Shown in pieces: positions 1 to 64,000 of a stretch of 64,000 nt of DNA (position 1 is its first letter; each line of letters begins with the position of its first letter). Source of the DNA: Roseateles puraquae (GTDB taxonomy: Bacteria; Pseudomonadota; Gammaproteobacteria; Burkholderiales; Burkholderiaceae_C); the NCBI RefSeq assembly GCF_002205845.1, contig NZ_NISI01000006.1, positions 310,001 through 374,000 on the forward strand, written 5' to 3'. The position numbers and the translations under genes are program-made. The notes beneath the pieces were generated by a model. It was not told the DNA's origin and did no database searches. It was given only the letters and a program-made list of their open reading frames with translations.

Positions 1-43
1 CACCCGCAGCGTGCCGCCCGGCAGCGTGGTCACGCAGGCCGAC

Positions 44-1297
44 TCAGTCGGCTGCGGCTGAACCGGGCTGGGCCTGCACGTCCAGGCCCAGACGCCGTGC
101 CAGCGGCGCCAGCGTCGGCCCCTGCACGAGCAGCGACAGCAGCACCACGACAAACGCGACATCGAAGAAGCGCCATCCGTCGGGCAGCCCGGCCAGCACC
201 GGGTAGGTTGCCAGCACGATGGGCACCGCCCCGCGCAGGCCCGACCACGCGACGAAACACTGCGCCCGCCAGCTGAATCCCAGCGGCGCGAGACACAGCA
301 CCACGGCGGCGGGCCGGGCGACGAACATCAGGCCTGCGGCCATCGCCAACGCGGGCCCGATGAGGCGCCACACCTCGTGCGGCGTCACCAGCAAGCCCAG
401 CAGCAGGAACAGCACCGCCTGCGCCAGCCAGGTGTAGCCATTGAGCCCCGGCAGGCTCATCACCGCCACACGCTCGCCGCGATGGCGAACCAGCAGGCCG
501 GCGAGGTAGACCGCCAGGAAGCCCGAGCCGCCACTGCGGTTGGTCACGGCGAACAGCAGCAGACCGAGGGCGGCCATCAAGAGCGCGGCCAGGCCGTCGT
601 GGTCATCGGCGATCGGCAGCCGGCGCACCCACCAGGCCGCCAGCATGCCGCCGCCCAGGCCCATCAGCAGGCCCAGCCCGAGCTGCTCGGCCAGCAGCGG
701 CAACAGGTCGCCTGCGCCGGCCACGCGCAGGTCGCCCGCCTGGCCCAAGGGGGTCAGCCAGGCGATGAGGCCGAGCGTGAGCACCATGGCCATCGGGTCG
801 TTCATGGCCGACTCGACCTCGATGGTGGCTGCCAGCCGCGGCGCCAGGCGCAACTGGCTGGCGCTGAACTGGGCGAACACCGCGGCCGCGTCGGTGGACG
901 ACACCGCCGCGCCCAGCAACAGCCCTTCCACCCAGCTCACGCCCAGCACGGCACGCGCCAGACCTGCCACGATCAAGGCCGTGACGGCCACGCCCACCGT
1001 GGCCAGCAGGCCCGCCGGCCACATGCCGCGGCGCACATCCACCCAGCGGGTGCGCAACCCGCCGTCGAACAGGATGAGGGCCAGCGCGAGATTGCCCACG
1101 TTGACCGCCAGCCGATGGTTGTCAAAAGGCAGGCCCAACGGCCCGTCCACCCCGGTGAGCATGCCCACCGCCATGAACACGAGCAGATGCGACAGGCCGA
1201 AGCGGTGGGTGTAGAGCGCCCCCGCGATGGCGACCAGCACGAGGGCGGCCACCGCCGCCGTCAGCAGCTCGGGCCCGGCGGCGATGTCATGCAGCAC
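44..1297 (-). CDS. CPA1-family cation/proton antiporter
   Basis: A 417-residue polytopic inner-membrane protein built almost entirely of hydrophobic segments (about 12). The central ESAMNDP stretch (around residues 162-168) is the membrane-embedded Asn-Asp pair typical of CPA1 Na+/H+ or K+/H+ exchangers of the NhaP/CvrA type; the preceding SSTDAAAVF segment is also characteristic. Family members of the NhaP2 group usually carry a cytosolic TrkA-C domain after the membrane part; this protein stops without one. It lies 13 bp downstream of the MscS gene on the same strand, so the two are probably co-transcribed and both serve ion or osmotic homeostasis. The transported cation cannot be told from sequence. 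Confidence 0.88.
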   Translation of the reverse strand: MLHDIAAGPELLTAAVAALVLVAIAGALYTHRFGLSHLLVFMAVGMLTGVDGPLGLPFDNHRLAVNVGNLALALILFDGGLRTRWVDVRRGMWPAGLLATVGVAVTALIVAGLARAVLGVSWVEGLLLGAAVSSTDAAAVFAQFSASQLRLAPRLAATIEVESAMNDPMAMVLTLGLIAWLTPLGQAGDLRVAGAGDLLPLLAEQLGLGLLMGLGGGMLAAWWVRRLPIADDHDGLAALLMAALGLLLFAVTNRSGGSGFLAVYLAGLLVRHRGERVAVMSLPGLNGYTWLAQAVLFLLLGLLVTPHEVWRLIGPALAMAAGLMFVARPAAVVLCLAPLGFSWRAQCFVAWSGLRGAVPIVLATYPVLAGLPDGWRFFDVAFVVVLLSLLVQGPTLAPLARRLGLDVQAQPGSAAAD

Positions 1298-1310
1298 GGG
1301 TCAGCCTGCC

Positions 1311-2456
1311 TCAGCCTGCGGGCTGGGGCACGATGTCAGGCGCATCGGGCTGCGGACCCGGCCGACCACCCGAGCCTGGCAGACCGACCACCTGCAGGGT
1401 GTTGGACACGTAGGCGAAGTTCAGTCCTCGCGCCTGCAACGCCCGCATCAAGGCCAGGTTCAAGGCCTGTTGGCGGTCCATGTAGACGTCGTAGCTCGGG
1501 TCCTTCACGCGGTAGACCACCTCGAAGTTCAGCGCGTTCTGGCCAAAGCCCTTGAAATGGGCGCGCACGTACTCCAGCAACGGGTCGGCCTCGATCAGCT
1601 GCTGCACCAGCGGCGGCACGCCGGCCACCTCGTCGGCGGTGGCGTCGTAGGTGATACCGAAGCTGAACAGCACCCGCCGCGTCTGCAGCCGCTTGAAGTT
1701 GGCCACCGTGCGCTTGAGCAGCTCGGCGTTGGACATGACGATCTGCTCGCCGCCCAGGCTTCGGATGCGCGTCGTCTTCAATCCGACCCGCTCGACCGTG
1801 CCCGTCACGTCGCCCACCGTGATGGAGTCGCCCACCTCGAAGGGCTTGTCCACCGCAATCGCCAGCGACGCGAACAGGTCGCTCAGGATGTTCTGCACGG
1901 CCAGTGCCACCGCGATGCCGCCGATGCCCAGGCTCGCCACGAAGGCAGTGATGTTGACGCCCAGGTTGGACAGCACCGCCAGCACGACCACCACCCACAC
2001 CGCGCCGCGCGCCCCCCAGCCGAGCAAGGTGGCCGAGGCGGACAGCGCCGCTCCGCCGCCATGGCGCTGCTGGTAGCTCTGCAGCAGGCGTGCCACCGCT
2101 TCCTGACCCCACAGCCCCAGCTGCAGCGCGACCACGGCGAACCACAGCTGGCCGACACGGTCGTGCCAGCGGTCGTCCAGCGGCAGCATCTTCAGGCCCA
2201 CCAGCAAGCCGGTGATCCAGATCAGGGCCGCATTGGTGCGCTCCAGCACACCCACCAGATGGTCGTCTACCGTCGTGCGGGTGCGGGCCGACAGCGCACG
2301 CAGGCGGCGCACCAGCAGGCTCAGGCCCACACGCAGCAGCAAGATGGTCGCCAGCCCCGCGAGCACCGCGGGCAGCAGCTCAGCCCAGCCGAGGTCAGGC
2401 GACAGGCGATCGGCACGGGCGAGGAATTCATGCCAGGTCATCGGCAGCTCCTTCAA
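1311..2456 (-). CDS. MscS-family mechanosensitive ion channel
   Basis: A 381-residue membrane protein with four to five N-terminal hydrophobic segments, a pore-lining Gly/Ala-rich helix (around residues 165-190, containing GIGGIAVALA) and then the MscS beta domain, recognised by the FEVGDSITVGDVTGTV stretch. The C-terminal third is the alpha/beta vestibule. Such channels open under membrane tension and release solutes on hypo-osmotic shock. It has a longer N-terminus than minimal E. coli MscS (286 aa), as in YbdG/YnaI-like or cyanobacterial members. It is first in a two-gene unit with the CPA1 antiporter. Confidence 0.9.
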   Translation of the reverse strand: MKELPMTWHEFLARADRLSPDLGWAELLPAVLAGLATILLLRVGLSLLVRRLRALSARTRTTVDDHLVGVLERTNAALIWITGLLVGLKMLPLDDRWHDRVGQLWFAVVALQLGLWGQEAVARLLQSYQQRHGGGAALSASATLLGWGARGAVWVVVVLAVLSNLGVNITAFVASLGIGGIAVALAVQNILSDLFASLAIAVDKPFEVGDSITVGDVTGTVERVGLKTTRIRSLGGEQIVMSNAELLKRTVANFKRLQTRRVLFSFGITYDATADEVAGVPPLVQQLIEADPLLEYVRAHFKGFGQNALNFEVVYRVKDPSYDVYMDRQQALNLALMRALQARGLNFAYVSNTLQVVGLPGSGGRPGPQPDAPDIVPQPAG

Positions 2457-2641
2457 TCACAAAGGCACACGCTAGGGCGGGCGCGGCGCGCCGTCTGTCG
2501 GCAGCCCGGCGCCCTGGCTGTGGGCCACGGCTGACACGGCACGGGATGCCGGGTGCACAACGCGGCCTCGGCTGACAGGCGTCGGCCGCGCCCGCCCCTA
2601 ACGTCGATCATCACCGCCAAGATCACCGGCAAGGAGCGCCC

Positions 2642-2929
2642 ATGGACACCACCACCCACCACGACCTCACCGCGCTGTTCGCCCAGCTGGGCCTGCCGGA
2701 CTCGCCGCGCGAGATCCAGGCCTTCATCCGGCTCCACCGGCCCCTGCCGCAGACGCTGAACCTGTCGGAGGCGCCGTTCTGGAATGCCGCCCAGGTGGCC
2801 TTCCTGCGCGAACAGTGGCACCAGGACGACGGCGACTGGTGCGTGCCCATCGACCAGCTCAACGCCGCGCTGCGGGAGCACCCCGATCCGGAGGAGCTCA
2901 CGCAGGCGCCGGACAGCCCCCTCGCATGA
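2642..2929 (+). CDS. DUF2789 family protein
   Basis: A 95-residue soluble protein recognised as DUF2789: it starts MDTTTHHDLTALFAQLGLP and keeps the acidic, Trp-containing middle (REQWHQDDGDW). No function is established for the family. A Shine-Dalgarno-like AAGGAG lies just before the ATG. Its TGA overlaps the ATG of the next gene by 4 bp (ATGA), so it is translationally coupled to the PHB-depolymerase-like esterase. Confidence 0.85.
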   Translation: MDTTTHHDLTALFAQLGLPDSPREIQAFIRLHRPLPQTLNLSEAPFWNAAQVAFLREQWHQDDGDWCVPIDQLNAALREHPDPEELTQAPDSPLA

Positions 2930-3879
2930 AGCTGCCCTCCTGGACGGCCCTGCTCGGCCGCCAGGCAGCGCTTCTGCGCTCGGCCGGTTCGGCGCTCGGC
3001 ACGCGCTACCGCCCGCCACCGGGAGACGGCCAATGGTTGATGGGACTGGTCATGGCGGCCGATGGCCCACGGCGCTACTACCTCTTCCGGCCGGCCGGCG
3101 TGCGCTTCGGGGAGCGCTTGCCGCTGCTGGTGATGCTGCATGGCTGCCACCAGGACGCGCGTACCTTTGCGGCCAGCACCCGCATGAACCGCATCGCCGC
3201 CCGCGAGCGGTTTCTGGTGCTCTACCCGGAGCAGACGCGGCTCGCGCATGCGCAGGGCTGCTGGCACTGGTTCGACACCCAGGGCGGGCGGGCGCAGGCG
3301 GAGAGCGCCTGGATCCTGCGCGCCATCGATCAGGTCCGGCTGCTGTACAGCGCTGACCCCAGCCGCACCGCCATCGCCGGGCTGTCTGCGGGCGCCAGCA
3401 TGGCGGCACTGCTGGCCACGCAGCATCCGCAGCGCTTCCGCGCCGTGGTCATGCATTCCGGGGTGCCGCCCGGCCTCGCACCGACCGCCGCCACCGCCCT
3501 GCGTGCGATGCGCGGGCAGCGCATCATGGCGCCCTTGCCGCCCGGCGAGCACCGCTGGCCACCGCTGCTGGCCCTGCATGGCGAAGCAGACGGCATCGTG
3601 TCGCCGCGCAACGCCGCAGCCGCCGTCCAACGCTGGGCCGACGCTGCGGGTGCCACGCCAGGGCCACCGCAGCCGCAGCGCCGCGGCCAGCGCCATCCGT
3701 TCACGGTGACGCATTACCGCTGCGGCCGCGAGCTGGTGGCCACGCTTGCCTTGATCCACGACCTCGGCCACGCCTGGAGCGGCGGCGCCGCCCGCCAGCG
3801 CTTTGGCGAGCCCCGCGGGCCGGACGCGTCGCGCCTGGCCTGGCGCTTCATCGCTCGCCAGATGGCGGCCCCCCGCTGA
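2926..3879 (+). CDS. PHB depolymerase family esterase (alpha/beta hydrolase)
   Basis: A 317-residue alpha/beta hydrolase of the Esterase_PHB family. The oxyanion segment LHGCHQ is at residues 71-76, the nucleophile box GLSAG puts Ser154 as catalytic, Asp222 in HGEADG is the likely acid, and His281 in LGHAWSGG fits the family's catalytic His. No signal peptide is evident, so an intracellular polyhydroxyalkanoate or oligomer esterase role is more likely than extracellular polymer hydrolysis. The start at 2926 is chosen because it gives the ATGA overlap with the DUF2789 gene; in-frame codons upstream lie inside that gene. The true substrate is unknown. Confidence 0.85.
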   Translation: MKLPSWTALLGRQAALLRSAGSALGTRYRPPPGDGQWLMGLVMAADGPRRYYLFRPAGVRFGERLPLLVMLHGCHQDARTFAASTRMNRIAARERFLVLYPEQTRLAHAQGCWHWFDTQGGRAQAESAWILRAIDQVRLLYSADPSRTAIAGLSAGASMAALLATQHPQRFRAVVMHSGVPPGLAPTAATALRAMRGQRIMAPLPPGEHRWPPLLALHGEADGIVSPRNAAAAVQRWADAAGATPGPPQPQRRGQRHPFTVTHYRCGRELVATLALIHDLGHAWSGGAARQRFGEPRGPDASRLAWRFIARQMAAPR

Positions 3880-3898
3880 ATCTCGGCGATGGCTAGGG

Positions 3899-3932
3899 TT
3901 GCAGGCCGGTCATTATTTCGATAATAATCGAA
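3899..3932 (+). promoter_or_regulatory. ars promoter with ArsR-type operator
   Basis: A perfect 6-bp inverted repeat, TTCGAT-AATA-ATCGAA, occupies 3917-3932 and ends 2 bp before the arsR ATG. A TTGCAG hexamer at 3899-3904 and TAATAA at 3922-3927 are spaced 17 bp apart, a plausible -35/-10 pair with the operator lying over the -10. The predicted start of transcription falls at about 3934, essentially at the start codon, and no Shine-Dalgarno is present, so the transcript may be leaderless. The AT-rich block stands out in GC-rich surroundings. Confidence 0.7.
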
Positions 3933-3934
3933 CT

Positions 3935-4255
3935 ATGGATGAATCAGCCGTCGTCAAGGCCTTGGCCGCCCTCGCCCAACCCTTGCGCCTGCAGGTCTTT
4001 CGCGCCCTTGTCGTCGTCGGCGATGCCGGCCTCACGCCAGGCGCCATCCAGGAAGGCCTGGGCGTGGCGCCGGCGACGCTATCCTTCCACCTGAAAGAGC
4101 TCGTGAACGCGGGCCTCGTCACCCAGGAGCGCGCCAGCCGCAACCTGATCTACCGCGCCCACTACGCCCAGATGAACGACCTGCTGGGCTACCTCACCGA
4201 GAACTGCTGCCAGGGCAGCGCCTGCACCCCCTCTGCTGCCGCCTGCTGCCGCTGA
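3935..4255 (+). CDS. arsR: ArsR-family arsenical-responsive repressor
   Basis: A 106-residue winged-helix repressor. The N-terminal KALAALAQPLRLQVFRAL helix and the recognition region VAPATLSFHLKELVNAGLV are classic ArsR/SmtB. The usual CVC metal site in helix 3 is absent. Instead Cys91, Cys92 and Cys97 (ENCCQGSAC) lie near the C-terminus, close to the arrangement described for the Acidithiobacillus ferrooxidans-type ArsR (two adjacent Cys plus one further on), with another Cys pair at 104-105. It probably binds As(III) and releases the operator just upstream. It opens the arsR-arsC-aquaporin unit and is 5 bp from arsC. Confidence 0.92.
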   Translation: MDESAVVKALAALAQPLRLQVFRALVVVGDAGLTPGAIQEGLGVAPATLSFHLKELVNAGLVTQERASRNLIYRAHYAQMNDLLGYLTENCCQGSACTPSAAACCR

Positions 4256-4260
4256 ACACC

Positions 4261-4764
4261 ATGACCACCCACGTCCTCATCCTCTGCACCCACAACTCGG
4301 CCCGCAGCGTGTTGGCTGAAGGCATGCTCAACCACTGGGCCAAGAAGCTCGGCAAGGACGTGCAGGCCCACAGTGCCGGCAGCGCCCCGAGCGGCACGGT
4401 CAACCCCTTCGCGCTCGAGGCCCTGCACCTCGCGGGGGTCGACACCCACGGCGTGCGCAGCAAGAGCTGGGACGAGTTCACCGGCCCTGACGCACCGCCG
4501 CTGTCGCTCGTGATCACGGTGTGCGACAGCGCCGCGGGCGAAACCTGCCCGCTCTTCTACGGCGGCAAGGCCGGCGAGCCGCTCAAGGTGCACTGGGGCT
4601 ACCCCGATCCGTCCGACACGCGCGGCGACGCCGCCAAGCGCCGCGCCTTTGAGCTGACGCGCCAGGCCATTGGCTACCGCATGCTGCAGCTGCTGCACCT
4701 GCCGATCGCCACCATGAGCAAGCCGCGACTGCAGCAGGCGCTGGCCGAGATCGCCGCCAGCTGA
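4261..4764 (+). CDS. arsC: Arsenate reductase, LMW-phosphatase type
   Basis: A 167-residue enzyme of the low-molecular-weight tyrosine phosphatase fold that reduces As(V) to As(III). The P-loop is CTHNSAR (Cys9 to Arg15, a CX5R motif). Cys88 and Cys96 in VCDSAAGETC are the likely relay cysteines for the intramolecular disulfide cascade, and Asp116 in the YPDP segment is the likely general acid. The reductant (thioredoxin, glutaredoxin or mycothiol) cannot be assigned. It is followed 1 bp later by the aquaporin start, so its As(III) product is made next to a channel gene rather than next to an arsB or acr3 pump. Confidence 0.92.
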   Translation: MTTHVLILCTHNSARSVLAEGMLNHWAKKLGKDVQAHSAGSAPSGTVNPFALEALHLAGVDTHGVRSKSWDEFTGPDAPPLSLVITVCDSAAGETCPLFYGGKAGEPLKVHWGYPDPSDTRGDAAKRRAFELTRQAIGYRMLQLLHLPIATMSKPRLQQALAEIAAS

Positions 4765-4765
4765 G

Positions 4766-5437
4766 ATGCGCCTGCCTCGCCAACTTCTTGCCGAGGCGCT
4801 CGGCACGGCGCTGCTGCTGGCCGTGGTCATCGGCTCCGGCGTGATGGCCGAGCGGCTGTCGGGCGGCAATGTCGCGCTGGCATTGCTGGCCAACACAGCG
4901 GCCACCGTCGGCGGGCTGTATGTGCTGATCGAGGTGTTCGGCCCGATCAGCGGCGCTCATTTCAACCCGGCGGTCAGCGCCGTCATGGCCTGGCGTGGCG
5001 AGCTGCCGCGGGCGGCGCTGCTGCCCTTCGTCGCCGCGCAACTGTTGGGCGCCTGGGCCGGTGCGCTGCTGGCGCATGCGATGTTCGAGTTGCCGCTGCT
5101 GCAGTTCTCCACCCACGTGCGCACCGGCACGGGCCAATGGCTGGCCGAAGGCGTGGCCACCTTCGGCCTGCTGCTGGTCATCCTGCGCGCACCGGCCGGG
5201 CGCGCAGCCGGGCTGGTGGCCGCCTACATCGGCGCGGCCTACTGGTTCACCGCCTCCACCTCGTTCGCCAACCCGGCGGCCGTGTTCGGCCGGCTGTTCA
5301 GCGACAGCTTTGCCGGCATCGCACCCGCCAGCGCGCCGGGCTTCATGCTGGCCGAGCTGGCTGGCGCTGCGCTGGCTGTGGTGACGAACCGGCTGCTGGC
5401 ACCCCAACCCGACACCCGCACAGGCCCCGTGCCCTGA
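4766..5437 (+). CDS. Aquaporin of the ars operon (AqpS-like)
   Basis: A 223-residue six-helix MIP-family channel. The two half-helix NPA motifs are intact: Asn67-Pro-Ala in SGAHFNPAVS and Asn169-Pro-Ala in TSFANPAAVF. In ordinary aquaporins the second NPA is followed directly by the selectivity-filter Arg (NPAR); here that position is Ala172. Replacement of this Arg is, from memory, also a feature of Sinorhizobium AqpS, an ars-operon aquaglyceroporin that lets As(III) flow out down its gradient. Its place 1 bp after arsC and the absence of an efflux pump gene support an arsenite exit role, which is inferred. Confidence 0.87.
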   Translation: MRLPRQLLAEALGTALLLAVVIGSGVMAERLSGGNVALALLANTAATVGGLYVLIEVFGPISGAHFNPAVSAVMAWRGELPRAALLPFVAAQLLGAWAGALLAHAMFELPLLQFSTHVRTGTGQWLAEGVATFGLLLVILRAPAGRAAGLVAAYIGAAYWFTASTSFANPAAVFGRLFSDSFAGIAPASAPGFMLAELAGAALAVVTNRLLAPQPDTRTGPVP

Positions 5438-5472
5438 GCGAGCACGCGAGCCCGGACGAAAGACCCATGAAC

Positions 5473-5497
5473 AGCGGGGCCACGGCCCCGCTCTTCT
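5473..5497 (+). terminator. Rho-independent terminator after the arsRC-aquaporin unit
   Basis: Eight-base-pair GC-rich stem AGCGGGGC / GCCCCGCT around a CACG loop, followed by a short pyrimidine tract CTTCT. It separates the arsR-led unit from the MarR-led unit, which has its own upstream promoter-like region. The T-tract is weak, so some read-through is possible. Confidence 0.6.
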
Positions 5498-5503
5498 GAC
5501 CCA

Positions 5504-5526
5504 TTTAGTTGCTATTGACAACCAAA
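5504..5526 (+). promoter_or_regulatory. Candidate MarR operator/promoter
   Basis: An imperfect palindrome with arms of the form TTNGTTG / CAACNAA, centred at 5515, sits about 48 bp before the MarR start codon. A perfect -35-like TTGACA (5515-5520) is embedded in it; the -10 region (CAACAT near 5539-5544) is poor. The geometry is what an autoregulated MarR gene would show, with the repressor covering the -35. Confidence 0.5.
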
Positions 5527-5573
5527 CCAGCCCCCCGGCAACATGCGAGCGCCTTCCCACCTCCCGCCCCGCC

Positions 5574-6065
5574 ATGACCGAGTCCACCGCCGGCGCGCTG
5601 CTGCGCGAGGTTGCCCGCCTGTACACCCGCGCGCAGCGGGTCGTGGCCGACTGCTGTCGCACCACCAGCACCCAGTGCCATCTGTTGACCGAGCTGGGGC
5701 GATCCGGGCCGCTGTCGCTGTCGGAACTCGGCCTGCGGGTGAGCCTGGAGAAGAGCTGGGTGTCGCGCGCGGTGGAGGCCATGGTTGCCCGTGGGCTGGT
5801 GACCAAGGCGCCGAACCCGTCCGACGCAAGGAGTTGGCTCGTCACGCTCACCGCCGACGGCGAACGCACGGTGCATGAGTTGAACCAGACCCTCGACGAG
5901 CACGCGCAGCAGCTGCTGGCATCGCTGAGCGAGCGTGACCGCGCCGCCGTCGAGACCTCGTTGTTGACGCTCCTGAAAGCCTTGCGCGACGACCCGGCAG
6001 CCACCTGCTGCCTGCCGCCCGCGGGACGCCAGGAGCCCCTGCCGGGAAGCCCGACATGTCGCTGA
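5574..6065 (+). CDS. MarR-family regulator with clustered cysteines
   Basis: A 163-residue winged-helix regulator; the recognition segment is LGLRVSLEKSWVSRAVEAMVARGLV followed by the wing (NPSDARSWLVTLT), typical of MarR. Cys27, Cys28 and Cys35 lie close together in the N-terminal dimerisation helices (DCCRTTSTQC), and another Cys pair is in the tail. This could form a three-thiolate site for a trivalent arsenical, which would fit its position at the head of an arsenic detoxification unit; this is inference. It overlaps the next gene by 10 bp. The region from about residue 145 is Pro-rich and probably disordered. Confidence 0.85.
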   Translation: MTESTAGALLREVARLYTRAQRVVADCCRTTSTQCHLLTELGRSGPLSLSELGLRVSLEKSWVSRAVEAMVARGLVTKAPNPSDARSWLVTLTADGERTVHELNQTLDEHAQQLLASLSERDRAAVETSLLTLLKALRDDPAATCCLPPAGRQEPLPGSPTCR

Positions 6066-7897
6066 ACGCCCCCATCACCCTTCGCCCCGCCGGTCCGTCG
6101 GACTGGCCCGCCATCCAGCGCCTGCTGCTGGCGCATCAACTGCCCACCGCCGGTGCGCAGGATCATCTCGCCACCACCTTGCTCGCCCTGCGCGCGGGCG
6201 AGGTCGTCGGCTGCGCCGGTGCCGAGGTCTACGGCAGCATCGCGCTGCTGCGCTCGGTGGCCGTCGCACCGGGCCTGCAGCGCCAGGGCATCGGTCGCAC
6301 GCTCGTCGAGCGGTTGCTGCACGAGGCCCGCGCACGTGACATCGCCACGCTCTATCTGCTGACCGTCACGGCGCCGGAGTACTTCGCAGCGTATGGGTTC
6401 AAGCGCCTGCCCGTCGAACAAGCGCCGGCGGCGCTGAAGGCCTCGGCCGAGTTCCAGGGCGCCTGCCCGGCCTGTGCCGCGTTGATGGCGCTGCCGCTGC
6501 GCGAGGTGCCCACGGCACCGGCCGACCTGCCGGTGGCCGTACTCGGCGCCGGACCGGTGGGCCTGGCCGCACTGGCCCAGCTGCTGGAGCGCGGCCTGCC
6601 CGCCGTGGTGCTGGAAGCCGGCGCCACCGTCGGCGCCCACCTGGTGGACTACGGGCACGTGCAGCTCTTCTCGCCGTGGCGCTTCAACGTCGACCCCGCC
6701 ATGGCCCGCCTGCTGGCACCCACCGGCTGGCAGGCCCCTCCGGCCGACGTGTTGCCACGCGCCGCGGAGGTCGTCGCCCAGGTGCTGCAGCCCTTTGCCG
6801 ACTTGCCGGCGGCCGCGGCCTGCCTGCGACGGGGCGCCCGCGTAACCGGCATCAGCCGGGAAGGCCTGGACAAGGTCAAGACCGGCGGTCGCGACCGCGC
6901 TGCCTTCGTGGTGCACTACCAGCTCGGTGGCCAGCCCCGCACGCTGCGCGCCCGCGCCGTCATCGACGCGACCGGCACCTGGGGTCAACCCAACCCCCTT
7001 GGTGCCGATGGCCTGCCGGCGGAGGGTGAAGCGCGAGCGGCTGATCGCATCGTCTATGGCATCCCCGACATCGCCGGCGCCCAGCGCGCACGCTATGCCG
7101 GACGGCACACCTTGGTGGTGGGCGCGGGCCATTCAGCCGCCAATGCGCTGCTGGCGCTGGCCGACCTGGCACGCGAGGTGCCGGGCACGCGGCTGGCCTG
7201 GGCCGTGCGCACGCCGCAGCTGCGGCGCGTGTTCGGCGGGGGTGCGGCTGACGCTTTGCCGGCCCGGGGGGCCCTGGGTGCCTCGCTGCGCCGCCTGCGC
7301 GATGGCGGCATGCTCGCCTACCACGCCGGGCTGCACATCACGCGCATCGAGCGCCACGGCGAGCAACTGCGCGTGGTGGGCCAGGACGCCCGGCAGCAAC
7401 CGGTCGTCGTCGACGGCCTGGACGAGATCATTTGCGCCACCGGCCAACGGCCGGACCTGAGCCTGACGCGCGAGCTGCGCCTGCGGCTGGACCCGGCGCT
7501 GGAATCCACCGAGGCACTGGGTCCGCTGATCGATCCCAACCTGCACAGCTGCGGCACAGTGCGGCCCCACGGCCACCGCGAACTCGCCCATCCTGAACTC
7601 GGCTTCTACACCGTCGGTGTGAAAAGTTATGGGCGCGCCCCGACCTTCCTGATGGCCACCGGCTTCGAGCAGGTGCGCTCGGTGGTGGCCGCCCTGGCTG
7701 GCGATCTGGCGGCTGCCGATCGGGTCGAGCTGGATCTGCCCGAGACGGGTGTGTGCTCGACGGACCAGGCGCCCCCGACCCCGGGCGAGGGGTACGGCAG
7801 CTGCTGTGGCCCGGCGCCAGCGCGGCAGGTCGAGGCCGCCGTGGCGGTCTCCCTCGCGCCTCGAAGCGCCACCACGGCGTCGGGCTGCTGCGGCTGA
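6056..7897 (+). CDS. Fused ArsN2-like acetyltransferase / ArsO-like flavoprotein monooxygenase
   Basis: A 613-residue two-domain protein. Residues 1-150 are a GNAT acetyltransferase with the acetyl-CoA loop QRQGIG (75-80), resembling ArsN2. Residues 158-560 are an FAD- and NAD(P)-binding oxidoreductase of the flavin-containing monooxygenase type: GAGPVG at 164-169 for FAD, GAGHSA at 356-361 for NADPH, and an ATG motif in IICATGQRP. The tail is Cys-rich (VCSTD, GSCCG and a terminal GCCG), suggesting soft-metal binding. In other ars clusters ArsN2 and ArsO are separate genes. The likely job is chemical modification of an arsenical before export by the MFS protein whose ATG lies 2 bp downstream. 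The exact reaction is unknown. Confidence 0.82.
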   Translation: MSLNAPITLRPAGPSDWPAIQRLLLAHQLPTAGAQDHLATTLLALRAGEVVGCAGAEVYGSIALLRSVAVAPGLQRQGIGRTLVERLLHEARARDIATLYLLTVTAPEYFAAYGFKRLPVEQAPAALKASAEFQGACPACAALMALPLREVPTAPADLPVAVLGAGPVGLAALAQLLERGLPAVVLEAGATVGAHLVDYGHVQLFSPWRFNVDPAMARLLAPTGWQAPPADVLPRAAEVVAQVLQPFADLPAAAACLRRGARVTGISREGLDKVKTGGRDRAAFVVHYQLGGQPRTLRARAVIDATGTWGQPNPLGADGLPAEGEARAADRIVYGIPDIAGAQRARYAGRHTLVVGAGHSAANALLALADLAREVPGTRLAWAVRTPQLRRVFGGGAADALPARGALGASLRRLRDGGMLAYHAGLHITRIERHGEQLRVVGQDARQQPVVVDGLDEIICATGQRPDLSLTRELRLRLDPALESTEALGPLIDPNLHSCGTVRPHGHRELAHPELGFYTVGVKSYGRAPTFLMATGFEQVRSVVAALAGDLAAADRVELDLPETGVCSTDQAPPTPGEGYGSCCGPAPARQVEAAVAVSLAPRSATTASGCCG

Positions 7898-7899
7898 CG

Positions 7900-9108
7900 A
7901 TGGGGGCAGCGCGCCTGCATGTCGTCACCACGCTGGGCACGGCCCAGACGCTGGCCTGGGCGTCGTCGTACTACCTGCCCGCGGTGCTCGCGCGCCCGAT
8001 GGCAGCGGATGTCGGTGTGGCGGAGCCCACGGTCTTTGCCGCCTTCTCGGCGGCGCTGGTGGTGTCGGCCCTGATCGGCCCGCAGGCCGGCCGGTCCATC
8101 GACCGCTGGGGCGGCCGGCCGGTGCTCATGGCCACCAGCGGGGCCTTCGCGCTGGGCCTGGCCCTGCTGGCGCTGGCGAGCGGCCCCTTCAGCCTTTTCG
8201 CGGCCTGGCTGGTGATGGGTGTGGCGATGGGCAGCGGCCTGTATGAAGCCGCCTTCGCGGGCCTCGTGCGCCTGTACGGGCATGAGGCTCGCGGCGCCAT
8301 CACCGGCATCACGCTGATCGCCGGGTTTGCCAGCACGGTGGGCTGGCCCTTGTCCGCGGCGCTCGAGCACGCCTTCGGCTGGCGCGGCGCCTGCTGGGCC
8401 TGGACAGGCCTGCATCTGGTGGTGGGCCTGCCCTTGAATGCCTGGGTGCCGCGGGCCGAGGCCCGGCCTGCGCCGCCACCTCGGGCCGCATCGAATGCCT
8501 CGCACGCATCGGCCCCCGTGGCCGAGTCGCCCGTAGTGCCTTGGCGCAGCGCCGTGCTGCTGGCGTGGGTGTTCGCGGTGACGCTGTTCATCAGCACCGC
8601 CATGGCCGCCCACCTGCCGCATCTGCTGGATGCGGTGGGCAGCGCGCCGGGGGCGGCCATTGCGATCGGCGCGCTCGTCGGCCCCGCGCAGGTGGCAGGC
8701 CGGCTGCTCGAGTTCGGCCTGCTGCGCCAGATGCATCCGCTGATCTCGGCCCGGACGGCAGCCGTCATGCATCCGCTGGGGGCTGGCCTGTTGGCCGTGT
8801 TGGGAGCGCCGGTGGCCGCGGTCTTCGCGCTGCTGCACGGCGCTGGCAACGGCATCCTCACGATCACCAAGGGCACGCTGCCGCTGGCCCTGTTCGGCAG
8901 CGCCGGCTACGGTCAGCGCCAGGGCTTGCTGATGCTCCCGGCGCGCCTCGGCCAGGCGCTGTCACCCTGGCTGTTCGGCCTGCTGCTTGTGCGCTTTGGT
9001 GCGGCGGCCCTGTGGTTCTCGGTGGCGCTGGCGCTCAGTGCGCTGGCAGCACTGCTCCTCATTCCCGCACCGGAGGCCCCGCATGAAAGTCCGCACCGCC
9101 ATACCTGA
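7900..9108 (+). CDS. MFS transporter in the arsenic locus
   Basis: A 402-residue, roughly 12-helix major facilitator. The loop 2-3 signature DRWGGRPVLMATS and the matched GAG-rich helices fit drug:H+ antiporter-like MFS proteins. A Pro/Ala/His-rich loop (residues about 183-210) separates the two halves. I start it at 7900, 2 bp after the preceding stop; an in-frame ATG at 7753 lies deep inside the upstream gene. MFS proteins in ars operons (ArsK, ArsJ, ArsP-type) export arsenite, organoarsenicals or arseno-phosphoglycerate; which of these applies cannot be told. No adjacent GAPDH gene is present, which argues against an ArsJ role. Confidence 0.82.
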   Translation: MGAARLHVVTTLGTAQTLAWASSYYLPAVLARPMAADVGVAEPTVFAAFSAALVVSALIGPQAGRSIDRWGGRPVLMATSGAFALGLALLALASGPFSLFAAWLVMGVAMGSGLYEAAFAGLVRLYGHEARGAITGITLIAGFASTVGWPLSAALEHAFGWRGACWAWTGLHLVVGLPLNAWVPRAEARPAPPPRAASNASHASAPVAESPVVPWRSAVLLAWVFAVTLFISTAMAAHLPHLLDAVGSAPGAAIAIGALVGPAQVAGRLLEFGLLRQMHPLISARTAAVMHPLGAGLLAVLGAPVAAVFALLHGAGNGILTITKGTLPLALFGSAGYGQRQGLLMLPARLGQALSPWLFGLLLVRFGAAALWFSVALALSALAALLLIPAPEAPHESPHRHT

Positions 9109-9625
9109 CGACGCCGCTGCCATCGCGGCCATCTATGCGCCGATCGTCCGGCACACCGCCATCTCCTTCGAGACCGAGCCGCCAAGCGAGGCCGAGATGC
9201 GCGAACGCATCGAGAAGACGCTGGCCAGCCTGCCCTGGCTGGTGGCCGAGGACGCCGCGGGCGAGGTGGCTGGCTATGCCTACGCCAGCCGGCATCGAGA
9301 ACGTGCCGCTTATCAATGGTCGGTGGACGTGACCGTCTATGTGCGCGATGACGCCCGGGGCCAGGGCGTCGGGCGGGCGCTGTACGAACACCTTCTGCCG
9401 CTGCTGGCGGCACTGGGCTATCACCAGGCGTTTGCCGGCATCGCGCTGCCCAACGCCGGTAGCGTCGCGCTGCATGAAGCCGCCGGCTTTGCGGCCCTCG
9501 GCGTCTATCGCCGGGTCGGTTTCAAACTCGGGCAGTGGCGTGACGTGGGCTGGTGGCAGAAGGCGCTGCGCCCGACGGACGGCGCACCGCCGACCGCACC
9601 ACACCCGTTCAGCGCGCCGCGTTGA
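9083..9625 (+). CDS. GNAT acetyltransferase, ArsN1/phosphinothricin-type
   Basis: A 180-residue GNAT protein of the phosphinothricin/methionine sulfoximine acetyltransferase group: the N-terminus MKVRTAIPDDAAAIAAIYAP, the conserved TAISFETEPPS segment, the acetyl-CoA loop GQGVGRAL and the VGFKLGQWRDVGWWQ end are all typical. ArsN1 members acetylate the arsenic antibiotic arsinothricin and phosphinothricin; its place as the last gene of the arsenic unit supports that reading. The ATG at 9083 overlaps the MFS gene by 26 bp. Its 3' end overlaps the convergent halogenase gene by 17 bp. Confidence 0.85.
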   Translation: MKVRTAIPDDAAAIAAIYAPIVRHTAISFETEPPSEAEMRERIEKTLASLPWLVAEDAAGEVAGYAYASRHRERAAYQWSVDVTVYVRDDARGQGVGRALYEHLLPLLAALGYHQAFAGIALPNAGSVALHEAAGFAALGVYRRVGFKLGQWRDVGWWQKALRPTDGAPPTAPHPFSAPR

Positions 9626-11141
9626 TCTGCTGGATCAGCGCCCGGTGCGAGGGCAGATCGGCCACGGCGCGCTCGGCATAACGCTGGATCTTGGCGAATA
9701 CCTTGGCGGCCTCGTCCACGCGGGGAAAGTCGTCGCGGCCGGCGCTGAGGTCGGTGGGATAGCCCATGCCGTAGAGGATGTACTGGTAGTTGAAGAAGGC
9801 GAAGGTCTCGGTGTCGAGCACGAAGTCGAAGCGGCCCGGCGGGCGCAGGCGCCATTCCTCCAGCAGGCCGGCGAGCCGCTCGGGCAAGGTGGCCGGCGCG
9901 ATGTTGTCGCGCCAGAAGGGCTCGGGCCGGCGGCTGAGGGCGTAGTGCAGCTTCAGGAAGTTGATGATGTTGTCAAAGCGCGCCGTCATCAGCTCGTTGA
10001 AGCGCCGCGCTGGCGCGTGCATCGGGCCGCTGTGCGGCAGCATCTCGGCCACCATGCCCACGGCCGCCTCGATCAGCACCAGTCCGGTGGCCTCCAGCGG
10101 CTCCAGGAAGCCGGCGGACAGGCCGATGGCCACGCAGTTCTTGACCCACTGCTGCTCGCGGTAGCCCGGCGCGAACGGGATGCTGCGCAGGCCCAGGTCC
10201 TCGGCGCGGGCGCCGCAATAGGCCTGCAGCAGCTCGGCGGCGCGGTCATCGCTGATGTGGCTGCTGCTGTAGACGCAGCCCACGCCCCGCGCGCCGTTCA
10301 GGCCGATCTCCCACAGCCAGCCGGCCTCGTGCGCGGTGGCGATGGTGCAGCTTTCCATCACCGCCTCGTCGCCGAGCGGCACCTTGCAGGCCAGCGCCCG
10401 GTCGGCAAACAGCTGGCCGCGCGCCGACTTGAAAGGGCTGCCCAGCGCCCGGCCGATCAGCTCGGCGCGAAAGCCGCTGCAGTCGATGAAGAGGTCGGCC
10501 TCGAAGCGCTGCTGGCGATCGGTGTCGATGTGGGCGATGGCGGCCTGCCCGTCGAGCTGCACGGCACTGACCGTGCCGGCCTCATGCCGCACGCCCAGCT
10601 CGCGGGCGCGGTCGGCGAGCAAGCGCGCGAGCTTGTGCGCGTCGAAGTGATACGCGTAATTGAGCGGCGCGGCATAGCCGGCCTCGCCGGCGCGCTTGGG
10701 TGCGCGATGGGCGGCCGCCACCCGGGCCTGCAGCGTCATGGCCTCGGCGAAGGGCGCACGCACGGCTTCGTCCTGCAGCAGCCAGTAGGGCACGAGGTTG
10801 AGGTCTTCGGCGAAGTAGGGCGCCTCGAAGGGATGGAAGAAGGCATGCCGGCGCCCTGCCTCGGGCGCGTGGGCCCAGTCGACGAAGCGAATGCCCTGCT
10901 TGAGCGTGGCAGCGGTGGCGCGGATGAAGCGGGCCTCGTCGATGCCGAGGTACTGGAGCGTGTTGCGGATGGTCGGGAACGTGCCCTCGCCGACGCCGAC
11001 GGTGCTGATGTCGGGCGACTCCAGCAGCGTCACCTCCAGCTGGCTGCGCTCCGACAGCTTCAGCGCCTTGGCGAGGTAGGCCGCGGTCAGCCAGCCGGCG
11101 GTGCCGCCGCCGACGATGAGGATGCGTCGCTTGTTCGTCAT
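9609..11141 (-). CDS. Tryptophan-halogenase family flavin-dependent enzyme
   Basis: A 510-residue FADH2-dependent halogenase-fold protein. GGGTAGW (residues 11-17) is the flavin-binding glycine motif. Lys81 in TLKQGIRFVDW aligns by position with the catalytic lysine of PrnA-type halogenases, and SAGFLEPLEATG (342-353) supplies the conserved Glu region. The diagnostic WxWxIP motif, thought to suppress monooxygenase activity, appears as WLWEIG (275-280): Trp, Trp and Ile are kept but Pro is Gly. The gene is alone; no flavin reductase or biosynthetic neighbours are visible. Substrate is unknown and it could act on indoles, phenols or a macromolecule. Confidence 0.85.
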   Translation of the reverse strand: MTNKRRILIVGGGTAGWLTAAYLAKALKLSERSQLEVTLLESPDISTVGVGEGTFPTIRNTLQYLGIDEARFIRATAATLKQGIRFVDWAHAPEAGRRHAFFHPFEAPYFAEDLNLVPYWLLQDEAVRAPFAEAMTLQARVAAAHRAPKRAGEAGYAAPLNYAYHFDAHKLARLLADRARELGVRHEAGTVSAVQLDGQAAIAHIDTDRQQRFEADLFIDCSGFRAELIGRALGSPFKSARGQLFADRALACKVPLGDEAVMESCTIATAHEAGWLWEIGLNGARGVGCVYSSSHISDDRAAELLQAYCGARAEDLGLRSIPFAPGYREQQWVKNCVAIGLSAGFLEPLEATGLVLIEAAVGMVAEMLPHSGPMHAPARRFNELMTARFDNIINFLKLHYALSRRPEPFWRDNIAPATLPERLAGLLEEWRLRPPGRFDFVLDTETFAFFNYQYILYGMGYPTDLSAGRDDFPRVDEAAKVFAKIQRYAERAVADLPSHRALIQQINAAR

Positions 11142-11277
11142 GGATTCATCTCGTATTCGGGCCGAGCGCTGGGCCGCTCCCGAGCCGGCCCGCCATGGCG
11201 ATGTGCTCGTGGCTCAAGGCCGCGAGCATCGCCGTCCCCGCGGGGGATCGGCCAAGGTAGGCCTTGGACGAGGGGCC

Positions 11278-11775
11278 TCATGCGCGGGTGTAGAGGTTCT
11301 TGAGCCATTGGTGGCCGGTCTGGGCGCCATGGCTCCAGTCGTCATCCTCGTCGCCCGGCGGGGCGACGTAGCCGGACGGGTTGAGCAGCTTCACCCGGCC
11401 GGCGCGAAAGGCCGACACGCGGTGGGTCACGAAGGTCAGGCCGTGCTCCAGCGCGGTGGCGGCCAGCAGGCCGTCGCGCGTGTTGGCGTAGGGCAGCTGG
11501 GCACGGCGGCGCACCACGGCGGCATCCACCGGCAGCACGCGGCCCTCGAAGGCCGGCATCACGCGCTGGTCGATCCAGTCGCGCACCAGGAGGCCGGCCG
11601 CGCGGTCCTTGCGGGCCAGCCGCGCCGCGGCGTTCTCGATCTCCAGCAGGTTGAGGGCCGAGATGAAGAGCTTGTGCCGCGGCAGGCCCGCCGCCCAGGC
11701 CGCCAGGCCCGCGTCGGCCGGGCCGGCCCGGGCCTTGCGCAGCTCCAGCACGATGCCGGTGTCGAGCAGGAACAT
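11278..11775 (-). CDS. vapC: VapC-type PIN-domain toxin
   Basis: A 165-residue PIN-domain ribonuclease. The N-terminal FLLDTGIVLELRK carries the first catalytic Asp, LNLLEIENAA the second acidic residue, and TRDGLLAATALEHGLTFVTHR the last acidic cluster, with the usual TRN/D pattern altered to TH near the end. The C-terminus is about 25 residues longer than typical VapC (GDEDDDWSHG onward). It follows its antitoxin with a TGATG one-base overlap, so they are translationally coupled. It probably cleaves tRNA or rRNA when free. Confidence 0.88.
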   Translation of the reverse strand: MFLLDTGIVLELRKARAGPADAGLAAWAAGLPRHKLFISALNLLEIENAAARLARKDRAAGLLVRDWIDQRVMPAFEGRVLPVDAAVVRRRAQLPYANTRDGLLAATALEHGLTFVTHRVSAFRAGRVKLLNPSGYVAPPGDEDDDWSHGAQTGHQWLKNLYTRA

Positions 11776-12026
11776 CAGCCGACGGGCTCGCGGTGTTCCC
11801 AGGCGCCTTCCGACGACGCCTCGGCCGTGTCGAGCGCCACCGCCTCGGGCAGGGCGAGCAGGTCCAGGATGCTCTCGGCCTCCCCGGTCAGGCGCCGGTA
11901 CTCGGCCATGCTCATCAGCACGTGCGTGGGCTGGCCGCGGTCGGTGATGAGCACGGGCTCGGCCTGGGCCAGGCGCTTGGCCTGGCTGACGTCCCGGTTG
12001 AACTCGCGGCTGCTCAGAAGCTTCAT
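11775..12026 (-). CDS. Phd/YefM-type antitoxin
   Basis: An 83-residue antitoxin. The N-terminal MKLLSSREFNRDVSQAKRLAQ and the VLITDRGQPTHVLMSMAEYRRL strand-helix are hallmarks of the Phd/YefM DNA-binding fold; the acidic, unstructured C-terminal part (from about residue 50) would wrap the PIN toxin. Longer in-frame starts exist upstream but add sequence with no family match, so the start at 12026 is preferred. Such proteins usually repress their own operon. Confidence 0.87.
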   Translation of the reverse strand: MKLLSSREFNRDVSQAKRLAQAEPVLITDRGQPTHVLMSMAEYRRLTGEAESILDLLALPEAVALDTAEASSEGAWEHREPVG

Positions 12027-12240
12027 CGTGCCGGCAATGTAGCGAGCCCCCGCCCGCCGCACAATGTGGATGTAGGTACGTCGGCACAAAGCGGTGAGAT
12101 CCGATGGACAGCGCAACCACGGCTGGCACAGTGCGCAGCGGCCGGTGACCTCGGGTTCAACCGGCTGGAGACAACGTTGTCTGACCCGGGTTTTCCTGGG
12201 TTCACACGACCTCATGAAAGCGCTTCCAGAAGAAGACCCC

Positions 12241-13605
12241 ATGGAATTCGACCTGCTCGCCACCCTGGCTGATGTGTTTGCCAAGCACGGCCCCGCCGCC
12301 CCGGCGGTGGCCCAGACCTACTCGCCCGGCGACTTCAGCATCCGCTTCTTCCTGCAACTGGCCATCATCCTGCTGGCCTGCCGCGTGGTCGGCTGGGCAG
12401 GGCGCAAGTTCCTGGCGCAGCCGCAGGTGGTGGGCGAGATGATTGCGGGTGTGCTGCTCGGCCCGTCGCTGTTCGGCATGCTCGCCCCCGAGGTGCAGGC
12501 TGCCATCTTCCCGAAGGAGATGCGCAATGTGCTCTACACCGGCGCGCAGCTGGGTGTGGGCCTGTACATGTTCCTGGTGGGCACGACGCTGCGGCTGGAC
12601 CACTTCGCCACCAAGGCGCGCAGCGCCATCGGCGTGTCGGTGGCAGGCATCACGGCGCCGTTTTTCTTCGCCTTCCTGATCACGCCGCTGCTGCTGACGG
12701 TGCCGGGCCTGTTCGCCGAGGGCATCTCCACCGCCAACGCGACGCTCTTCATGGGCGCCTGCATCGCCCTGACGGCCTTCCCGATGCTGGCGCGCATCAT
12801 CAATGAGCGCGGCCTGGCGAACACCTCGCTGGGCACGCTGTCGCTGACCGCGGGCGCCTTCGACGACGCGGTGTCGTGGTGCGTACTGGCGCTGGTGCTG
12901 GCCGCCTTCGGTGCGGGCCCAGGTGTGGCCGTGCTGGCCATCGGCGGGGGCGTGCTCTACGCCGCCTTCATCCTGCTGTTCGGCCGCCGGCTGCTCGCGC
13001 CGCTGGGTCGCATCGTCGAGCGTGAAGGGCACATGAGCACCACCATCCTGGGCGTCACGATGGCGCTGTTCTGCCTGTCGGCCTTCGTGATGGACGCGGT
13101 GGGCATCCACTCGATCTTCGGCGGCTTCATCCTGGGCGCGGTCATGCCGCGCGGGCTGTTCGCGGCGGAGCTGAAGAAGAAGGTCGAGCCCTTGGCCGTG
13201 GTGCTGCTGCTGCCGATGTTCTTCACCTACTCGGGCCTGAACACGCGGCTGGACATGATCGACACCATGGCCCTGCTGGCGATTGCGGGCGGCATCCTGG
13301 TGGTGTCGGTGCTGGCCAAGTTCGGCGCGTGCTACCTCGCGGCGCGCCTGGCCGGCGAAGACAACCGCACGGCACTCGGCATCGGCGCACTGATGAACTC
13401 GCGCGGGCTGATGGAGCTCATCATCATCAACATCGGCCTGCAGAAGGGCATCATCGGCCCGGCGCTGTTCTCGATGCTGGTGCTGATGGCCGTGGTGACC
13501 ACCATGATGGCCACGCCGCTGTTCGAAGCCGTCTATGGCCGCAAAGCGCGCGAGTCGGGCGAGCTGGACGCGCTGCCGCGCAACACGGCCGATTCCGCGG
13601 CCTGA
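12241..13605 (+). CDS. CPA2-family cation:proton antiporter
   Basis: A 454-residue membrane exchanger of the KefB/NapA superfamily. The QPQVVGEMIAGVLLGPSLFG segment (early helices) and the AGAFDDAVSWCVLA segment, with an Asp-Asp pair in the core helix, are typical of CPA2. GALMNSRGLMELI near the end is another family signature. There is no C-terminal TrkA-N (RCK) domain. Two starts are possible: ATG 12214 or ATG 12241; the latter is chosen because an AGAAGAAG stretch precedes it, but either could be used. The exchanged cation is not predictable. Confidence 0.85.
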   Translation: MEFDLLATLADVFAKHGPAAPAVAQTYSPGDFSIRFFLQLAIILLACRVVGWAGRKFLAQPQVVGEMIAGVLLGPSLFGMLAPEVQAAIFPKEMRNVLYTGAQLGVGLYMFLVGTTLRLDHFATKARSAIGVSVAGITAPFFFAFLITPLLLTVPGLFAEGISTANATLFMGACIALTAFPMLARIINERGLANTSLGTLSLTAGAFDDAVSWCVLALVLAAFGAGPGVAVLAIGGGVLYAAFILLFGRRLLAPLGRIVEREGHMSTTILGVTMALFCLSAFVMDAVGIHSIFGGFILGAVMPRGLFAAELKKKVEPLAVVLLLPMFFTYSGLNTRLDMIDTMALLAIAGGILVVSVLAKFGACYLAARLAGEDNRTALGIGALMNSRGLMELIIINIGLQKGIIGPALFSMLVLMAVVTTMMATPLFEAVYGRKARESGELDALPRNTADSAA

Positions 13606-13609
13606 AGGT

Positions 13610-13885
13610 TCAGTGCTGCAGCGCGGCTGGCCGCACCTGCTGCACCAGCGCCATGAGGAACCGCCCCGGCTCCTCATGCGGTGCGAGATGGGCCGACTGC
13701 TCGAACCACACCAGCTGCTTCAGCGGCGCCTGCAGCTTCTCCAGCCAGGGCTCGATGACCGAGGACGGGGTCGTCAGGTCGTGCCGCCCCAGCAACATGA
13801 ACACCGGATAGCGCACCTGGCGGATGGCCGTGTGGTCGACCCGGCGCATGTCGGGCAGCAGCGCAGGCACGGAGAGCTGGCCCAT
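13610..13885 (-). pseudogene. Remnant of an alpha/beta hydrolase (C-terminal part only)
   Basis: The 91 residues match the C-terminal end of a proline-iminopeptidase-like alpha/beta hydrolase: YPVFMLLGRHDLTTPSS carries the catalytic-Asp strand and WFEQSAHLAPHEEP the catalytic His. The N-terminal two thirds, including the nucleophile elbow, is missing; the sequence just upstream is the start of the divergent lipoprotein gene and holds no hydrolase sequence in any frame. A deletion joined to the lipoprotein gene is the simplest explanation. It could still be expressed as a short peptide, but it cannot be catalytic. Confidence 0.72.
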
Positions 13886-13922
13886 GACGTAAGGTCACGC
13901 AACGCCGGCACGACTGCGTCCC

Positions 13923-14411
13923 ATGCGCTCACAACTCCTGCTCCTGCTGCTCGGCCCGGCCCTGCTGGCCGGCTGCGCCCAGCTTTTGCCACCGACCGAC
14001 ACCCTCACCCTGCCACGCCTGCAGGCCTGGGTGGACGGCCGGCGGGTCGACTACGTCACCACCGACATCTCCGATGGCCCCATGGCCGCGCAGGCGGGCG
14101 TGAACCATGTGCCGCGGCTGCGGGATGCGCTGGGCCAGGGGCGCGCGTCGATCACCGAGCGGGTCTACAAGTTCAGCGACGGGCGGCAGATCAGCGTCTT
14201 TCCGTCCGCGCCCGCCGCGACCGGCGCGCCGCCGGATGCCAGCTACAGCCCGCTGTGGCGGCTGGTGCTGGTCGCCTGGAAGCCGGGCGCCTCGGTGCGG
14301 GAGCTGCGCTCCGAAGAAGCCGTGCTGGCCGCGGTGGAGGCGGGCGAGCTGTCGCTGGACGTGACCGACATCGTCGTCAATTGCCCCATCGTGCCCGGCG
14401 CCCGGCGCTGA
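13923..14411 (+). CDS. Predicted lipoprotein of unknown function
   Basis: A 162-residue protein with a lipoprotein signal (hydrophobic residues 4-15 and lipobox LLAGC, Cys at about 17). The mature part has no family I can name; it has a conserved-looking WRLVLVAWKPG segment and ends VTDIVVNCPIVPG with a lone Cys. The N-terminal segment mentions no metal site. Its last 169 bp overlap, antisense, the 3' end of the acyltransferase gene. It was probably joined to the hydrolase remnant by a deletion. Confidence 0.65.
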   Translation: MRSQLLLLLLGPALLAGCAQLLPPTDTLTLPRLQAWVDGRRVDYVTTDISDGPMAAQAGVNHVPRLRDALGQGRASITERVYKFSDGRQISVFPSAPAATGAPPDASYSPLWRLVLVAWKPGASVRELRSEEAVLAAVEAGELSLDVTDIVVNCPIVPGARR

Positions 14412-15547
14412 ATGCCCAGCAGCAGGGCGAGGCCCGGCACGCGGCGCGCCCCAAGGTAGCCGACGGTGCAGATCACCAGCGTCAGCCCGATCAGCAGCAA
14501 GGCCTCCACACCCCAGGGCAGCGCCAGCGGCTTGAGGGCCTGGGTCAGCACCACGATGACGCTCTGGTGCAGGATGTAGAAGCAGAACACCGCCGCGCCG
14601 GCCTGCCGCAACGCCGGCGACTCCTGCGTGAAGGCGCGCTGCGCCCAGCCACAGGCGGCCACGATGCACCACCAGGTCTGCGCCCCGCGCAGCACCCGCG
14701 CGGCGGTCAGCACTTCATCGGGCGGCGTGGCCTCGGCATAGGTCGCATTGAACCCAATGATCAGGCCCCAGCCCACGAGCGACACACCGAGCGCCCACCA
14801 ACGCAGCCGCAGCGCCGCCGCCCACAGGCCCGCGGCCAGCGGCGTGCGGCTGGCCCAGCCGATGGCGAAGAGCAGGCTGTACTGGGCATGGTTGTACAGG
14901 TCGTGTGTCAGGTTGTGCGTGGACGGGTGATGCGGCATCAGCGTGACGCGCAGCACGGCCAGCGGCACGGCGGGCAGCAGCAGCCAGGCCCAGGCCGGGC
15001 CGTTCAGCGCGGCCTTCCAGGGCAGGCGGCTGGCGATGGCAGCCATGCCCGCGCCCAGCACCGCGTACAGCCACAGGTAGGGCAGGAACCACAGGTGGTT
15101 CCACGTCGGCACGCTCATGCAGTCGCTGCCGCGGCAGTACTTGCCGCCGCGCAGGTAAGCCGCCCAGAAGTCGAGATAGCCCCCATCCCCCGGCAACAGC
15201 TGCGGCGCCTTGGTCAGCACCTCGAAGTACGCCTGCGGCGTGACGATGACGGCCATGCCGAACACCAGCGGCAGCAGCAGGCGCAGGCTGCGGTCCTTCA
15301 GCGTGCCCAGCGCGCCACGCCGTGCAAACAGCCCCTGGCAGGCCGCCCCGCCGATGAGGAAGAGCAGCCCGAGTCGCCAGGGCGAGCTCAGCTGCATGAA
15401 AGGCTCCAGCGCGGCGCTCGCGGCCGGGCTCTTCACATGCCAATCCCAAGTCACGTAGTACATGCCCACGTGGTAGGGGATGAGCAGCGCGAAGGCGGCG
15501 ACGCGCAGGCCGTCGAGGAAGGGCAGGCGGGGGGCGGCGGTGTTCAT
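14243..15547 (-). CDS. Acyltransferase 3 family membrane protein
   Basis: A 434-residue polytopic protein. The N-terminal RLPFLDGLRVAAFALLIPYHVGMYY carries the acyltransferase-3 His in the first helix, and the middle NHLWFLPYLWLYAVLG and the late FCFYILHQSVIVVL segments are typical of OpgC/OafA-type O-acyltransferases that modify surface or periplasmic glycans. Conserved sequence ends at about LLLGIQRRA (near 14400). The last 50 or so residues are Ser/Thr-rich and lie antisense to the lipoprotein gene, so they look like run-on translation. Start at 15547 (MNTAAPRLPF). Confidence 0.83.
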   Translation of the reverse strand: MNTAAPRLPFLDGLRVAAFALLIPYHVGMYYVTWDWHVKSPAASAALEPFMQLSSPWRLGLLFLIGGAACQGLFARRGALGTLKDRSLRLLLPLVFGMAVIVTPQAYFEVLTKAPQLLPGDGGYLDFWAAYLRGGKYCRGSDCMSVPTWNHLWFLPYLWLYAVLGAGMAAIASRLPWKAALNGPAWAWLLLPAVPLAVLRVTLMPHHPSTHNLTHDLYNHAQYSLLFAIGWASRTPLAAGLWAAALRLRWWALGVSLVGWGLIIGFNATYAEATPPDEVLTAARVLRGAQTWWCIVAACGWAQRAFTQESPALRQAGAAVFCFYILHQSVIVVLTQALKPLALPWGVEALLLIGLTLVICTVGYLGARRVPGLALLLGIQRRAPGTMGQLTTMSVTSSDSSPASTAASTASSERSSRTEAPGFQATSTSRHSGL

Positions 15548-15649
15548 GGACAGCAGCTTCGACGGGGCGCCCGCGCGGGGCCAGCGCCATGGGGCAAGTC
15601 GCCCGGGGCGCGGGGCCAATGGCAACGCCTGCGGCGATTCACCGCGCCA

Positions 15650-15672
15650 TTCGCCGCACAACATGCGGCAAA
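15650..15672. promoter_or_regulatory. Inverted repeat between acyltransferase and fic
   Basis: TTCGCCGCA (15650-15658) and TGCGGCAAA (15664-15672) form an inverted repeat with 8 of 9 matching pairs and a CAACA centre. It lies in the 162-bp divergent gap, 38 bp before the Fic start. It could be an operator or a hairpin in the fic leader. No match to a named site is claimed. Confidence 0.35.
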
Positions 15673-15709
15673 TGAGCCGCTTGCGGTGGTTCAAGCCCAT
15701 AATCACCGC

Positions 15710-16840
15710 ATGTTCAGCGGCGAATACATCTGGCAGCAGCGCGACTGGCCCGTCTGGCGCTTCGACCTGGCGGCGCTGGCCACACCGCTGGCCGCCGTCA
15801 GCCAGGCCCAGGGGCGCTTGCTCGGCCGACTGGCAGATGTGGGTCTGGCGCTGCGTGACGAGGCCAGCCTGGCGGCGCTGACCGACGATGTGCTCAAGAC
15901 CAGCGCGATCGAGGGCGAGGCGCTGGACGTGGCGTCGGTCCGCTCCTCGGTCGCGCGCCGCCTGGGCGTGGACATCGGCGCCCTCGCCCCCGCCGACCGC
16001 CATGTGGACGGCGTGGTGGACATGGTGCTCGACGCCACCAGCCGCGCCGCCGACCCGCTGACCGAAGCGCGCCTCTTCGGCTGGCATGCCGCCCTGTTCC
16101 CGACCGGCTACTCCGGCCTCGCGCCGATCGCCACCGGCCGCTGGCGCGACGATACCCAGGGGCCGATGCAGGTCGTGTCGGGTCGGCTCGACCGGCAGCG
16201 CGTGCATTTCGAGGCCCCGCCTGCCGCACGCCTGCCCGCGGAGATGCAGCGCCTGCTCGCGTGGGTCAACCAGCCGGCGCCGGCCGAGCCCGCGCTGCTG
16301 CGTGCGGGCCTGGCGCATCTGTGGTTCGTCACGCTGCACCCCTTCGATGACGGCAACGGCCGCATCGCCCGCGCGGTGGGCGACCTGCTGCTGGCGCGGG
16401 CCGACGGCAGCCCTCAGCGCTTCTACAGCCTGTCGGCGCAGATCCAGCGCGAGCGCCGCGCCTACTACGACATCCTGGAGCGCACGCAAAAGGGGTCGAT
16501 GGACGTCACCGACTGGCTGCTGTGGCTGCTGCAGATGCTGCACGCTGCTCTCGACCAGGCGCATGCCACGCTCGACGCCGTGTTGCGCAAGACGCGCTTC
16601 TGGCACCAGGCCCCGGCCGGCGCCCTCAACGAGCGACAGGTGAAGGTGCTGAACCGCCTGCTGGACGGCTTCGAGGGCAAGCTGACGACGGCGAAGTACG
16701 CCGCTCTGGCGAAGTGCTCCAGCGACACCGCCTTGCGCGACCTGACGTCCCTGGTCACCCTGGGCCTGCTGCGGCGATCAGAAGCCGGGGGTCGGAGCAC
16801 CCACTACGAACTCCGCCAGGACGTCCCGGTAGCCCCGTGA
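15710..16840 (+). CDS. Fic-domain protein with DUF4172 and winged helix
   Basis: A 376-residue class II Fic protein. The N-terminal YIWQQRDWPVWRFD is the DUF4172 domain. The inhibitory helix motif TSAIEG (64-69) matches (S/T)xxxE(G/N) and lies before the Fic core. The catalytic loop is HPFDDGNGR (His210 to Arg218), intact, so AMPylation (or de-AMPylation) is expected. The C-terminal 80 residues form a winged helix (TTAKYAALAKCSSDTALRDLTSLVTLGLL), which may bind DNA. There is no adjacent antitoxin; regulation is intramolecular. Its last 63 bp overlap the convergent response-regulator gene. Confidence 0.88.
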   Translation: MFSGEYIWQQRDWPVWRFDLAALATPLAAVSQAQGRLLGRLADVGLALRDEASLAALTDDVLKTSAIEGEALDVASVRSSVARRLGVDIGALAPADRHVDGVVDMVLDATSRAADPLTEARLFGWHAALFPTGYSGLAPIATGRWRDDTQGPMQVVSGRLDRQRVHFEAPPAARLPAEMQRLLAWVNQPAPAEPALLRAGLAHLWFVTLHPFDDGNGRIARAVGDLLLARADGSPQRFYSLSAQIQRERRAYYDILERTQKGSMDVTDWLLWLLQMLHAALDQAHATLDAVLRKTRFWHQAPAGALNERQVKVLNRLLDGFEGKLTTAKYAALAKCSSDTALRDLTSLVTLGLLRRSEAGGRSTHYELRQDVPVAP

Positions 16841-17491
16841 CACCCGCAGCACCTGGCCGCCGGTCAGGGTCAGCAGGGCTTCGCCACCGGGCAGGCGCTC
16901 GATGCGGTGCACGCAGCCGGGATTGACCGCGTGGCTGCGGTGCACGCGCAGGAAGCGCGCGGCCCAGCCGGGTCGGGCCAGGGCCTCGGCAAGTGTGGCG
17001 CGCTCCAGCAGGCTGCGCGGCGGCAGGTGCAGCTCGATGTAGTTGTCGGCCGCCGAGATCCAGTGCACCTCGGCCAGGCGCACCCGCTCGCCGGCCACCC
17101 ACCATTCGCCCGCGGGGGCCGCCGGGCGGGCGAGTTGCTCGCGCACGCGGGCCAGCGCGGCCTGCAGGCGATCGGCGGTGTAGGGCTTGAGCAGGTAGTC
17201 GAGCGCCGCGAGCTCGAAGGCCTGCAGCGCATGCTCGGCATGCGCCGTCGAGAAGACGATGCAGCGCACCCCGCGCTCACGCAGGGCCGCGGCCAACTGC
17301 ACGCCGCTGCCGCCGGGCATCTCGATGTCCAGCAGCGCGAGGTCGGGCACCGCGCAGCCAGCAGGCACGAGGGCGAGCGCCGCTGGTGCGTCGGCCGCCT
17401 CCAGCAGCTCGGCCACGTCGGGCTCGGCCAGCAGCAGGCGGCGCAGCTTGGCGCGCGCGGCGGGTTCGTCGTCGACGATCAGCACCCGCAT
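16778..17491 (-). CDS. LytTR-family response regulator
   Basis: A 237-residue response regulator. Receiver domain at residues 1-115 with the acidic pocket VDDE (6-9), phospho-acceptor Asp55 in LLDIEMPG and Lys in LLKPY. Residues 130-237 are a LytTR DNA-binding domain (VHWISAADNYIELHL, FLRVHRSHAVNPGCV). It overlaps its histidine kinase gene by 13 bp, confirming a pair. Such AlgR/LytR regulators often control cell-surface or exopolysaccharide genes; the target is unknown. Confidence 0.92.
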   Translation of the reverse strand: MRVLIVDDEPAARAKLRRLLLAEPDVAELLEAADAPAALALVPAGCAVPDLALLDIEMPGGSGVQLAAALRERGVRCIVFSTAHAEHALQAFELAALDYLLKPYTADRLQAALARVREQLARPAAPAGEWWVAGERVRLAEVHWISAADNYIELHLPPRSLLERATLAEALARPGWAARFLRVHRSHAVNPGCVHRIERLPGGEALLTLTGGQVLRVSRGYRDVLAEFVVGAPTPGF

Positions 17492-18549
17492 GGCATCACC
17501 AGGTGCAGGGCCATGCCGCGCCCCTCGGGCCCGAAGTCCACGCGCGCTGCCGTGCCGTAGCGGGCCTGCAGGCGTTCGCGCAGGTTGCGCAGGCCCAGGC
17601 CGCCGTCGGGGTCGGGGGGCAGCGGCTCGGGCGCGGGGCCTTCGCCCTGATTGCGCACCGTCAGCACCAGCTCGTCGCCCTCGCGGCGGGCCGACACGGC
17701 CACAGTGACCCGGCCGCGGTGGCGCGCCACGTCATGCTTGACCGCGTTCTCGACCGGCGCCAGCAGCAGCAGCGCCGGCAGCCGACAGGCCCGCGCGGCA
17801 TCGTCGGCGTCGATCTGCACCACCAGCCGCTCCGGCCCGAAGCGCGCCTGCATCAGCGCGAGGAAGGGCTGCACCAGGGCCAGCTCGTCGGCCACGCTGT
17901 GCTCGGCCCGCTGCTGCGCGGCCAGGGTCTGGCGCAGCAGCTGGGCCAGGTCGCACAGCAACCGGTCGGCGCGGGCCACGTCCTCGTACATCACCGAGGA
18001 AATCAGGTTCAGGGTGTTGAAGAGGAAGTGCGGCTGCACCTGGTCGGCCAGCCGCGCGAGCCGCGCCTCGGCCAGCTCACGGCGGGCACGGTCCAGCTCC
18101 TGCGCGCGGGCATTGGCAGCCTGGGCCATCCACACGCCCCGCGAGATCAGGCAAAAGCTCAGGTAGCTCACCGCGTCCTTGCCGCCCTCGAAGACCAGCA
18201 GCGTGGGCAGCGCATCGGGGTGGTATTCAACCCCCGCCAGGCCGTAGACGAGCAGCCGGATGCCGAACATGCCGGCGATGTGCAGCAAGCTGAACAGCGG
18301 CAGGGCCACGGCATGTGCCGCCAGCTGCTGCGGCCAGGGGCGGCCGGCCAGTCGCCCCACCAGCGCATGCACCGCCAGCACCAGCAGGCCGATGACCGCG
18401 ATGGAGCTGAACTCCCACAGGAAGGGCTCCCAGGGCCGCGTGCCGCCGGAGAGCCGGTAGGCCTCCAGCGCCGAGGCGCTGAGCAGCAGGCCGACGACCG
18501 TCAGCAGGGCGAGGTAGGGCAGGCGCCAGCGGCGCGCGGGCAGGAACAT
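17479..18549 (-). CDS. LytS-like sensor histidine kinase
   Basis: A 356-residue kinase with four or so N-terminal transmembrane helices (residues 10-140), then a short coiled coil and the His_kinase domain: His174 in QVQPHFLFNTLN is the phospho-acceptor, PVENAVKHD the N box and GGLGLRNLRERL the G box. This architecture (membrane sensor plus PF06580-type kinase) is typical of LytTR partners. There is no recognisable periplasmic ligand domain, so the signal is probably sensed in the membrane. Confidence 0.92.
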   Translation of the reverse strand: MFLPARRWRLPYLALLTVVGLLLSASALEAYRLSGGTRPWEPFLWEFSSIAVIGLLVLAVHALVGRLAGRPWPQQLAAHAVALPLFSLLHIAGMFGIRLLVYGLAGVEYHPDALPTLLVFEGGKDAVSYLSFCLISRGVWMAQAANARAQELDRARRELAEARLARLADQVQPHFLFNTLNLISSVMYEDVARADRLLCDLAQLLRQTLAAQQRAEHSVADELALVQPFLALMQARFGPERLVVQIDADDAARACRLPALLLLAPVENAVKHDVARHRGRVTVAVSARREGDELVLTVRNQGEGPAPEPLPPDPDGGLGLRNLRERLQARYGTAARVDFGPEGRGMALHLVMPCGC

Positions 18550-18633
18550 GGCGCGAAGGGTAGCGGCTGCGCGCTGCCCGGCCGCGCGGTTCGCCCCGCG
18601 CAGGCCGCGGTTCGCCCCTGGCGGGTCAGGCCG

Positions 18634-18924
18634 TCATCGCCGCGGCTTGCCGGCGCCGCGCTCGCCGCCAGGCACCATGCCGCCGCGGCGCTCTGCGTCC
18701 AAGCCTGGCGTGGCGCGCAGGTCGGTGTCGACCTGGCCTTGCTGCAGGTCACGCGCCGCACGGCGAATGTGGGGATCGGGCTCGGCCGGTGTGGCGGCAG
18801 CCTGCTGGTCGCGGTCGTGCGGAAGGGACGGGCCTGCGGGGCGGGACGCATCACCGCGGCTGCGCGGGCGGTCGGCGTGCACCTGGGCAGGATCGGGCGT
18901 TCGTTCAGGGGCAGGACGGGACAT
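18634..18924 (-). CDS. Small basic, disordered hypothetical protein
   Basis: A 96-residue, Pro/Arg/Asp-rich protein with no predicted membrane segment or signal. The central HIRRAARDLQQGQVDTDLRATPG stretch, cut here for length, resembles small uncharacterised Burkholderiales proteins with an RAARD-QQG-VDTD core, which is why I consider it real. The start at MSRPAPE is preferred to an upstream GTG. It may be a stress-related or DNA-associated small protein, but no function can be given. Confidence 0.5.
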   Translation of the reverse strand: MSRPAPERTPDPAQVHADRPRSRGDASRPAGPSLPHDRDQQAAATPAEPDPHIRRAARDLQQGQVDTDLRATPGLDAERRGGMVPGGERGAGKPRR

Positions 18925-19077
18925 GGCGGGACTCCAGCAGTCAATGCCTGCACTGTGGACGCGCTGGCGCACGGGCGTCGTCGTCCGCGGGCGGGGTTGC
19001 CTGTCGGCCGGCGCGCCGTCCTACAGACGGCTCCGACAGCGTCCGGGGTCGCGGGATGACGGCGACCCCGAGCATGC

Positions 19078-20187
19078 ATGACCATGGCCTCCCTTCTCAC
19101 CGCGGCTCTGCCCTCGCCTGCCGGCCCCGCCACCTCTCACTGGGAAGGCGGCGGCCGCGACTGGCGCCTGGTGCTGGCCGGCGACTGGTCTGAGGCGCTG
19201 CCCGCCCCGCCGGCTGCGTTGCGCGCGGAGCCCGGCACACGCATCCGCGTCGACATGGCGCGCCTGACGCACTGGCAGCCACCGCTGGCCGGCGCGCTAT
19301 GGCAGCTGCTGGCCCCGCTGGCACGCGCCGGTGTGAAGCTGGATCTCGGGGGGCTGCCGCGCGCGCTGCGCAGCCAGCTCTTGCGCAGCCTGCCGGGCGA
19401 CACCGGTCGCGCCGCAGCCGAGCCTGAAGGCCCACCGCCCCGCTGGCACGAGACGCTGAGCTTCATCGGCGCCACCTTGGCCGCGCTGGGCCGGCTGCTG
19501 CGCGGCCGCACCGCCATGCGCCGCAGCGACTGGCTCTGGCAGGTCGAGCAGACCGGGCCGCGCAGCCTGGGCATCGTGCTGCTGGTCAGCTCACTCGTGG
19601 GCCTGATCGTGGCCTACATGGGCGCGGAGCAGTTGCAACGCTTCGGTGCGCAGAGCTTCATCGCCAACCTGGTGACCATCGGCGTCGTGCGCGAGATCGC
19701 GGCGCTGGTGGTCGGCATCGTGCTGGCCGGCCGCGTGGGGGCGGCGTTCGCGGCCCAGCTCGGCAGCATGCGCGCCGGCGAGGAGATCGATGCGCTGACC
19801 ACGCTGGGCGTAGACCCGGTGGAGCACCTGGTGCTGCCCCGCCTGCTGGCGCTGCTGGTGACCGGCCCGCTGCTGACGCTGTGCGCGGGCGTGGCGGGCC
19901 TGGCGGTCGGCGGGGTCGTGGCCGTGGGGCTGTACGACGTGCCGATGGCCGCCTATGTGGCCACCACCCGCGAATCGCTGTCGGGCTGGGACCTGACGGT
20001 GGGCCTGCTCAAGGGCAGCGTCTACGCGATGCTGGTGGCTCTGGCCGGCTGCCGTCAGGGCCTGAACGCCGGGCGCAGCGCGCAGGCCGTGGGCGAGGCG
20101 ACCACGGCCGCCGTGGTGCAGGCCATCGTGTGGATGGTGGTGGCGGCCTCGCTGCTGACGGTGATCTTCCAGCGGCTGGGGGTGTGA
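19078..20187 (+). CDS. MlaE-family ABC permease with N-terminal STAS-like region
   Basis: A 369-residue permease. Residues 1-115 form a soluble STAS-like domain (hydrophobic strands around VDMARLTHW and LDLGGLPRAL), as in the MlaE fusion seen in many betaproteobacteria. Residues 150-369 form the MlaE membrane domain: SSLVGLIVAYMGAEQLQRFG, AGRVGAAFAAQLGSMRAGEEIDAL and the LTTLGVDPVEHLVLPRL coupling segment are diagnostic. It opens a four-gene phospholipid transport operon; the downstream ATPase ATG overlaps its stop by one base. Confidence 0.92.
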   Translation: MTMASLLTAALPSPAGPATSHWEGGGRDWRLVLAGDWSEALPAPPAALRAEPGTRIRVDMARLTHWQPPLAGALWQLLAPLARAGVKLDLGGLPRALRSQLLRSLPGDTGRAAAEPEGPPPRWHETLSFIGATLAALGRLLRGRTAMRRSDWLWQVEQTGPRSLGIVLLVSSLVGLIVAYMGAEQLQRFGAQSFIANLVTIGVVREIAALVVGIVLAGRVGAAFAAQLGSMRAGEEIDALTTLGVDPVEHLVLPRLLALLVTGPLLTLCAGVAGLAVGGVVAVGLYDVPMAAYVATTRESLSGWDLTVGLLKGSVYAMLVALAGCRQGLNAGRSAQAVGEATTAAVVQAIVWMVVAASLLTVIFQRLGV

Positions 20188-20966
20188 TGAGCAGCGAGGT
20201 GCTGATGACGGTCGAGAACCTCAGCCTGCATGCCGGCGGCCGCGAACTGCAGCATGGGTTGAACTTCAACATTCATGCGGGCGAGGTGCTGGCCATCTGC
20301 GGCGCCAGCGGCTGCGGCAAGAGCACGCTGCTGCGCCACCTGATCGGCCTGCAGGCACCGCGCACGGGCTGCGTGCTGTGGACGGCCGGTGGCGCCGAGC
20401 GCGATGTGCATGGCGACGACCCGCCACGCCGCGAGATGGGCGTGGCCTTCCAGGCGGGCGCCTTGTGGAGCAGCATGACCGTGGGCGAGAACCTGATGCT
20501 GCCGTTGGAGCTCTACACCGAGCTGGACGCCGCCGAGCGCGAGCAACGGGCACGTGACAAGCTGGCCCTGGCCGGCCTGGACGACCCCGCCACCTTCGAT
20601 GCCGAGCCCAGCCAGCTCTCCGGCGGCATGCGCAAGCGCGCCGCCATCGCCCGCGCGCTGATGCTGGACCCGCCGCTGCTGTGCCTGGACGAACCTTCCG
20701 CCGGCCTGGACCCGCTGACCTCGGCGCGCCTGGACGCCTTGATCCTGCAACTCAAGCGGGAGCTCGGCACGGCCATCGTGCTGGTGACGCACGAGCTGGA
20801 CAGCCTCTTCGCTGTGGCTGACCGGCTGCTCTTCCTGGACGTGGCCGCCCGCACCGCCACGGCACTGGGCCCGCCGGCGGAACTCCGGGACCAGGGGCCG
20901 CCGGCGGTGCGCGAGTTCCTCACGCGTGGCCGTGTGACCGCCGATGCGGTGGAGGTGGCGGCATGA
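20187..20966 (+). CDS. MlaF-like ABC transporter ATPase
   Basis: A 259-residue ATP-binding subunit. Walker A is GASGCGKST, the signature is LSGGMRKR, Walker B is LLCLDEPSAGLDP, and the switch His is in VTHELDS. The LSGGMRKRAAIARAL form is typical of MlaF-type ATPases. It sits between the permease and the MCE protein with 1-bp and 4-bp overlaps, indicating tight coupling in one complex that moves lipids across the inner membrane. Confidence 0.93.
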   Translation: MSSEVLMTVENLSLHAGGRELQHGLNFNIHAGEVLAICGASGCGKSTLLRHLIGLQAPRTGCVLWTAGGAERDVHGDDPPRREMGVAFQAGALWSSMTVGENLMLPLELYTELDAAEREQRARDKLALAGLDDPATFDAEPSQLSGGMRKRAAIARALMLDPPLLCLDEPSAGLDPLTSARLDALILQLKRELGTAIVLVTHELDSLFAVADRLLFLDVAARTATALGPPAELRDQGPPAVREFLTRGRVTADAVEVAA

Positions 20967-22015
20967 AGTCCCGCCGCGCCAACCCCTTCGTGATCGGCGC
21001 CTTCGTCGTGGCCGCGCTGGCCGCCCTGGCCGTGGCGCTGATCGCGCTGCCGGGCCGGCACTGGTTCGAGCGGCCGCAACGGGTCGTCATGTTCTTCTCG
21101 GGCTCGGTGTTCGGGCTGCAGAAGGGCGCGCCGGTGGTCTTCCGTGGGGTGCGGGTGGGCAATGTGACCGACATCAGCGTGCGCTACGAGGCCACCACCG
21201 ACAGCTTCGCGATCCCCGTCATGGCCGAACTCGACGACGACGCGGTGCGAGGCCTGGAAGGCCGCTTCACGCATGACGACATCGGCCATGCGCTGCCGCT
21301 GCTGATCAAGCGCGGCCTGACCGCCCAGCTCGGCACGCAGAGCCTGGTGACGGGCCAGCTCTATGTCGACCTGGATTTCCGCAGCAAGCCGCCGGGTGTG
21401 CTGCATGGCGGCGAGCATGACGGCGCGACCGAGATCCCGACCAGCGCGACCGCCTTCCAGGCCTTGAAGAATCAGCTGGAGAGCGTGGACCTGCGCAAGA
21501 TCCTGGACGACCTCAGCCAGATCGCCAACTCGACGCGGACCCTGGTGGCCGCACCGGAGCTGCGCCAGGGCTTGCAGGACTTCGCCGCCACCGCACGCCA
21601 CGCCCGCGCACTGGCTGCGGTGCTGGAGCAGCGCGCCCGGCCGCTGACCCGCGGCGCCGAGCAGGCGATGGCCAGCGTCGGCCGCGCCGGTGACAAGGTG
21701 GCGACCGCGGCCGACAAGCTGGGTGACGGTGCCGACAAGGCCGGCGCGCTGCTCGACCCGCAGGGGCCGGTCGTGACCGACCTGCAGCGCACACTCGCCG
21801 AGCTGCAACGCGCGGGCGCCTCGCTGCGCGACGCCACCGACCGCGACGGACCGCTCCTGCAGCAGAGCGACCGCACGTTGCGCGACCTGTCCGCCGCGGC
21901 ACGTGCCCTGCGCGAGCTGGCCCGCACGCTGGACGCCCAGCCCGATGCCTTGCTGCGGGGTCGCCAGCCCGATGCGCCGCCGCCGGCCACCCCAACTCCG
22001 GAGCCCGCCCGATGA
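20963..22015 (+). CDS. MlaD/MCE-domain periplasmic lipid-binding protein
   Basis: A 350-residue protein anchored by one N-terminal helix (residues 9-30). The MCE domain (residues 40-130) has the signature GLQKGAPVVFRGVRVGNVTDI. The C-terminal half is a long, Ala-rich helical region that would form a needle or barrel extension as in PqiB/YebT-type proteins, ending in a Pro-rich tail. It is longer than MlaD (183 aa), so it fits the group encoded together with a PqiC-like lipoprotein. Confidence 0.9.
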   Translation: MKSRRANPFVIGAFVVAALAALAVALIALPGRHWFERPQRVVMFFSGSVFGLQKGAPVVFRGVRVGNVTDISVRYEATTDSFAIPVMAELDDDAVRGLEGRFTHDDIGHALPLLIKRGLTAQLGTQSLVTGQLYVDLDFRSKPPGVLHGGEHDGATEIPTSATAFQALKNQLESVDLRKILDDLSQIANSTRTLVAAPELRQGLQDFAATARHARALAAVLEQRARPLTRGAEQAMASVGRAGDKVATAADKLGDGADKAGALLDPQGPVVTDLQRTLAELQRAGASLRDATDRDGPLLQQSDRTLRDLSAAARALRELARTLDAQPDALLRGRQPDAPPPATPTPEPAR

Positions 22016-22626
22016 CGCCTGCCGCCCTGCCTCGTCGACACCTCCTGTTGAGCCTTGGCGCCCTGGCCCTGGCCGGCTGCGCCAGCCGCTCGGCCCCCGC
22101 GCGCCGGCTCTACGGCCTGACCGGTGTGCCGCCCCTACCCGCTGACGCCCGGTCGGGCCAGGACGGCCGCGCCTGGGTGCTGAGCCCGCAGGTGGCCCTG
22201 CCTGAACTGCTGGACCGTGAAGAGATGCTGGTGGCCGACGGCCGCGCCGGCCTGCGCCCCTGGCCCGAGGCCCGCTGGGCCGAGCCCCTGCGCGATGCGC
22301 TGCCGCGCGTGCTGGCCGACGACCTGCGCCGGCTGCGCCAGCCCTACCCGGTCACGCTCGCCACACCGTTGAACCGCGACCTCGAAAGCCTGCGCCTGGT
22401 GGTGCAGGTGGATGAGTGGCTGGCCCGGCCCAGCGGTGCCGGCCTGACGCTGCAACTGCGGGCACGCTGGCACTTCACGCCGCTGCAGGCCCCCCCCGAC
22501 ACCGCGCAGCCGCCTGCCGGCAGCGCCGAGCTGTCACTGCCCTGCGCCGCCGATGCCGACGCGCTGGCCGCGGGCTACCGCCAGAGCGTGCTGCTGCTGG
22601 CGGCGCGCATCGTGGCGGCAGGCTAG
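22012..22626 (+). CDS. PqiC-like ABC-associated lipoprotein
   Basis: A 204-residue lipoprotein: a basic start and hydrophobic stretch followed by the lipobox ALAGC (Cys at about 23). The mature protein has the ABC_trans_aux/PqiC pattern (RRLYGLTGVPPLP then VLSPQVALPELLDREEMLV, shown in part). PqiC-type lipoproteins sit in the outer membrane and bind the MCE protein. It overlaps the MlaD-like gene by 4 bp. Its stop is only 2 bp from the stop of the convergent efflux gene. Confidence 0.88.
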   Translation: MTPAALPRRHLLLSLGALALAGCASRSAPARRLYGLTGVPPLPADARSGQDGRAWVLSPQVALPELLDREEMLVADGRAGLRPWPEARWAEPLRDALPRVLADDLRRLRQPYPVTLATPLNRDLESLRLVVQVDEWLARPSGAGLTLQLRARWHFTPLQAPPDTAQPPAGSAELSLPCAADADALAAGYRQSVLLLAARIVAAG

Positions 22627-22628
22627 CC

Positions 22629-24032
22629 TCAGCTCCCCGAGGTCAGCTTCGCCGCAAACGCCTTGTGCACGCCCAGCAACGCAGTGGCGCGCTGGGTCTG
22701 CACCTGGATGAGCGCGTCCTGCGCGGCCAGGCGCTCCTGCTCGGCGCTGAGCAGCGCGTAGAAGTCGGTCACGCCGGCCTCGTAGCGCTTCAAGGCCAGG
22801 TCGCGGGCGCGCTGCGTGGCCTCGGCGGCGGCCGCCTGGGCGGTGGCTTGCTGTTCGGTCTCGCGCAGCGTGGAGAGGCTGCCTTGGGCGTCCTGCAGTG
22901 CGGTGAGCTGCGCCTGCTCGGCTGAGGCCACCGCGGCGTCGAAGCCCGAGCGGGCGGCCGAGGCTTCGGCCTTGCGGGCACCAAAGTCGAGGAAGTTCCA
23001 GTTCAGCGCCGCGGCGATGCTGTGGATCTGCGTGCCGCTCTTGAACAGGTCGCTGCTGCTGCCGGCGCTCCAGCCGATCTGGCCGGTCAGGCCGAGCGTG
23101 GGCCAGCGCGCGGCCCAGGCGACCTGGGCGCGGGCGGCGGCCGCCTGGGCGCGGACGGTGGCGGCCTTGACGTCGGGGCGCGCCGCCAGCAGGCCGGCCG
23201 GGTCGGGCAGGGTGCCCAGGCTGATCAGGCGCGGCTCGGGCATCGAGGGCAGGGGGTCGCTGTCGGCCTTGTCGCAGTCAGCCGGCGGCTGGCCGCGCAA
23301 CACGTCGAGCTGCAGGCGGGTCAGGCAGGCCGCATTGCGCAGGGCCGGCACGCTGGCCGAGGTCTGCGCGACGAGCGCCTCGGCGCGAGCCTGGTCCAGC
23401 GCCGTGCCGCGGCCGGCGCCGACGCGGGCCTTCACAAGGTCCAGCAGCTGGTTCTGCACCACCAGGGTTTCCTTGGCGAGCTTGAGCCGGTGACCCAGGC
23501 CGATAAGCTGGGCCTGCAGGTTCAGCGCCGTACCGGCCAGGCTGAGGGCGGCGGCATCGCGGTCCAGGGCGGCACTTTGAGCGTCATAACCCGCCGCCTG
23601 GGCGGTGGCGGACACGCGGCCCCAGAGGTCGACTTCCCAGCTCGCCGTGGCGTTCACGCCGTAGCTGTTGAAGTTGTTGTAGACGCCCTGGTCGTTGGGC
23701 GCGCGCTGGCGGCTGGCATTGGCACCGGCGCTGACCGACGGCAGTCGCCGGGCACCGGCGGCATCGGCCAGGGCTTCGGCCTGCTTGAGCCGGGCGGCGG
23801 CGGCGCGCAGGTCGCGGTTGTTGGCCAGCACCTCGTCCACCACGCGCTGCAGCTGCGCGCTGTCGACGAAGGCCGTGGTCATCGTTGCGGCGCCGGGGTT
23901 GGCTGGCGGCAGCTGGGTGAAGCTGGCGGGCGCGAGATTCTTCGGGCCGTCCTTCAGGCCAGGAGCGGCGCAGCCCGCGAGCAGCGCAGCAGCCGCGGCC
24001 GCCAGGGCGAGGGGGGTCAGGCGGACGAGCAT
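22629..24032 (-). CDS. Outer-membrane efflux lipoprotein, NodT/OprM type
   Basis: A 467-residue outer-membrane factor. The N-terminus is a lipoprotein signal (LLAGC at about residues 17-21). The long duplicated helical hairpins with the AARLKQAEALADAAGARRLPSVSAG and ALNLQAQLIGLGHRLKLAKETL type repeats, quoted only in part, are those of the NodT family. It forms the outer-membrane duct of the RND pump encoded just upstream; the two genes are 1 bp apart. I start at 24032 because it gives a clean signal peptide. Confidence 0.92.
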   Translation of the reverse strand: MLVRLTPLALAAAAAALLAGCAAPGLKDGPKNLAPASFTQLPPANPGAATMTTAFVDSAQLQRVVDEVLANNRDLRAAAARLKQAEALADAAGARRLPSVSAGANASRQRAPNDQGVYNNFNSYGVNATASWEVDLWGRVSATAQAAGYDAQSAALDRDAAALSLAGTALNLQAQLIGLGHRLKLAKETLVVQNQLLDLVKARVGAGRGTALDQARAEALVAQTSASVPALRNAACLTRLQLDVLRGQPPADCDKADSDPLPSMPEPRLISLGTLPDPAGLLAARPDVKAATVRAQAAAARAQVAWAARWPTLGLTGQIGWSAGSSSDLFKSGTQIHSIAAALNWNFLDFGARKAEASAARSGFDAAVASAEQAQLTALQDAQGSLSTLRETEQQATAQAAAAEATQRARDLALKRYEAGVTDFYALLSAEQERLAAQDALIQVQTQRATALLGVHKAFAAKLTSGS

Positions 24033-24033
24033 G

Positions 24034-27000
24034 TCAGTGGCCCTCCTTCTTGGCGTTTTCGGCATCGTCGATGCCAGGGTGGAAGGCGTGCGCCGACGCG
24101 TCGACCTGGGCCCGCAGCGCAGCTGCACGGGCACGGCGCTTCTCGGTGCCGGCGCGCAGCAGGCTGTAGAACACCGGCGTCAGGAAGATGCCGAACAGCG
24201 TCACGCCCAGCATGCCCGAGAACACCGCGATGCCCATCGCACGGCGCATCTCGCTGCCGGCGCCGCTGCCCAGGATCAGCGGAATGACACCGGCGCAGAA
24301 CGCGATGGACGTCATCAGGATGGGGCGCAGCCGCAGGCGGCAGGCTTCGATGACGGCATCACGGATGCTGCGGCCCTGCTCTTCGAGTTCCTTGGCGAAC
24401 TCGACGATCAGGATGGCGTTCTTGCACGCCAGGCCCACCAGCACCACCAGCGCCACCTGCGTGAAGATGTTCAGGTCGCCCGCCTGCATGAAGGGCGGCA
24501 GGTGCGACAGCCACACCCCGAACAGCGCCGACAGGATGCACATCGGCACGATCAGGATGATGGCCAGCGGCAGCGTCCAGCTCTCGTACTGGGCGGCCAG
24601 CACGAGGATGACCAGCAGCACCGAGAAGGCGAGCACGGCGGCCAGCGTCGGCACCTTGATGTCGGTGCCGGGCAGGGTCACGTCGCGGGTCAGGCGGTCC
24701 TGGTAGCTGAGGTCGGTGAACTCATAGCCGAAGCCGCGCGGCAGGGTCTTGAGCAGGCGCTCGATCTCGACCTCGGCCTGGCCCGACGAGAAGCCGGGCT
24801 TGGGCGCGCCGTTGATGTCCGCGCTCGGGAAGCCGTTGTAGCGGGTGACGCGGGTCGGGCCGAAGGTCGGCTCGACATTCATCAGCGAGCCCAGGGGCAC
24901 CATGTCCCCAGCACCGTTGCGCGTCTTGAGCTGGACAACGTCTTCGGCCTTGGCGCGGAAGGGCGCATCGGCCTGCACGATGACCTGGTAGGTCTTGCCG
25001 AACTTGGTGAAGTCGTTGACGTACAGCGAGCCGAGGTTGATCTGCAGGGTGTCGTAGATCGAACCCAGCGGCACGCCCATCTGCTTGGCCTTCACGCGGT
25101 CCACGTTGGCGAACAGCTGCGGCACGTTGATGTCGTAGGTCGAGTACGGCGTGCCGATGGACGTGTTGGGGTTGCCGTAGATCTGGCCCAGCGTGCCCCA
25201 GGTCGCACCGTAGAGTGCCTGTTCGCCCTGGCTGCTGCGGTCCTGCACCTGCACCTTGAAGCCACCCGCGATGCCCAGGCCGTCGACCGGCGGCGGCGGC
25301 ACGACGAACATGCGCGCGCCCTTGATCTGCTGGATGGCGCCGTTGACCTGGCCCAGGATGGCTTCCTTGCTCAGCTCACGCGAGGTGCGCTTGTCGAAGC
25401 TGTCCAGGCCGAAGAACACGATGCCTTCGTTGGGCGAGGCCGAGAAGCCGGCGACCGACAGGCCGGGGAAGGCCACCGAGTCGACGATGCCGGGCACCTT
25501 CAACGCGATGTCGCTCATCTGGCGGATGACTTCCTCGGTGCGGTCCAGGCTCGCCCCGGCCGGCAGCTGGGCCACGCCGATCAGGTACTGCTTGTCGGGC
25601 GCGGGCACGAAGCCGCTGGGGATGCGCGAGAACACCAGCGCGGTGGCACCCAGCAGCAGCGCATAGATGACCAGGGCGAAGGACTTACGCTTGAGGATGC
25701 CGGTCACGCCGCGGCCATAGGCCGCCGAGCGGCGCTGGAAGGCGCAGTTGAACCAGTGGAAGAAGCGGCCGAAGACGCGGTCCATGCCGCGCGTGAGCGC
25801 GTCCTTGGGGGCATCGTGCGGGCGCAGCAGGATGGCGGCCAGCGCCGGCGACAGCGTCAGCGAGTTGAAGGCCGAGATCACCGTCGAGATGGCGATGGTG
25901 ACCGCGAACTGCTTGTAGAACTGGCCCGACAGGCCCGGCACCAGCGTCAGCGGGATGAACACCGCGCACAGCACCAGCGCGATCGCGATGATGGGCCCGG
26001 AGACCTCGCGCATGGCCTTGACGGTGGCGTCATGCGGCGTGAGGCCGTCCTGGATGTTGCGCTCGACGTTCTCGACCACCACGATGGCGTCGTCCACCAC
26101 GATACCGATGGCCAGCACCAGGCCGAACAGCGTCAGCGTGTTGATCGAGAAGCCCAGCAGCAGAAGCACCGCGAAAGTGCCGACGATAGACACCGGCACC
26201 GCCACCAGCGGAATGATGGAGGCGCGCCAGGTCTGCAGGAAGATGATGACGACCAGCACCACCAGCGCCACGGCCTCGAACAGCGTGTGCACGACCTTCT
26301 CGATGGAGGTCTGCACGAAGCGCGTGGGGTCGTAGACGATGGCGTAGTCGACCCCCTTGGGGAAGCTGGCCTTGAGCCGCTCCATGGTCTTGCGGACGTT
26401 GTCGGAGATGGCCAGCGCGTTGGAGCCCGGCGCCTGGAAGATGGCGATGGCCGCGGCTTCCTTGTTGTTCAGCAGGCTGCGCAGCGCGTAAGTGTTGGCA
26501 CTGATCTCCACCCGGCCGACATCCTTCACGCGCACGAAGGCGCCGGTGGCCGGCTCGGTGCGGATGATGATGTTGCCGAACTCCTCTTCGCTGGCCAGTC
26601 GGCCCTGGGCGTTGATGGCGAGCTGGAAGTCGGTGCCCTTGGGCGACGGGGACGCACCGACGACACCGGCCGCCACCTGGGTGTTCTGCTCGCGGATGGC
26701 GTTGACGACGTCGGTCGCGGTCAGGTTGCGGCCCGCGAGCTTTTGCGGGTCGAGCCAGATGCGCATCGCGTAGTCGCCCGCGCCGAAGCTCAGCACCGAG
26801 CCCATGCCGGGAATGCGCAGCAGGTCGTCACGCACGTTCAGCGTGCCGTAGTTGCGCAGGTACAGCGCGTCGCGCGAGTTGTCCGGGCTGACCAGGTGGA
26901 CCACCATGGTCAGGTTCGGGCTGCTCTTCTCGGTCGTCACGCCGATCTGGCGCACGATGTCGGGCAGACGGGGCAGGGCACGGTTGATGCGGTTCTGCAC

Positions 27001-27324
27001 CGCGGTCTCCGCGGCCTCGGGGTGGGTGCCGATCTTGAAGGTGACGGTCAGCGTCATGGCGCCGTCACCCGTGGCCTGGCTCTCGAAATACAGCACGTTT
27101 TCGAGGCCGTTGATCTGCTCTTCCAGCGGCGTGGCCACCGTCTCGGAGATCACGCGTGGGTTGGCACCCGGGTACTGGGCGCGCACCACCACCTGCGGCG
27201 GCGCGACCTCGGGGTACTCCGAGATCGGCAGCAGCGGGATGGCCAGCGCGCCGATGAGGAAGATGAAGAGGGACAACACGGTCGCGAAGCGCGGCCGGTC
27301 GATGAAGAAGCGTGAGATGTCCAT
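24034..27324 (-). CDS. RND multidrug efflux pump, HAE1 (AcrB/MexB) family
   Basis: A 1096-residue inner-membrane pump with the standard duplicated 12-helix layout. MDISRFFIDRPRF is the usual start, and IGIVVDDAIVVVENVER carries the proton-relay Asp pair of TM4. Periplasmic porter domains occupy about residues 40-330 and 570-870. It is some 45 residues longer than AcrB because of a C-terminal extension (EKRRARAAALRAQVDASAHAFH, in part). It uses proton motive force to export hydrophobic drugs; the substrate range is not predictable. Confidence 0.95.
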   Translation of the reverse strand: MDISRFFIDRPRFATVLSLFIFLIGALAIPLLPISEYPEVAPPQVVVRAQYPGANPRVISETVATPLEEQINGLENVLYFESQATGDGAMTLTVTFKIGTHPEAAETAVQNRINRALPRLPDIVRQIGVTTEKSSPNLTMVVHLVSPDNSRDALYLRNYGTLNVRDDLLRIPGMGSVLSFGAGDYAMRIWLDPQKLAGRNLTATDVVNAIREQNTQVAAGVVGASPSPKGTDFQLAINAQGRLASEEEFGNIIIRTEPATGAFVRVKDVGRVEISANTYALRSLLNNKEAAAIAIFQAPGSNALAISDNVRKTMERLKASFPKGVDYAIVYDPTRFVQTSIEKVVHTLFEAVALVVLVVIIFLQTWRASIIPLVAVPVSIVGTFAVLLLLGFSINTLTLFGLVLAIGIVVDDAIVVVENVERNIQDGLTPHDATVKAMREVSGPIIAIALVLCAVFIPLTLVPGLSGQFYKQFAVTIAISTVISAFNSLTLSPALAAILLRPHDAPKDALTRGMDRVFGRFFHWFNCAFQRRSAAYGRGVTGILKRKSFALVIYALLLGATALVFSRIPSGFVPAPDKQYLIGVAQLPAGASLDRTEEVIRQMSDIALKVPGIVDSVAFPGLSVAGFSASPNEGIVFFGLDSFDKRTSRELSKEAILGQVNGAIQQIKGARMFVVPPPPVDGLGIAGGFKVQVQDRSSQGEQALYGATWGTLGQIYGNPNTSIGTPYSTYDINVPQLFANVDRVKAKQMGVPLGSIYDTLQINLGSLYVNDFTKFGKTYQVIVQADAPFRAKAEDVVQLKTRNGAGDMVPLGSLMNVEPTFGPTRVTRYNGFPSADINGAPKPGFSSGQAEVEIERLLKTLPRGFGYEFTDLSYQDRLTRDVTLPGTDIKVPTLAAVLAFSVLLVILVLAAQYESWTLPLAIILIVPMCILSALFGVWLSHLPPFMQAGDLNIFTQVALVVLVGLACKNAILIVEFAKELEEQGRSIRDAVIEACRLRLRPILMTSIAFCAGVIPLILGSGAGSEMRRAMGIAVFSGMLGVTLFGIFLTPVFYSLLRAGTEKRRARAAALRAQVDASAHAFHPGIDDAENAKKEGH

Positions 27325-27342
27325 GGGGCTACCGCCTTGGCG

Positions 27343-28542
27343 TTACTTCGAGGCGGCGGAGGCCGGGGCGGGCGCGGGGGCGGCGCCTGGCGCGCCGGGT
27401 TGCGGTGCCGGGATGGGCATGCCCTTGTCGTCCACCTTCAGCACCTGGGGCGTGACCGGGGCGCCCGGGAAGGCACGCAGCAGGCCGTCGACGATGACGA
27501 GCTCGCCCGCCTTGACGCCATCGACCACGCGCATGCCGTCGATCAGGGCGCCCGGGTTGACCGGACGCGGCTGCACGATGTTGTTGGGGCCGACGACGAG
27601 CACGATCTTCTTCGTCTGGTCGGTCGTGATCGCGCGGTCGGGCACCACGACGCCGCTGTAGGTGGCGCTGCCGCCGAGCTTCACGCGGGCGTACAGGCCG
27701 GGCGTGAACTGGCCGCCCTTGTTGTCGAACACCGCGCGGGCGCGGATGGACGCGGTGGCGGGGTTCAGGCGGTTGTCGACGAAGTCGAGCTTGCCGGTGT
27801 GCGGGAAGCCGTCTTCGTTGGACAGGCCCATCTGCACGACGGTGGAGGCCGGCTTGGCCGCGCGCATGTACTTCAGGAACGTGGCTTCGCTGGCGTCGAA
27901 ATAGGCGTAGACCTTGTCGCTGGAGACCAGCGTGGTCAGCACCGGGTCGCCCACGCCGACGAGGTTGCCGGGCGTGACGTTGGCGCGCGAGGTGCGGCCG
28001 GTGACGGGCGCGGTGACGTTGGCGTACTCGACGTTCAGGCGGGATTGCACCAGCGCCGCTTCGGCGCCCTTGAGGTTGGCCTCGGCGCTGCGCAGCGCGG
28101 TGCGGAGCTGGTCGATCTCCTGCTGGCTGACCGCATTGACCGACACCAGCTTCTCGGCGCGGGCCAGGTCGGCGCGGGCGAGTTCGGACTGGGTCTTGAG
28201 CGCGGCGACCTGCGCCTCGGCCCGGGCCACGTCGGCCTTGAAGGCGCGGGCGTCGATGGTGAACAGGGGCTCGCCCTTCTTCACGACCTGGCCTTCCTTG
28301 AAGCGCACCGCCTCGACGGTGCCGGCCACGCGGGCGCGCACCTCGACCGTGTCGGGCGCCTCCAGGCGGGCGGTGAATTCGTCGAACTCCTGCACCTCGC
28401 GCTGCGTCGCGGGCGCCACCGACACGGGCGGCGGGCCACCGGGGCCGCCATGGCCGCCAGCGCCGTCAGGCTTCTGGCCACAGGCGGCCAGCAGGGCCAG
28501 CAGGACAGGGGTCAGCGTGAACGCGAGGTTCTTTTTCATCAT
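27343..28542 (-). CDS. RND periplasmic adaptor (membrane fusion protein)
   Basis: A 399-residue lipoprotein adaptor. Lipobox LLAAC at about residues 18-22, then a Gly/Pro-rich linker. The biotinyl-lipoyl halves are VRARVAGTVEAVRFKEGQVV and VTAPVTGRTSRANVTPGNLV, flanking a helical hairpin (residues about 95-160); a beta-barrel and membrane-proximal domain follow. It ends in an Ala/Pro-rich tail. It is the first gene of the efflux operon; the pump gene starts 18 bp later. No TetR or other regulator gene is adjacent, unlike mexR- or acrR-type loci. Confidence 0.93.
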   Translation of the reverse strand: MMKKNLAFTLTPVLLALLAACGQKPDGAGGHGGPGGPPPVSVAPATQREVQEFDEFTARLEAPDTVEVRARVAGTVEAVRFKEGQVVKKGEPLFTIDARAFKADVARAEAQVAALKTQSELARADLARAEKLVSVNAVSQQEIDQLRTALRSAEANLKGAEAALVQSRLNVEYANVTAPVTGRTSRANVTPGNLVGVGDPVLTTLVSSDKVYAYFDASEATFLKYMRAAKPASTVVQMGLSNEDGFPHTGKLDFVDNRLNPATASIRARAVFDNKGGQFTPGLYARVKLGGSATYSGVVVPDRAITTDQTKKIVLVVGPNNIVQPRPVNPGALIDGMRVVDGVKAGELVIVDGLLRAFPGAPVTPQVLKVDDKGMPIPAPQPGAPGAAPAPAPASAASK

Positions 28543-28650
28543 GCGAGGCTCCAAGCAAGCGCGCGACTGTAACGAGATCACTGTGTCAGAAACATCGCCA
28601 ACTTGAAATGCTGCTGACAGCCAATGGCAACAATCGACCGCCCAAAGAAA

Positions 28651-28684
28651 AGCCGCCCGCACTGTCGTGGGGCGGCTCTTTGTC
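28651..28684 (-). terminator. Hairpin terminator between POT permease and efflux operon
   Basis: AGCCGCCC (28651-28658) pairs with GGGCGGCT (28670-28677), with an inner CAC/GTG pairing and a TGTC loop. It is flanked by CAAAGAAA on the left and CTTTGTC on the right, so a U-rich tail follows it on either strand. It would end transcripts of the peptide permease gene before the efflux operon. Confidence 0.7.
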
Positions 28685-28753
28685 AAAAGGCCGGCGTAGC
28701 CTGGCCGTTCATCCAGCGACTCCCACGGAACCGGCTTCGCCGGGCCGTCGGGA

Positions 28754-28796
28754 GTGCCCCCTTGAGGGGGCGGCCGTCAGGCCGGAGGGGGTGGTC
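28754..28796 (+). repeat. Dispersed intergenic repeat, copy 1
   Basis: A 43-bp GC-rich element beginning GTGCCCCCTTGAGGGGGC and ending AGGGGGTGGTC. It contains its own small palindrome (CCCCCTTGAGGGGG). A second copy in the opposite orientation is at 58630-58672. Its right end runs into the stop codon of the POT permease gene, on the opposite strand. A further GC-rich palindrome (CCGGCTTCGCCGG near 28731) is just to its left. Confidence 0.65.
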
Positions 28797-30349
28797 TAGT
28801 GAACGCCGTGCATCCACCGCTTCATGAGGGGGTTCAGCAGCATCAGCACGACGCCGGCGCCGATGGGGATGACCGTGAAGATCAGGAAGAAGACCGACAT
28901 CGAGTACTGGCTGGAGATGGCGTCGATGTAGGAGCCGGTGGAGCCGGCGATCTTGTTGGCGATGGCCGAGTTCAGGAACCAGACGCCGAACATCAAGCCC
29001 AGCAGGCGCGTCGGTGCCAGCTTGGAGATGTAGCTCAAGCCCACGGGCGACAGGCACAGCTCACCCATGGTGTGGAACAGGTAGGCCAGCGTCAGGAACA
29101 TCATGCTGACCTGGGCGGTCTTGGCGCCCTGCGGGATGCCGGAGGAGCCGTAGGACAGCACGGCAAAGCCAAGGCCCAGCAGCACCAGGCCCACGCCGAA
29201 CTTGACCGGGCCGGACGGGTTCCAGTGCTTCTCCCACATCTTGGAGAACATCGGCGCCAGCACCACGATGAAGAAGCTGTTGAGCACGCCGAACCAGGTG
29301 GCGGGCACTTCGCTCTGGTCCATCGCGAACTCGCGGCCCAGCATCCACAGGCACAGGCCCCAGATGATGGCGAAGGCCACGCCCAGCGAGAGGTTGGCCA
29401 TGGCGTAGCGGCCACCCGTGGAGCGGTAGAGCTTGAACAGGAGCCAGGTCAGGATGGACGCCGGCACCAGCGTCATGGCGGTGTTGACGATCTTGAAGAC
29501 CAGGCCGCTCGTGCCGACCAGGGTGCGGTCGGTGTAGTCGGCCGCGAAGATGGTCATCGAGCCGCCGGCTTGCTCGAAGGCGAACCAGAAGAAGATCGTG
29601 AAGAAGGAGAACACGAAGATCGCCTTCAGTCGGTCGGCCACCACGTGGGCCGGCGTGTCGTCCAGCTTCTCCTCGACGACCTTCTTGGTGGCGTCGATCT
29701 TGTCGCCGATGCTGCCGAACAGGCCCTGGCTGAGCCAGAACTGGATAGCGCCCAGGATCATGAACACGCCCGCCAAGCCAAAGCCCAGGTTCCAGCCGAT
29801 CTTCTCGCCGATGTAGCCGCACAGCGAGATGCCGAAGAAGGCGCCCGCGTTCACGCCCATGTAGAACAACGTGTAGCCGCCGTCACGGGCGCCTTCGTTG
29901 TCCTTGCCGTAGAGCTGGCCGACGATGGCCGAGATATTCGGCTTGAACAGGCCGGTGCCGATGATGACCAGGCCCAGGCCGATGTAGAAGCTCGTCACGG
30001 TCTCCAGGAAGAGCGCCACATGGCCGGCCGCGATGATGAAGCCGCCCAGCAGCACCGAGCGACGGGTGCCCAGCAGCCGGTCAGCCACGTAGCCGCCCAG
30101 GATGGGGGTGAAGTACACGAACATCGTGTACCAGCCGTAGAGGTTGGTGGCGTCGGCCCGGCTCCAACCCCAGCCGCCCTTGCTGGCCTCGGTAACCAGG
30201 AACAGCACGAGCAGGGCCCGCATGCCGTAGTAGGAGAAGCGCTCCCACATCTCGGTGAAGAACAGGACGAAGAGCTGGTTGGGCTGGCCGAGGATGGTGG
30301 CCGGTGCCTGCGCGGTGCGCCCGGGTTGGGCGGCGGTGGTGGTAGCCAA
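28796..30349 (-). CDS. POT-family proton-dependent oligopeptide transporter
   Basis: A 517-residue, 12-14-helix transporter. FFTEMWERFSYYGMRALLVL contains the family's ExxERFxYYG motif in the first helix, and GGYVADRLLGTRRSVLLG and FYMGVNAGAFFG are further POT (PTR2) signatures. It imports di- and tripeptides with protons. It is a single-gene unit: a terminator follows it and the next gene upstream lies 79 bp away. There is a charged central insert (DKIDATKKVVEEKL) between the two halves, as in DtpT/YdgR relatives. Confidence 0.93.
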   Translation of the reverse strand: MATTTAAQPGRTAQAPATILGQPNQLFVLFFTEMWERFSYYGMRALLVLFLVTEASKGGWGWSRADATNLYGWYTMFVYFTPILGGYVADRLLGTRRSVLLGGFIIAAGHVALFLETVTSFYIGLGLVIIGTGLFKPNISAIVGQLYGKDNEGARDGGYTLFYMGVNAGAFFGISLCGYIGEKIGWNLGFGLAGVFMILGAIQFWLSQGLFGSIGDKIDATKKVVEEKLDDTPAHVVADRLKAIFVFSFFTIFFWFAFEQAGGSMTIFAADYTDRTLVGTSGLVFKIVNTAMTLVPASILTWLLFKLYRSTGGRYAMANLSLGVAFAIIWGLCLWMLGREFAMDQSEVPATWFGVLNSFFIVVLAPMFSKMWEKHWNPSGPVKFGVGLVLLGLGFAVLSYGSSGIPQGAKTAQVSMMFLTLAYLFHTMGELCLSPVGLSYISKLAPTRLLGLMFGVWFLNSAIANKIAGSTGSYIDAISSQYSMSVFFLIFTVIPIGAGVVLMLLNPLMKRWMHGVH

Positions 30350-30428
30350 GATATGAACCGTCAGAAATCAGGGTGGCGGCGATTGTCACCTTCGCTTCAG
30401 GCGCCTCACCCCCTGGCAAACGCCAGCT

Positions 30429-31922
30429 TCACGCCCCCGCAGGCAGGGGCTCGGCCCGCAGCCGGCGCAGGTAGTCGAGCACCCCGCCGGCCAGGATCAG
30501 GTAAAGCGCCGTGTTGGCCAGGATGCCCACGAAGGGGTGACTTTTGACCGTGAAGATGACCAGCGGCACGAAGGCGACCGACAGCCACAGCGCCAAGCGC
30601 CAGGCCGCGCCGCGCGCCTGGATGAAGGCCAGGCCCATCAGCCAGGTGAGGTACCACTCCTGGTTGCAGGCGTTCACCAGCACGAAGTAGGCGAGGGTGG
30701 TGGTCAGGCACAGCTGCACGCAGGCCTCGAACGGTGCGCGGCGCAGCCGGGGCCAGAACGCGAGCAGCAGCACCGGGTAGCTGGCGATGAACGCCCGTTG
30801 CAGCACCTGCCCGTAGTCGGACAGCCCATGGGCGCCGCCCAACAGCAGAACAATCAGGTGGTGCACGCTGTTGCGGTAGACGTCAAACCCGCTGCTCGCC
30901 ATGCTCGTCAACTTGGCCACCGAGCCCGGGTAGACCAGCTGGGCGCCGAGTGCCACGCCGGCGAAACCGGCCACCAGGCGCAGGCTCGGCCACACCGGGG
31001 GCCGGCCCTCCAGCCTGGCCTGGCACCAGGCCGCCGCCGCGAAGGCCGGCAGGAACACCACGGGAAAGTATTTGCAGCTGAACGCCACTCCCAACGCGGC
31101 GCCGGCAGCAAACCAGCCGCCCCGGCGCAGCAACACCAGCGCGGCCAGCACGCTGAAATTGGTCAGGTGATCGTTGTGGACGCAGGTCAGCACGCTGAAG
31201 AGGATCAGCGGATTGGCCCCATATGCCAGCAGGGCCACCCGCCGCCAGGCGGCCGGCGCGAGCTGGTAGACCAGCCAGCAGTTGCCGGCGTGCAAGGCCA
31301 GGAACACCGCCTTGAACAGCGCGAGCGCCAGCTTCTCGTGGCCGCCCGACAGCAGCGCCACGGCCGCCGCCAGCTTCTGGAACACCGGCCCGTAAGGCGT
31401 CACCCCTTGCAGGAACGCCGGGAACACGTTGGCGAACATCGGCTCCTTGGCCGCGCCCGGCACCCGGGCCATGACGTCGAGGTAGGGGTTCAGCCCGTAG
31501 TGCGACTCCAGCCAACCGGTGCCGATGTAATAGAAGACATCGGGGCTCACCCAGGGCAAGCCCAGCGCGAACACGAGGGACAGCGCCGCGATGCAGCGCG
31601 CGACCGAGCGGTTCGACCAGGCCTCGGGCGCTACCATCAGCCGGCGCACCAGGCCCAGGTACAGCCCGCCCAGGCCCAGCATCAACACGGTCTGCAGCCC
31701 CCGCCCCCACAGCACGGCGTCTACGGCCCAGGGGGTGTCGTGGAACAGCCCGAGGAAGTAGTCGAACTCGAAGCGCGTCAGCCGCAGCGGCGATGCCCAC
31801 CACAGCCGGGCCGAGACGGCCATCGTCAGCAGGGCCAGCACGCCATAGGCGACGGCCCAACGGCCCAACTCGCGCTCGCGCTCGGGGCTGGCAACAGTGG
31901 GCGTGGAGGCAGAGGACGTCAT
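30429..31922 (-). CDS. GT87-like polytopic membrane glycosyltransferase
   Basis: A 497-residue protein with about 11 hydrophobic segments. The first periplasmic loop contains the GT-C type acidic region (FEFDYFLGLFHDTPW), and the SPDVFYYIGTGWLESHYGLNPY segment and HNDHLTNFSVLAAL are reminiscent of GT87/MptA-type polyprenyl-phosphate mannosyltransferases. The substrate would be a lipid-linked sugar. No other glycan genes are adjacent. The assignment rests on the general pattern, so only the GT-C class is reasonably sure. Confidence 0.65.
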   Translation of the reverse strand: MTSSASTPTVASPERERELGRWAVAYGVLALLTMAVSARLWWASPLRLTRFEFDYFLGLFHDTPWAVDAVLWGRGLQTVLMLGLGGLYLGLVRRLMVAPEAWSNRSVARCIAALSLVFALGLPWVSPDVFYYIGTGWLESHYGLNPYLDVMARVPGAAKEPMFANVFPAFLQGVTPYGPVFQKLAAAVALLSGGHEKLALALFKAVFLALHAGNCWLVYQLAPAAWRRVALLAYGANPLILFSVLTCVHNDHLTNFSVLAALVLLRRGGWFAAGAALGVAFSCKYFPVVFLPAFAAAAWCQARLEGRPPVWPSLRLVAGFAGVALGAQLVYPGSVAKLTSMASSGFDVYRNSVHHLIVLLLGGAHGLSDYGQVLQRAFIASYPVLLLAFWPRLRRAPFEACVQLCLTTTLAYFVLVNACNQEWYLTWLMGLAFIQARGAAWRLALWLSVAFVPLVIFTVKSHPFVGILANTALYLILAGGVLDYLRRLRAEPLPAGA

Positions 31923-31959
31923 GGGCCGCGCATGCTACGGCCTCAGGGGCACCGAGTCC

Positions 31960-32559
31960 TCAGCGGGCCGCGAGCGAAGCGGTGACGGGACCGCCGCCCG
32001 CGAGAACGGGTTCACGTTCCGGCAGGATGTAAACCAGGCTGGCGCCCGACCCGAGTGTCGGCAGCACGACCTGGTCGAAGAATGCGGGGTCGACCGCCAC
32101 GCAGCCCAGCGTGATGCGCCGGTCTTCCACCCGCGGGGAGGCCAGCCGCTCGGGCCGCTGCTGGCTGGCCGGCGCCGGCCGCAGGCGGTGGATGGCCAGG
32201 TGGGCGTCGTAGTTGAACCAGACGATGCGCTCGCCGTTCAGGTTGCGGCCCGGTTGGGCCTCGAAGCGCCCGGCGGGCGTCACGCGCTCAGCTGGGCCCA
32301 GCGCGGAGGGGTCCTTGCCCCGCGCACTGGCGGGCTCGACATCGCCAGGCGTCAAACCCAGCAGCACCGGCGCGCGGCCGATGAGGCGGCCCTCGGCGTC
32401 ATGCACCGACAGGGTGGCGCTGCGCTTGTCGACGATGGCAAACGGGCGGCCGTCGTGCCGGTCAGCCAGCACGGGTCGCGAGATGACCTCGGCGCCCGCG
32501 CTCATGATGCTCAACACGGCCGACAGACCGACCACCCACTTGAAAACCCTGCTGCCCAC
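31960..32559 (-). CDS. L,D-transpeptidase-like (YkuD) protein
   Basis: A 199-residue exported protein (signal peptide at residues 1-24, ending SAGA). The YkuD-like domain is marked by AIVDKRSATLSVHDAEG near the start, a His in LAIHRLRPA and the catalytic Cys in RITLGCVAV (the usual SHGC is TLGC here). It may cross-link peptidoglycan or attach proteins to it. A close paralogue lies 90 bp away on the same strand, so the two arose by tandem duplication. Confidence 0.75.
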   Translation of the reverse strand: MGSRVFKWVVGLSAVLSIMSAGAEVISRPVLADRHDGRPFAIVDKRSATLSVHDAEGRLIGRAPVLLGLTPGDVEPASARGKDPSALGPAERVTPAGRFEAQPGRNLNGERIVWFNYDAHLAIHRLRPAPASQQRPERLASPRVEDRRITLGCVAVDPAFFDQVVLPTLGSGASLVYILPEREPVLAGGGPVTASLAAR

Positions 32560-32649
32560 GCGACGCCCCTTCCGGCGGGCGGCGACCCCTGCGCGACCAC
32601 CCGTGCGGGCAGTCTAGGCAGCTTGCCGTGCAAACAGCAGGTCAGGACT

Positions 32650-33471
32650 TCACGGTCGGGCGCTGTTACCTGGGCGCGGGCTGGCCAGTGCGACGGCAGG
32701 TGCAGCGGCTCGCGGGAAGAAGGCCGCCAGCGGACGCTGCTCCGGCAGCACGTAGACCACGGCGCGCCCGCGGCCGATCTGGGGCCAGACGATCTCATCG
32801 AAGAAGGCCACCGGCACGTTGATGCAGCCCCAGCTGATGCGGTTGTCGGCCGGCGTGGGCGTGGCCAGGCGCTCCAGCCGGCGCTCCTTGGGATTGGTGG
32901 CGCGCACCCGGTGCATGGACACCGCGGCCTCATAGTCCACCCAGACCACCTCGTGGCCGAGCGAATTGCGCCCCGGCGTGGAGACGAAGCGTCCGGCCGG
33001 TGTGGTGCGCTCCTGGGGCTTGATGTCCTCGATGGCCTTGCTGCCGATGCCGGCGACCGAGTCGTCGCCAGCGGCATAGCCCAGCAGCACCGGGCTGGTG
33101 CCCAGCAGGCGGCCGGTGGCCTCGAACACATAGACCTGCGCGCGGCGTTTGTCGACGATGGCGAACGGCAGGCGCCCGTTGTCGGCCTCATCCACCGCCC
33201 AGGCGGCGACGCGACGCACATCATCCGGGGCGCGGGTGCGGCCAAAGTCGAGGGCGCGCTGCAGCGGCGCTTCCTGAGCGGCGGCCGATGCAGGCGTCGA
33301 GGGGGCCGCCAGGGTGGGCGCTGCCGGCGAATGCCGCGGCCGGTAGCGATCACCGTAGAAGAAGTAGAGAGCGGCCAGGGCCACGGCGGCGATCAGCGCG
33401 CCTTGGCCCAGGCCGATCAGGATGTCGCGCCACTTCTCAGCGGCGCGGTCAGCGTCGGTTCCGGGGGTCAT
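32650..33471 (-). CDS. L,D-transpeptidase-like (YkuD) membrane-anchored protein
   Basis: A 273-residue paralogue of the preceding protein. It is held by one N-terminal transmembrane helix (residues about 20-40) followed by an Ala/Pro linker. The catalytic segment is NRISWGCINV with His in VSMHRVRA. Shared features with the neighbour include AIVDKR, PVLLGY/L, TPAGRF and the final VYVLPE block. It lacks the signal-peptidase site of its partner, so one copy is anchored and the other is secreted. Confidence 0.77.
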   Translation of the reverse strand: MTPGTDADRAAEKWRDILIGLGQGALIAAVALAALYFFYGDRYRPRHSPAAPTLAAPSTPASAAAQEAPLQRALDFGRTRAPDDVRRVAAWAVDEADNGRLPFAIVDKRRAQVYVFEATGRLLGTSPVLLGYAAGDDSVAGIGSKAIEDIKPQERTTPAGRFVSTPGRNSLGHEVVWVDYEAAVSMHRVRATNPKERRLERLATPTPADNRISWGCINVPVAFFDEIVWPQIGRGRAVVYVLPEQRPLAAFFPRAAAPAVALASPRPGNSARP

Positions 33472-33506
33472 GGTGTGCGGGGGACCAGCGCTGCGAGGTC
33501 AGGACG

Positions 33507-33878
33507 TCAGTTCCGGTCGGCGCGCGGGGCGGGCTCGGTGCCTCCCGTCATGCCGTCGTTGGTGGACGACATGGGCGTGGCCGTCGTGGGGCTGTCCATG
33601 GTGGTGCGCGTCGTGCTGTCGCTGGGCAGCGGCGTCGTCGTGCTGGGGGTGGCGGCAGGCGGCGTCTGCTGCTGAGCCTGCGTCGAGGTGTCGCTCTGCG
33701 GGACCGGCTGCACCGGCTGCGTCGGTGCGTTCGGATCAGCCGGGGTCTGCTCGCTCGGGGCGGCCGTCATGGCGTCGGCGGGCGTGGTCGGCTCGGCCGT
33801 CTGGGCGACGGCCAGGCCGATGCCGGTCACGAGGACGGCGGCGGTCAGGGCGGTGGTGGCGGTCTTGATGCGGGACAT
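33507..33878 (-). CDS. Secreted Pro/Thr/Ser/Gln-rich low-complexity protein
   Basis: A 123-residue protein with a clear signal peptide (about residues 1-25, cut after AVA). The mature part is almost only Pro, Thr, Ser, Gln, Ala and acidic residues, with no fold. It may be a periplasmic linker or wall-associated peptide. A strong Shine-Dalgarno AAAGGAG lies 6 nt before the ATG, but the leader can pair with it (see 33880-33952). It is 35 bp upstream of the anchored L,D-transpeptidase gene. Confidence 0.65.
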   Translation of the reverse strand: MSRIKTATTALTAAVLVTGIGLAVAQTAEPTTPADAMTAAPSEQTPADPNAPTQPVQPVPQSDTSTQAQQQTPPAATPSTTTPLPSDSTTRTTMDSPTTATPMSSTNDGMTGGTEPAPRADRN

Positions 33879-33879
33879 G

Positions 33880-33952
33880 GTGAACTCCTTTCAATGCGGG
33901 ACCGGCGGGAAGGCCGGGCGGCGAGGCCGGGCTGTCACCGGCTGGAGTTCAC
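33880..33952 (-). promoter_or_regulatory. Leader inverted repeat covering the Shine-Dalgarno
   Basis: On the minus strand GTGAACTCC (33952-33944) is perfectly complementary to GGAGTTCAC (33888-33880), which contains the Shine-Dalgarno GGAG of the low-complexity protein gene and ends 1 nt before its ATG. The 55 nt between are GC-rich and can fold on themselves. A structure of this kind would hide the ribosome site until it opens. Confidence 0.5.
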
Positions 33953-34069
33953 TCTAGGACGGGGTCTTCGGATGCGGGGTCAGCGTGGCGTGCGATCGCC
34001 TGTAGGAGGCTGGGCCACCTGGTAGCGGCTCGTTACGCTCGTCGCGACTGACTTGCGCGCGTCACCCGA

Positions 34070-34864
34070 TCAGAGCTTGAAGTCGTAGTCGATCGTCAAC
34101 GGCGCGTGGTCGCTGAAGGGCTGGGCGGTGTAGATCGCCTCCTTGCGGGCCAGGGCCGCCAGCGCCGGCGTGGCGAGGTGGTAGTCCAGCCGCCACCCGA
34201 CGTTGTTGGCGCGGGCGGCGCCACGGGCGCTCCACCAGGTGTATTGCTCGGGCTTGTCGTTGAGGGTGCGGAACACGTCCACCAGGCCGCCGCCGTCGGC
34301 GCCGGTGTCGAACAACTGCGTCAGCCAGGCGCGCTCCTCGGGCAGGAAGCCGCTGTTCTTCTGGTTGCCGCGCCAGTTCTTCAGGTCGATCTCCTTGTGG
34401 GCGATGTTGACGTCAGCCACGAGGATGAACTCGCGCTCGGCCTTGAGCGCCCGCAGATGCGGTGCGAGGGCGGCCAGGAAGCGGAACTTGACCGCCTGCC
34501 GCTCTTCGCCACTGGTGCCGCTCGGGAAGTAAACGCTGATCAGACTCAGCTTGCGGCCGGGCTTGTCGAAGCGTTTCTCGATCCAGCGGCCTTCGACGTC
34601 GAACTCGGCAATGCCCAGACCCGTGACCACGTCGCTCGGCTCTTCCCGGGTGTACAGGCCCACGCCCGAATAGCCCTTCTTCTCGGCGTAGTGGAACTGC
34701 CCACGCAGCTTGCCGCACTCGCGGAACTTGTCTTCCACCACGTCGGCCTGGGCCTTGAGTTCTTGCACACCGACTGCGTCGGCCTTCTGCGCATCGAGCC
34801 AGTCGAAGAAGCCTTTGGTGGCGGCAGACCGCACGCCGTTGAGGTTGGCCGTGATGAAGCGCAT
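34070..34864 (-). CDS. xthA: Exodeoxyribonuclease III
   Basis: A 264-residue AP endonuclease/3'-5' exonuclease of the EEP fold. MRFITANLNGVRSAATKGFFDWL and VQELKAQ carry the metal-binding Asn and Glu, LVADVNIAHKEIDL the catalytic Asp/Asn pair, and FSDHAPLTIDYDF the final Asp-His. It repairs abasic and oxidised sites in the cytoplasm. I start at 34864 (MRFITANLNG), the usual family start. It is divergent from the TonB-dependent receptor gene. Confidence 0.93.
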   Translation of the reverse strand: MRFITANLNGVRSAATKGFFDWLDAQKADAVGVQELKAQADVVEDKFRECGKLRGQFHYAEKKGYSGVGLYTREEPSDVVTGLGIAEFDVEGRWIEKRFDKPGRKLSLISVYFPSGTSGEERQAVKFRFLAALAPHLRALKAEREFILVADVNIAHKEIDLKNWRGNQKNSGFLPEERAWLTQLFDTGADGGGLVDVFRTLNDKPEQYTWWSARGAARANNVGWRLDYHLATPALAALARKEAIYTAQPFSDHAPLTIDYDFKL

Positions 34865-34911
34865 GAGAACTTGGGGAGAGGGATGACCCGCAGAAGTATC
34901 GCAGTGCAGCA

Positions 34912-34935
34912 AAAGCACAACAGCCCGCGTGCTTT
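34912..34935. promoter_or_regulatory. Inverted repeat in the xthA/receptor divergent region
   Basis: AAAGCAC (34912-34918) and GTGCTTT (34929-34935) form a perfect 7-bp inverted repeat with a 10-bp centre, in the 173-bp gap between two divergent genes. It could be an operator for the TonB-dependent receptor gene. It does not match a Fur box, and no regulator is assigned. Confidence 0.35.
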
Positions 34936-35037
34936 CATCATGAATCCGTCACGCGATCTTTACGATCCCGTAGGAAACCGAGGCGTAACCAGCGCCCACC
35001 GTCCCCCCGCTCACCGCTTGCAACCCGAGGACATTCC

Positions 35038-37368
35038 ATGCCGACACCCCGCATTTCTCCCACCCTGCTGGCCCTCGCGCTGGCCTCCGCCTTCCCGATG
35101 CACGCCGCCGTCGCCCAGACGGCCGCGGCCCCCGAAGCCAAGAAGGACGTGAACCAGCTCGAGGCCGTCATCGTGACCGGCAGCCGGCGCGCCGAAAACC
35201 TGAAGGAAGTGCCGCTGTCCATCTCGGCCATCAAGTCCGAGGAACTCGACACCTACAACGCCGCCGGCCAGGACGTGCGCGCGCTGTCCGGCAAGGTGCC
35301 GAGCCTGAACATCGAGTCGGACTACGGCCGCACCTTCCCGCGCTTTTATGTGCGCGGCCTGGGCAACACCGATTTCGACATGAACGCCTCCCAGCCGGTG
35401 GGTCTGGTCTATGACGACGTGGTGCAGGAAAGCATCGCGCTCAAGGGCTTCCCGGTGTTCGACATGGCGCAGGTCGAGCTGCTGCGCGGCCCGCAGGGCA
35501 CCCTCTTCGGCCGCAACTCGCCCGCCGGCGTGATGAAGTTCGACTCGGCCAAGCCGGGCAAGCGCTTCGAGGGCTACGCCAACATCGGCTACGGCCGCTG
35601 GAACTCGGTCAACCTCGAGACCGCCGTGAACGTGCCGCTGAGCAGCGACTGGTCGATGCGCGTGGCCGGCATCGTGCAGCGCCAGGACGACCGCGTGCAC
35701 AACCCCATTGCCGCCACCGCCGGCGCCACCGCCGACCTCGAGGGCTACAACGACAAGGCGCTGCGCGTGCAGGCGCTGTACAAGTCGGGCAACTTCGAGG
35801 GCCTGTTCAAGGTCCAGGCCCGTGACTACAAGGGCACGGCCACCACCTTCCGCGCCAACATCATCAAGCGCGGCACCAACGACCTGGTCGACGGCTACGA
35901 CGACAGCTACTACCCCACCGACGGCTACAACTCGCAGACGCTCAAGTCCAGCGAGGTCAGCGCCCGGCTGCGCTGGGACTTCGACGGCATGTCGCTGTAC
36001 TCCATCACCGCCCACGACCGCGCCAAGTTCTACAGCCGCGGCGACGTGGACGGCGGCTTCGGCAGCCGCTTCGGTGGCATCCCGGACGGCCCGAAGTACT
36101 ACCCGGCCGGCTCCACCACGCCCTACCCGTCGGTCATTCCCTTCGACTCGCAGACGGCCGACGGCATCCCCTACCTGCGCCAGACGACGCAGGAGTTCCG
36201 CCTGCAGTCCAACACCGCCGACGCGCTGCAGTGGATCCTGGGCGTGTACTACTTCAACGAGAAGCTGCAGGTGGACAGCTTCAACTTCGACAGCTTCGCC
36301 ACCGGCGACCCGCAGAACGGCTATGCCGTGCAGCACCAGAACGCCAAGTCCTGGGCCGCCTTCGGCAACATCAAGTACGCGCTGACGCCTGACCTGAAGC
36401 TCACCGCCGGCCTGCGCTACACCGACGACAAGAAGGACTTCGACGCGGTGCGCACCTGGACGCCGGGCAAGGCACCCAACGTCGACATCATCGGCCCCTT
36501 CTACGCCAACCCCAAGTCCACCAACTGGAGCTGGGACCTGGGCGCCAACTACAACCTGGACAAGGCCACCAGCCTGTTCGCCCGCGTGGCCACCGGCTAC
36601 CGCGCACCCAGCATCCAGGGCCGCGTGCTGTTCGGCGACTCGATCTCCATCGCCAACTCCGAGAAGGTGCTCAGCGTCGAGGCCGGCTTCAAGGCCGACC
36701 TGCTCGACAACACCGCCCGCATCACCGGCACGGTGTTCAAGTACCGCGTGAAGGACCTGCAGCTGACGGCCGGCTCGGGCTCGACCAACCAGAACCGCCT
36801 GGTCAACGCCGCCAAGGCCGAGGGCCAGGGCTTCGAGCTGGATGCGCAGGCGATCATCGCCCGTGACTGGCGCACCACGCTGGGCTTCTCGTACAACGAC
36901 ACGAAGATCAAGGACCCCAACCTCTTCGTGCAGCCCTGCGGCAATGCCAACTTCCAGTTCCTGACGCCCAACACGGGCTGCACGGTGCTGGACCCCGCCG
37001 GCCCGCTGGCCGGCACCGTCAGCATCAACGGCAACCCGCTGCCGCGCGCCCCCAAGGTGGTGTGGAACTGGACGCTGAAGTACAGCACCGAGATCGGCGC
37101 GGGTGAGCTCACCGTGCTGACCGACTGGGCCTACAAGGACAAGTACAACATGTTCCTGTACGAGGCCGTGGAGTACAAGGCCAAGTCGGCCCTGGAAGGC
37201 GGCCTGCGCGTGGGCTACGCCTGGAACGCCGGCAAGTACGAAGTGGCGGCCTTCTCGCGCAACATCACCAACCACCGCCAGGTCGTCGCGGCCATCGACT
37301 TCGACAACCTGACCGGCATCGTCAACGAGCCGCGCAGCTACGGCGTGCAGTTCAAGGCCTCGTTCTGA
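35038..37368 (+). CDS. TonB-dependent outer-membrane receptor
   Basis: A 776-residue receptor. Signal peptide to about residue 26 (AVAQ), TonB-box-like LEAVIVTGSRR, then the plug domain (VELLRGPQGTLFGRNSPAGVM is the classic plug segment) and a 22-strand barrel ending in Phe (KASF), as required for outer-membrane insertion. No STN domain is present, so it does not signal by itself. The Asp/Tyr-rich extracellular loops hint at a small polar or glycan ligand, but this cannot be decided. A strong terminator follows the gene. Confidence 0.93.
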   Translation: MPTPRISPTLLALALASAFPMHAAVAQTAAAPEAKKDVNQLEAVIVTGSRRAENLKEVPLSISAIKSEELDTYNAAGQDVRALSGKVPSLNIESDYGRTFPRFYVRGLGNTDFDMNASQPVGLVYDDVVQESIALKGFPVFDMAQVELLRGPQGTLFGRNSPAGVMKFDSAKPGKRFEGYANIGYGRWNSVNLETAVNVPLSSDWSMRVAGIVQRQDDRVHNPIAATAGATADLEGYNDKALRVQALYKSGNFEGLFKVQARDYKGTATTFRANIIKRGTNDLVDGYDDSYYPTDGYNSQTLKSSEVSARLRWDFDGMSLYSITAHDRAKFYSRGDVDGGFGSRFGGIPDGPKYYPAGSTTPYPSVIPFDSQTADGIPYLRQTTQEFRLQSNTADALQWILGVYYFNEKLQVDSFNFDSFATGDPQNGYAVQHQNAKSWAAFGNIKYALTPDLKLTAGLRYTDDKKDFDAVRTWTPGKAPNVDIIGPFYANPKSTNWSWDLGANYNLDKATSLFARVATGYRAPSIQGRVLFGDSISIANSEKVLSVEAGFKADLLDNTARITGTVFKYRVKDLQLTAGSGSTNQNRLVNAAKAEGQGFELDAQAIIARDWRTTLGFSYNDTKIKDPNLFVQPCGNANFQFLTPNTGCTVLDPAGPLAGTVSINGNPLPRAPKVVWNWTLKYSTEIGAGELTVLTDWAYKDKYNMFLYEAVEYKAKSALEGGLRVGYAWNAGKYEVAAFSRNITNHRQVVAAIDFDNLTGIVNEPRSYGVQFKASF

Positions 37369-37426
37369 CGCCTCGGCCGCCGCGTGACCGGCGGCCCGCG
37401 CCGGTTCCTCGGTAAAAACCACGCCT

Positions 37427-37464
37427 GGCCCGGCCCCTTACCCGGGGGCCGGGCCGTTTTCTTT
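37427..37464 (+). terminator. Rho-independent terminator after the TonB receptor gene
   Basis: An 11-bp GC stem GGCCCGGCCCC / GGGGCCGGGCC with a short loop, followed by GTTTTCTTT. It ends 20 bp before the pyrE start codon, so pyrE transcription must begin inside or just after the stem or come from a read-through. Confidence 0.85.
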
Positions 37465-37483
37465 GACCCCTAGAATCTTCGCC

Positions 37484-38152
37484 ATGTCCGCCGCGCCGCT
37501 TGATGCCCTCGCCCAGTCCTTCGTCGCCTTCGCCGTGGAGGCCGGCGTGCTGCGCTTCGGCGAGTTCAAGACCAAGGCCGGGCGGCTCAGCCCTTATTTC
37601 TTCAACGCCGGCCTCTTCGACGACGGCGCCAAGCTCGGCCGCCTGGCCGGCTTCTACGCCGAACGCCTGATCGCCTCGGGCCTGGCGTTCGACATGATCT
37701 TCGGCCCCGCCTACAAGGGCATCACGCTGGCCGCGGCGGTGTCGATGGAGCTGGCCCGCCGCGGGCATAACCTGCCGTTCGCTTACAACCGCAAGGAAGC
37801 CAAGGACCATGGCGAAGGCGGCACGCTGGTCGGCGCTCCGGTGAAGGGCCGGGTGCTGATCATTGACGACGTGATCTCGGCGGGCACCTCGGTGCGCGAA
37901 TCCATCCAGATGATCGAAGCCGCCGGTGCCACGCCCTGCGGCGTGGCAATCGCGCTGGACCGCCAGGAGAAGGCGGCCGAGGGCGGCGTCGACAGCCCGC
38001 TGTCGGCCGTGCAGCAGGTGCAGCAGCGCTACGGGCTGCCGGTGGTGGCCGTGGCCGGCCTGGCCGACCTGCTGGCCTATCTGGACGGCACGCCCGAGCT
38101 CGCCGCCCACCGCCCGGCCGTGCTGGCCTACCGCGAGCGTTACGGCGTCTGA
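37484..38152 (+). CDS. pyrE: Orotate phosphoribosyltransferase
   Basis: A 222-residue enzyme making orotidine 5'-phosphate from orotate and PRPP in pyrimidine synthesis. The PRPP-binding loop VLIIDDVISAGTSVRES is intact, and the flexible-loop Lys/Arg region is at YNRKEAKDHGEGG. FKTKAGRLSPYFFNAG is a PyrE signature. The start at 37484 (MSAAPLDAL) follows a terminator hairpin. Its stop overlaps the next ATG by one base. Confidence 0.95.
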   Translation: MSAAPLDALAQSFVAFAVEAGVLRFGEFKTKAGRLSPYFFNAGLFDDGAKLGRLAGFYAERLIASGLAFDMIFGPAYKGITLAAAVSMELARRGHNLPFAYNRKEAKDHGEGGTLVGAPVKGRVLIIDDVISAGTSVRESIQMIEAAGATPCGVAIALDRQEKAAEGGVDSPLSAVQQVQQRYGLPVVAVAGLADLLAYLDGTPELAAHRPAVLAYRERYGV

Positions 38153-38862
38153 TGCGCATCCTGCCCGTCGCCACTGCTGCTCTCTGGCTCACCAGTGCCG
38201 CGCTGGCCCAGGACGCCGCGCCGGGCAAAGGCATCTACACCTGCACGACACCCGACGGCCGCAAGCTCACGAGTGACCGGCCCATCCCCGAGTGCACGTC
38301 CCGCGAGCAGCGGGTACTCAACCCCGACGGCTCGCAGCGCACGACGCTGCCGCCCTTCCTGAGCCCCGAGGAGCGCGCCGCCAAGGAAGCCGCCGATCGC
38401 CGCGCCGCCGCCGAACGCCTGGCCCAACAGGACGCCATCCGCCGCGACCGCACGCTGGTGCAGCGCTACCCCAACGAAGCCGCTCACCAGCGCGCCCGCC
38501 ACGCGGCGCTGGACGACGCCAACAAGGCCATGCGCCTGTCAGAGCGCCGCATCGAGGACCTGACCAAGGAGCGCAAGCCGCTGCTGGACGAGGCCGAGTT
38601 CTACAAGGGCAAGCCCCTGCCGGCCAAGCTCAAGCAGGCCCTGGACACCAATGAGGCCGCCGTCGAGGCCCAGCAATTGCTGATCGAGAACCAGAAGGCC
38701 GAACTCGTGCGCATCAACAAGGGCTACGACGCCGAGCTGGCGCGGCTGCGCAAGCTCTGGTCCGGCACCGCGCCGGGCAGCCTGCCGGCGCTCGGCGAGA
38801 TGCAGCCGACCGCGCCGGCTGCGACCCCCAAACCCACCGGCAGCAGCACGCCCAAGCGCTGA
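38152..38862 (+). CDS. DUF4124 domain-containing exported protein
   Basis: A 236-residue protein. Signal peptide (residues 1-19), then the DUF4124 core IYTCTTPDGRKLTSDRPIPECTSRE with two Cys. Residues 75-200 are strongly charged, Ala/Glu/Arg-rich and predicted to form a coiled coil; the end is Pro/Thr-rich. DUF4124 proteins are abundant in betaproteobacterial periplasms and their function is unknown. Its ATG overlaps the pyrE stop (TGATG). Confidence 0.82.
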   Translation: MRILPVATAALWLTSAALAQDAAPGKGIYTCTTPDGRKLTSDRPIPECTSREQRVLNPDGSQRTTLPPFLSPEERAAKEAADRRAAAERLAQQDAIRRDRTLVQRYPNEAAHQRARHAALDDANKAMRLSERRIEDLTKERKPLLDEAEFYKGKPLPAKLKQALDTNEAAVEAQQLLIENQKAELVRINKGYDAELARLRKLWSGTAPGSLPALGEMQPTAPAATPKPTGSSTPKR

Positions 38863-38939
38863 GCGCCTGGGCCGCCGCCGGCTGCCGCGCATGCGGCGAT
38901 GGCGGGCCGCACAGGCGCCCGCCAGCCCACGCCGCGCCC

Positions 38940-40442
38940 TCAGCCCAGCTTCTTCTTCAGCAGCTCGTTCACCAGGGCCGGGTTGGCCTTGCCCTTGGTC
39001 GCCTTCATGGCCTGGCCGACCAGCGCATTGAAGGCCTTGTCCTTGCCGGCGCGGTACTCGTCGACCGACTTCTGGTTGGCGGCCAGCACCTCGTCGAGGA
39101 TGGCCTCGATGGCGCCGGTGTCGCTGACCTGCTTGAGCCCCTTGGCCTCGATGACGGCGTCGACACGGGCTAAGTCGGCAATGGCGCGATCCGCATAGGA
39201 AGCATCCAGGCTCAACCCCACCGCCTCGGATGCGGTCCAGAGGAACTCGAATACTTCTTTTGCCGCGTTGTTGCTGATCGTGCCGTCCTTGATCCGAATG
39301 ATCAATGCCGCCAGCAGCTCAGGCCCGACCGGCGCGGTGTCAATCTCGGCGCCCGACGCATTAAGTCGCTTGCTGATCTCGCCCATCACCCAGTTGGCGA
39401 CGAGCTTGGGCGTCGCACCGGCAGCCTTGGCCGCCTCGTAGTAGCGCGCCGTGGCCAGGCTCTGGGTCATCATGGTCGCGTCATAGGCCGGCAGGCCGTC
39501 CACGCTCTCGAAGCGCGCGGCCATCACCGACGGCAGCTCCGGCATCTCGCCCTTCACGCGCTCCACCCACTCGGGCGCAATCACCAGCGGCGGCAGGTCG
39601 GGGTCGGGGAAGTAGCGGTAGTCAGCCGAGTCTTCCTTGCTGCGCATGGCGCGCGTTTCGCCGGTGTCCGGGTTGTAGAGCACCGTGGCCTGCTGGATCT
39701 TGCGGCCGTCCTCGATCTCGTCGATCTGCCAGTTCACCTCGTAGTTCACCGCGTCCACCAGGAAGCGGAAGCTGTTGAGGTTCTTGATCTCGCGGCGGGT
39801 GCCGAAGGGCTCGCCGGGCTTGCGCACCGACACGTTCACGTCGCAGCGGAACGAGCCTTCCTGCATGTTGCCGTCGCAGATGCCCAGCCACATGACGAGC
39901 GCATGCAGCGTCTTGGCGTACTCGGCCGCTTCCTGGGCCGAGCGCATGTCGGGCTCGGACACGATCTCCAGCAGCGGCGTGCCGGCGCGGTTCAGGTCGA
40001 TGCCTGACTGGCCGTGGTAATCCTCGTGCAGGCTCTTGCCCGCGTCCTCCTCGAGGTGGGCGCGGGTCAGGTTCACCTTGTGCTTGACGTCGCCGACGAA
40101 GAACTCGACCGCACCGCCCTGCACCACCGGGATCTCGAACTGGCTGATCTGGTAGCCCTTGGGCAGGTCGGGGTAGAAGTAGTTCTTGCGGGCGAAGATG
40201 GACAGCGGCGCCACCTTGGCGCCCACCGCCAGGCCGAAGCGGATGGCGCGCTCGACGGCCGCGCGGTTGAGCACCGGCAGCGTGCCCGGCAGGGCCAGGT
40301 CCACGGGCGAGGCCTGGGTGTTGGGCGCCGCGCCGAAGGCGGTGGAGCTGCCGCTGAAGATCTTGCTCTGTGTGGAGAGCTGGACGTGGTTTTCGAGGCC
40401 GATGACGACCTCATAGCCACGGATGAGCTTGGATGTAGGCAT
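38940..40442 (-). CDS. gatB: Asp/Glu-tRNA amidotransferase subunit B
   Basis: A 500-residue kinase-like subunit of GatCAB, which converts misacylated Asp-tRNA(Asn)/Glu-tRNA(Gln) to the amide forms. [22 protein letters not shown] is the usual start and [14 protein letters not shown] a GatB signature. The C-terminal YqeY-like tail (from about residue 350) binds tRNA. The oddity is ENHVQL, where most members have EVHAQL. It is the last gene of the gatCAB unit, 1 bp after gatA. Its presence implies at least one indirect aminoacylation route. Confidence 0.95.
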
Positions 40443-40443
40443 A

Positions 40444-41934
40444 TCAGATCCCCGCCGGGGCACGGGTGTGCCAGTCGGTGGCTTGTTGGAGGGCGTGCGC
40501 GGCGTGCAGCAGCTGCCCTTCCTTGAAGTAGTTGCCGATGAGCTGCAAGCCGACCGGCAGGCCGCCAGCGCCGGTGCCCACCGGCACGCTCATGCCGGGC
40601 AGGCCGGCGAGCGAGCCGGGCAGCGTGAAGATGTCGGCGAGATAGGCCTGCGTGGGGTCGTCCTTGCCCTCGCCATGCTTCCAGGCGACGGTGGGCGCCA
40701 CCGGGCCGGCAATCACGTCGCACTGCGTGAAGCACTGCTGGAAGTCGTCCGCGATCATGCGGCGCAGCTTCTGGGCCTGCAGGTAGTAGGCGTCGTAGTA
40801 GCCGTGGGACAGCACGTAAGTGCCGATCATGATGCGGCGCTTGACCTCGGCACCGAAACCTTCGGCCCGCGTCTTCTTGTACATATCGAGCAGATCGTCA
40901 TACTTTGCTGCACGATGACCGAACTTGACGCCATCAAACCGACTCAGATTGGAGCTCGCCTCGGCCGGCGCAATGATGTAGTACACGGGGATCGCCAGCT
41001 CGGTGCGCGGCAGGCTCACGTCCACCAGCGTGGCGCCGAGCTTCTCCAGCTCGGCCAGGCCCGCGCGCACGGCGGCGTTCACGTCGGCCGACAAGCCCGC
41101 CGGGAAGAACTCCCGCGGCAGGCCGATGCGCAGGCCCTTGAGCGGCTGCGCGGCCGTGGCGCCCTCGCGGGCGGCCAGCATCTGAGCGTGGAAGTCCTGC
41201 GGCGGCTGGTTGACGCTGGTGGCGTCGCGCTCATCGAAGCCGCTCATGGCCGAGAGCAGCAGGGCGCAGTCTTCCGCCGAGCGGGCCATCGGGCCGGCCT
41301 GGTCGAGGCTGGAGGCGAAGGCGATCATCCCGTAGCGCGAGCAGACGCCATAGGTCGGCTTGATGCCCGTGATGCCGGTGAAGCTGGCCGGCTGGCGGAT
41401 GGAGCCCCCGGTGTCGGTGCCCGTCACGCCCGGGACGAGGCGCGCCGCCACCGCCACGGCCGAACCACCGGACGAACCACCCGGCACGCGCGACAGGTCC
41501 CACGGGTTGTTGGCCGGGAAGAAGGCGCTGTTCTCGTTGGCCGAGCCCATCGCGAACTCGTCGCAATTGAGCTTGCCCAGCGACACGGTGCCCGCGGCGT
41601 TCAGGCGGGCCACGACGGTCGCATCGAAGGGGCTGCGGTAGCCGGCCAGGATCTTGGAGCCGGCCGTGGTGGGCATGTCGGCCGTGACGTAGATGTCCTT
41701 GTGGGCCAGCGGGATGCCGGTCAGCGCGCCGCCGTGGCCGGCAGCGAGCAACGCATCGGCCGCCGCCGCGCGGGCCAGGGCGCCGTCGGCATCGACGTGC
41801 AGGAAGGCGCCGAGCGACTTGTCATGCGCGGCGATGCGGCCCAGCAGGGCCTGCGTGGCCTCGCGGCTGGACAGGGCGCGGGATTTCAGGGCGGCGGCCA
41901 GCTCGGCCACGCCCATGTCGTGAACGGGCTTCAT
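40444..41934 (-). CDS. gatA: Asp/Glu-tRNA amidotransferase subunit A
   Basis: A 496-residue amidase. The Ser-cisSer-Lys triad is in place: Lys in [10 protein letters not shown], the Ser residues in [15 protein letters not shown] and [14 protein letters not shown]. It releases ammonia from glutamine and feeds it to Gat[19 protein letters not shown] is a normal start. It overlaps gatC by 4 bp. Confidence 0.95.
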
Positions 41935-42230
41935 TCGATGACCTTGGGAACGAGGAAGAGGCCGTCTTCCACGGCCGGGGCGCTTTGCTGGTTGCGCTCG
42001 CGCTGGTTGCTCTCGGTGACGACGTCGTCCCGCAGGCGCAATTGCACCTGCTGGATGGCCGACAGCGGCGTGTACAGCGGCTCGATGCCGGCCGTGTCCA
42101 CGGCGCTCATTTGGCCGACGATCTTGAAGAAGTCGTTCAGGTTGCCCAGCAGCGCCTCCGATTCGGCCGGCTGCAGTTCCAGCCGCGCCAGATGGGCGAT
42201 GCGGCTCACGTCGTCAGGGGTGAGGCTCAT
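41931..42230 (-). CDS. gatC: Asp/Glu-tRNA amidotransferase subunit C
   Basis: A 99-residue helical subunit that stabilises GatA-Gat[20 protein letters not shown] and the [23 protein letters not shown] segment are typical of the family. First gene of the gatCAB operon, divergent from mreB across a 209-bp gap that must hold both promoters; no clear -35/-10 pair could be fixed there. Confidence 0.93.
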
Positions 42231-42403
42231 GAAGGGTTTTCAGATGTAAGCCCAGCGCCAGAAACCTAGTGCTGACCGGCTTAAAAACAGGGTGATCGGT
42301 TATTATCGCCGCCCATCTTCATGGCCTTCGGGGCTGCCCTGTCAGCGACGGTTTTTGTCGCGGTTCGGGCGGCCTCGCTGCTTATTCAGCCCCCGATTTC
42401 TGA

Positions 42404-43483
<1,080 letters not shown>

Positions 43484-43518
43484 CCCCAGAGTAGCGGCCT
43501 CGGGCCGCGCAGCAAGCC

Positions 43519-44511
43519 ATGCCGCTCGGCACCCTGGATCGCTCCCCACCGCCGTTCTTTCGCCAAGGTCCATCGGCGCTGACCAAGCTGGCGCTGTGCT
43601 CGGCGCTCGCGCTGCTGCTGATGGTGGCGGACGCCCGATTCAAGCTCATGCAGCCCGCCCGCGCCGCGCTGGCGCTGGTGCTGCACCCGGTGCAGCGCTT
43701 GCTGCTCACGCCGGTCGACGCCTGGGAAACCGCCGGTGACTATCTGCGCGGCACCCAGCGCGCCATGCAGGCCGAAGACCTGGCCCGCCGCCAACTCGCC
43801 CAGCAGGCCGAGCGCCTGAGCCGCGCCGAGGCGCTGCAGGCCGAGAACGAACGCCTGCGCAAGCTGCTCGGCCTGCAGCCGTCGCTGAGCGTGCCGTCGC
43901 TGGCCGCCGAGGTGCTGTACGAAGCGCCGGACCCCTTCTCCCGCCGCGTCGTCATCGACCGCGGCGCCACCCAGGGCGTGGTGGCCGGCTCGCCGGTCAT
44001 CAACGAAGCCGGCGTGCTGGGGCAGGTGACGCGCGTCTACCCGTTGTCCAGCGAGGTGACGCTGCTGACCGACAAGGACGCCGCCATCCCGCTGCTCAAC
44101 GCCCGCACCCAGATGCGCAATGCCGCCGCCGGCCGCTCTGATGGCGCCGGCATGGAACTGCGCTTCCTGGCCGCCAACGCCGACGTCAAGGTGGGCGACC
44201 TGATGACCACCTCCGGCCTGGACGGCGTCTACCCGCCGGGCCTGCCGGTGGCCAAGGTCGCCTCGGTCGAGCGGCGAGGCGACTCCAGCTTCGCCCAGGT
44301 GCAGCTGGCACCCATCGCACAGCCCGACAGCGCCCGGCATGTGCTCGTGCTGCTGCCGCACGACCGCCATCTGGCTGCCAAGAAGGAGGCCGAGGTGGCG
44401 GCTGCCGAAGAAGCAGCCTCCGCCGCCGCCACCAAGGCCGCCAGCCGCGCCGCAAAGAAAGCCGAGCGCGCCGAGAAAGCCGCCAACAAGGCGTCGGGAG
44501 CTGCCCCATGA
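43519..44511 (+). CDS. mreC: Rod-shape-determining protein MreC
   Basis: A 330-residue bitopic protein: one N-terminal helix (about residues 24-38), a coiled coil (residues 75-120) and the MreC beta-barrel domain (VVIDRGATQGVVAGSPVI and TTSGLDGVYPPGLPVA). It links MreB to the periplasmic synthases. The C-terminus is a 45-residue Ala/Lys/Glu-rich low-complexity tail, longer than in E. coli. mreD overlaps its end by 4 bp. Confidence 0.95.
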   Translation: MPLGTLDRSPPPFFRQGPSALTKLALCSALALLLMVADARFKLMQPARAALALVLHPVQRLLLTPVDAWETAGDYLRGTQRAMQAEDLARRQLAQQAERLSRAEALQAENERLRKLLGLQPSLSVPSLAAEVLYEAPDPFSRRVVIDRGATQGVVAGSPVINEAGVLGQVTRVYPLSSEVTLLTDKDAAIPLLNARTQMRNAAAGRSDGAGMELRFLAANADVKVGDLMTTSGLDGVYPPGLPVAKVASVERRGDSSFAQVQLAPIAQPDSARHVLVLLPHDRHLAAKKEAEVAAAEEAASAAATKAASRAAKKAERAEKAANKASGAAP

Positions 44512-45029
44512 TCATGCCGCGCGCCGCTGGCCAGCTGCTGCTGCCGGCCAACCCCTGGTTCATCGGCTTCACCCTCGTGGCCGCGTTGATGATCGACATG
44601 GTGCCCGCCGGGCGACTGGCCGCCATGCCCGACGTGCTGGCCGTCGTGCTCGTGTTCTGGGGCGTGCACCAGCCCCGGCGCGTGGGGGTGCTGTGGGCCT
44701 TTGTCTTTGGCCTGCTCATCGATGTGCACGATGGCGCCCTGCTGGGCCAGCACGCGCTGGCCTACAGCGGCCTGAGCTTCGGCGCAATCACGCTGCATCG
44801 GCGCCTCACCTGGTTCCCGCTGGGCGCGCAGGCCGTTCAGGTGCTGCCGCTGTTCCTGGCGGCGCACGCGCTGGCGCTGATCGTGCGCCTGCTGGTGGGC
44901 GGCATGTGGCCGGGCTGGACGGTGCTGCTCGCGCCGCTGCTTGAGGCCGCGCTCTGGCCCGTGGCCAGCGTGCTGCTGCTGGCCCCGCAGCGCCGCGCGC
45001 CCGACCGCGACGCCCATCGCCCCCTGTGA
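44508..45029 (+). CDS. mreD: Rod-shape-determining protein MreD
   Basis: A 173-residue inner-membrane protein with about five helices; the GVLWAFVFGLLIDVHDGALLGQHAL segment (in part) is the MreD hallmark. It joins MreC in the elongasome. Start chosen at the 4-bp overlap with mreC. Confidence 0.92.
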   Translation: MIMPRAAGQLLLPANPWFIGFTLVAALMIDMVPAGRLAAMPDVLAVVLVFWGVHQPRRVGVLWAFVFGLLIDVHDGALLGQHALAYSGLSFGAITLHRRLTWFPLGAQAVQVLPLFLAAHALALIVRLLVGGMWPGWTVLLAPLLEAALWPVASVLLLAPQRRAPDRDAHRPL

Positions 45030-45043
45030 CCCGCTGAACCGCC

Positions 45044-47131
45044 GTGGTCGTCCTCAAGAACCTCCACCAGGAGCTTTCGCGCTTTCGGCTGCGCGTGCTC
45101 GCGGCGGGCGCGTTCGTGTTGTTCTGCTTTGGCCTGCTGCTGGCCCGGCTGCTGTGGCTGCAGGTGGCGCAGTACGACAGCTTTGCCGAGCGGGCCGAGT
45201 CCAACCGCATCGCCGTGGTGCCCATCGTGCCCAACCGCGGCCTGATCAAGGACCGCAACGGCGTCGTGCTGGCCAGCAACTACTCGGCCTACACGCTGGA
45301 GATCAACCCCGAAAAGGTCACCGACCTGGACGGCACCATCGAGGCCCTCGGCCAGGTCATCGAGATCCAGCCGCGCGACAAGCGCCGCTTCAAGCGCCTG
45401 CTGGAAGAGGCCAAGCACACCGACTCGCTGCCCATCCGCACCAAGCTGACCGACGAAGAGGTGGCCCGCTTCACCGCGCAGCGCTTCCGCTTCCCGGGTG
45501 TGGAGATCAAGGCGCGGCTGTTCCGCTCCTACCCGCTGGGCGACATCGGCTCGCACCTGATCGGCTACATCGGCCGCATCAACCAGGCCGAGAAGAAGCA
45601 GATGGACGAGTGGGATGAAGACGACCTCGCCAACTACCGCGGCACCGAGTACATCGGCAAGCTCGGCCTGGAGCAGGCCTACGAGAAGGAACTGCATGGC
45701 ATCACCGGCTTCGAGCAGGTCGAGACCAGCGCCGGCGGCCGCGCGGTGCGCCGGCTCGACCACCGGCCGCCCACGCCCGGCAACACGCTGAACCTGTCGA
45801 TCGACATCAAGCTGCAGGCCTTGGTGGAACGCCTGTTCGGCGAGCGGCGCGGCGCACTGGTGGCCATCGACCCGCGCAACGGCGAGGTGCTGGCCTTCGT
45901 GTCCAAGCCCACGTTCGACCCCAACCTCTTCGTCGACGGCATCGATGCCGACAGTTGGCGCGACCTGAACGAAGACATCGACAAGCCGCTGCTGAACCGG
46001 GCCCTGCGGGGCACGTACCCGCCCGGCTCCACCTTCAAGCCGCTGATGGCCATGGCCGCGCTCAACAGCGGCAAGCGTGCCCCGGGCACGGTCATCATGG
46101 ACACCCTGACCTACAGCTTCGGCGGCCGCACCTTCGGCAGCCCCGAGACCGACCGGGCCGGGCCGAAGGACATGCGGCTGGCCATCGTCAGCTCCTCCAA
46201 CGTCTACTTCTACAGCCTGGCCAACGAGATGGGCGTGGACCTGATCCACGACCAGCTCGCCCCCTTCGGCCTCGGCGCCAAGACCGAGATCGACCTGCAG
46301 GGCGAGGTGACCGGCGTGCTGCCCTCGCAGGAATGGAAGCGCAACTACTTCCGCAAGAGCCCGGCCAACCAGAAATGGTTCGCAGGCGAGACCATCTCGC
46401 TGGGCATCGGCCAGGGCTACAACAGCTTCACCATGCTGCAGATGGCCAATGCCTACGCCACCATCGCCTCGGGTGGCCAGCGCTTCCGCCCGCGCCTGGT
46501 GCGTGAGATCGAGGACGTGGTCAAGCACGAGCAGCGCCGCATCGCCAGCGATGCACGCGAGCCGCTGCCGCTCAGGCCCGCCGATGTCGACGTGATCCGC
46601 AATGCGATGAACGGCGTGACGCTGGAGGGCACCTCGCGCCAGGTCTTCATGGGCGCGCCCTACCAGAGCGGCGGCAAGACCGGCACCGCGCAGGCCGTGG
46701 GCCTGAAGGCCGGCGAGAAGTACAGCAGCATCAAGGCCGACGAGCGCAAGCGCGACCATTCCCTCTACGTCGCCTTTGCGCCGCTGGACAAGCCCACCGT
46801 GGCCCTGGCCGTCATCGTCGAGAACGCCGGTTGGGGCTCATCGTCCGCCGCGCCGATCGCCCGCCGGGTGTTCGACTACCTGCTGCTGGGCCAGTACCCG
46901 AGCGAGGAAGACATCGCCAAGACGCAGCTGGGCCAGACCTTCGCCCCCATCGGCACACCGCGCAAAGCCGCCGACGTGCCGCTGGTGGGCTGGCAGCCGC
47001 CTGTCGCCGCATCGGGTGCCGCATCGGGTGCCGCATCGGGCGCCGCGCCGGCCACCGCCGCCAGTGCATCGTCTGCACCCAACGCGGCTTCCTCGGCCCC
47101 CGCCGCCCCTGCTTCCGGAGCTTCACGATGA
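45044..47131 (+). CDS. mrdA: Penicillin-binding protein 2 (elongasome transpeptidase)
   Basis: A 695-residue class B PBP. One N-terminal membrane helix (about 18-42), the dimerisation/pedestal domain (NRGLIKDRNGVVLASNYSAY) and the transpeptidase: active Ser in GTYPPGSTFKP (SxxK), the SxN motif in IVSSSNVYF and KTGTA in SGGKTGTAQAV. A GTG start at 45044 is used; no nearer ATG fits. The last 35 residues are an Ala/Ser/Gly/Pro tail containing a 12-bp tandem repeat (47006-47041). Confidence 0.95.
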   Translation: MVVLKNLHQELSRFRLRVLAAGAFVLFCFGLLLARLLWLQVAQYDSFAERAESNRIAVVPIVPNRGLIKDRNGVVLASNYSAYTLEINPEKVTDLDGTIEALGQVIEIQPRDKRRFKRLLEEAKHTDSLPIRTKLTDEEVARFTAQRFRFPGVEIKARLFRSYPLGDIGSHLIGYIGRINQAEKKQMDEWDEDDLANYRGTEYIGKLGLEQAYEKELHGITGFEQVETSAGGRAVRRLDHRPPTPGNTLNLSIDIKLQALVERLFGERRGALVAIDPRNGEVLAFVSKPTFDPNLFVDGIDADSWRDLNEDIDKPLLNRALRGTYPPGSTFKPLMAMAALNSGKRAPGTVIMDTLTYSFGGRTFGSPETDRAGPKDMRLAIVSSSNVYFYSLANEMGVDLIHDQLAPFGLGAKTEIDLQGEVTGVLPSQEWKRNYFRKSPANQKWFAGETISLGIGQGYNSFTMLQMANAYATIASGGQRFRPRLVREIEDVVKHEQRRIASDAREPLPLRPADVDVIRNAMNGVTLEGTSRQVFMGAPYQSGGKTGTAQAVGLKAGEKYSSIKADERKRDHSLYVAFAPLDKPTVALAVIVENAGWGSSSAAPIARRVFDYLLLGQYPSEEDIAKTQLGQTFAPIGTPRKAADVPLVGWQPPVAASGAASGAASGAAPATAASASSAPNAASSAPAAPASGASR
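47006..47041 (+). repeat. 12-bp tandem repeat in mrdA 3' end
   Basis: Three head-to-tail copies of GCCGCATCGGGT (the third ending in C), with a partial fourth, encoding Ala-Ala-Ser-Gly units in the C-terminal tail of PBP2. The in-frame unit length means copy-number change would alter only tail length. Confidence 0.8.
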
Positions 47132-48282
47132 CGGTCATCGAGCGCCCGCCGCTGTGGAGCCGGCTCAAGCCCTGGCTCGTCGGCTTCGACATCCCGCTGC
47201 TGCTGGCCGTGCTCTGGCTGTGCTTCTGGGGCCTGCTGTGCATGTACTCGGCAGGTTATGACCACGGCACCCGTTTCGTCGACCACGCGCGAAACATGGT
47301 GCTCGGCCTGACGCTGATGTTCCTCGTGGCGCAGGTACCGCCCCAGCGGTTGATGGCCGTGGCCATCCCGCTCTATGCCTTCGGCGTGACGCTGCTGATC
47401 GCCACCGCGCTCTTCGGCATCACCAAGAAAGGCGCCACCCGCTGGCTCAACATCGGCATCACGCAGATCCAGCCGTCCGAGCTGCTCAAGATCGCCACCC
47501 CGCTGATGCTGGCCTGGTGGTTCCAGAAGCGCGAGGGCCTGCTGCGCTGGCCCGACTTCATCGCCGCCTTCGGTCTGTTGCTGCTGCCCTTCCTGCTGAT
47601 CGCCAAGCAGCCGGACCTCGGCACCGGACTGCTGGTGCTGGCTGCGGGTCTGTACGTGATCTTCTTCGCCGGCCTGCCCTGGCGCCTGATCCTGCCCGTG
47701 ATGGTGCTGGCGGCGGCGGGCATCGTCGCGCTGGTGGCCAGCGAAGACCACATCTGCGAGCCCGACGTGAAATGGGTGCTGCTCAAGGAGTACCAGAAGC
47801 ATCGTGTCTGCACGCTGCTGGACCCGAGCAAGGACCCGCTGGGCAAAGGCTTTCACATCATCCAGGGCGAGATCGCCATCGGCTCCGGCGGCGTGACGGG
47901 CAAGGGCTTCATGCAGGGCACGCAGACCCACCTGGAGTTCATCCCGGAGCGCACCACCGACTTCATCTTCGCGGCCTTCGGCGAGGAGTTCGGCCTGATG
48001 GGCGCCCTGGCGCTGCTGATCGGTTTTTCAGCGCTCATCCTGCGCGGGCTGATGATCGCGTCCGATGCACCCACGCTCTTCACGCGGTTGATGGCCGGCG
48101 CGGTGACGCTGAGCTTCTTCACCTACGTGTTCGTGAACATGGGCATGGTCAGCGGCATCCTGCCGGTGGTGGGGGTGCCGCTGCCCTTCATCAGCTATGG
48201 CGGCACGGCGATGGTGACGCTGGGCCTGTCGCTTGGCCTGCTGCTGTCCATCGCGCGGGTCAGGAAGCTCGTCAAGACTTGA
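47128..48282 (+). CDS. rodA: Rod-shape-determining SEDS glycosyltransferase
   Basis: A 384-residue, 10-helix SEDS protein that polymerises lipid II with PBP2. RWLNIGITQIQPSELLKI, AKQPDLGTGLL and LPFISYGGTAMVT are the SEDS signatures; the Asp in KQPDLGT is the catalytic acid. A large loop with Cys (HICEPDVKWVLLKEYQKHRVCTLL, in part) lies between helices 7 and 8. It overlaps mrdA by 4 bp and, at its end, overlaps the convergent kinase gene by 11 bp. Confidence 0.96.
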   Translation: MTVIERPPLWSRLKPWLVGFDIPLLLAVLWLCFWGLLCMYSAGYDHGTRFVDHARNMVLGLTLMFLVAQVPPQRLMAVAIPLYAFGVTLLIATALFGITKKGATRWLNIGITQIQPSELLKIATPLMLAWWFQKREGLLRWPDFIAAFGLLLLPFLLIAKQPDLGTGLLVLAAGLYVIFFAGLPWRLILPVMVLAAAGIVALVASEDHICEPDVKWVLLKEYQKHRVCTLLDPSKDPLGKGFHIIQGEIAIGSGGVTGKGFMQGTQTHLEFIPERTTDFIFAAFGEEFGLMGALALLIGFSALILRGLMIASDAPTLFTRLMAGAVTLSFFTYVFVNMGMVSGILPVVGVPLPFISYGGTAMVTLGLSLGLLLSIARVRKLVKT

Positions 48283-49774
48283 GCGGCACCGCCTGCGCCG
48301 TGGCGGGGAAGCGGATCGTGAAGCGCGCGCCTGGCCCCTGGCCGTCAGGCGATTCACCGCCCGCCGCCCGGCGCACCCGGGTGTCGTCCAGCGCCAGTTC
48401 GGCGTCGTGCTGCTGCACGATCTCCTGCACGATGGCCAGGCCCAGGCCCGAGCCCTCCACGCCGCTGCCGAGTGACCGGTAGAAGGGCTGGAACACCTTC
48501 TCCCGCTCGCCTGGCGGGATGCCCGGCCCGGTGTCCTCGACCTGCAGCACGACGACCTGGCCGAAGGGGTCCTCCACCACGCGCACCGTCACCACGCCGC
48601 CGGCCGGCGTGTAGAGCAAGGCGTTGTCGACCAGGTTGCGCACCAGCTCGCCCAGCAGCACCGGGTGGCCGTGCACGCGCAGCCGGCTGTCGTCTGGCAC
48701 GACGCCGTCATAGCCCAGGTCGATGCGCCGCTCCAGCGCACGCGGGACGAAGTCGCGCACGGTGTCGATGGCCACCTCGGCCAGGTCCACCGGCTCGCGG
48801 CGCAGCGCATGTTCGGCGTCCTCGGCGCGCGCCATCGACAGCAGCTGGTTGACCATGTGCGCCGCCCGCTCGCTGGCCCGGGCAATCTGCGCGAGCGAGC
48901 GCTTGAGCTCGTCGGGCGACGACCGCCCCGCGTCGATCTCGCGCTGCACCAGCTCGGCCTGGGTGCGCAGCCCGGCCAGCGGCGTCTTGAGCTGGTGCGC
49001 CGCATCCGCCAGGAAGTGCTTTTGCCGGCTCATCGACGAGTCCAGCCGCATCAGCAGGTCGTTGATGGCCTGCACCAGCGGCGCCACCTCGTCGGGCACG
49101 CGCTGCTCGTCGATGGGGGACAGGTCTGAACTCTCGCGCGAGCGGATGCGCCGCTGCAACTCGTTCAACGGCGAGATGCCGCGCGCCAGCGCCAGCCACA
49201 CCAGCAGCACCGCCAGCGGCAGGATGACGCCCTTGATGATCTCGTTGGTGAGCCGGGCCCGCTTGCCCAGCGTCTCGGCCACCTGCACCAGCATCACCTT
49301 GGTGGACCCTGCCTGGCCCTCCGGTGACACCCACAGGTAGGCCACCCGCACCGCATCGCTGCCCACCTCGTCGTCGCGGAAGTGCAGCTCCCACGGCACG
49401 ATGGGCGCCTCCTCGGTGGGCACGGGCAGCGTCGCATCGCCGCTGAGCAGTTCGCCGCGCAGGCCGAGCACTTGATAGAAGACGGTGTCGGACGCATCCG
49501 CCCGCAGCAGCGCCGCGGCCTCGGGTGCCAGCGCATACCGGTCCTTCCCCTTGGCCAGTCCCGGCGGCGGCGCCTCCGCGGCCACCTGCAGGCCGAGGCT
49601 GCGCGCCATCTCACCCAACTCGCGGTCGTAGGGGCGGCTCGCAATGCCTTGCGCCACCAACCAGGTCAACGCGACGCTGATCGGCCAGATCAACAGCAGC
49701 GGCGCGAGCATCCAGTCCAGGATCTCGCCGAACAGCGAGCCCTGCTGGGGGGCGACGCCGTCCTTGGCCGGCAT
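48272..49774 (-). CDS. TctE/QseC-like sensor histidine kinase
   Basis: A 500-residue kinase: helix at about 20-42, a periplasmic sensor domain of 140 residues (2CSK_N type), a second helix at about 183-198, a HAMP-like linker and the HisKA core with His260 in DAAHQLKTPLAG. The ATPase domain has NLVDNALLYTP (N box), DTGPGIP and GSGLGLAIV (G boxes). It lies 35 bp after the response regulator gene. Ligand could be a tricarboxylate, as for TctE, but no tctABC transporter is present in the window. Confidence 0.9.
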   Translation of the reverse strand: MPAKDGVAPQQGSLFGEILDWMLAPLLLIWPISVALTWLVAQGIASRPYDRELGEMARSLGLQVAAEAPPPGLAKGKDRYALAPEAAALLRADASDTVFYQVLGLRGELLSGDATLPVPTEEAPIVPWELHFRDDEVGSDAVRVAYLWVSPEGQAGSTKVMLVQVAETLGKRARLTNEIIKGVILPLAVLLVWLALARGISPLNELQRRIRSRESSDLSPIDEQRVPDEVAPLVQAINDLLMRLDSSMSRQKHFLADAAHQLKTPLAGLRTQAELVQREIDAGRSSPDELKRSLAQIARASERAAHMVNQLLSMARAEDAEHALRREPVDLAEVAIDTVRDFVPRALERRIDLGYDGVVPDDSRLRVHGHPVLLGELVRNLVDNALLYTPAGGVVTVRVVEDPFGQVVVLQVEDTGPGIPPGEREKVFQPFYRSLGSGVEGSGLGLAIVQEIVQQHDAELALDDTRVRRAAGGESPDGQGPGARFTIRFPATAQAVPLKS

Positions 49775-49809
49775 CTAGACGGGCCGCTGCATGCAGCCGG
49801 CGCGTTGCC

Positions 49810-50481
49810 TCATGACGCAATCTTCTCGAGACAGTAACCCAGCCCACGTACCGTCGCGATGCGGATGGGGCCTTGCTCGATCTTCTTGCGCAAGCGGTGG
49901 ATGTAGACCTCGATCGCGTTGTTCGAGACCTCCTCACCCCACTCGCACAGCCGCTCCACGAGCTGGTCCTTGCTGACCAGGCGCCCCGCGCGCTGCAGCA
50001 GCACCTCCAGAAGCGACAGCTCGCGCGCCGACAGCTCCAGCATCTGCTCATTGATGTAGGCCACGCGGCCCGTGGCATCGAACGTGAGCGGACCGTGCTT
50101 GATCAGGCTGCTGGCCGTGCCGAGGCCGCGGCGGGTCAAGGCGCGCACGCGGGCTTCCAGTTCCTGCAGCGAGAAGGGCTTGGCCATGTAGTCGTCTGCC
50201 CCCAGGTCCAGGCCCTTCACACGCTGCTCGACGCTGTCGGCCGCGGTCAGGATCAGCACCGGCATCGTCGAGCCGCGGGCGCGCAACTTGCGCAGCACCT
50301 CCAGGCCATGCAGCCGGGGCAAGCCGAGGTCCAGGATGACGAGGTCGAACTCGTGCGTGGCCAGCGCCGTGTCGGCCTCGGTGCCGCTGCTCACGCGGTC
50401 CACCGCGTAGCCCGAGGCCCGCAGCGCGCGCAACAGGCCGTCGGCCAGGACCTGATCGTCTTCTGCAATGAGGATGCGCAT
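49810..50481 (-). CDS. OmpR-family response regulator (TctD/QseB-like)
   Basis: A 223-residue regulator. Receiver domain with acidic pair EDD (7-9), phospho-acceptor Asp51 in VILDLGLP and Lys in YMAKPFS. DNA-binding winged helix in residues 130-220 ending in VRGLGYCL, the OmpR-family wing. First gene of the pair; it is divergent from recA. Confidence 0.93.
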
Positions 50482-50600
50482 TTCTGTTGTCTCCTGGGCC
50501 GATGTTAGGTCTTGTGGGGGTGGCTCACCTCTTGAGCCACCTTCCGCCTACGATCTCGTTCGATCCTGCGCCGCCCCCGCCGCGGCGCAGGAATGAAACA

Positions 50601-50616
50601 CTGTACAAACATACAG
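50601..50616 (+). promoter_or_regulatory. LexA (SOS) box of recA
   Basis: CTGTACAAACATACAG matches the CTGT-N8-ACAG core of the proteobacterial LexA box exactly. It lies 38 bp before the recA ATG. A -10-like CATAAT is at 50624-50629, so the box covers the -35 region and LexA would block RNA polymerase. A GGAG ribosome site at 50645-50648 precedes recA. Confidence 0.9.
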
Positions 50617-50654
50617 ATTGCCCCATAATCCGCCCCATTCCCACGGAGATTCGC

Positions 50655-51692
50655 ATGGACGCCCCGGTCAAAGCCCTCAACACCGAAAAAGCCAAGGCCC
50701 TGCAGGCCGCCCTCGCCCAGATCGAAAAGCAGTTCGGCAAGGGTTCCATCATGCGCCTGGGTGAAGGCGAGGTCATTGAGGACATCCAGGTCGTCTCCAC
50801 CGGCTCCCTGGGCCTGGACATCGCGCTGGGCGTCGGCGGCCTGCCGCGCGGTCGCGTCGTCGAGATCTACGGCCCCGAGTCCTCCGGCAAGACCACGCTC
50901 ACGCTGCAGGTCATCGCCGAGATGCAAAAGCTCGGTGGCACCGCCGCCTTCATCGACGCCGAGCACGCGCTGGACATCCAGTACGCCCAGAAGCTCGGCG
51001 TCAACCTGCAAGACCTGCTGATCAGCCAGCCCGACACCGGCGAACAGGCCCTTGAGATCGTCGACGCGCTGGTGCGCTCCGGCTCGGTGGACCTCATCGT
51101 CGTCGACTCGGTCGCCGCACTCACGCCCAAGGCCGAACTCGAAGGCGAGATGGGCGACAGCCTTCCCGGCCTGCAGGCCCGCCTGATGAGCCAGGCCCTG
51201 CGCAAGCTCACCGCCACGATCAAGAAGACCAACTGCACGGTCATCTTCATCAACCAGATCCGCATGAAGATCGGCGTGATGTTCGGCTCGCCCGAAACGA
51301 CCACCGGCGGCAATGCGCTGAAGTTCTACGCCTCCGTGCGCCTGGACATCCGCCGCATCGGCTCCATCAAGAAGGGCGAAGAGGTCATCGGCTCGGAGAC
51401 CAAGGTCAAGGTCGTCAAGAACAAGGTCAGCCCGCCGTTCAAGACGGCCGAGTTCGACATCCTCTACGGTGAAGGCATCAGCCGCGAGGGCGAGATCATC
51501 GACATGGGCGTCGTCGCCAAGGTGGTCGACAAATCCGGCGCGTGGTACGCCTACAACGGCGAGAAGATCGGCCAGGGCAAGGACAACGCCCGCGAGTTCC
51601 TGCGCGAGAACCCCGACATCGCCCGCGAGATCGAGAACAAGATCCGCGACTCGCTGGGTGTGGCGCTGCTGGCCGCGCCGTCTGACGAGTAA
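50655..51692 (+). CDS. recA: Recombinase RecA
   Basis: A 345-residue strand-exchange ATPase and LexA co-protease. Walker [10 protein letters not shown], the catalytic Glu in IDAEHALD, Walker [11 protein letters not shown] and the [15 protein letters not shown] region plus the loop [16 protein letters not shown] are standard. The acidic C-terminal tail is short (PSDE). Start at 50655 ([10 protein letters not shown]) fits the GGAG six bases upstream. recX follows after 15 bp. Confidence 0.98.
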
Positions 51693-51696
51693 GGCC

Positions 51697-51724
51697 GCTG
51701 CCCCGGCATGGCGCGGCAGCCTTT
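51697..51724 (+). terminator. Weak terminator-like hairpin spanning the recX start
   Basis: GCTGCC (51697-51702) pairs with GGCAGC (51715-51720) and is followed by CTTTGTCG. The recX ATG at 51708 is in the loop. The stem is only six base pairs, so it would be a partial terminator or a translational block, consistent with the low recX:recA ratio kept by read-through in other species. Confidence 0.5.
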
Positions 51725-52289
51725 GTCGCTGAAGGCGCGGGCCATTGCCCTGCTCGCCCAGCGGGAGCACAGCCGGCTGGAGCTGCGCCGCAAGCTGCTG
51801 AGCATTGAACGGCGGCAGCGGGTGGCCACAGCGGTGAACGCCTCCCGGTCGGGCGCCAAGGGGGCCTTCGATGAAGCCGACCTCGGCGAGGACCTGGACG
51901 CCACCGCAGCAGCCGACGCGCAGGCGGCCGAAGCCGCAGAAGCCGCAGAAGCGACCGTCGACGCGCTGCTCGACAGTCTCGCCACGGGCGGTTACCTGAA
52001 CGAAACCCGCTTCGTCGAATCCCGCGTGCATCAGCGCGCTTCGCGGTTCGGCGTGCAGCGCATCCAGCAGGAGCTGGCCCAGCACGGCCTCAAGCTCGAC
52101 GCCGAGCAGCAAGACGCGCTGCGCGCCAGCGAGTTGGAGCGCGCGCGCGAGGTGTGGCTCAAGCGCTTCGGCCCGACGCCCGCCCGCGAGCCCGCCGAGC
52201 AGGCGCGGCAGACGCGTTTCCTGCTGGCGCGCGGGTTTTCCCCCGATCTCGTGCGTCGATTGCTGAGGGCGCAAGGCTCGCTTGATTGA
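51708..52289 (+). CDS. recX: RecA regulator RecX
   Basis: A 193-residue helical protein that limits RecA filaments. The three-helix repeats are recognisable: SLKARAIALLAQREHSRLELRRKLL, the YLNETRFVESRVHQRASRFG block and FLLARGFSPDLVRRLLRA (each quoted in part). It carries an Ala/Glu/Asp-rich insertion of about 35 residues (51-85) after the first repeat, including a degenerate 9-bp tandem repeat, which is not normal for RecX of about 150 residues. Confidence 0.9.
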   Translation: MARQPLSLKARAIALLAQREHSRLELRRKLLSIERRQRVATAVNASRSGAKGAFDEADLGEDLDATAAADAQAAEAAEAAEATVDALLDSLATGGYLNETRFVESRVHQRASRFGVQRIQQELAQHGLKLDAEQQDALRASELERAREVWLKRFGPTPAREPAEQARQTRFLLARGFSPDLVRRLLRAQGSLD

Positions 52290-52448
52290 GTGCAGGAGGG
52301 GACTTTTCACCCTCCGTGCTACATTGCCGGCTGCCCCAAAACGAGGGTTCACCCGGTTACAGGCGCTTTTCGACCTTCGAAAACCCGCGCCCCCGCCGGC
52401 AAGACCCCGTCCCGGCACGCGCCGGGTTCTGCTGCCAGATCCGCCCCC

Positions 52449-53024
52449 ATGCCCGCCGACCACCCGTCCATCCCGCGCCGCTTGCTGCATCGCCGCGCCC
52501 TCGATGTGCAGGTTTTCGCGCGCGATGACGGGCTGTTCGACGTCGAAGCAAGCTTGACCGACACCAAGACGCACGACGTGCCGCTCGCGGGTGAGCCCCG
52601 CAAGGCGGGCGATCCCATCCACGAGATGCGCCTGTTGCTGACGGTCGACGCCAGCCTCACCATCACCGCCGCGACGTCGCAGACCCTCTGGATGCCCTAC
52701 GTCGGCGCCTGCGACCAGCATGGCGACGCCTACGCCCAGCTGGTGGGCCTGAACCTCTTGAAAGGCTTCCGTCAGGCCGTCCAGGAACGATTGCGCGGTA
52801 CGCGCGGTTGTACCCACCTGACCGAACTCTGCCTCGTGCTGCCCACGGCCGTTCTCCAGGCCATGGCCGGCTCCATCATCGACACCCGCGAAGGCGACGC
52901 CGACGGCAACCCGCCCTTCCAGCTCGACCGCTGCCACGCCCTGCGGCGTGACGGCGAGACCGTCGCTACGTTCTACCCGCGCTGGCACCAGAAGAAGCCC
53001 GCCCGCGCGACCACCGTTTCCTGA
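52449..53024 (+). CDS. DUF2889 family protein
   Basis: A 191-residue soluble protein. [29 protein letters not shown], in part, and the [18 protein letters not shown] segment with two conserved Cys/His regions are DUF2889 features. The family is unexplained but is regularly placed just before sucCD in Burkholderiales, as here (25 bp). The start at ATG 52449 is preferred; an in-frame upstream extension has no family match. Confidence 0.85.
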
Positions 53025-53049
53025 CTTCCCCGACCCGAGAGACCCAGCC

Positions 53050-54210
<1,161 letters not shown>

Positions 54211-54230
54211 ACGCCCAGGAGTTCCACACC

Positions 54231-55124
54231 ATGTCGATCTACATCAACAAAGACACCAAGGTCATCACCCAGGGCATCACCGGCAAGACCGGCCAGTTCC
54301 ACACCCTGGGCTGCCAGGCCTATGCCAACGGCAAGAACGCCTTCGTTGCGGGCGTGAACCCGAAGAAGGCCGGCGAGAAGTTCTCCGAGATCCCCATCTA
54401 CGCCACCGTCAAGGAAGCCGCCTCGCAGACCGGCGCGACCGTGTCGGTCATCTACGTGCCGCCCGCGGGCGCTGCCGCTGCGATCTGGGAAGCGGTGGAG
54501 GCCGACCTCGACCTGGCGATCTGCATCACCGAAGGCATCCCCGTGCGCGACATGCTGGAAGTGCGCAACAAGATGAAGGCCAAGGAAGCCGCCGGCGGCA
54601 AGCGCACGCTGCTGCTGGGCCCCAACTGCCCGGGCCTGATCACGCCGGAAGAAATCAAGATCGGCATCATGCCCGGCCACATCCACCGCAAGGGTCGTGT
54701 GGGCGTGGTCTCGCGCTCCGGCACGCTGACCTATGAAGCCGTGGCGCAGCTGACCGAGCTGGGCATCGGCCAGTCGTCGGCCGTCGGCATCGGCGGCGAC
54801 CCGATCAACGGCCTGAAGCACATCGACGTGATGAAGGCCTTCAACGACGACCCGGACACCGACGCCGTCATCATGATCGGCGAGATCGGCGGCCCGGACG
54901 AGGCCGAAGCCGCCCGCTGGTGCAAGGCCAACATGAAGAAGCCGATCGTCGGCTTCATCGCCGGCGTCACCGCCCCTCCGGGCAAGCGCATGGGCCACGC
55001 TGGCGCGCTGATCTCTGGCGGCGCCGACACGGCCGATGCCAAGCTCGCCATCATGGAAGAGTGCGGCTTCACCATCACGCGCAACCCGTCTGAAATGGGC
55101 AAGCTGCTCAAGGGCCTGCTGTAA
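54231..55124 (+). CDS. sucD: Succinyl-CoA synthetase alpha subunit
   Basis: A 297-residue subunit with the CoA-binding Rossmann domain ([14 protein letters not shown]) and the active-site phosphohistidine in [30 protein letters not shown] is another signature. Shine-Dalgarno AGGAG at 54217-54221. A strong terminator follows. Confidence 0.97.
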
Positions 55125-55145
55125 TTCAGCCTTGACCTGACCACC

Positions 55146-55179
55146 CGAGGGCCGTTCGTTGAACGGCCCTCGGCCTTTT
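55146..55179 (+). terminator. Rho-independent terminator after sucCD
   Basis: A perfect 12-bp stem CGAGGGCCGTTC / GAACGGCCCTCG with a GTT loop, followed by GCCTTTTG. It ends the sucCD transcript. Confidence 0.9.
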
Positions 55180-55230
55180 GGTACGCCACATTTGGTACGT
55201 CATTCGGGACGTCACATTTGCGGCGTCACC
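55177..55230 (+). repeat. Four degenerate 13-14 bp tandem units upstream of terC
   Basis: Units TTTGGTACGCCACA, TTTGGTACGTCAT, TCGGGACGTCACA and TTTGCGGCGTCACC follow one another without spacers from 55177 to 55230, sharing a TTTGGNACGTCACA pattern. They start inside the tail of the sucCD terminator and end about 70 bp before terC. Confidence 0.55.
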
Positions 55231-55299
55231 TGCGTAATTGCACGCTGGCACCCGGCCTGCCATGCCGCCGACACTGCGGTGCCACCCACCGAACACACC

Positions 55300-55995
55300 A
55301 TGGACCTGCTCAACGCCGCCTTCTTCATCGCGCTGCTGAAGATCATCTGGGTCAACATCCTGCTGTCCGGCGACAACGCGGTCGTCATCGCGCTGGCCGC
55401 CCGCAACCTCGGGGCTGATCAGCAAAAGCGCGCCATCATCTTCGGCAGCGGCGCCGCCATCGTGCTGCGCGTGGTGCTGACGCTGTTCGCCGTCCAGCTG
55501 CTGCAGCTGCCCTACCTGAAGCTGATCGGCGCGGCGCTGCTGGTGTGGATCGGCATCCAGCTGCTCGCCGAGGGAGACGACGATGCCGACGTGCACGCCT
55601 CCAGCAGCATCTGGGTCGCCATCCGCACCATCCTCGTGGCCGACCTCGTCATGAGCCTGGACAACGTCATTGCGGTCGCCGCAGCCGCCAACAGCGCGCC
55701 CGAGGGGGCCCGCACCGTGCTGCTCATCATCGGCCTGGGGTTGTCGATCCCGCTGATCATCTTCGGCAGCACGATGCTGCTCAAGTTGATGGAGCGCTTC
55801 CCGGTGATCATCACGCTGGGCGCGGCGCTGCTGGGCTTCGTGGCTGGCGAGATGGCGACCACCGATGTGGTCCTGCACGATTGGTTCCTGGCCCATCTGC
55901 ACGACCTGGACTACACCGTCAGCATCGTCGGCGCCGTGCTGGTGGTGGCCGTCGGGCTGGCCCTGGGTCGCCGCGGCAAGCGCGACGCGGCCTAA
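55300..55995 (+). CDS. TerC/YjbE-family integral membrane protein
   Basis: A 231-residue, roughly seven-helix protein. The two hallmark Asp-Asn motifs are LLSGDNAVVIALA and VMSLDNVIAVAAA. YjbE-type relatives are linked to Mn2+ export or metal loading of exported proteins; a tellurite role is not implied. A short His/Asp loop (DDADVHASSS) is between helices. It is followed 10 bp later by the Ser/Thr kinase gene, which may be co-transcribed. Confidence 0.88.
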   Translation: MDLLNAAFFIALLKIIWVNILLSGDNAVVIALAARNLGADQQKRAIIFGSGAAIVLRVVLTLFAVQLLQLPYLKLIGAALLVWIGIQLLAEGDDDADVHASSSIWVAIRTILVADLVMSLDNVIAVAAAANSAPEGARTVLLIIGLGLSIPLIIFGSTMLLKLMERFPVIITLGAALLGFVAGEMATTDVVLHDWFLAHLHDLDYTVSIVGAVLVVAVGLALGRRGKRDAA

Positions 55996-56005
55996 GATCG
56001 CCTGC

Positions 56006-57130
56006 ATGGCAAGCGGCGGCAAATCCGGCAAGGCGGGCAGCTTCTGGCAGCGGCTTATCGGCCGGTCGGCCGAAGGCGATGACGCGCCCGCACCGCCGGC
56101 CGAGGTGCCTCAGGGCGCCATGGCGGCTGCGGCACCGGCCGGGCCCAGCGACTCAACGCCCGACCTGCGCGACTTCGACATCGGCGCCGAGATCGGCCGC
56201 GGCGCCATGGCCATCGTCTACAAGGCCACGCAGCGCTCCACCGGCCGCCAGGTGGCCATCAAGCGGCTGGCGCTGAGTCGCGAGTTCTCTTCCGAGGACC
56301 TGGCCGACGTGCGCGAACGCTTCATGCGCGAGGCGCGGGCGGCAGGTGCGCTGGAGCACCCCGACATCCTGCAGGTGGTGGATGCCGGGCAGGACGGCAA
56401 CGACGCCTGGCTGGCCCTGGAGTACGTGCTGGGCCGAGACCTGAGCCTGTTCACGAAGCCGGGGCAGCTGCTGCCGGTGCGTGAGGTGGTGCAGCTGGGC
56501 GCCCGCCTGGCCCGCGCGCTGGATTACGCCCACAGCCGCGGCGTCATCCACCGCGACATCAAGCCCGCCAACATCATGCTCGACCGGGTCAACGGCAATC
56601 TGAAGCTGATGGACTTCGGCATTGCCCGCGTCGGCGACGGCAGCCGCACCCGCACGGGCCTGGTCCTGGGTACACCGTCCTTCATGTCACCCGAGCAGCT
56701 CGCCGGGCTGGCGGTGGACGGACGCAGCGACCTCTACTCGCTGGGCGTGCTGCTCTACCAGCTGCTGACCGGCCGGCTGCCGCACCAGAGCGATTCGATG
56801 GCGAAACTCATGCAACTGATCGCGACGGAGCCTGCGCCCGACGTGCGCCTGCATCGCCGCAGCCTGCCCGAGTCGCTGGCCCTGGTGCTGGCCGTGGCGC
56901 TCGAGAAGCGCCCCGAGTTGCGCTACCCCTCCGGAGAGCAGATGGCCCGTGACCTGGATGCGGTGCTCGTCATGGATCTGCAGGCCGAGCCGGCCGCTGC
57001 CGAGGTCGGTGCCGAGGCGCCCGATCCAGCCTTCGCACAAACACTGCGCTTGGCCGCCGAGGAAGCAGGGCAGAATCGCCCCTCCGCTCCCACTGGTGCC
57101 CCACCGCACGACCCTCGCCAAGCCCCATGA
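56006..57130 (+). CDS. Soluble Hanks-type Ser/Thr protein kinase
   Basis: A 374-residue kinase with no membrane helix. Glycine loop GRGAMAIVYKA (64-74), ATP-binding Lys86 in VAIKRL, catalytic HRDIKPAN (His182, Arg183, Asp184), DFG at 203-205 and the APE-like SPEQL. An N-terminal 50-residue low-complexity segment and a C-terminal 60-residue Ala/Glu-rich tail flank it. It forms, with the PP2C and FHA genes, a phosphorylation-reading module. The kinase gene overlaps the phosphatase gene by 4 bp. Confidence 0.94.
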   Translation: MASGGKSGKAGSFWQRLIGRSAEGDDAPAPPAEVPQGAMAAAAPAGPSDSTPDLRDFDIGAEIGRGAMAIVYKATQRSTGRQVAIKRLALSREFSSEDLADVRERFMREARAAGALEHPDILQVVDAGQDGNDAWLALEYVLGRDLSLFTKPGQLLPVREVVQLGARLARALDYAHSRGVIHRDIKPANIMLDRVNGNLKLMDFGIARVGDGSRTRTGLVLGTPSFMSPEQLAGLAVDGRSDLYSLGVLLYQLLTGRLPHQSDSMAKLMQLIATEPAPDVRLHRRSLPESLALVLAVALEKRPELRYPSGEQMARDLDAVLVMDLQAEPAAAEVGAEAPDPAFAQTLRLAAEEAGQNRPSAPTGAPPHDPRQAP

Positions 57131-57936
57131 CCCTGGAGTTCTTCAGCGCCACCGACGTGGGACGGGCGCGCGACAACAACGAAGACTCGGTGGCCCTGGA
57201 CGAGGCCGCCGGGCTGGCCGTGCTGGCCGATGGCATGGGCGGCTACAACGCCGGCGAGGTGGCCAGCCAGATGCTGACCAGCTTCGTCGCCTCCGAACTC
57301 GGACGCTGGCTCAAGGACGCCGGCCGGGAAGCCCGCGCGGGTGAAGTCAAGCGGGCCATGGACATCTGCGTGGACAACGCCAACCGCGCGATCTTCAACG
57401 CCGCCAACACCAACCCGCGCTATGCGGGCATGGGCACGACGCTGGTGCTGGGCGTCTTCCGACCCGAGGGACTGTTGCTCGGACACGTCGGTGACTCCCG
57501 CGCCTACCGCCTGCGCGGCGGACGCCTGACCCAGATCACACGCGACCATTCCCTGCTGCAGGAACAGATCGACGCCGGCCTGCTGACGGTGGAAGAGGCT
57601 GCGTTTTCGAGCAACAAGAACCTCGTCACCCGCGCCGTGGGCGTGGAAGACACGGTGCTGATGGAGCTGCACCTGCACGAAGTCCAGGCCGGAGACACCT
57701 TCCTGATGTGCTCTGACGGCCTGTCCGACATGCTGGACGACGACAGCATCGCCAACCTCCTGAATGCCAACGCGTCGCTGTCAGAGGCGGCACGCGCGCT
57801 GATCATTGCGGCAAATGACAGTGGCGGGCGCGATAACATCGCGATCATCCTGGCCCGCGCCGAGGGCCGCCAACGTACCGAAGGACGGGGCTGGTGGCCC
57901 TTCGGTCGCCGAGGCGGCAAAGACTCCGTTGCCTGA
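57127..57936 (+). CDS. PP2C-family Ser/Thr protein phosphatase
   Basis: A 269-residue metal-dependent phosphatase. The metal-binding motifs are intact: VGRARDNNEDS, LADGMGGYNAGE, GHVGDSRAY, CSDGLSD and GGRDNIAI. It reverses the kinase gene immediately upstream. A short basic tail (FGRRGGKDSVA) ends it. Confidence 0.94.
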   Translation: MTLEFFSATDVGRARDNNEDSVALDEAAGLAVLADGMGGYNAGEVASQMLTSFVASELGRWLKDAGREARAGEVKRAMDICVDNANRAIFNAANTNPRYAGMGTTLVLGVFRPEGLLLGHVGDSRAYRLRGGRLTQITRDHSLLQEQIDAGLLTVEEAAFSSNKNLVTRAVGVEDTVLMELHLHEVQAGDTFLMCSDGLSDMLDDDSIANLLNANASLSEAARALIIAANDSGGRDNIAIILARAEGRQRTEGRGWWPFGRRGGKDSVA

Positions 57937-57972
57937 AAGTCGCGGCACGCACAACAGAACTTGAGGTCATAC

Positions 57973-58626
57973 ATGGGCAAACTGGTGGTTTCGCTCGACG
58001 GCGTGGTGATCAAGGAAGTCCAGATCACCAAAGACAAGACCACGCTGGGTCGGCGGCCGTACAACGACATCGTCATCGACAACCTCGCGGTGTCGGGCGA
58101 ACACGCGGTGCTGCAGATGGTGGGCGCCGACGTCTTCATCGAGGACCTCAACTCGACCAACGGCACCTACATCAACGGCAAGGCGATCAAGAAGCAGTTG
58201 CTGGCCGACAACGACACCGTCGAGATCGGCAAGTACAAGATCAAGTTCCTGCTGAATGACGGTGGCGACTACGAAAAGACCATGATCCTCAAGCCGGGCG
58301 CCGGCGCGCCGGCCAACCTGGGCTTGACGTCCGCCTTCGGCACCCTGGGCAGCGGCTCGTCCATCGGCCCGGCCACCATCAAGGTGCTGACCGGCGCGGC
58401 TGCCGGCCGTGAGGTGTCGCTGACCAAGGTCGTCACCACGCTGGGCAAGCCAGGTGTGCAGGTGGCTTCCATCACCAAGCGCCCCACCGGCTATGTCTTC
58501 GCCCACGTCGAGGGCACCCACCGGCCCAGCGTCAACGGCATTCCGCTGACCGGCGAGTCCATCGCGCTGCGCACCGGCGACCTGATCGAGCTGGCCGGCA
58601 CGCAGATGCAGTTCATCCAGGGGTAA
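57973..58626 (+). CDS. Tandem FHA-domain protein
   Basis: A 217-residue protein with two forkhead-associated phosphothreonine-binding domains. The first (residues 20-90) has GRRPYNDIVID, SGEHAVL and NSTNGTYING, all intact. The second (residues 140-217) is degenerate: GKPGVQV and RPSVNGIPLTG remain, but the first Arg is replaced, so phosphopeptide binding is doubtful. A Thr-containing linker (YEKTMIL) between them is a plausible kinase target, as in GarA-type regulators. It is 36 bp from the phosphatase gene. Confidence 0.88.
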   Translation: MGKLVVSLDGVVIKEVQITKDKTTLGRRPYNDIVIDNLAVSGEHAVLQMVGADVFIEDLNSTNGTYINGKAIKKQLLADNDTVEIGKYKIKFLLNDGGDYEKTMILKPGAGAPANLGLTSAFGTLGSGSSIGPATIKVLTGAAAGREVSLTKVVTTLGKPGVQVASITKRPTGYVFAHVEGTHRPSVNGIPLTGESIALRTGDLIELAGTQMQFIQG

Positions 58627-58629
58627 ACG

Positions 58630-58672
58630 GACCACCCCCTACCGGCTTCGCCAGCCCCTTCAAGGGAGCACC
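58630..58672 (-). repeat. Dispersed intergenic repeat, copy 2
   Basis: Opposite-orientation copy of the element at 28754-28796, about 36 of 44 aligned bases identical, including GTGCTCCCTTGAAGGGGC and AGGGGGTGGTC ends (read on the minus strand). It starts 4 bp after the FHA gene stop, again placing the AGGGGGTGGTC end against a coding end. Confidence 0.65.
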
Positions 58673-58862
58673 CTCGGCCGCCCGGCAAAGCCGGATCGGC
58701 GAGGGTCATGGGGCAACCTGCCAGCCTTGCGAACCGTGTGATTTCCTCACGCATGGTGCGCTACCAAGTCGGTATTACGACCGTCTGACTGATCAGGTAG
58801 GTGCGTACATTCTTGGCTCCGCCCCGCCTGATGCGTGGCACCCCTTCCAAGCCACGCACTGC

Positions 58863-59648
58863 ATGAACATCCGCGTCCTGGGCTGCTCCGGCGCCATTGC
58901 CGCCGGCTACAAGACCACCGCCTTCCTGCTGGACGGCGATGTGCTCATTGACGCCGGCACCGGTGTGGGTGACCTCCCGCTGGACGCCCTCGCGGCCATC
59001 GACCACATCCTGCTCAGCCATTCCCATCTGGACCATGTGCTGGGCATTCCGCTGCTGGCCGATGCCGTGCTGCGGCTGCGCGTGGCGGCCGGCCGTCCGC
59101 CCATCCAGGTTCACGCCCTGCCCGAGACCCTGGCGGCCCTGCGCCAGCACATCTTCAACGGCATCATCTGGCCCGACTTCACCGCACTGCCCACGGCGGC
59201 GGCACCGGTGCTGTCGCTGCATCCCTTCCAGATCGGCGACCGCCTCGACCTCGGCGGCCGCGTGGTCGAAGTGCTCCCCGCGATGCACACCGTGCCGGCC
59301 GTCGGCTTCGCGGTCGACGCCGGGGCGGCCGCTGGCCATGCCCATTGGGTCTTCACCGGCGACACCGGCCCCAACCCCGCGCTCTGGCAGCGCCTGGCCA
59401 CGATGCGCTTGTCGCACCTGGTCATCGAGACCGCCTTCAGCGACGATGAATCAGAAGTCGCCCATGTCAGCCAGCACCTGTGCCCGACCGATCTGGGTCG
59501 TGAACTGGCCCAGCTGGCCGGCAGCGTGGACGTGCGCATCACGCACATCAAGCCGGGGGAAGTCGAAGCCGTCATGGCCGGCGTGCAGGCACTGAACAGC
59601 CCGCACCGCATCAGCGCCTTGCAGGCCGGGCAGGTCATGACGCTGTAA
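58863..59648 (+). CDS. Class II 3',5'-cyclic-nucleotide phosphodiesterase (metallo-beta-lactamase fold)
   Basis: A 261-residue enzyme of the metallo-hydrolase fold. The metal site SHSHLDHVLG fits the class II PDE pattern, with further ligands in PAMHTVPAVG, FTGDTGPNP and ITHIKPGE. It probably lowers cytoplasmic cAMP or cGMP. It follows the kinase/phosphatase/FHA module by 236 bp but is likely a separate unit. The start at 58863 gives MNIRVLGCSGAI. Confidence 0.85.
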   Translation: MNIRVLGCSGAIAAGYKTTAFLLDGDVLIDAGTGVGDLPLDALAAIDHILLSHSHLDHVLGIPLLADAVLRLRVAAGRPPIQVHALPETLAALRQHIFNGIIWPDFTALPTAAAPVLSLHPFQIGDRLDLGGRVVEVLPAMHTVPAVGFAVDAGAAAGHAHWVFTGDTGPNPALWQRLATMRLSHLVIETAFSDDESEVAHVSQHLCPTDLGRELAQLAGSVDVRITHIKPGEVEAVMAGVQALNSPHRISALQAGQVMTL

Positions 59649-59681
59649 CGCGCCGCCGCGCTGCGGCAGACCGCTCCGATC

Positions 59682-59716
59682 AACAGGGAGGCTTTGCCTC
59701 CCTGTTTCCATTTGTG
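59682..59716 (+). terminator. Rho-independent terminator after the phosphodiesterase gene
   Basis: Stem AACAGGGAGGC / GCCTCCCTGTT (11 bp) around a TTT loop, then TCCATTTG. The U-tract is interrupted but the stem is strong. It isolates the pilin promoter from upstream transcription. Confidence 0.75.
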
Positions 59717-59774
59717 AGCCGCGCCAGAAGATGTTACGCATGCAACTGACATTTCTTGCGCCGCGCCTCGTGAG

Positions 59775-59812
59775 TGACACAAAGCGTCAGTGCCAAGTGA
59801 CGATTTTTGTCA
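59775..59812 (+). promoter_or_regulatory. Paired TGAC-N7-GTCA sites upstream of pilA
   Basis: TGACACAAAGCGTCA (59775-59789) and TGACGATTTTTGTCA (59798-59812) are two inverted repeats of identical form, TGAC-N7-GTCA, with centres 23 bp apart, about two helical turns. They lie about 88-125 bp before the predicted transcription start, the usual position of a sigma-54 activator. PilR is the obvious candidate. Confidence 0.6.
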
Positions 59813-59873
59813 GGCCGCAGGCCCGCACGCGGCGATTCGTGCGCAATCGCACGCGCCATCCCCCCTAGAAAGC

Positions 59874-59889
59874 TGGCACGCCCCCTGCA
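59874..59889 (+). promoter_or_regulatory. Sigma-54 promoter of pilA
   Basis: TGGCACGCCCCCTGCA keeps the -24 GG and -12 GC exactly 12 bp apart, matching the RpoN consensus at nearly every key base. Transcription should start near 59900, giving a leader of about 40 nt with GGAG at 59931-59934 before the ATG. Confidence 0.88.
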
Positions 59890-59940
59890 TTCAGTGGGGG
59901 AGCCTCCCTCCCTCCCATTTACCTTTCGTCGGAGTTATCC

Positions 59941-60399
59941 ATGAACCTGAAAGCACGCGCCCAACAAGGCTTCACCCTGATCGAACTGATGATCGTCGTG
60001 GCCATCATCGGCATCCTGGCTGCTGTGGCCATTCCGCAGTACAAGGACTACACGGCCAAGGCCAAGATCGGCAACGCCATCGTCGCCATCGACTCCTTCA
60101 AGAACGCCGTGGCCCTGTGCGGCCAGGAAGAAGGCGCCCTGACGAACTGCAACCAGACCGGCATTCTGAGCAACGCCACGTTCACCAAGACCAACGAAGT
60201 GGCCAGCGCCACCATCACCGGTGCCGGCGTCATCACCCTGACCTTCGAATCGTCCACCAAGGTCGGTAACGACCTGGGCGGCAAGTCCATCACCTTCACC
60301 CCGACGCTGGGCAACTCGGCTGTCAACTGGAAGATCGACGGCAGCGCCGTGACCAACGCGACGCTGAAGCAAGTCATCGAGAAGAACTCGTACTCCTGA
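59941..60399 (+). CDS. pilA: Type IV major pilin
   Basis: A 152-residue prepilin. The short leader [10 protein letters not shown] ends at Gly10, followed by [20 protein letters not shown], the type IVa signature with Glu at +5. Mature length is 142. The only cysteines, Cys60 and Cys70, sit just after the N-terminal helix rather than at the C-terminus, so the usual D-region disulfide is absent. The C-terminus is NSYS, ending in a serine. Expressed from a sigma-54 promoter and followed at once by a terminator. Confidence 0.95.
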
Positions 60400-60420
60400 T
60401 CAACCCAAGTTGGTCACAGA

Positions 60421-60449
60421 ACAGGGGCTTCGGCCCCTGTTTTCTTTTG
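60421..60449 (+). terminator. Rho-independent terminator after pilA
   Basis: ACAGGGGC / GCCCCTGT stem with a TTCG tetraloop, then TTTCTTTTG. A textbook intrinsic terminator 21 bp after the pilin stop, so pilA is a single-gene transcript. Confidence 0.92.
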
Positions 60450-60524
60450 TGGCGCCCGCTGGGCTGGCCCTAAGCTGCGCGTCACCCCCGCCTGACCACC
60501 ATCCCAGCACCGACCTGCCGACCG

Positions 60525-62390
60525 ATGCTTCGCAGCCCCCGACCCCTGCTGGTGACCGGCCTGGCCGCTGCGGCCCTGTTCCTGTTCGCCCGCGGCTACG
60601 AAGGCCTGCAGCACGACGGCATCCTCTACAGCGGGCAGACGCTGCTGCGCACCCGTGTGCCCGCCCTGAGCGGCGACCCCTTCTTCAGCAGCGGTTCGCA
60701 AGACGCGTTCTCGCTGTACTCGCTGCTGGTGGCGCCGCTGTACGACATGCTCGGCAGCAATGCCACGCACCTGGCACTGCTGCTCTTGGGCCTGGGCGCC
60801 TCGGCGCTCGCGGTGCTCGCCCTGCTGCGCAGCCTCGGGCTGCAGGCCTTGGCCCCCTGGGGCCTGCTGGCAGTGGGCGTGTTGTCGCCGATGTACGGCG
60901 GCATGCGCATCTTTGGCTACACCGAGCCCTATCTCACCGCGCGAACGCTGGCTGAACCGCTGGCGCTGCTAAGCCTGGCGGCGTGTGTGCGCGGGCGATG
61001 GGCCGTCGCCGCTGCCCTGCTGGGTATCGCACTCGCCTTGCATCCCCTGATGGCCCTGCCGGCCGTGGTGATCGCATGGCTCTTCGCCGTGGGTCACAAC
61101 CGTCGCTGGCTCTGGGCCCTGGCCGCCGTGCCGGCCGCGCTCGTGCTGGGCGCGCTGGGTGTGTCGCCGCTGGACCGGCTGCTGCGCCGCTTCGACCCCA
61201 CCTGGTGGGACATCATCTCCACCATCAGCCGACATCTCTTCGTCAACGAATGGGATTTCCGCGACTGGCGCGGCGTGCTGACCGACGTCGGTCTGATCGC
61301 TGCCGCCTGGGCGCTGCTGCCCCCCGCGCAGGCCGGACGGCGCCTGCTGGCAGCAAGCCTCGGCGCCACCGGGCTGCTGTTGGCCGCGAGCGCCGCCGGC
61401 TCGGTGCTGCTGCACAGCGTGCTGATCACGCAGATTCAGCCGTGGCGCGTGCTGTGGCTGACGCATGCGCTGGCCATGGCCCTGTCGCCTTTCGTGCTGC
61501 GGCAGCTGTGGCAGCAACAAGGGCTGTGGCAGCTCACCGCCGCCTTCGCAGCCCTGCTGCTGCTGGACGCCCAGGCCGGCAGCAGCTACGGCGGCCCCTT
61601 GCTCGTCGGCGTGCTGCTGAGTGCCGGCTTGGCATGGCGTCAGGTGGTCGTTTCACCGTCCCTGACGCGCGGGCTGCTGGTGCTGTGCGCACTGGGCTTG
61701 GTCGGCTACAGCGCCACCCACCTGATGCTGCAGCTGGATCGCATCAGCTGGCTGCAACCTCATGCAGGTGCGGCCGCTCGCGCCGCCAAAATCGTCACCG
61801 AGCCCTTGATTGCCCTGGGCCTGGTGGCGCTGCTGTGGATCGGTGCACGTCACCGTCGCGCCTGGGCGAACGCATCGGCACTTGGCGTCGCCACGCTGGG
61901 CTTGATCGCTGCATTGCTGACCTGGGACCGCCGCGACAGTTTCGGGCAGCTCGTGGAATCTCCGCCGCCCAACCCGCCCTTCAGCCGCTTCATTCCGGTC
62001 CATGCCAGCGTCTACTGGCCGGACAACGTCGGTGCGATCTGGAGCCTGCTCGGCCGCACCAGCCACTATTCACGCCTGCAAAGCGCCGGCTCCCTGTTCG
62101 GCCGTGACACCGCCCTGACCTTTGCCCCCCGCCGCGCGGCCTACCGGGCCATTGACGACGCGCGCGAACAATGCGAGGCCGGGTCCTTGATCGGCGGCGA
62201 CCCGCAGGCCCTCGTCCGCTGCGCCACGCCATCGCCGGTGTTGCTGGCCGACCTGTGCAGCCAGCCCCAGCGACCCGACTTCCTGGTGTTCGAGTCACCC
62301 GTGCAAGCCACACCCTTGTCGGTGCTCACCGCCGGACCGCGTCGCTTCTCGCTCTACGCCTGCACCCAGTTCCAGAGGGCAGCGCCGTGA
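60525..62390 (+). CDS. Polytopic GT-C-like membrane protein
   Basis: A 621-residue protein with about 12 hydrophobic segments and a C-terminal soluble part (from about residue 470). The first periplasmic loop has the acidic GYEGLQHDGILYSGQTL region typical of GT-C membrane glycosyltransferases. I do not recognise a specific family. It is followed by gtrA-like and UGM-like genes with 4-bp overlaps, which supports a lipid-linked glycan role. It lies 125 bp after the pilin gene, with a terminator between, so a pilin-glycosylating role is possible but unproved. Confidence 0.6.
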   Translation: MLRSPRPLLVTGLAAAALFLFARGYEGLQHDGILYSGQTLLRTRVPALSGDPFFSSGSQDAFSLYSLLVAPLYDMLGSNATHLALLLLGLGASALAVLALLRSLGLQALAPWGLLAVGVLSPMYGGMRIFGYTEPYLTARTLAEPLALLSLAACVRGRWAVAAALLGIALALHPLMALPAVVIAWLFAVGHNRRWLWALAAVPAALVLGALGVSPLDRLLRRFDPTWWDIISTISRHLFVNEWDFRDWRGVLTDVGLIAAAWALLPPAQAGRRLLAASLGATGLLLAASAAGSVLLHSVLITQIQPWRVLWLTHALAMALSPFVLRQLWQQQGLWQLTAAFAALLLLDAQAGSSYGGPLLVGVLLSAGLAWRQVVVSPSLTRGLLVLCALGLVGYSATHLMLQLDRISWLQPHAGAAARAAKIVTEPLIALGLVALLWIGARHRRAWANASALGVATLGLIAALLTWDRRDSFGQLVESPPPNPPFSRFIPVHASVYWPDNVGAIWSLLGRTSHYSRLQSAGSLFGRDTALTFAPRRAAYRAIDDAREQCEAGSLIGGDPQALVRCATPSPVLLADLCSQPQRPDFLVFESPVQATPLSVLTAGPRRFSLYACTQFQRAAP

Positions 62391-62839
62391 CCGCGCCGAC
62401 CCGCCTGGTGGCAGCCACGCCCTTGCCCGATCGCCTGAGACAGCTGCTCCAAGAGGGCTGGCGGTATGGCCTGACGAGCCTGGCCGCACTCGTGACTGAC
62501 ACGGGGGCGTACGCACTGGCCCTGCGCGCCGAAGTCCCGCTCGCCGCAGCCATCCTGCTCGGCTTTGCCGCAGGTCTTGCCGTGGCCTACGCCGGCAGCG
62601 TGATGTGGGTCTTCCATCAACACCGGCTGCACGACCGTCGCGCCGAGTTCGCCGCCTTCGCGGGCATCGGTCTCGCGGGCATGCTGCTGACGCAGGCCAG
62701 CCTGTGGTGGCTGGTGAGCCGGCAACACTGGCCACCGGTGCCTGCCAAACTGCTGACTGCCGTGGGTGTCTTCGCCTTCAACTTCACGCTGCGCAAGCTC
62801 CTGCTGTTCACGCGCGCCGCAGGCGCCAATTCCGCATGA
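62387..62839 (+). CDS. GtrA-family membrane protein
   Basis: A 150-residue, four-helix protein with the GtrA signatures [21 protein letters not shown] and [11 protein letters not shown]. GtrA-type proteins flip or hand over undecaprenyl-phosphate sugars in glycan modification. The GTG start at 62387 gives a 4-bp overlap (GTGA) with the upstream gene. Confidence 0.85.
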
Positions 62840-64000
62840 CCCAACCCTCCGCCCTCATCATCGGTGCCGGCCCGGCCGGCCTCACGGCCGGCCTGGAACT
62901 GCTGCGCGCCGGCTATCCGCAGGTCACGATCCTGGAGGCCACCGACGCCATCGGCGGCATCTCCAAGACCGTCAGCTACAAGGGCAACCGCATCGACATC
63001 GGGGGGCACCGCTTCTTCTCCAAGTCGGACTGGGTGATGGACTGGTGGCGCGATGTGCTGCCCGTTGCCCGGCCCGCTGGCGGCGGCGATGCGCGCCTGG
63101 CCTACCAGGGGCAGGAGCGGCTGCTCGGGGCCAGCCAGGCCACCGCCCGCGAGTCGGATGACGCCGTCATGCTGGTGCGCAGCCGCCAGTCGCGCATCTT
63201 CTTTGGCGGCAACTTCTTCGACTACCCGCTCAAGCCCGGCCTGGACCTGGTGCGCAACATGGGCCTGGGTCGCTGCCTGCAGTTCGCCGGCAGCTACATG
63301 GCAGCCGCCGCACGCCCCATCCAGCCCGAGCGCACGCTGGAAGACTTCTTCATCAACCGCTTCGGGCGCCAGCTCTACCTGCAGTTCTTCAAGGACTACA
63401 CCGAGAAGGTCTGGGGCGTGCCCTGCCGCGACATCAGTGCCGACTGGGGCGCGCAACGCATCAAGAGCCTGTCCATCGGCAGTGCCGCCAAGCAGGCGCT
63501 GAAGAAGATCGTCACGGGCAAGACCGACACCCAGCACACCTCGCTCATCGAGAGCTTCCTCTACCCCAAGTACGGCCCCGGCCAGATGTGGGAGACGGCG
63601 GCCGCCGAGTTCGAGCGGCGCGGCGGCCGGCTGCTGCGCGGCTGGGCAGTGGACGAGATCCATCGCCGCGAGCACCTCGTGGAGCGCGTGGTAGCGCATG
63701 ACGGCCAGGGCCAGCGTCAGAGCTTCGACGTGGGCCATGTGGTGTCGACCATGCCCATCCGCGAACTGGCGCAGGCGCTTCGCCCCGCACCTGACGCCCC
63801 GGCGCTGGCCATCGCCTCGGGCCTGGAGTACCGCGACTTCATCACCGTCGGCCTGCTGTACCGGCGCATGAGCCCGAAGGTGGCCGGCAAGGCGCGGCAC
63901 GTCAGTGACAACTGGATCTACATCCAGGAACCCGGCGTGAAGGTCGGCCGCGTGCAGGTCTTCAACAACTGGAGCCCCTACATGGTGGCCGACCCCGACA
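62836..64000 (+). CDS. UDP-galactopyranose-mutase-like FAD oxidoreductase (partial, cut by window end)
   Basis: The visible 388 residues open with the FAD-binding [14 protein letters not shown], then [26 protein letters not shown], in part, with the GGHRFF block of UGM-like flavoproteins found in glycan clusters, and a long [17 protein letters not shown] segment. It may reduce or isomerise a nucleotide or lipid-linked sugar. The gene continues beyond 64000. Start at 62836 overlaps gtrA by 4 bp (ATGA). Confidence 0.82.

Follow-up and report, generated by a model that had tools for sequence, protein, structure and literature searches.

The window, a 64,000-nucleotide stretch of the Roseateles puraquae genome (C38:310001-374000), carries a seven-gene ars locus at 3935-9625, with every gene on the plus strand, which we read with a probability of roughly 0.6 as a two-unit arsenic detoxification locus, where unit 1 would combine ArsC with an aquaporin exit and unit 2 would serve the oxidation, acetylation and export of organoarsenicals together with ArsN1. 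In the proposed scheme, ArsC of the ArsR-controlled unit 1 would reduce arsenate, and As(OH)3 would leave down its own gradient via an AqpS-type channel, which takes the place of Acr3 in some relatives. In unit 2, the flavoprotein half of a fusion protein would oxidise trivalent organoarsenicals, its ArsN2 half would acetylate organoarsenicals, an ArsK-like MFS protein would export the product or whatever trivalent arsenical remains, and ArsN1 would acetylate arsinothricin, a function shown for a Pseudomonas enzyme in the available part of a published study (PMC6465285). Substrates, directions of transport and the signal of the MarR protein are predictions throughout. The genome lacks the usual arsenite pumps, with no Acr3, ArsB or ArsP found in the assembly, and the surprising part is that ArsA and ArsD are nevertheless kept beside an aquaporin in a second ars cluster, an association that recurs in the family.

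Families were assigned by NCBIfam and Pfam profile searches with each model's own cut-off (Table 1). The initial annotation had described seven genes in two units (arsR-arsC-aquaporin and MarR-fusion-MFS-ArsN1), which coordinates and gaps bear out: the intergenic distances are, in gene order, 5, 1, 136, -10, 2 and -26 bases, and the single gap of 136 bases, from the aquaporin to marR, fits two units with a break before marR. Its ArsN1 and ArsN2 labels also hold, since the respective cut-offs (NF040504, NF040501) are passed. Most parts of the seven-gene set are known, and what is new is the way they are arranged; the earlier remark that this is not a described set stands for the whole but not for unit 1, because pump-less arsR-arsC-aquaporin operons have been known since 2005, according to the available parts of two papers (PMC4435449, PMC6205960). 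The cysteine tail of ArsR is also present in relatives, judged by eye from the printed sequences. On the minus strand of the window, an ORF at 9609-11141, convergent with arsN1, reads by eye like a flavin-dependent tryptophan halogenase, and small overlapping ORFs at about 11278-12284 look similarly like a Phd-type antitoxin and a PIN-domain toxin.

Table 1. Features of the seven-gene ars locus (window positions) and profile matches of the second ars cluster on contig C1
Feature	Position	Strand	Evidence
Candidate ArsR operator, imperfect AT-rich dyad TTCGATAATAATCGAA	3917-3932	.	directly 5' of arsR; two mismatches to its own reverse complement
arsR, ArsR/SmtB repressor	3935-4255	+	C-terminal Cys cluster; NF033788 60.5 bits (cut-off 55)
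arsC, LMWP-type arsenate reductase relative	4261-4764	+	PF01451 (LMWPc) 55.5 bits, cut-off 23.2 passed; best NCBIfam match TIGR02691 52.1 bits, under cut-off 174.3
Aquaporin, AqpS-like	4766-5437	+	PF00230 61.8 bits (cut-off 25); two NPA motifs
GC-rich hairpin between units, possible end of unit 1	5473-5492	+	-17.1 kcal/mol including tail
Candidate MarR operator, MarR box TAGTTGCTATTGACAACC	5506-5523	+	overlaps a TTGACA element
marR, MarR-family regulator	5574-6065	+	PF01047 50 bits (cut-off 24.6)
Fusion of ArsN2 acetyltransferase and flavoprotein	6056-7897	+	ArsN2 at residues 16-145 (NF040501 145.9 bits, cut-off 125); flavoprotein at about 157-567; low-confidence Cys-bearing tail
MFS exporter, ArsK-like	7900-9108	+	NF033733 233 bits (cut-off 400)
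arsN1 family B, arsinothricin N-acetyltransferase	9083-9625	+	NF040504 254.8 bits, cut-off 210 passed
ArsD	second cluster, C1	divergent strand	128.7 bits, cut-off 90
ArsA	second cluster, C1	divergent strand	TIGR04291 895.9 bits, cut-off 650; two P-loops (GKGGVGKT motifs)
ArsH	second cluster, C1	aquaporin strand	408.7 bits, cut-off 292

Each unit appears to have its own control element. AT-rich elements stand 5' of arsR in the printed relatives as they do in the window, where the dyad is the candidate ArsR operator. Inspection by eye showed a hairpin similar to that between the units in 7 of the 14 segments from relatives (two of these 14 were excised at a wrong position); the terminator scan did not return it, its single terminator lying on the opposite strand, and the promoter scan of the locus found none. 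The MarR box is recognisable 5' of marR in 14/14 relatives, in degenerate form in L041, and a search of the genome gave one perfect site and two with 3 mismatches, with 0 for the reversed control. Five cysteines of MarR (27, 28, 35, 145 and 146) are invariant in 15/15 sequences, and we infer that unit 2 is under its own cysteine-rich MarR, acting at this conserved operator-like box. A second MarR box, present in the 14 relatives, has been lost from the window, which counts against our main reading.

The genome itself (G000) is a 6.06 Mb assembly of 43 contigs with a listed completeness of 100%. Profiles for the Acr3 superfamily (PF01758), Acr3 (TIGR00832), ArsB (PF02040) and ArsP (PF03773) gave 0 matches in this assembly, and neither acr3 nor arsB lies inside the seven-gene locus. 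TIGR00832 exceeds its cut-off in 18 of the 60 genomes of the relatives set, so the Acr3 model works among relatives; within the genus, Acr3 occurs in only one (G156) of 20 genomes, our own included. A check for arsB or acr3 elsewhere in the genome had been proposed along with the claim that no As(OH)3 pump is present: the search, run over the whole assembly with PF01758, TIGR00832 and PF02040, found none, and the claim stands as regards ArsB and Acr3 but is too strong as worded, as the MFS protein is a member of the broader ArsK group.

Unit 1 is of a known kind, the AqpS type: a MIP channel with two NPA motifs adjoins arsR and arsC, and the unit holds no other membrane transporter, the MFS gene sitting in the neighbouring unit 2; the assembly gave no Acr3, ArsB or ArsP match. 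Of the two routes initially suggested for As(III) made by ArsC, the aquaporin is supported as the likely exit, and the channel would then conduct As(III) outward. The solved AqpM has Arg at the position after the second NPA motif, where the window copy has Ala; Arg directly follows this motif in 0/25 relative rows, which include three contigs present twice, and Val does so in 8 of the 25. Loss of this Arg is usually read as a wider pore. A passive channel alone would not protect from external As(III), which speaks against the main reading; under As(V), detoxification by ArsC and aquaporin exit works, according to the available part of a review (PMC9454679).

The locus does not look like a chance assembly, because a congener (G030) repeats all seven genes in identical order at L037, answering the proposed search for this gene order in other genomes, and because aquaporin, marR and flavoprotein lie in one block in 11 of 20 fetched family regions. 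The seven genes are joined by a second arsC and arsH at L038, and also at L054 (G036:C79), where fusion and MFS genes are broken; arsR, arsC, aquaporin, arsH and marR of L054 still match full length beside them. Among 200 sampled family genomes, the two-domain fusion is present in 12 (13 rows, own included), a broken fusion in G036 and the flavoprotein without ArsN2 in six further genomes; the fusion row of G077 is flagged with one stop, although an open frame of 592 residues could be read there.

At these loci, aquaporin and Acr3 take each other's place. In the 19 genomes with a fusion or flavoprotein, Acr3 is over cut-off in 1/12 with an aquaporin at the locus versus 5/7 without (Fisher p 0.0095, kinship ignored), and in the collection scan the best 80 of at least 577 flavoprotein relatives include 14 loci with an aquaporin, 29 with Acr3 and 0 with both, kinship again being ignored, some contigs also belonging to the family region set and several loci ending at contig ends. 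In congener G156 the locus is present twice, once with Acr3 (L036) and once with the aquaporin (L038). This exclusion agrees with a published survey of ars operons, the available part of which reports 18/18 aquaporins (MIPs) standing without another transporter (PMC4435449). Counting against the main reading, G143, G182 and G077, each of which carries the aquaporin locus, have weak PF02040 matches (23-36 bits) that exceed the cut-off of this Pfam profile, the ArsB model applied to them; G180, G007 and G206 have SBF matches (100-132 bits) that do not pass the Acr3 model.

As a relative of ArsK, the MFS protein may itself be a pump, and the best surviving alternative takes it for the true As(III) pump, with the aquaporin only a helper or import valve and the whole an ordinary pump operon. 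The best family match of the protein is indeed ArsK, an arsenite MFS exporter, and its gene is the sole strong ArsK-like gene of the genome, the next match reaching 30 bits. ArsK reportedly exports arsenite, antimonite and methylarsenite, as the title of Shi 2018 has it. We nevertheless consider this alternative unlikely: the protein shares only 32% identity with the ArsK that PGAP names in R. rhizogenes and stays 167 bits under the model's cut-off, which 0/20 genus genomes exceed; its gene sits in the MarR unit with organoarsenical genes and not in the arsC unit; and it occurs both at loci with aquaporin and at loci with Acr3, accompanying either of two transporters that exclude each other. 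The failed ArsK model at the same time weakens the substrate assignment of the MFS protein, which counts against the two-unit reading too.

Within unit 2 of the two-unit reading, the monooxygenase half of the fusion had been taken for ArsO, an identity that we reject: it scores 33 bits on the ArsO model NF040505 (cut-off 425), and a PGAP-named ArsO and a relative of the flavoprotein are separate genes of one ars region on a Streptomyces sp. FR-008 plasmid (L056). This plasmid region also holds another NAD(P)/FAD oxidoreductase, and an MFS gene goes with the flavoprotein relative. No NCBIfam model fits the flavoprotein family, PDB sequence searches with the fusion gave only distant acetyltransferases, flavin monooxygenases and reductases, and our literature search found no biochemistry for the family, the last counting against the main reading. 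Among the best 80 loci of the at least 577 relatives, 66 have another ars gene and 14 the in-frame fusion, and an MFS gene comes immediately after the flavoprotein at 41 of the 76 with room for it, a pair that recurs in ars loci across several phyla. An alignment of 52 flavoproteins, that of the window and 51 selected among the 80 loci, shows no variation at Cys499 and Cys567 and hardly any at Cys583-584, a pattern compatible with thiols binding trivalent arsenic. The genome also has an ArsH over cut-off, so that a second organoarsenical oxidase could be partly redundant, another point against the main reading.

Other fusions and copies were met in the course of these searches. The ArsN2-flavoprotein fusion of Acetobacteraceae (L081, L094) stands apart from that of Burkholderiales on the tree, hinting at an independent origin, and one ORF (L055 7525-8451, from G129) apparently joins ArsN2-like and ArsN1-like domains, a different ArsN fusion. 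On plasmids, 126 records match the fusion and 0 cover 80% of it, with no plasmid copy of the fusion seen. We know of no report of the substrate of ArsN2 itself; its joining to the flavoprotein suggests one substrate for both halves, perhaps an amino-bearing trivalent organoarsenical.

The second ars cluster, reached by the ArsH search, is beyond the window and out of view of the initial annotation; it lies at the start of contig C1 (L147, C1:1-12000) at 972-5986, with arsR-arsC-arsC-aquaporin-arsH on one strand and arsD-arsA divergent, and its ArsD, ArsA and ArsH look intact. No pump gene follows arsA, where the next large ORF has weak similarity to a replicative helicase model, and a pump partner for ArsA (ArsB, Acr3 or ArsP) has 0 matches in the genome. 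Across the family, TIGR04291 is over cut-off in 109 of 399 genomes (116 rows). Scanned 6 kb around arsA where the contig allowed, these 116 regions hold Acr3 in 49 cases, ArsB in 5, an aquaporin in 18, other ars genes only in 5 and none of these in 39; aquaporin and Acr3 or ArsB occur jointly in 0/116, where chance would give 8.4 (hypergeometric 3e-6, kinship ignored). A quick ArsA tree requires six changes of the aquaporin label, of which supported branches force at least five, and the supported clade holding our own ArsA has an aquaporin in 8/8. There are two main layouts, one with arsDA divergent from arsR-arsC-aquaporin and one with a single operon arsR-arsC-aquaporin-arsD-arsA, the latter annotated with two arsC genes (arsR-arsC-arsC-aquaporin-arsD-arsA) on plasmids of Aquincola tertiaricarbonis and Sphaerotilus sulfidivorans; L214, L222 and L243 show other gene orders.

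Neither Acr3 nor ArsB is over cut-offs in the five divergent-layout genomes searched for both (G000, G154, G028, G180, G007); the genome-wide ArsB search left out G206, G277, G269, G299, G426, G354, G411 and six further aquaporin-ArsA genomes, and the Acr3 search those six. Three genomes speak against a strict exclusion rule: in G299 and G426 a further ArsA adjoins Acr3, and in G183 another ArsA adjoins ArsB on the same plasmid. Within 3 kb after arsA, no ORF is common to at least three of the 18 aquaporin loci among the matches listed. Membrane-like ORFs near arsA, listed for the first 61 ArsA loci, were considered as hidden permeases and rejected: among the aquaporin loci, those of L182, L183 and L185 have no NCBIfam match at 1e-10, and the best match of that in L189 is an L-lactate MFS model whose cut-off it misses.

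A bolder explanation would be that ArsD and ArsA have been recruited repeatedly to AqpS-type aquaporins, allowing ATP-coupled As(III) export without ArsB, Acr3 or ArsP by ATP-dependent delivery or gating, which we hold to be improbable. Its local version, in which ArsA and ArsD of the second cluster energise the aquaporin or deliver As(III) to it, as an ATP-dependent exporter on a channel scaffold, is more doubtful still. The make-up of the cluster, the split of the 116 ArsA genes between an aquaporin (18) and Acr3 or ArsB (54), the all-aquaporin clade, the two plasmid operons and the lack of a shared ORF after arsA argue for it. Against it, no energy coupling is known for aquaporins, which are channels, arsDA is absent from the window's own cluster, ArsDA could be a cytosolic As(III) buffer or work with the MFS protein, three of the 18 genomes (G183, G299, G426) hold another ArsA beside ArsB or Acr3, and the link between ArsDA and aquaporin is one of gene neighbourhood. 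Least probable is a pump gene hidden in an assembly gap, for instance at the IS21-like end of contig C1. In its favour, the contig stops about 970 bases past the arsH side of the second cluster, with a piece weakly similar to an IS21 transposase (30 bits, cut-off 160). Against it, the listed completeness is 100%, neither profile tests nor reading identified a transporter among the ORFs past arsA at the opposite side, and four relatives with arsDA divergent from arsR-arsC-aquaporin likewise lack Acr3 and ArsB over cut-offs.

The two-unit reading of the window's locus thus remains the one we prefer. ArsA owes its definition to the pumps that it drives, and recurrent arsDA-aquaporin clusters, some in genomes without a found pump, allow a clean test of whether an ATPase is coupled to a channel or ArsDA has a role without a pump; we found no report of this pairing in the open-licence literature. 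Unit 2, for its part, points to a widespread arsenic-linked flavoprotein family, present in several phyla and often adjoining an MFS gene.

Several known systems offer points of comparison. The second cluster has the same ArsA and ArsD families as the ArsA-pump systems of Castillo and Saier (2010), who proposed ArsB, ArsP, CstA and Acr3 as partners of ArsA and placed 5/24 cluster-1 ArsA genes outside pump operons, three of them with a pump elsewhere, but its only arsenic transporter is an aquaporin, a kind absent from the partner list in the available part of that paper (PMC2963123). The MFS protein belongs to the same group as ArsK, and the PGAP-named ArsK of R. rhizogenes adjoins a relative of the flavoprotein as the MFS gene does here; unlike ArsK, it fails the NF033733 cut-off and falls in a separate, supported clade. 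Another parallel is ArsV and ArsW, a flavoprotein and a membrane exporter that are said to be adjacent. By description, to which our comparison is confined, they are an oxidase and an exporter acting on MAs(III), named methylarsenite oxidase and methylarsenate exporter in the available account (Chen 2021, via PMC10080717), whereas the oxidoreductase of the window is fused to ArsN2. Closest to unit 1 is the Sinorhizobium meliloti aqpS operon, where, as far as the available parts of the sources describe it, ArsR and ArsC go with an aquaporin in the place of the pump, arsenate is reduced and As(III) exits downhill (Yang 2005, via PMC6205960, PMC4435449, PMC4531530), and to this arrangement the window adds a second, MarR unit with the fusion, the MFS protein and ArsN1.
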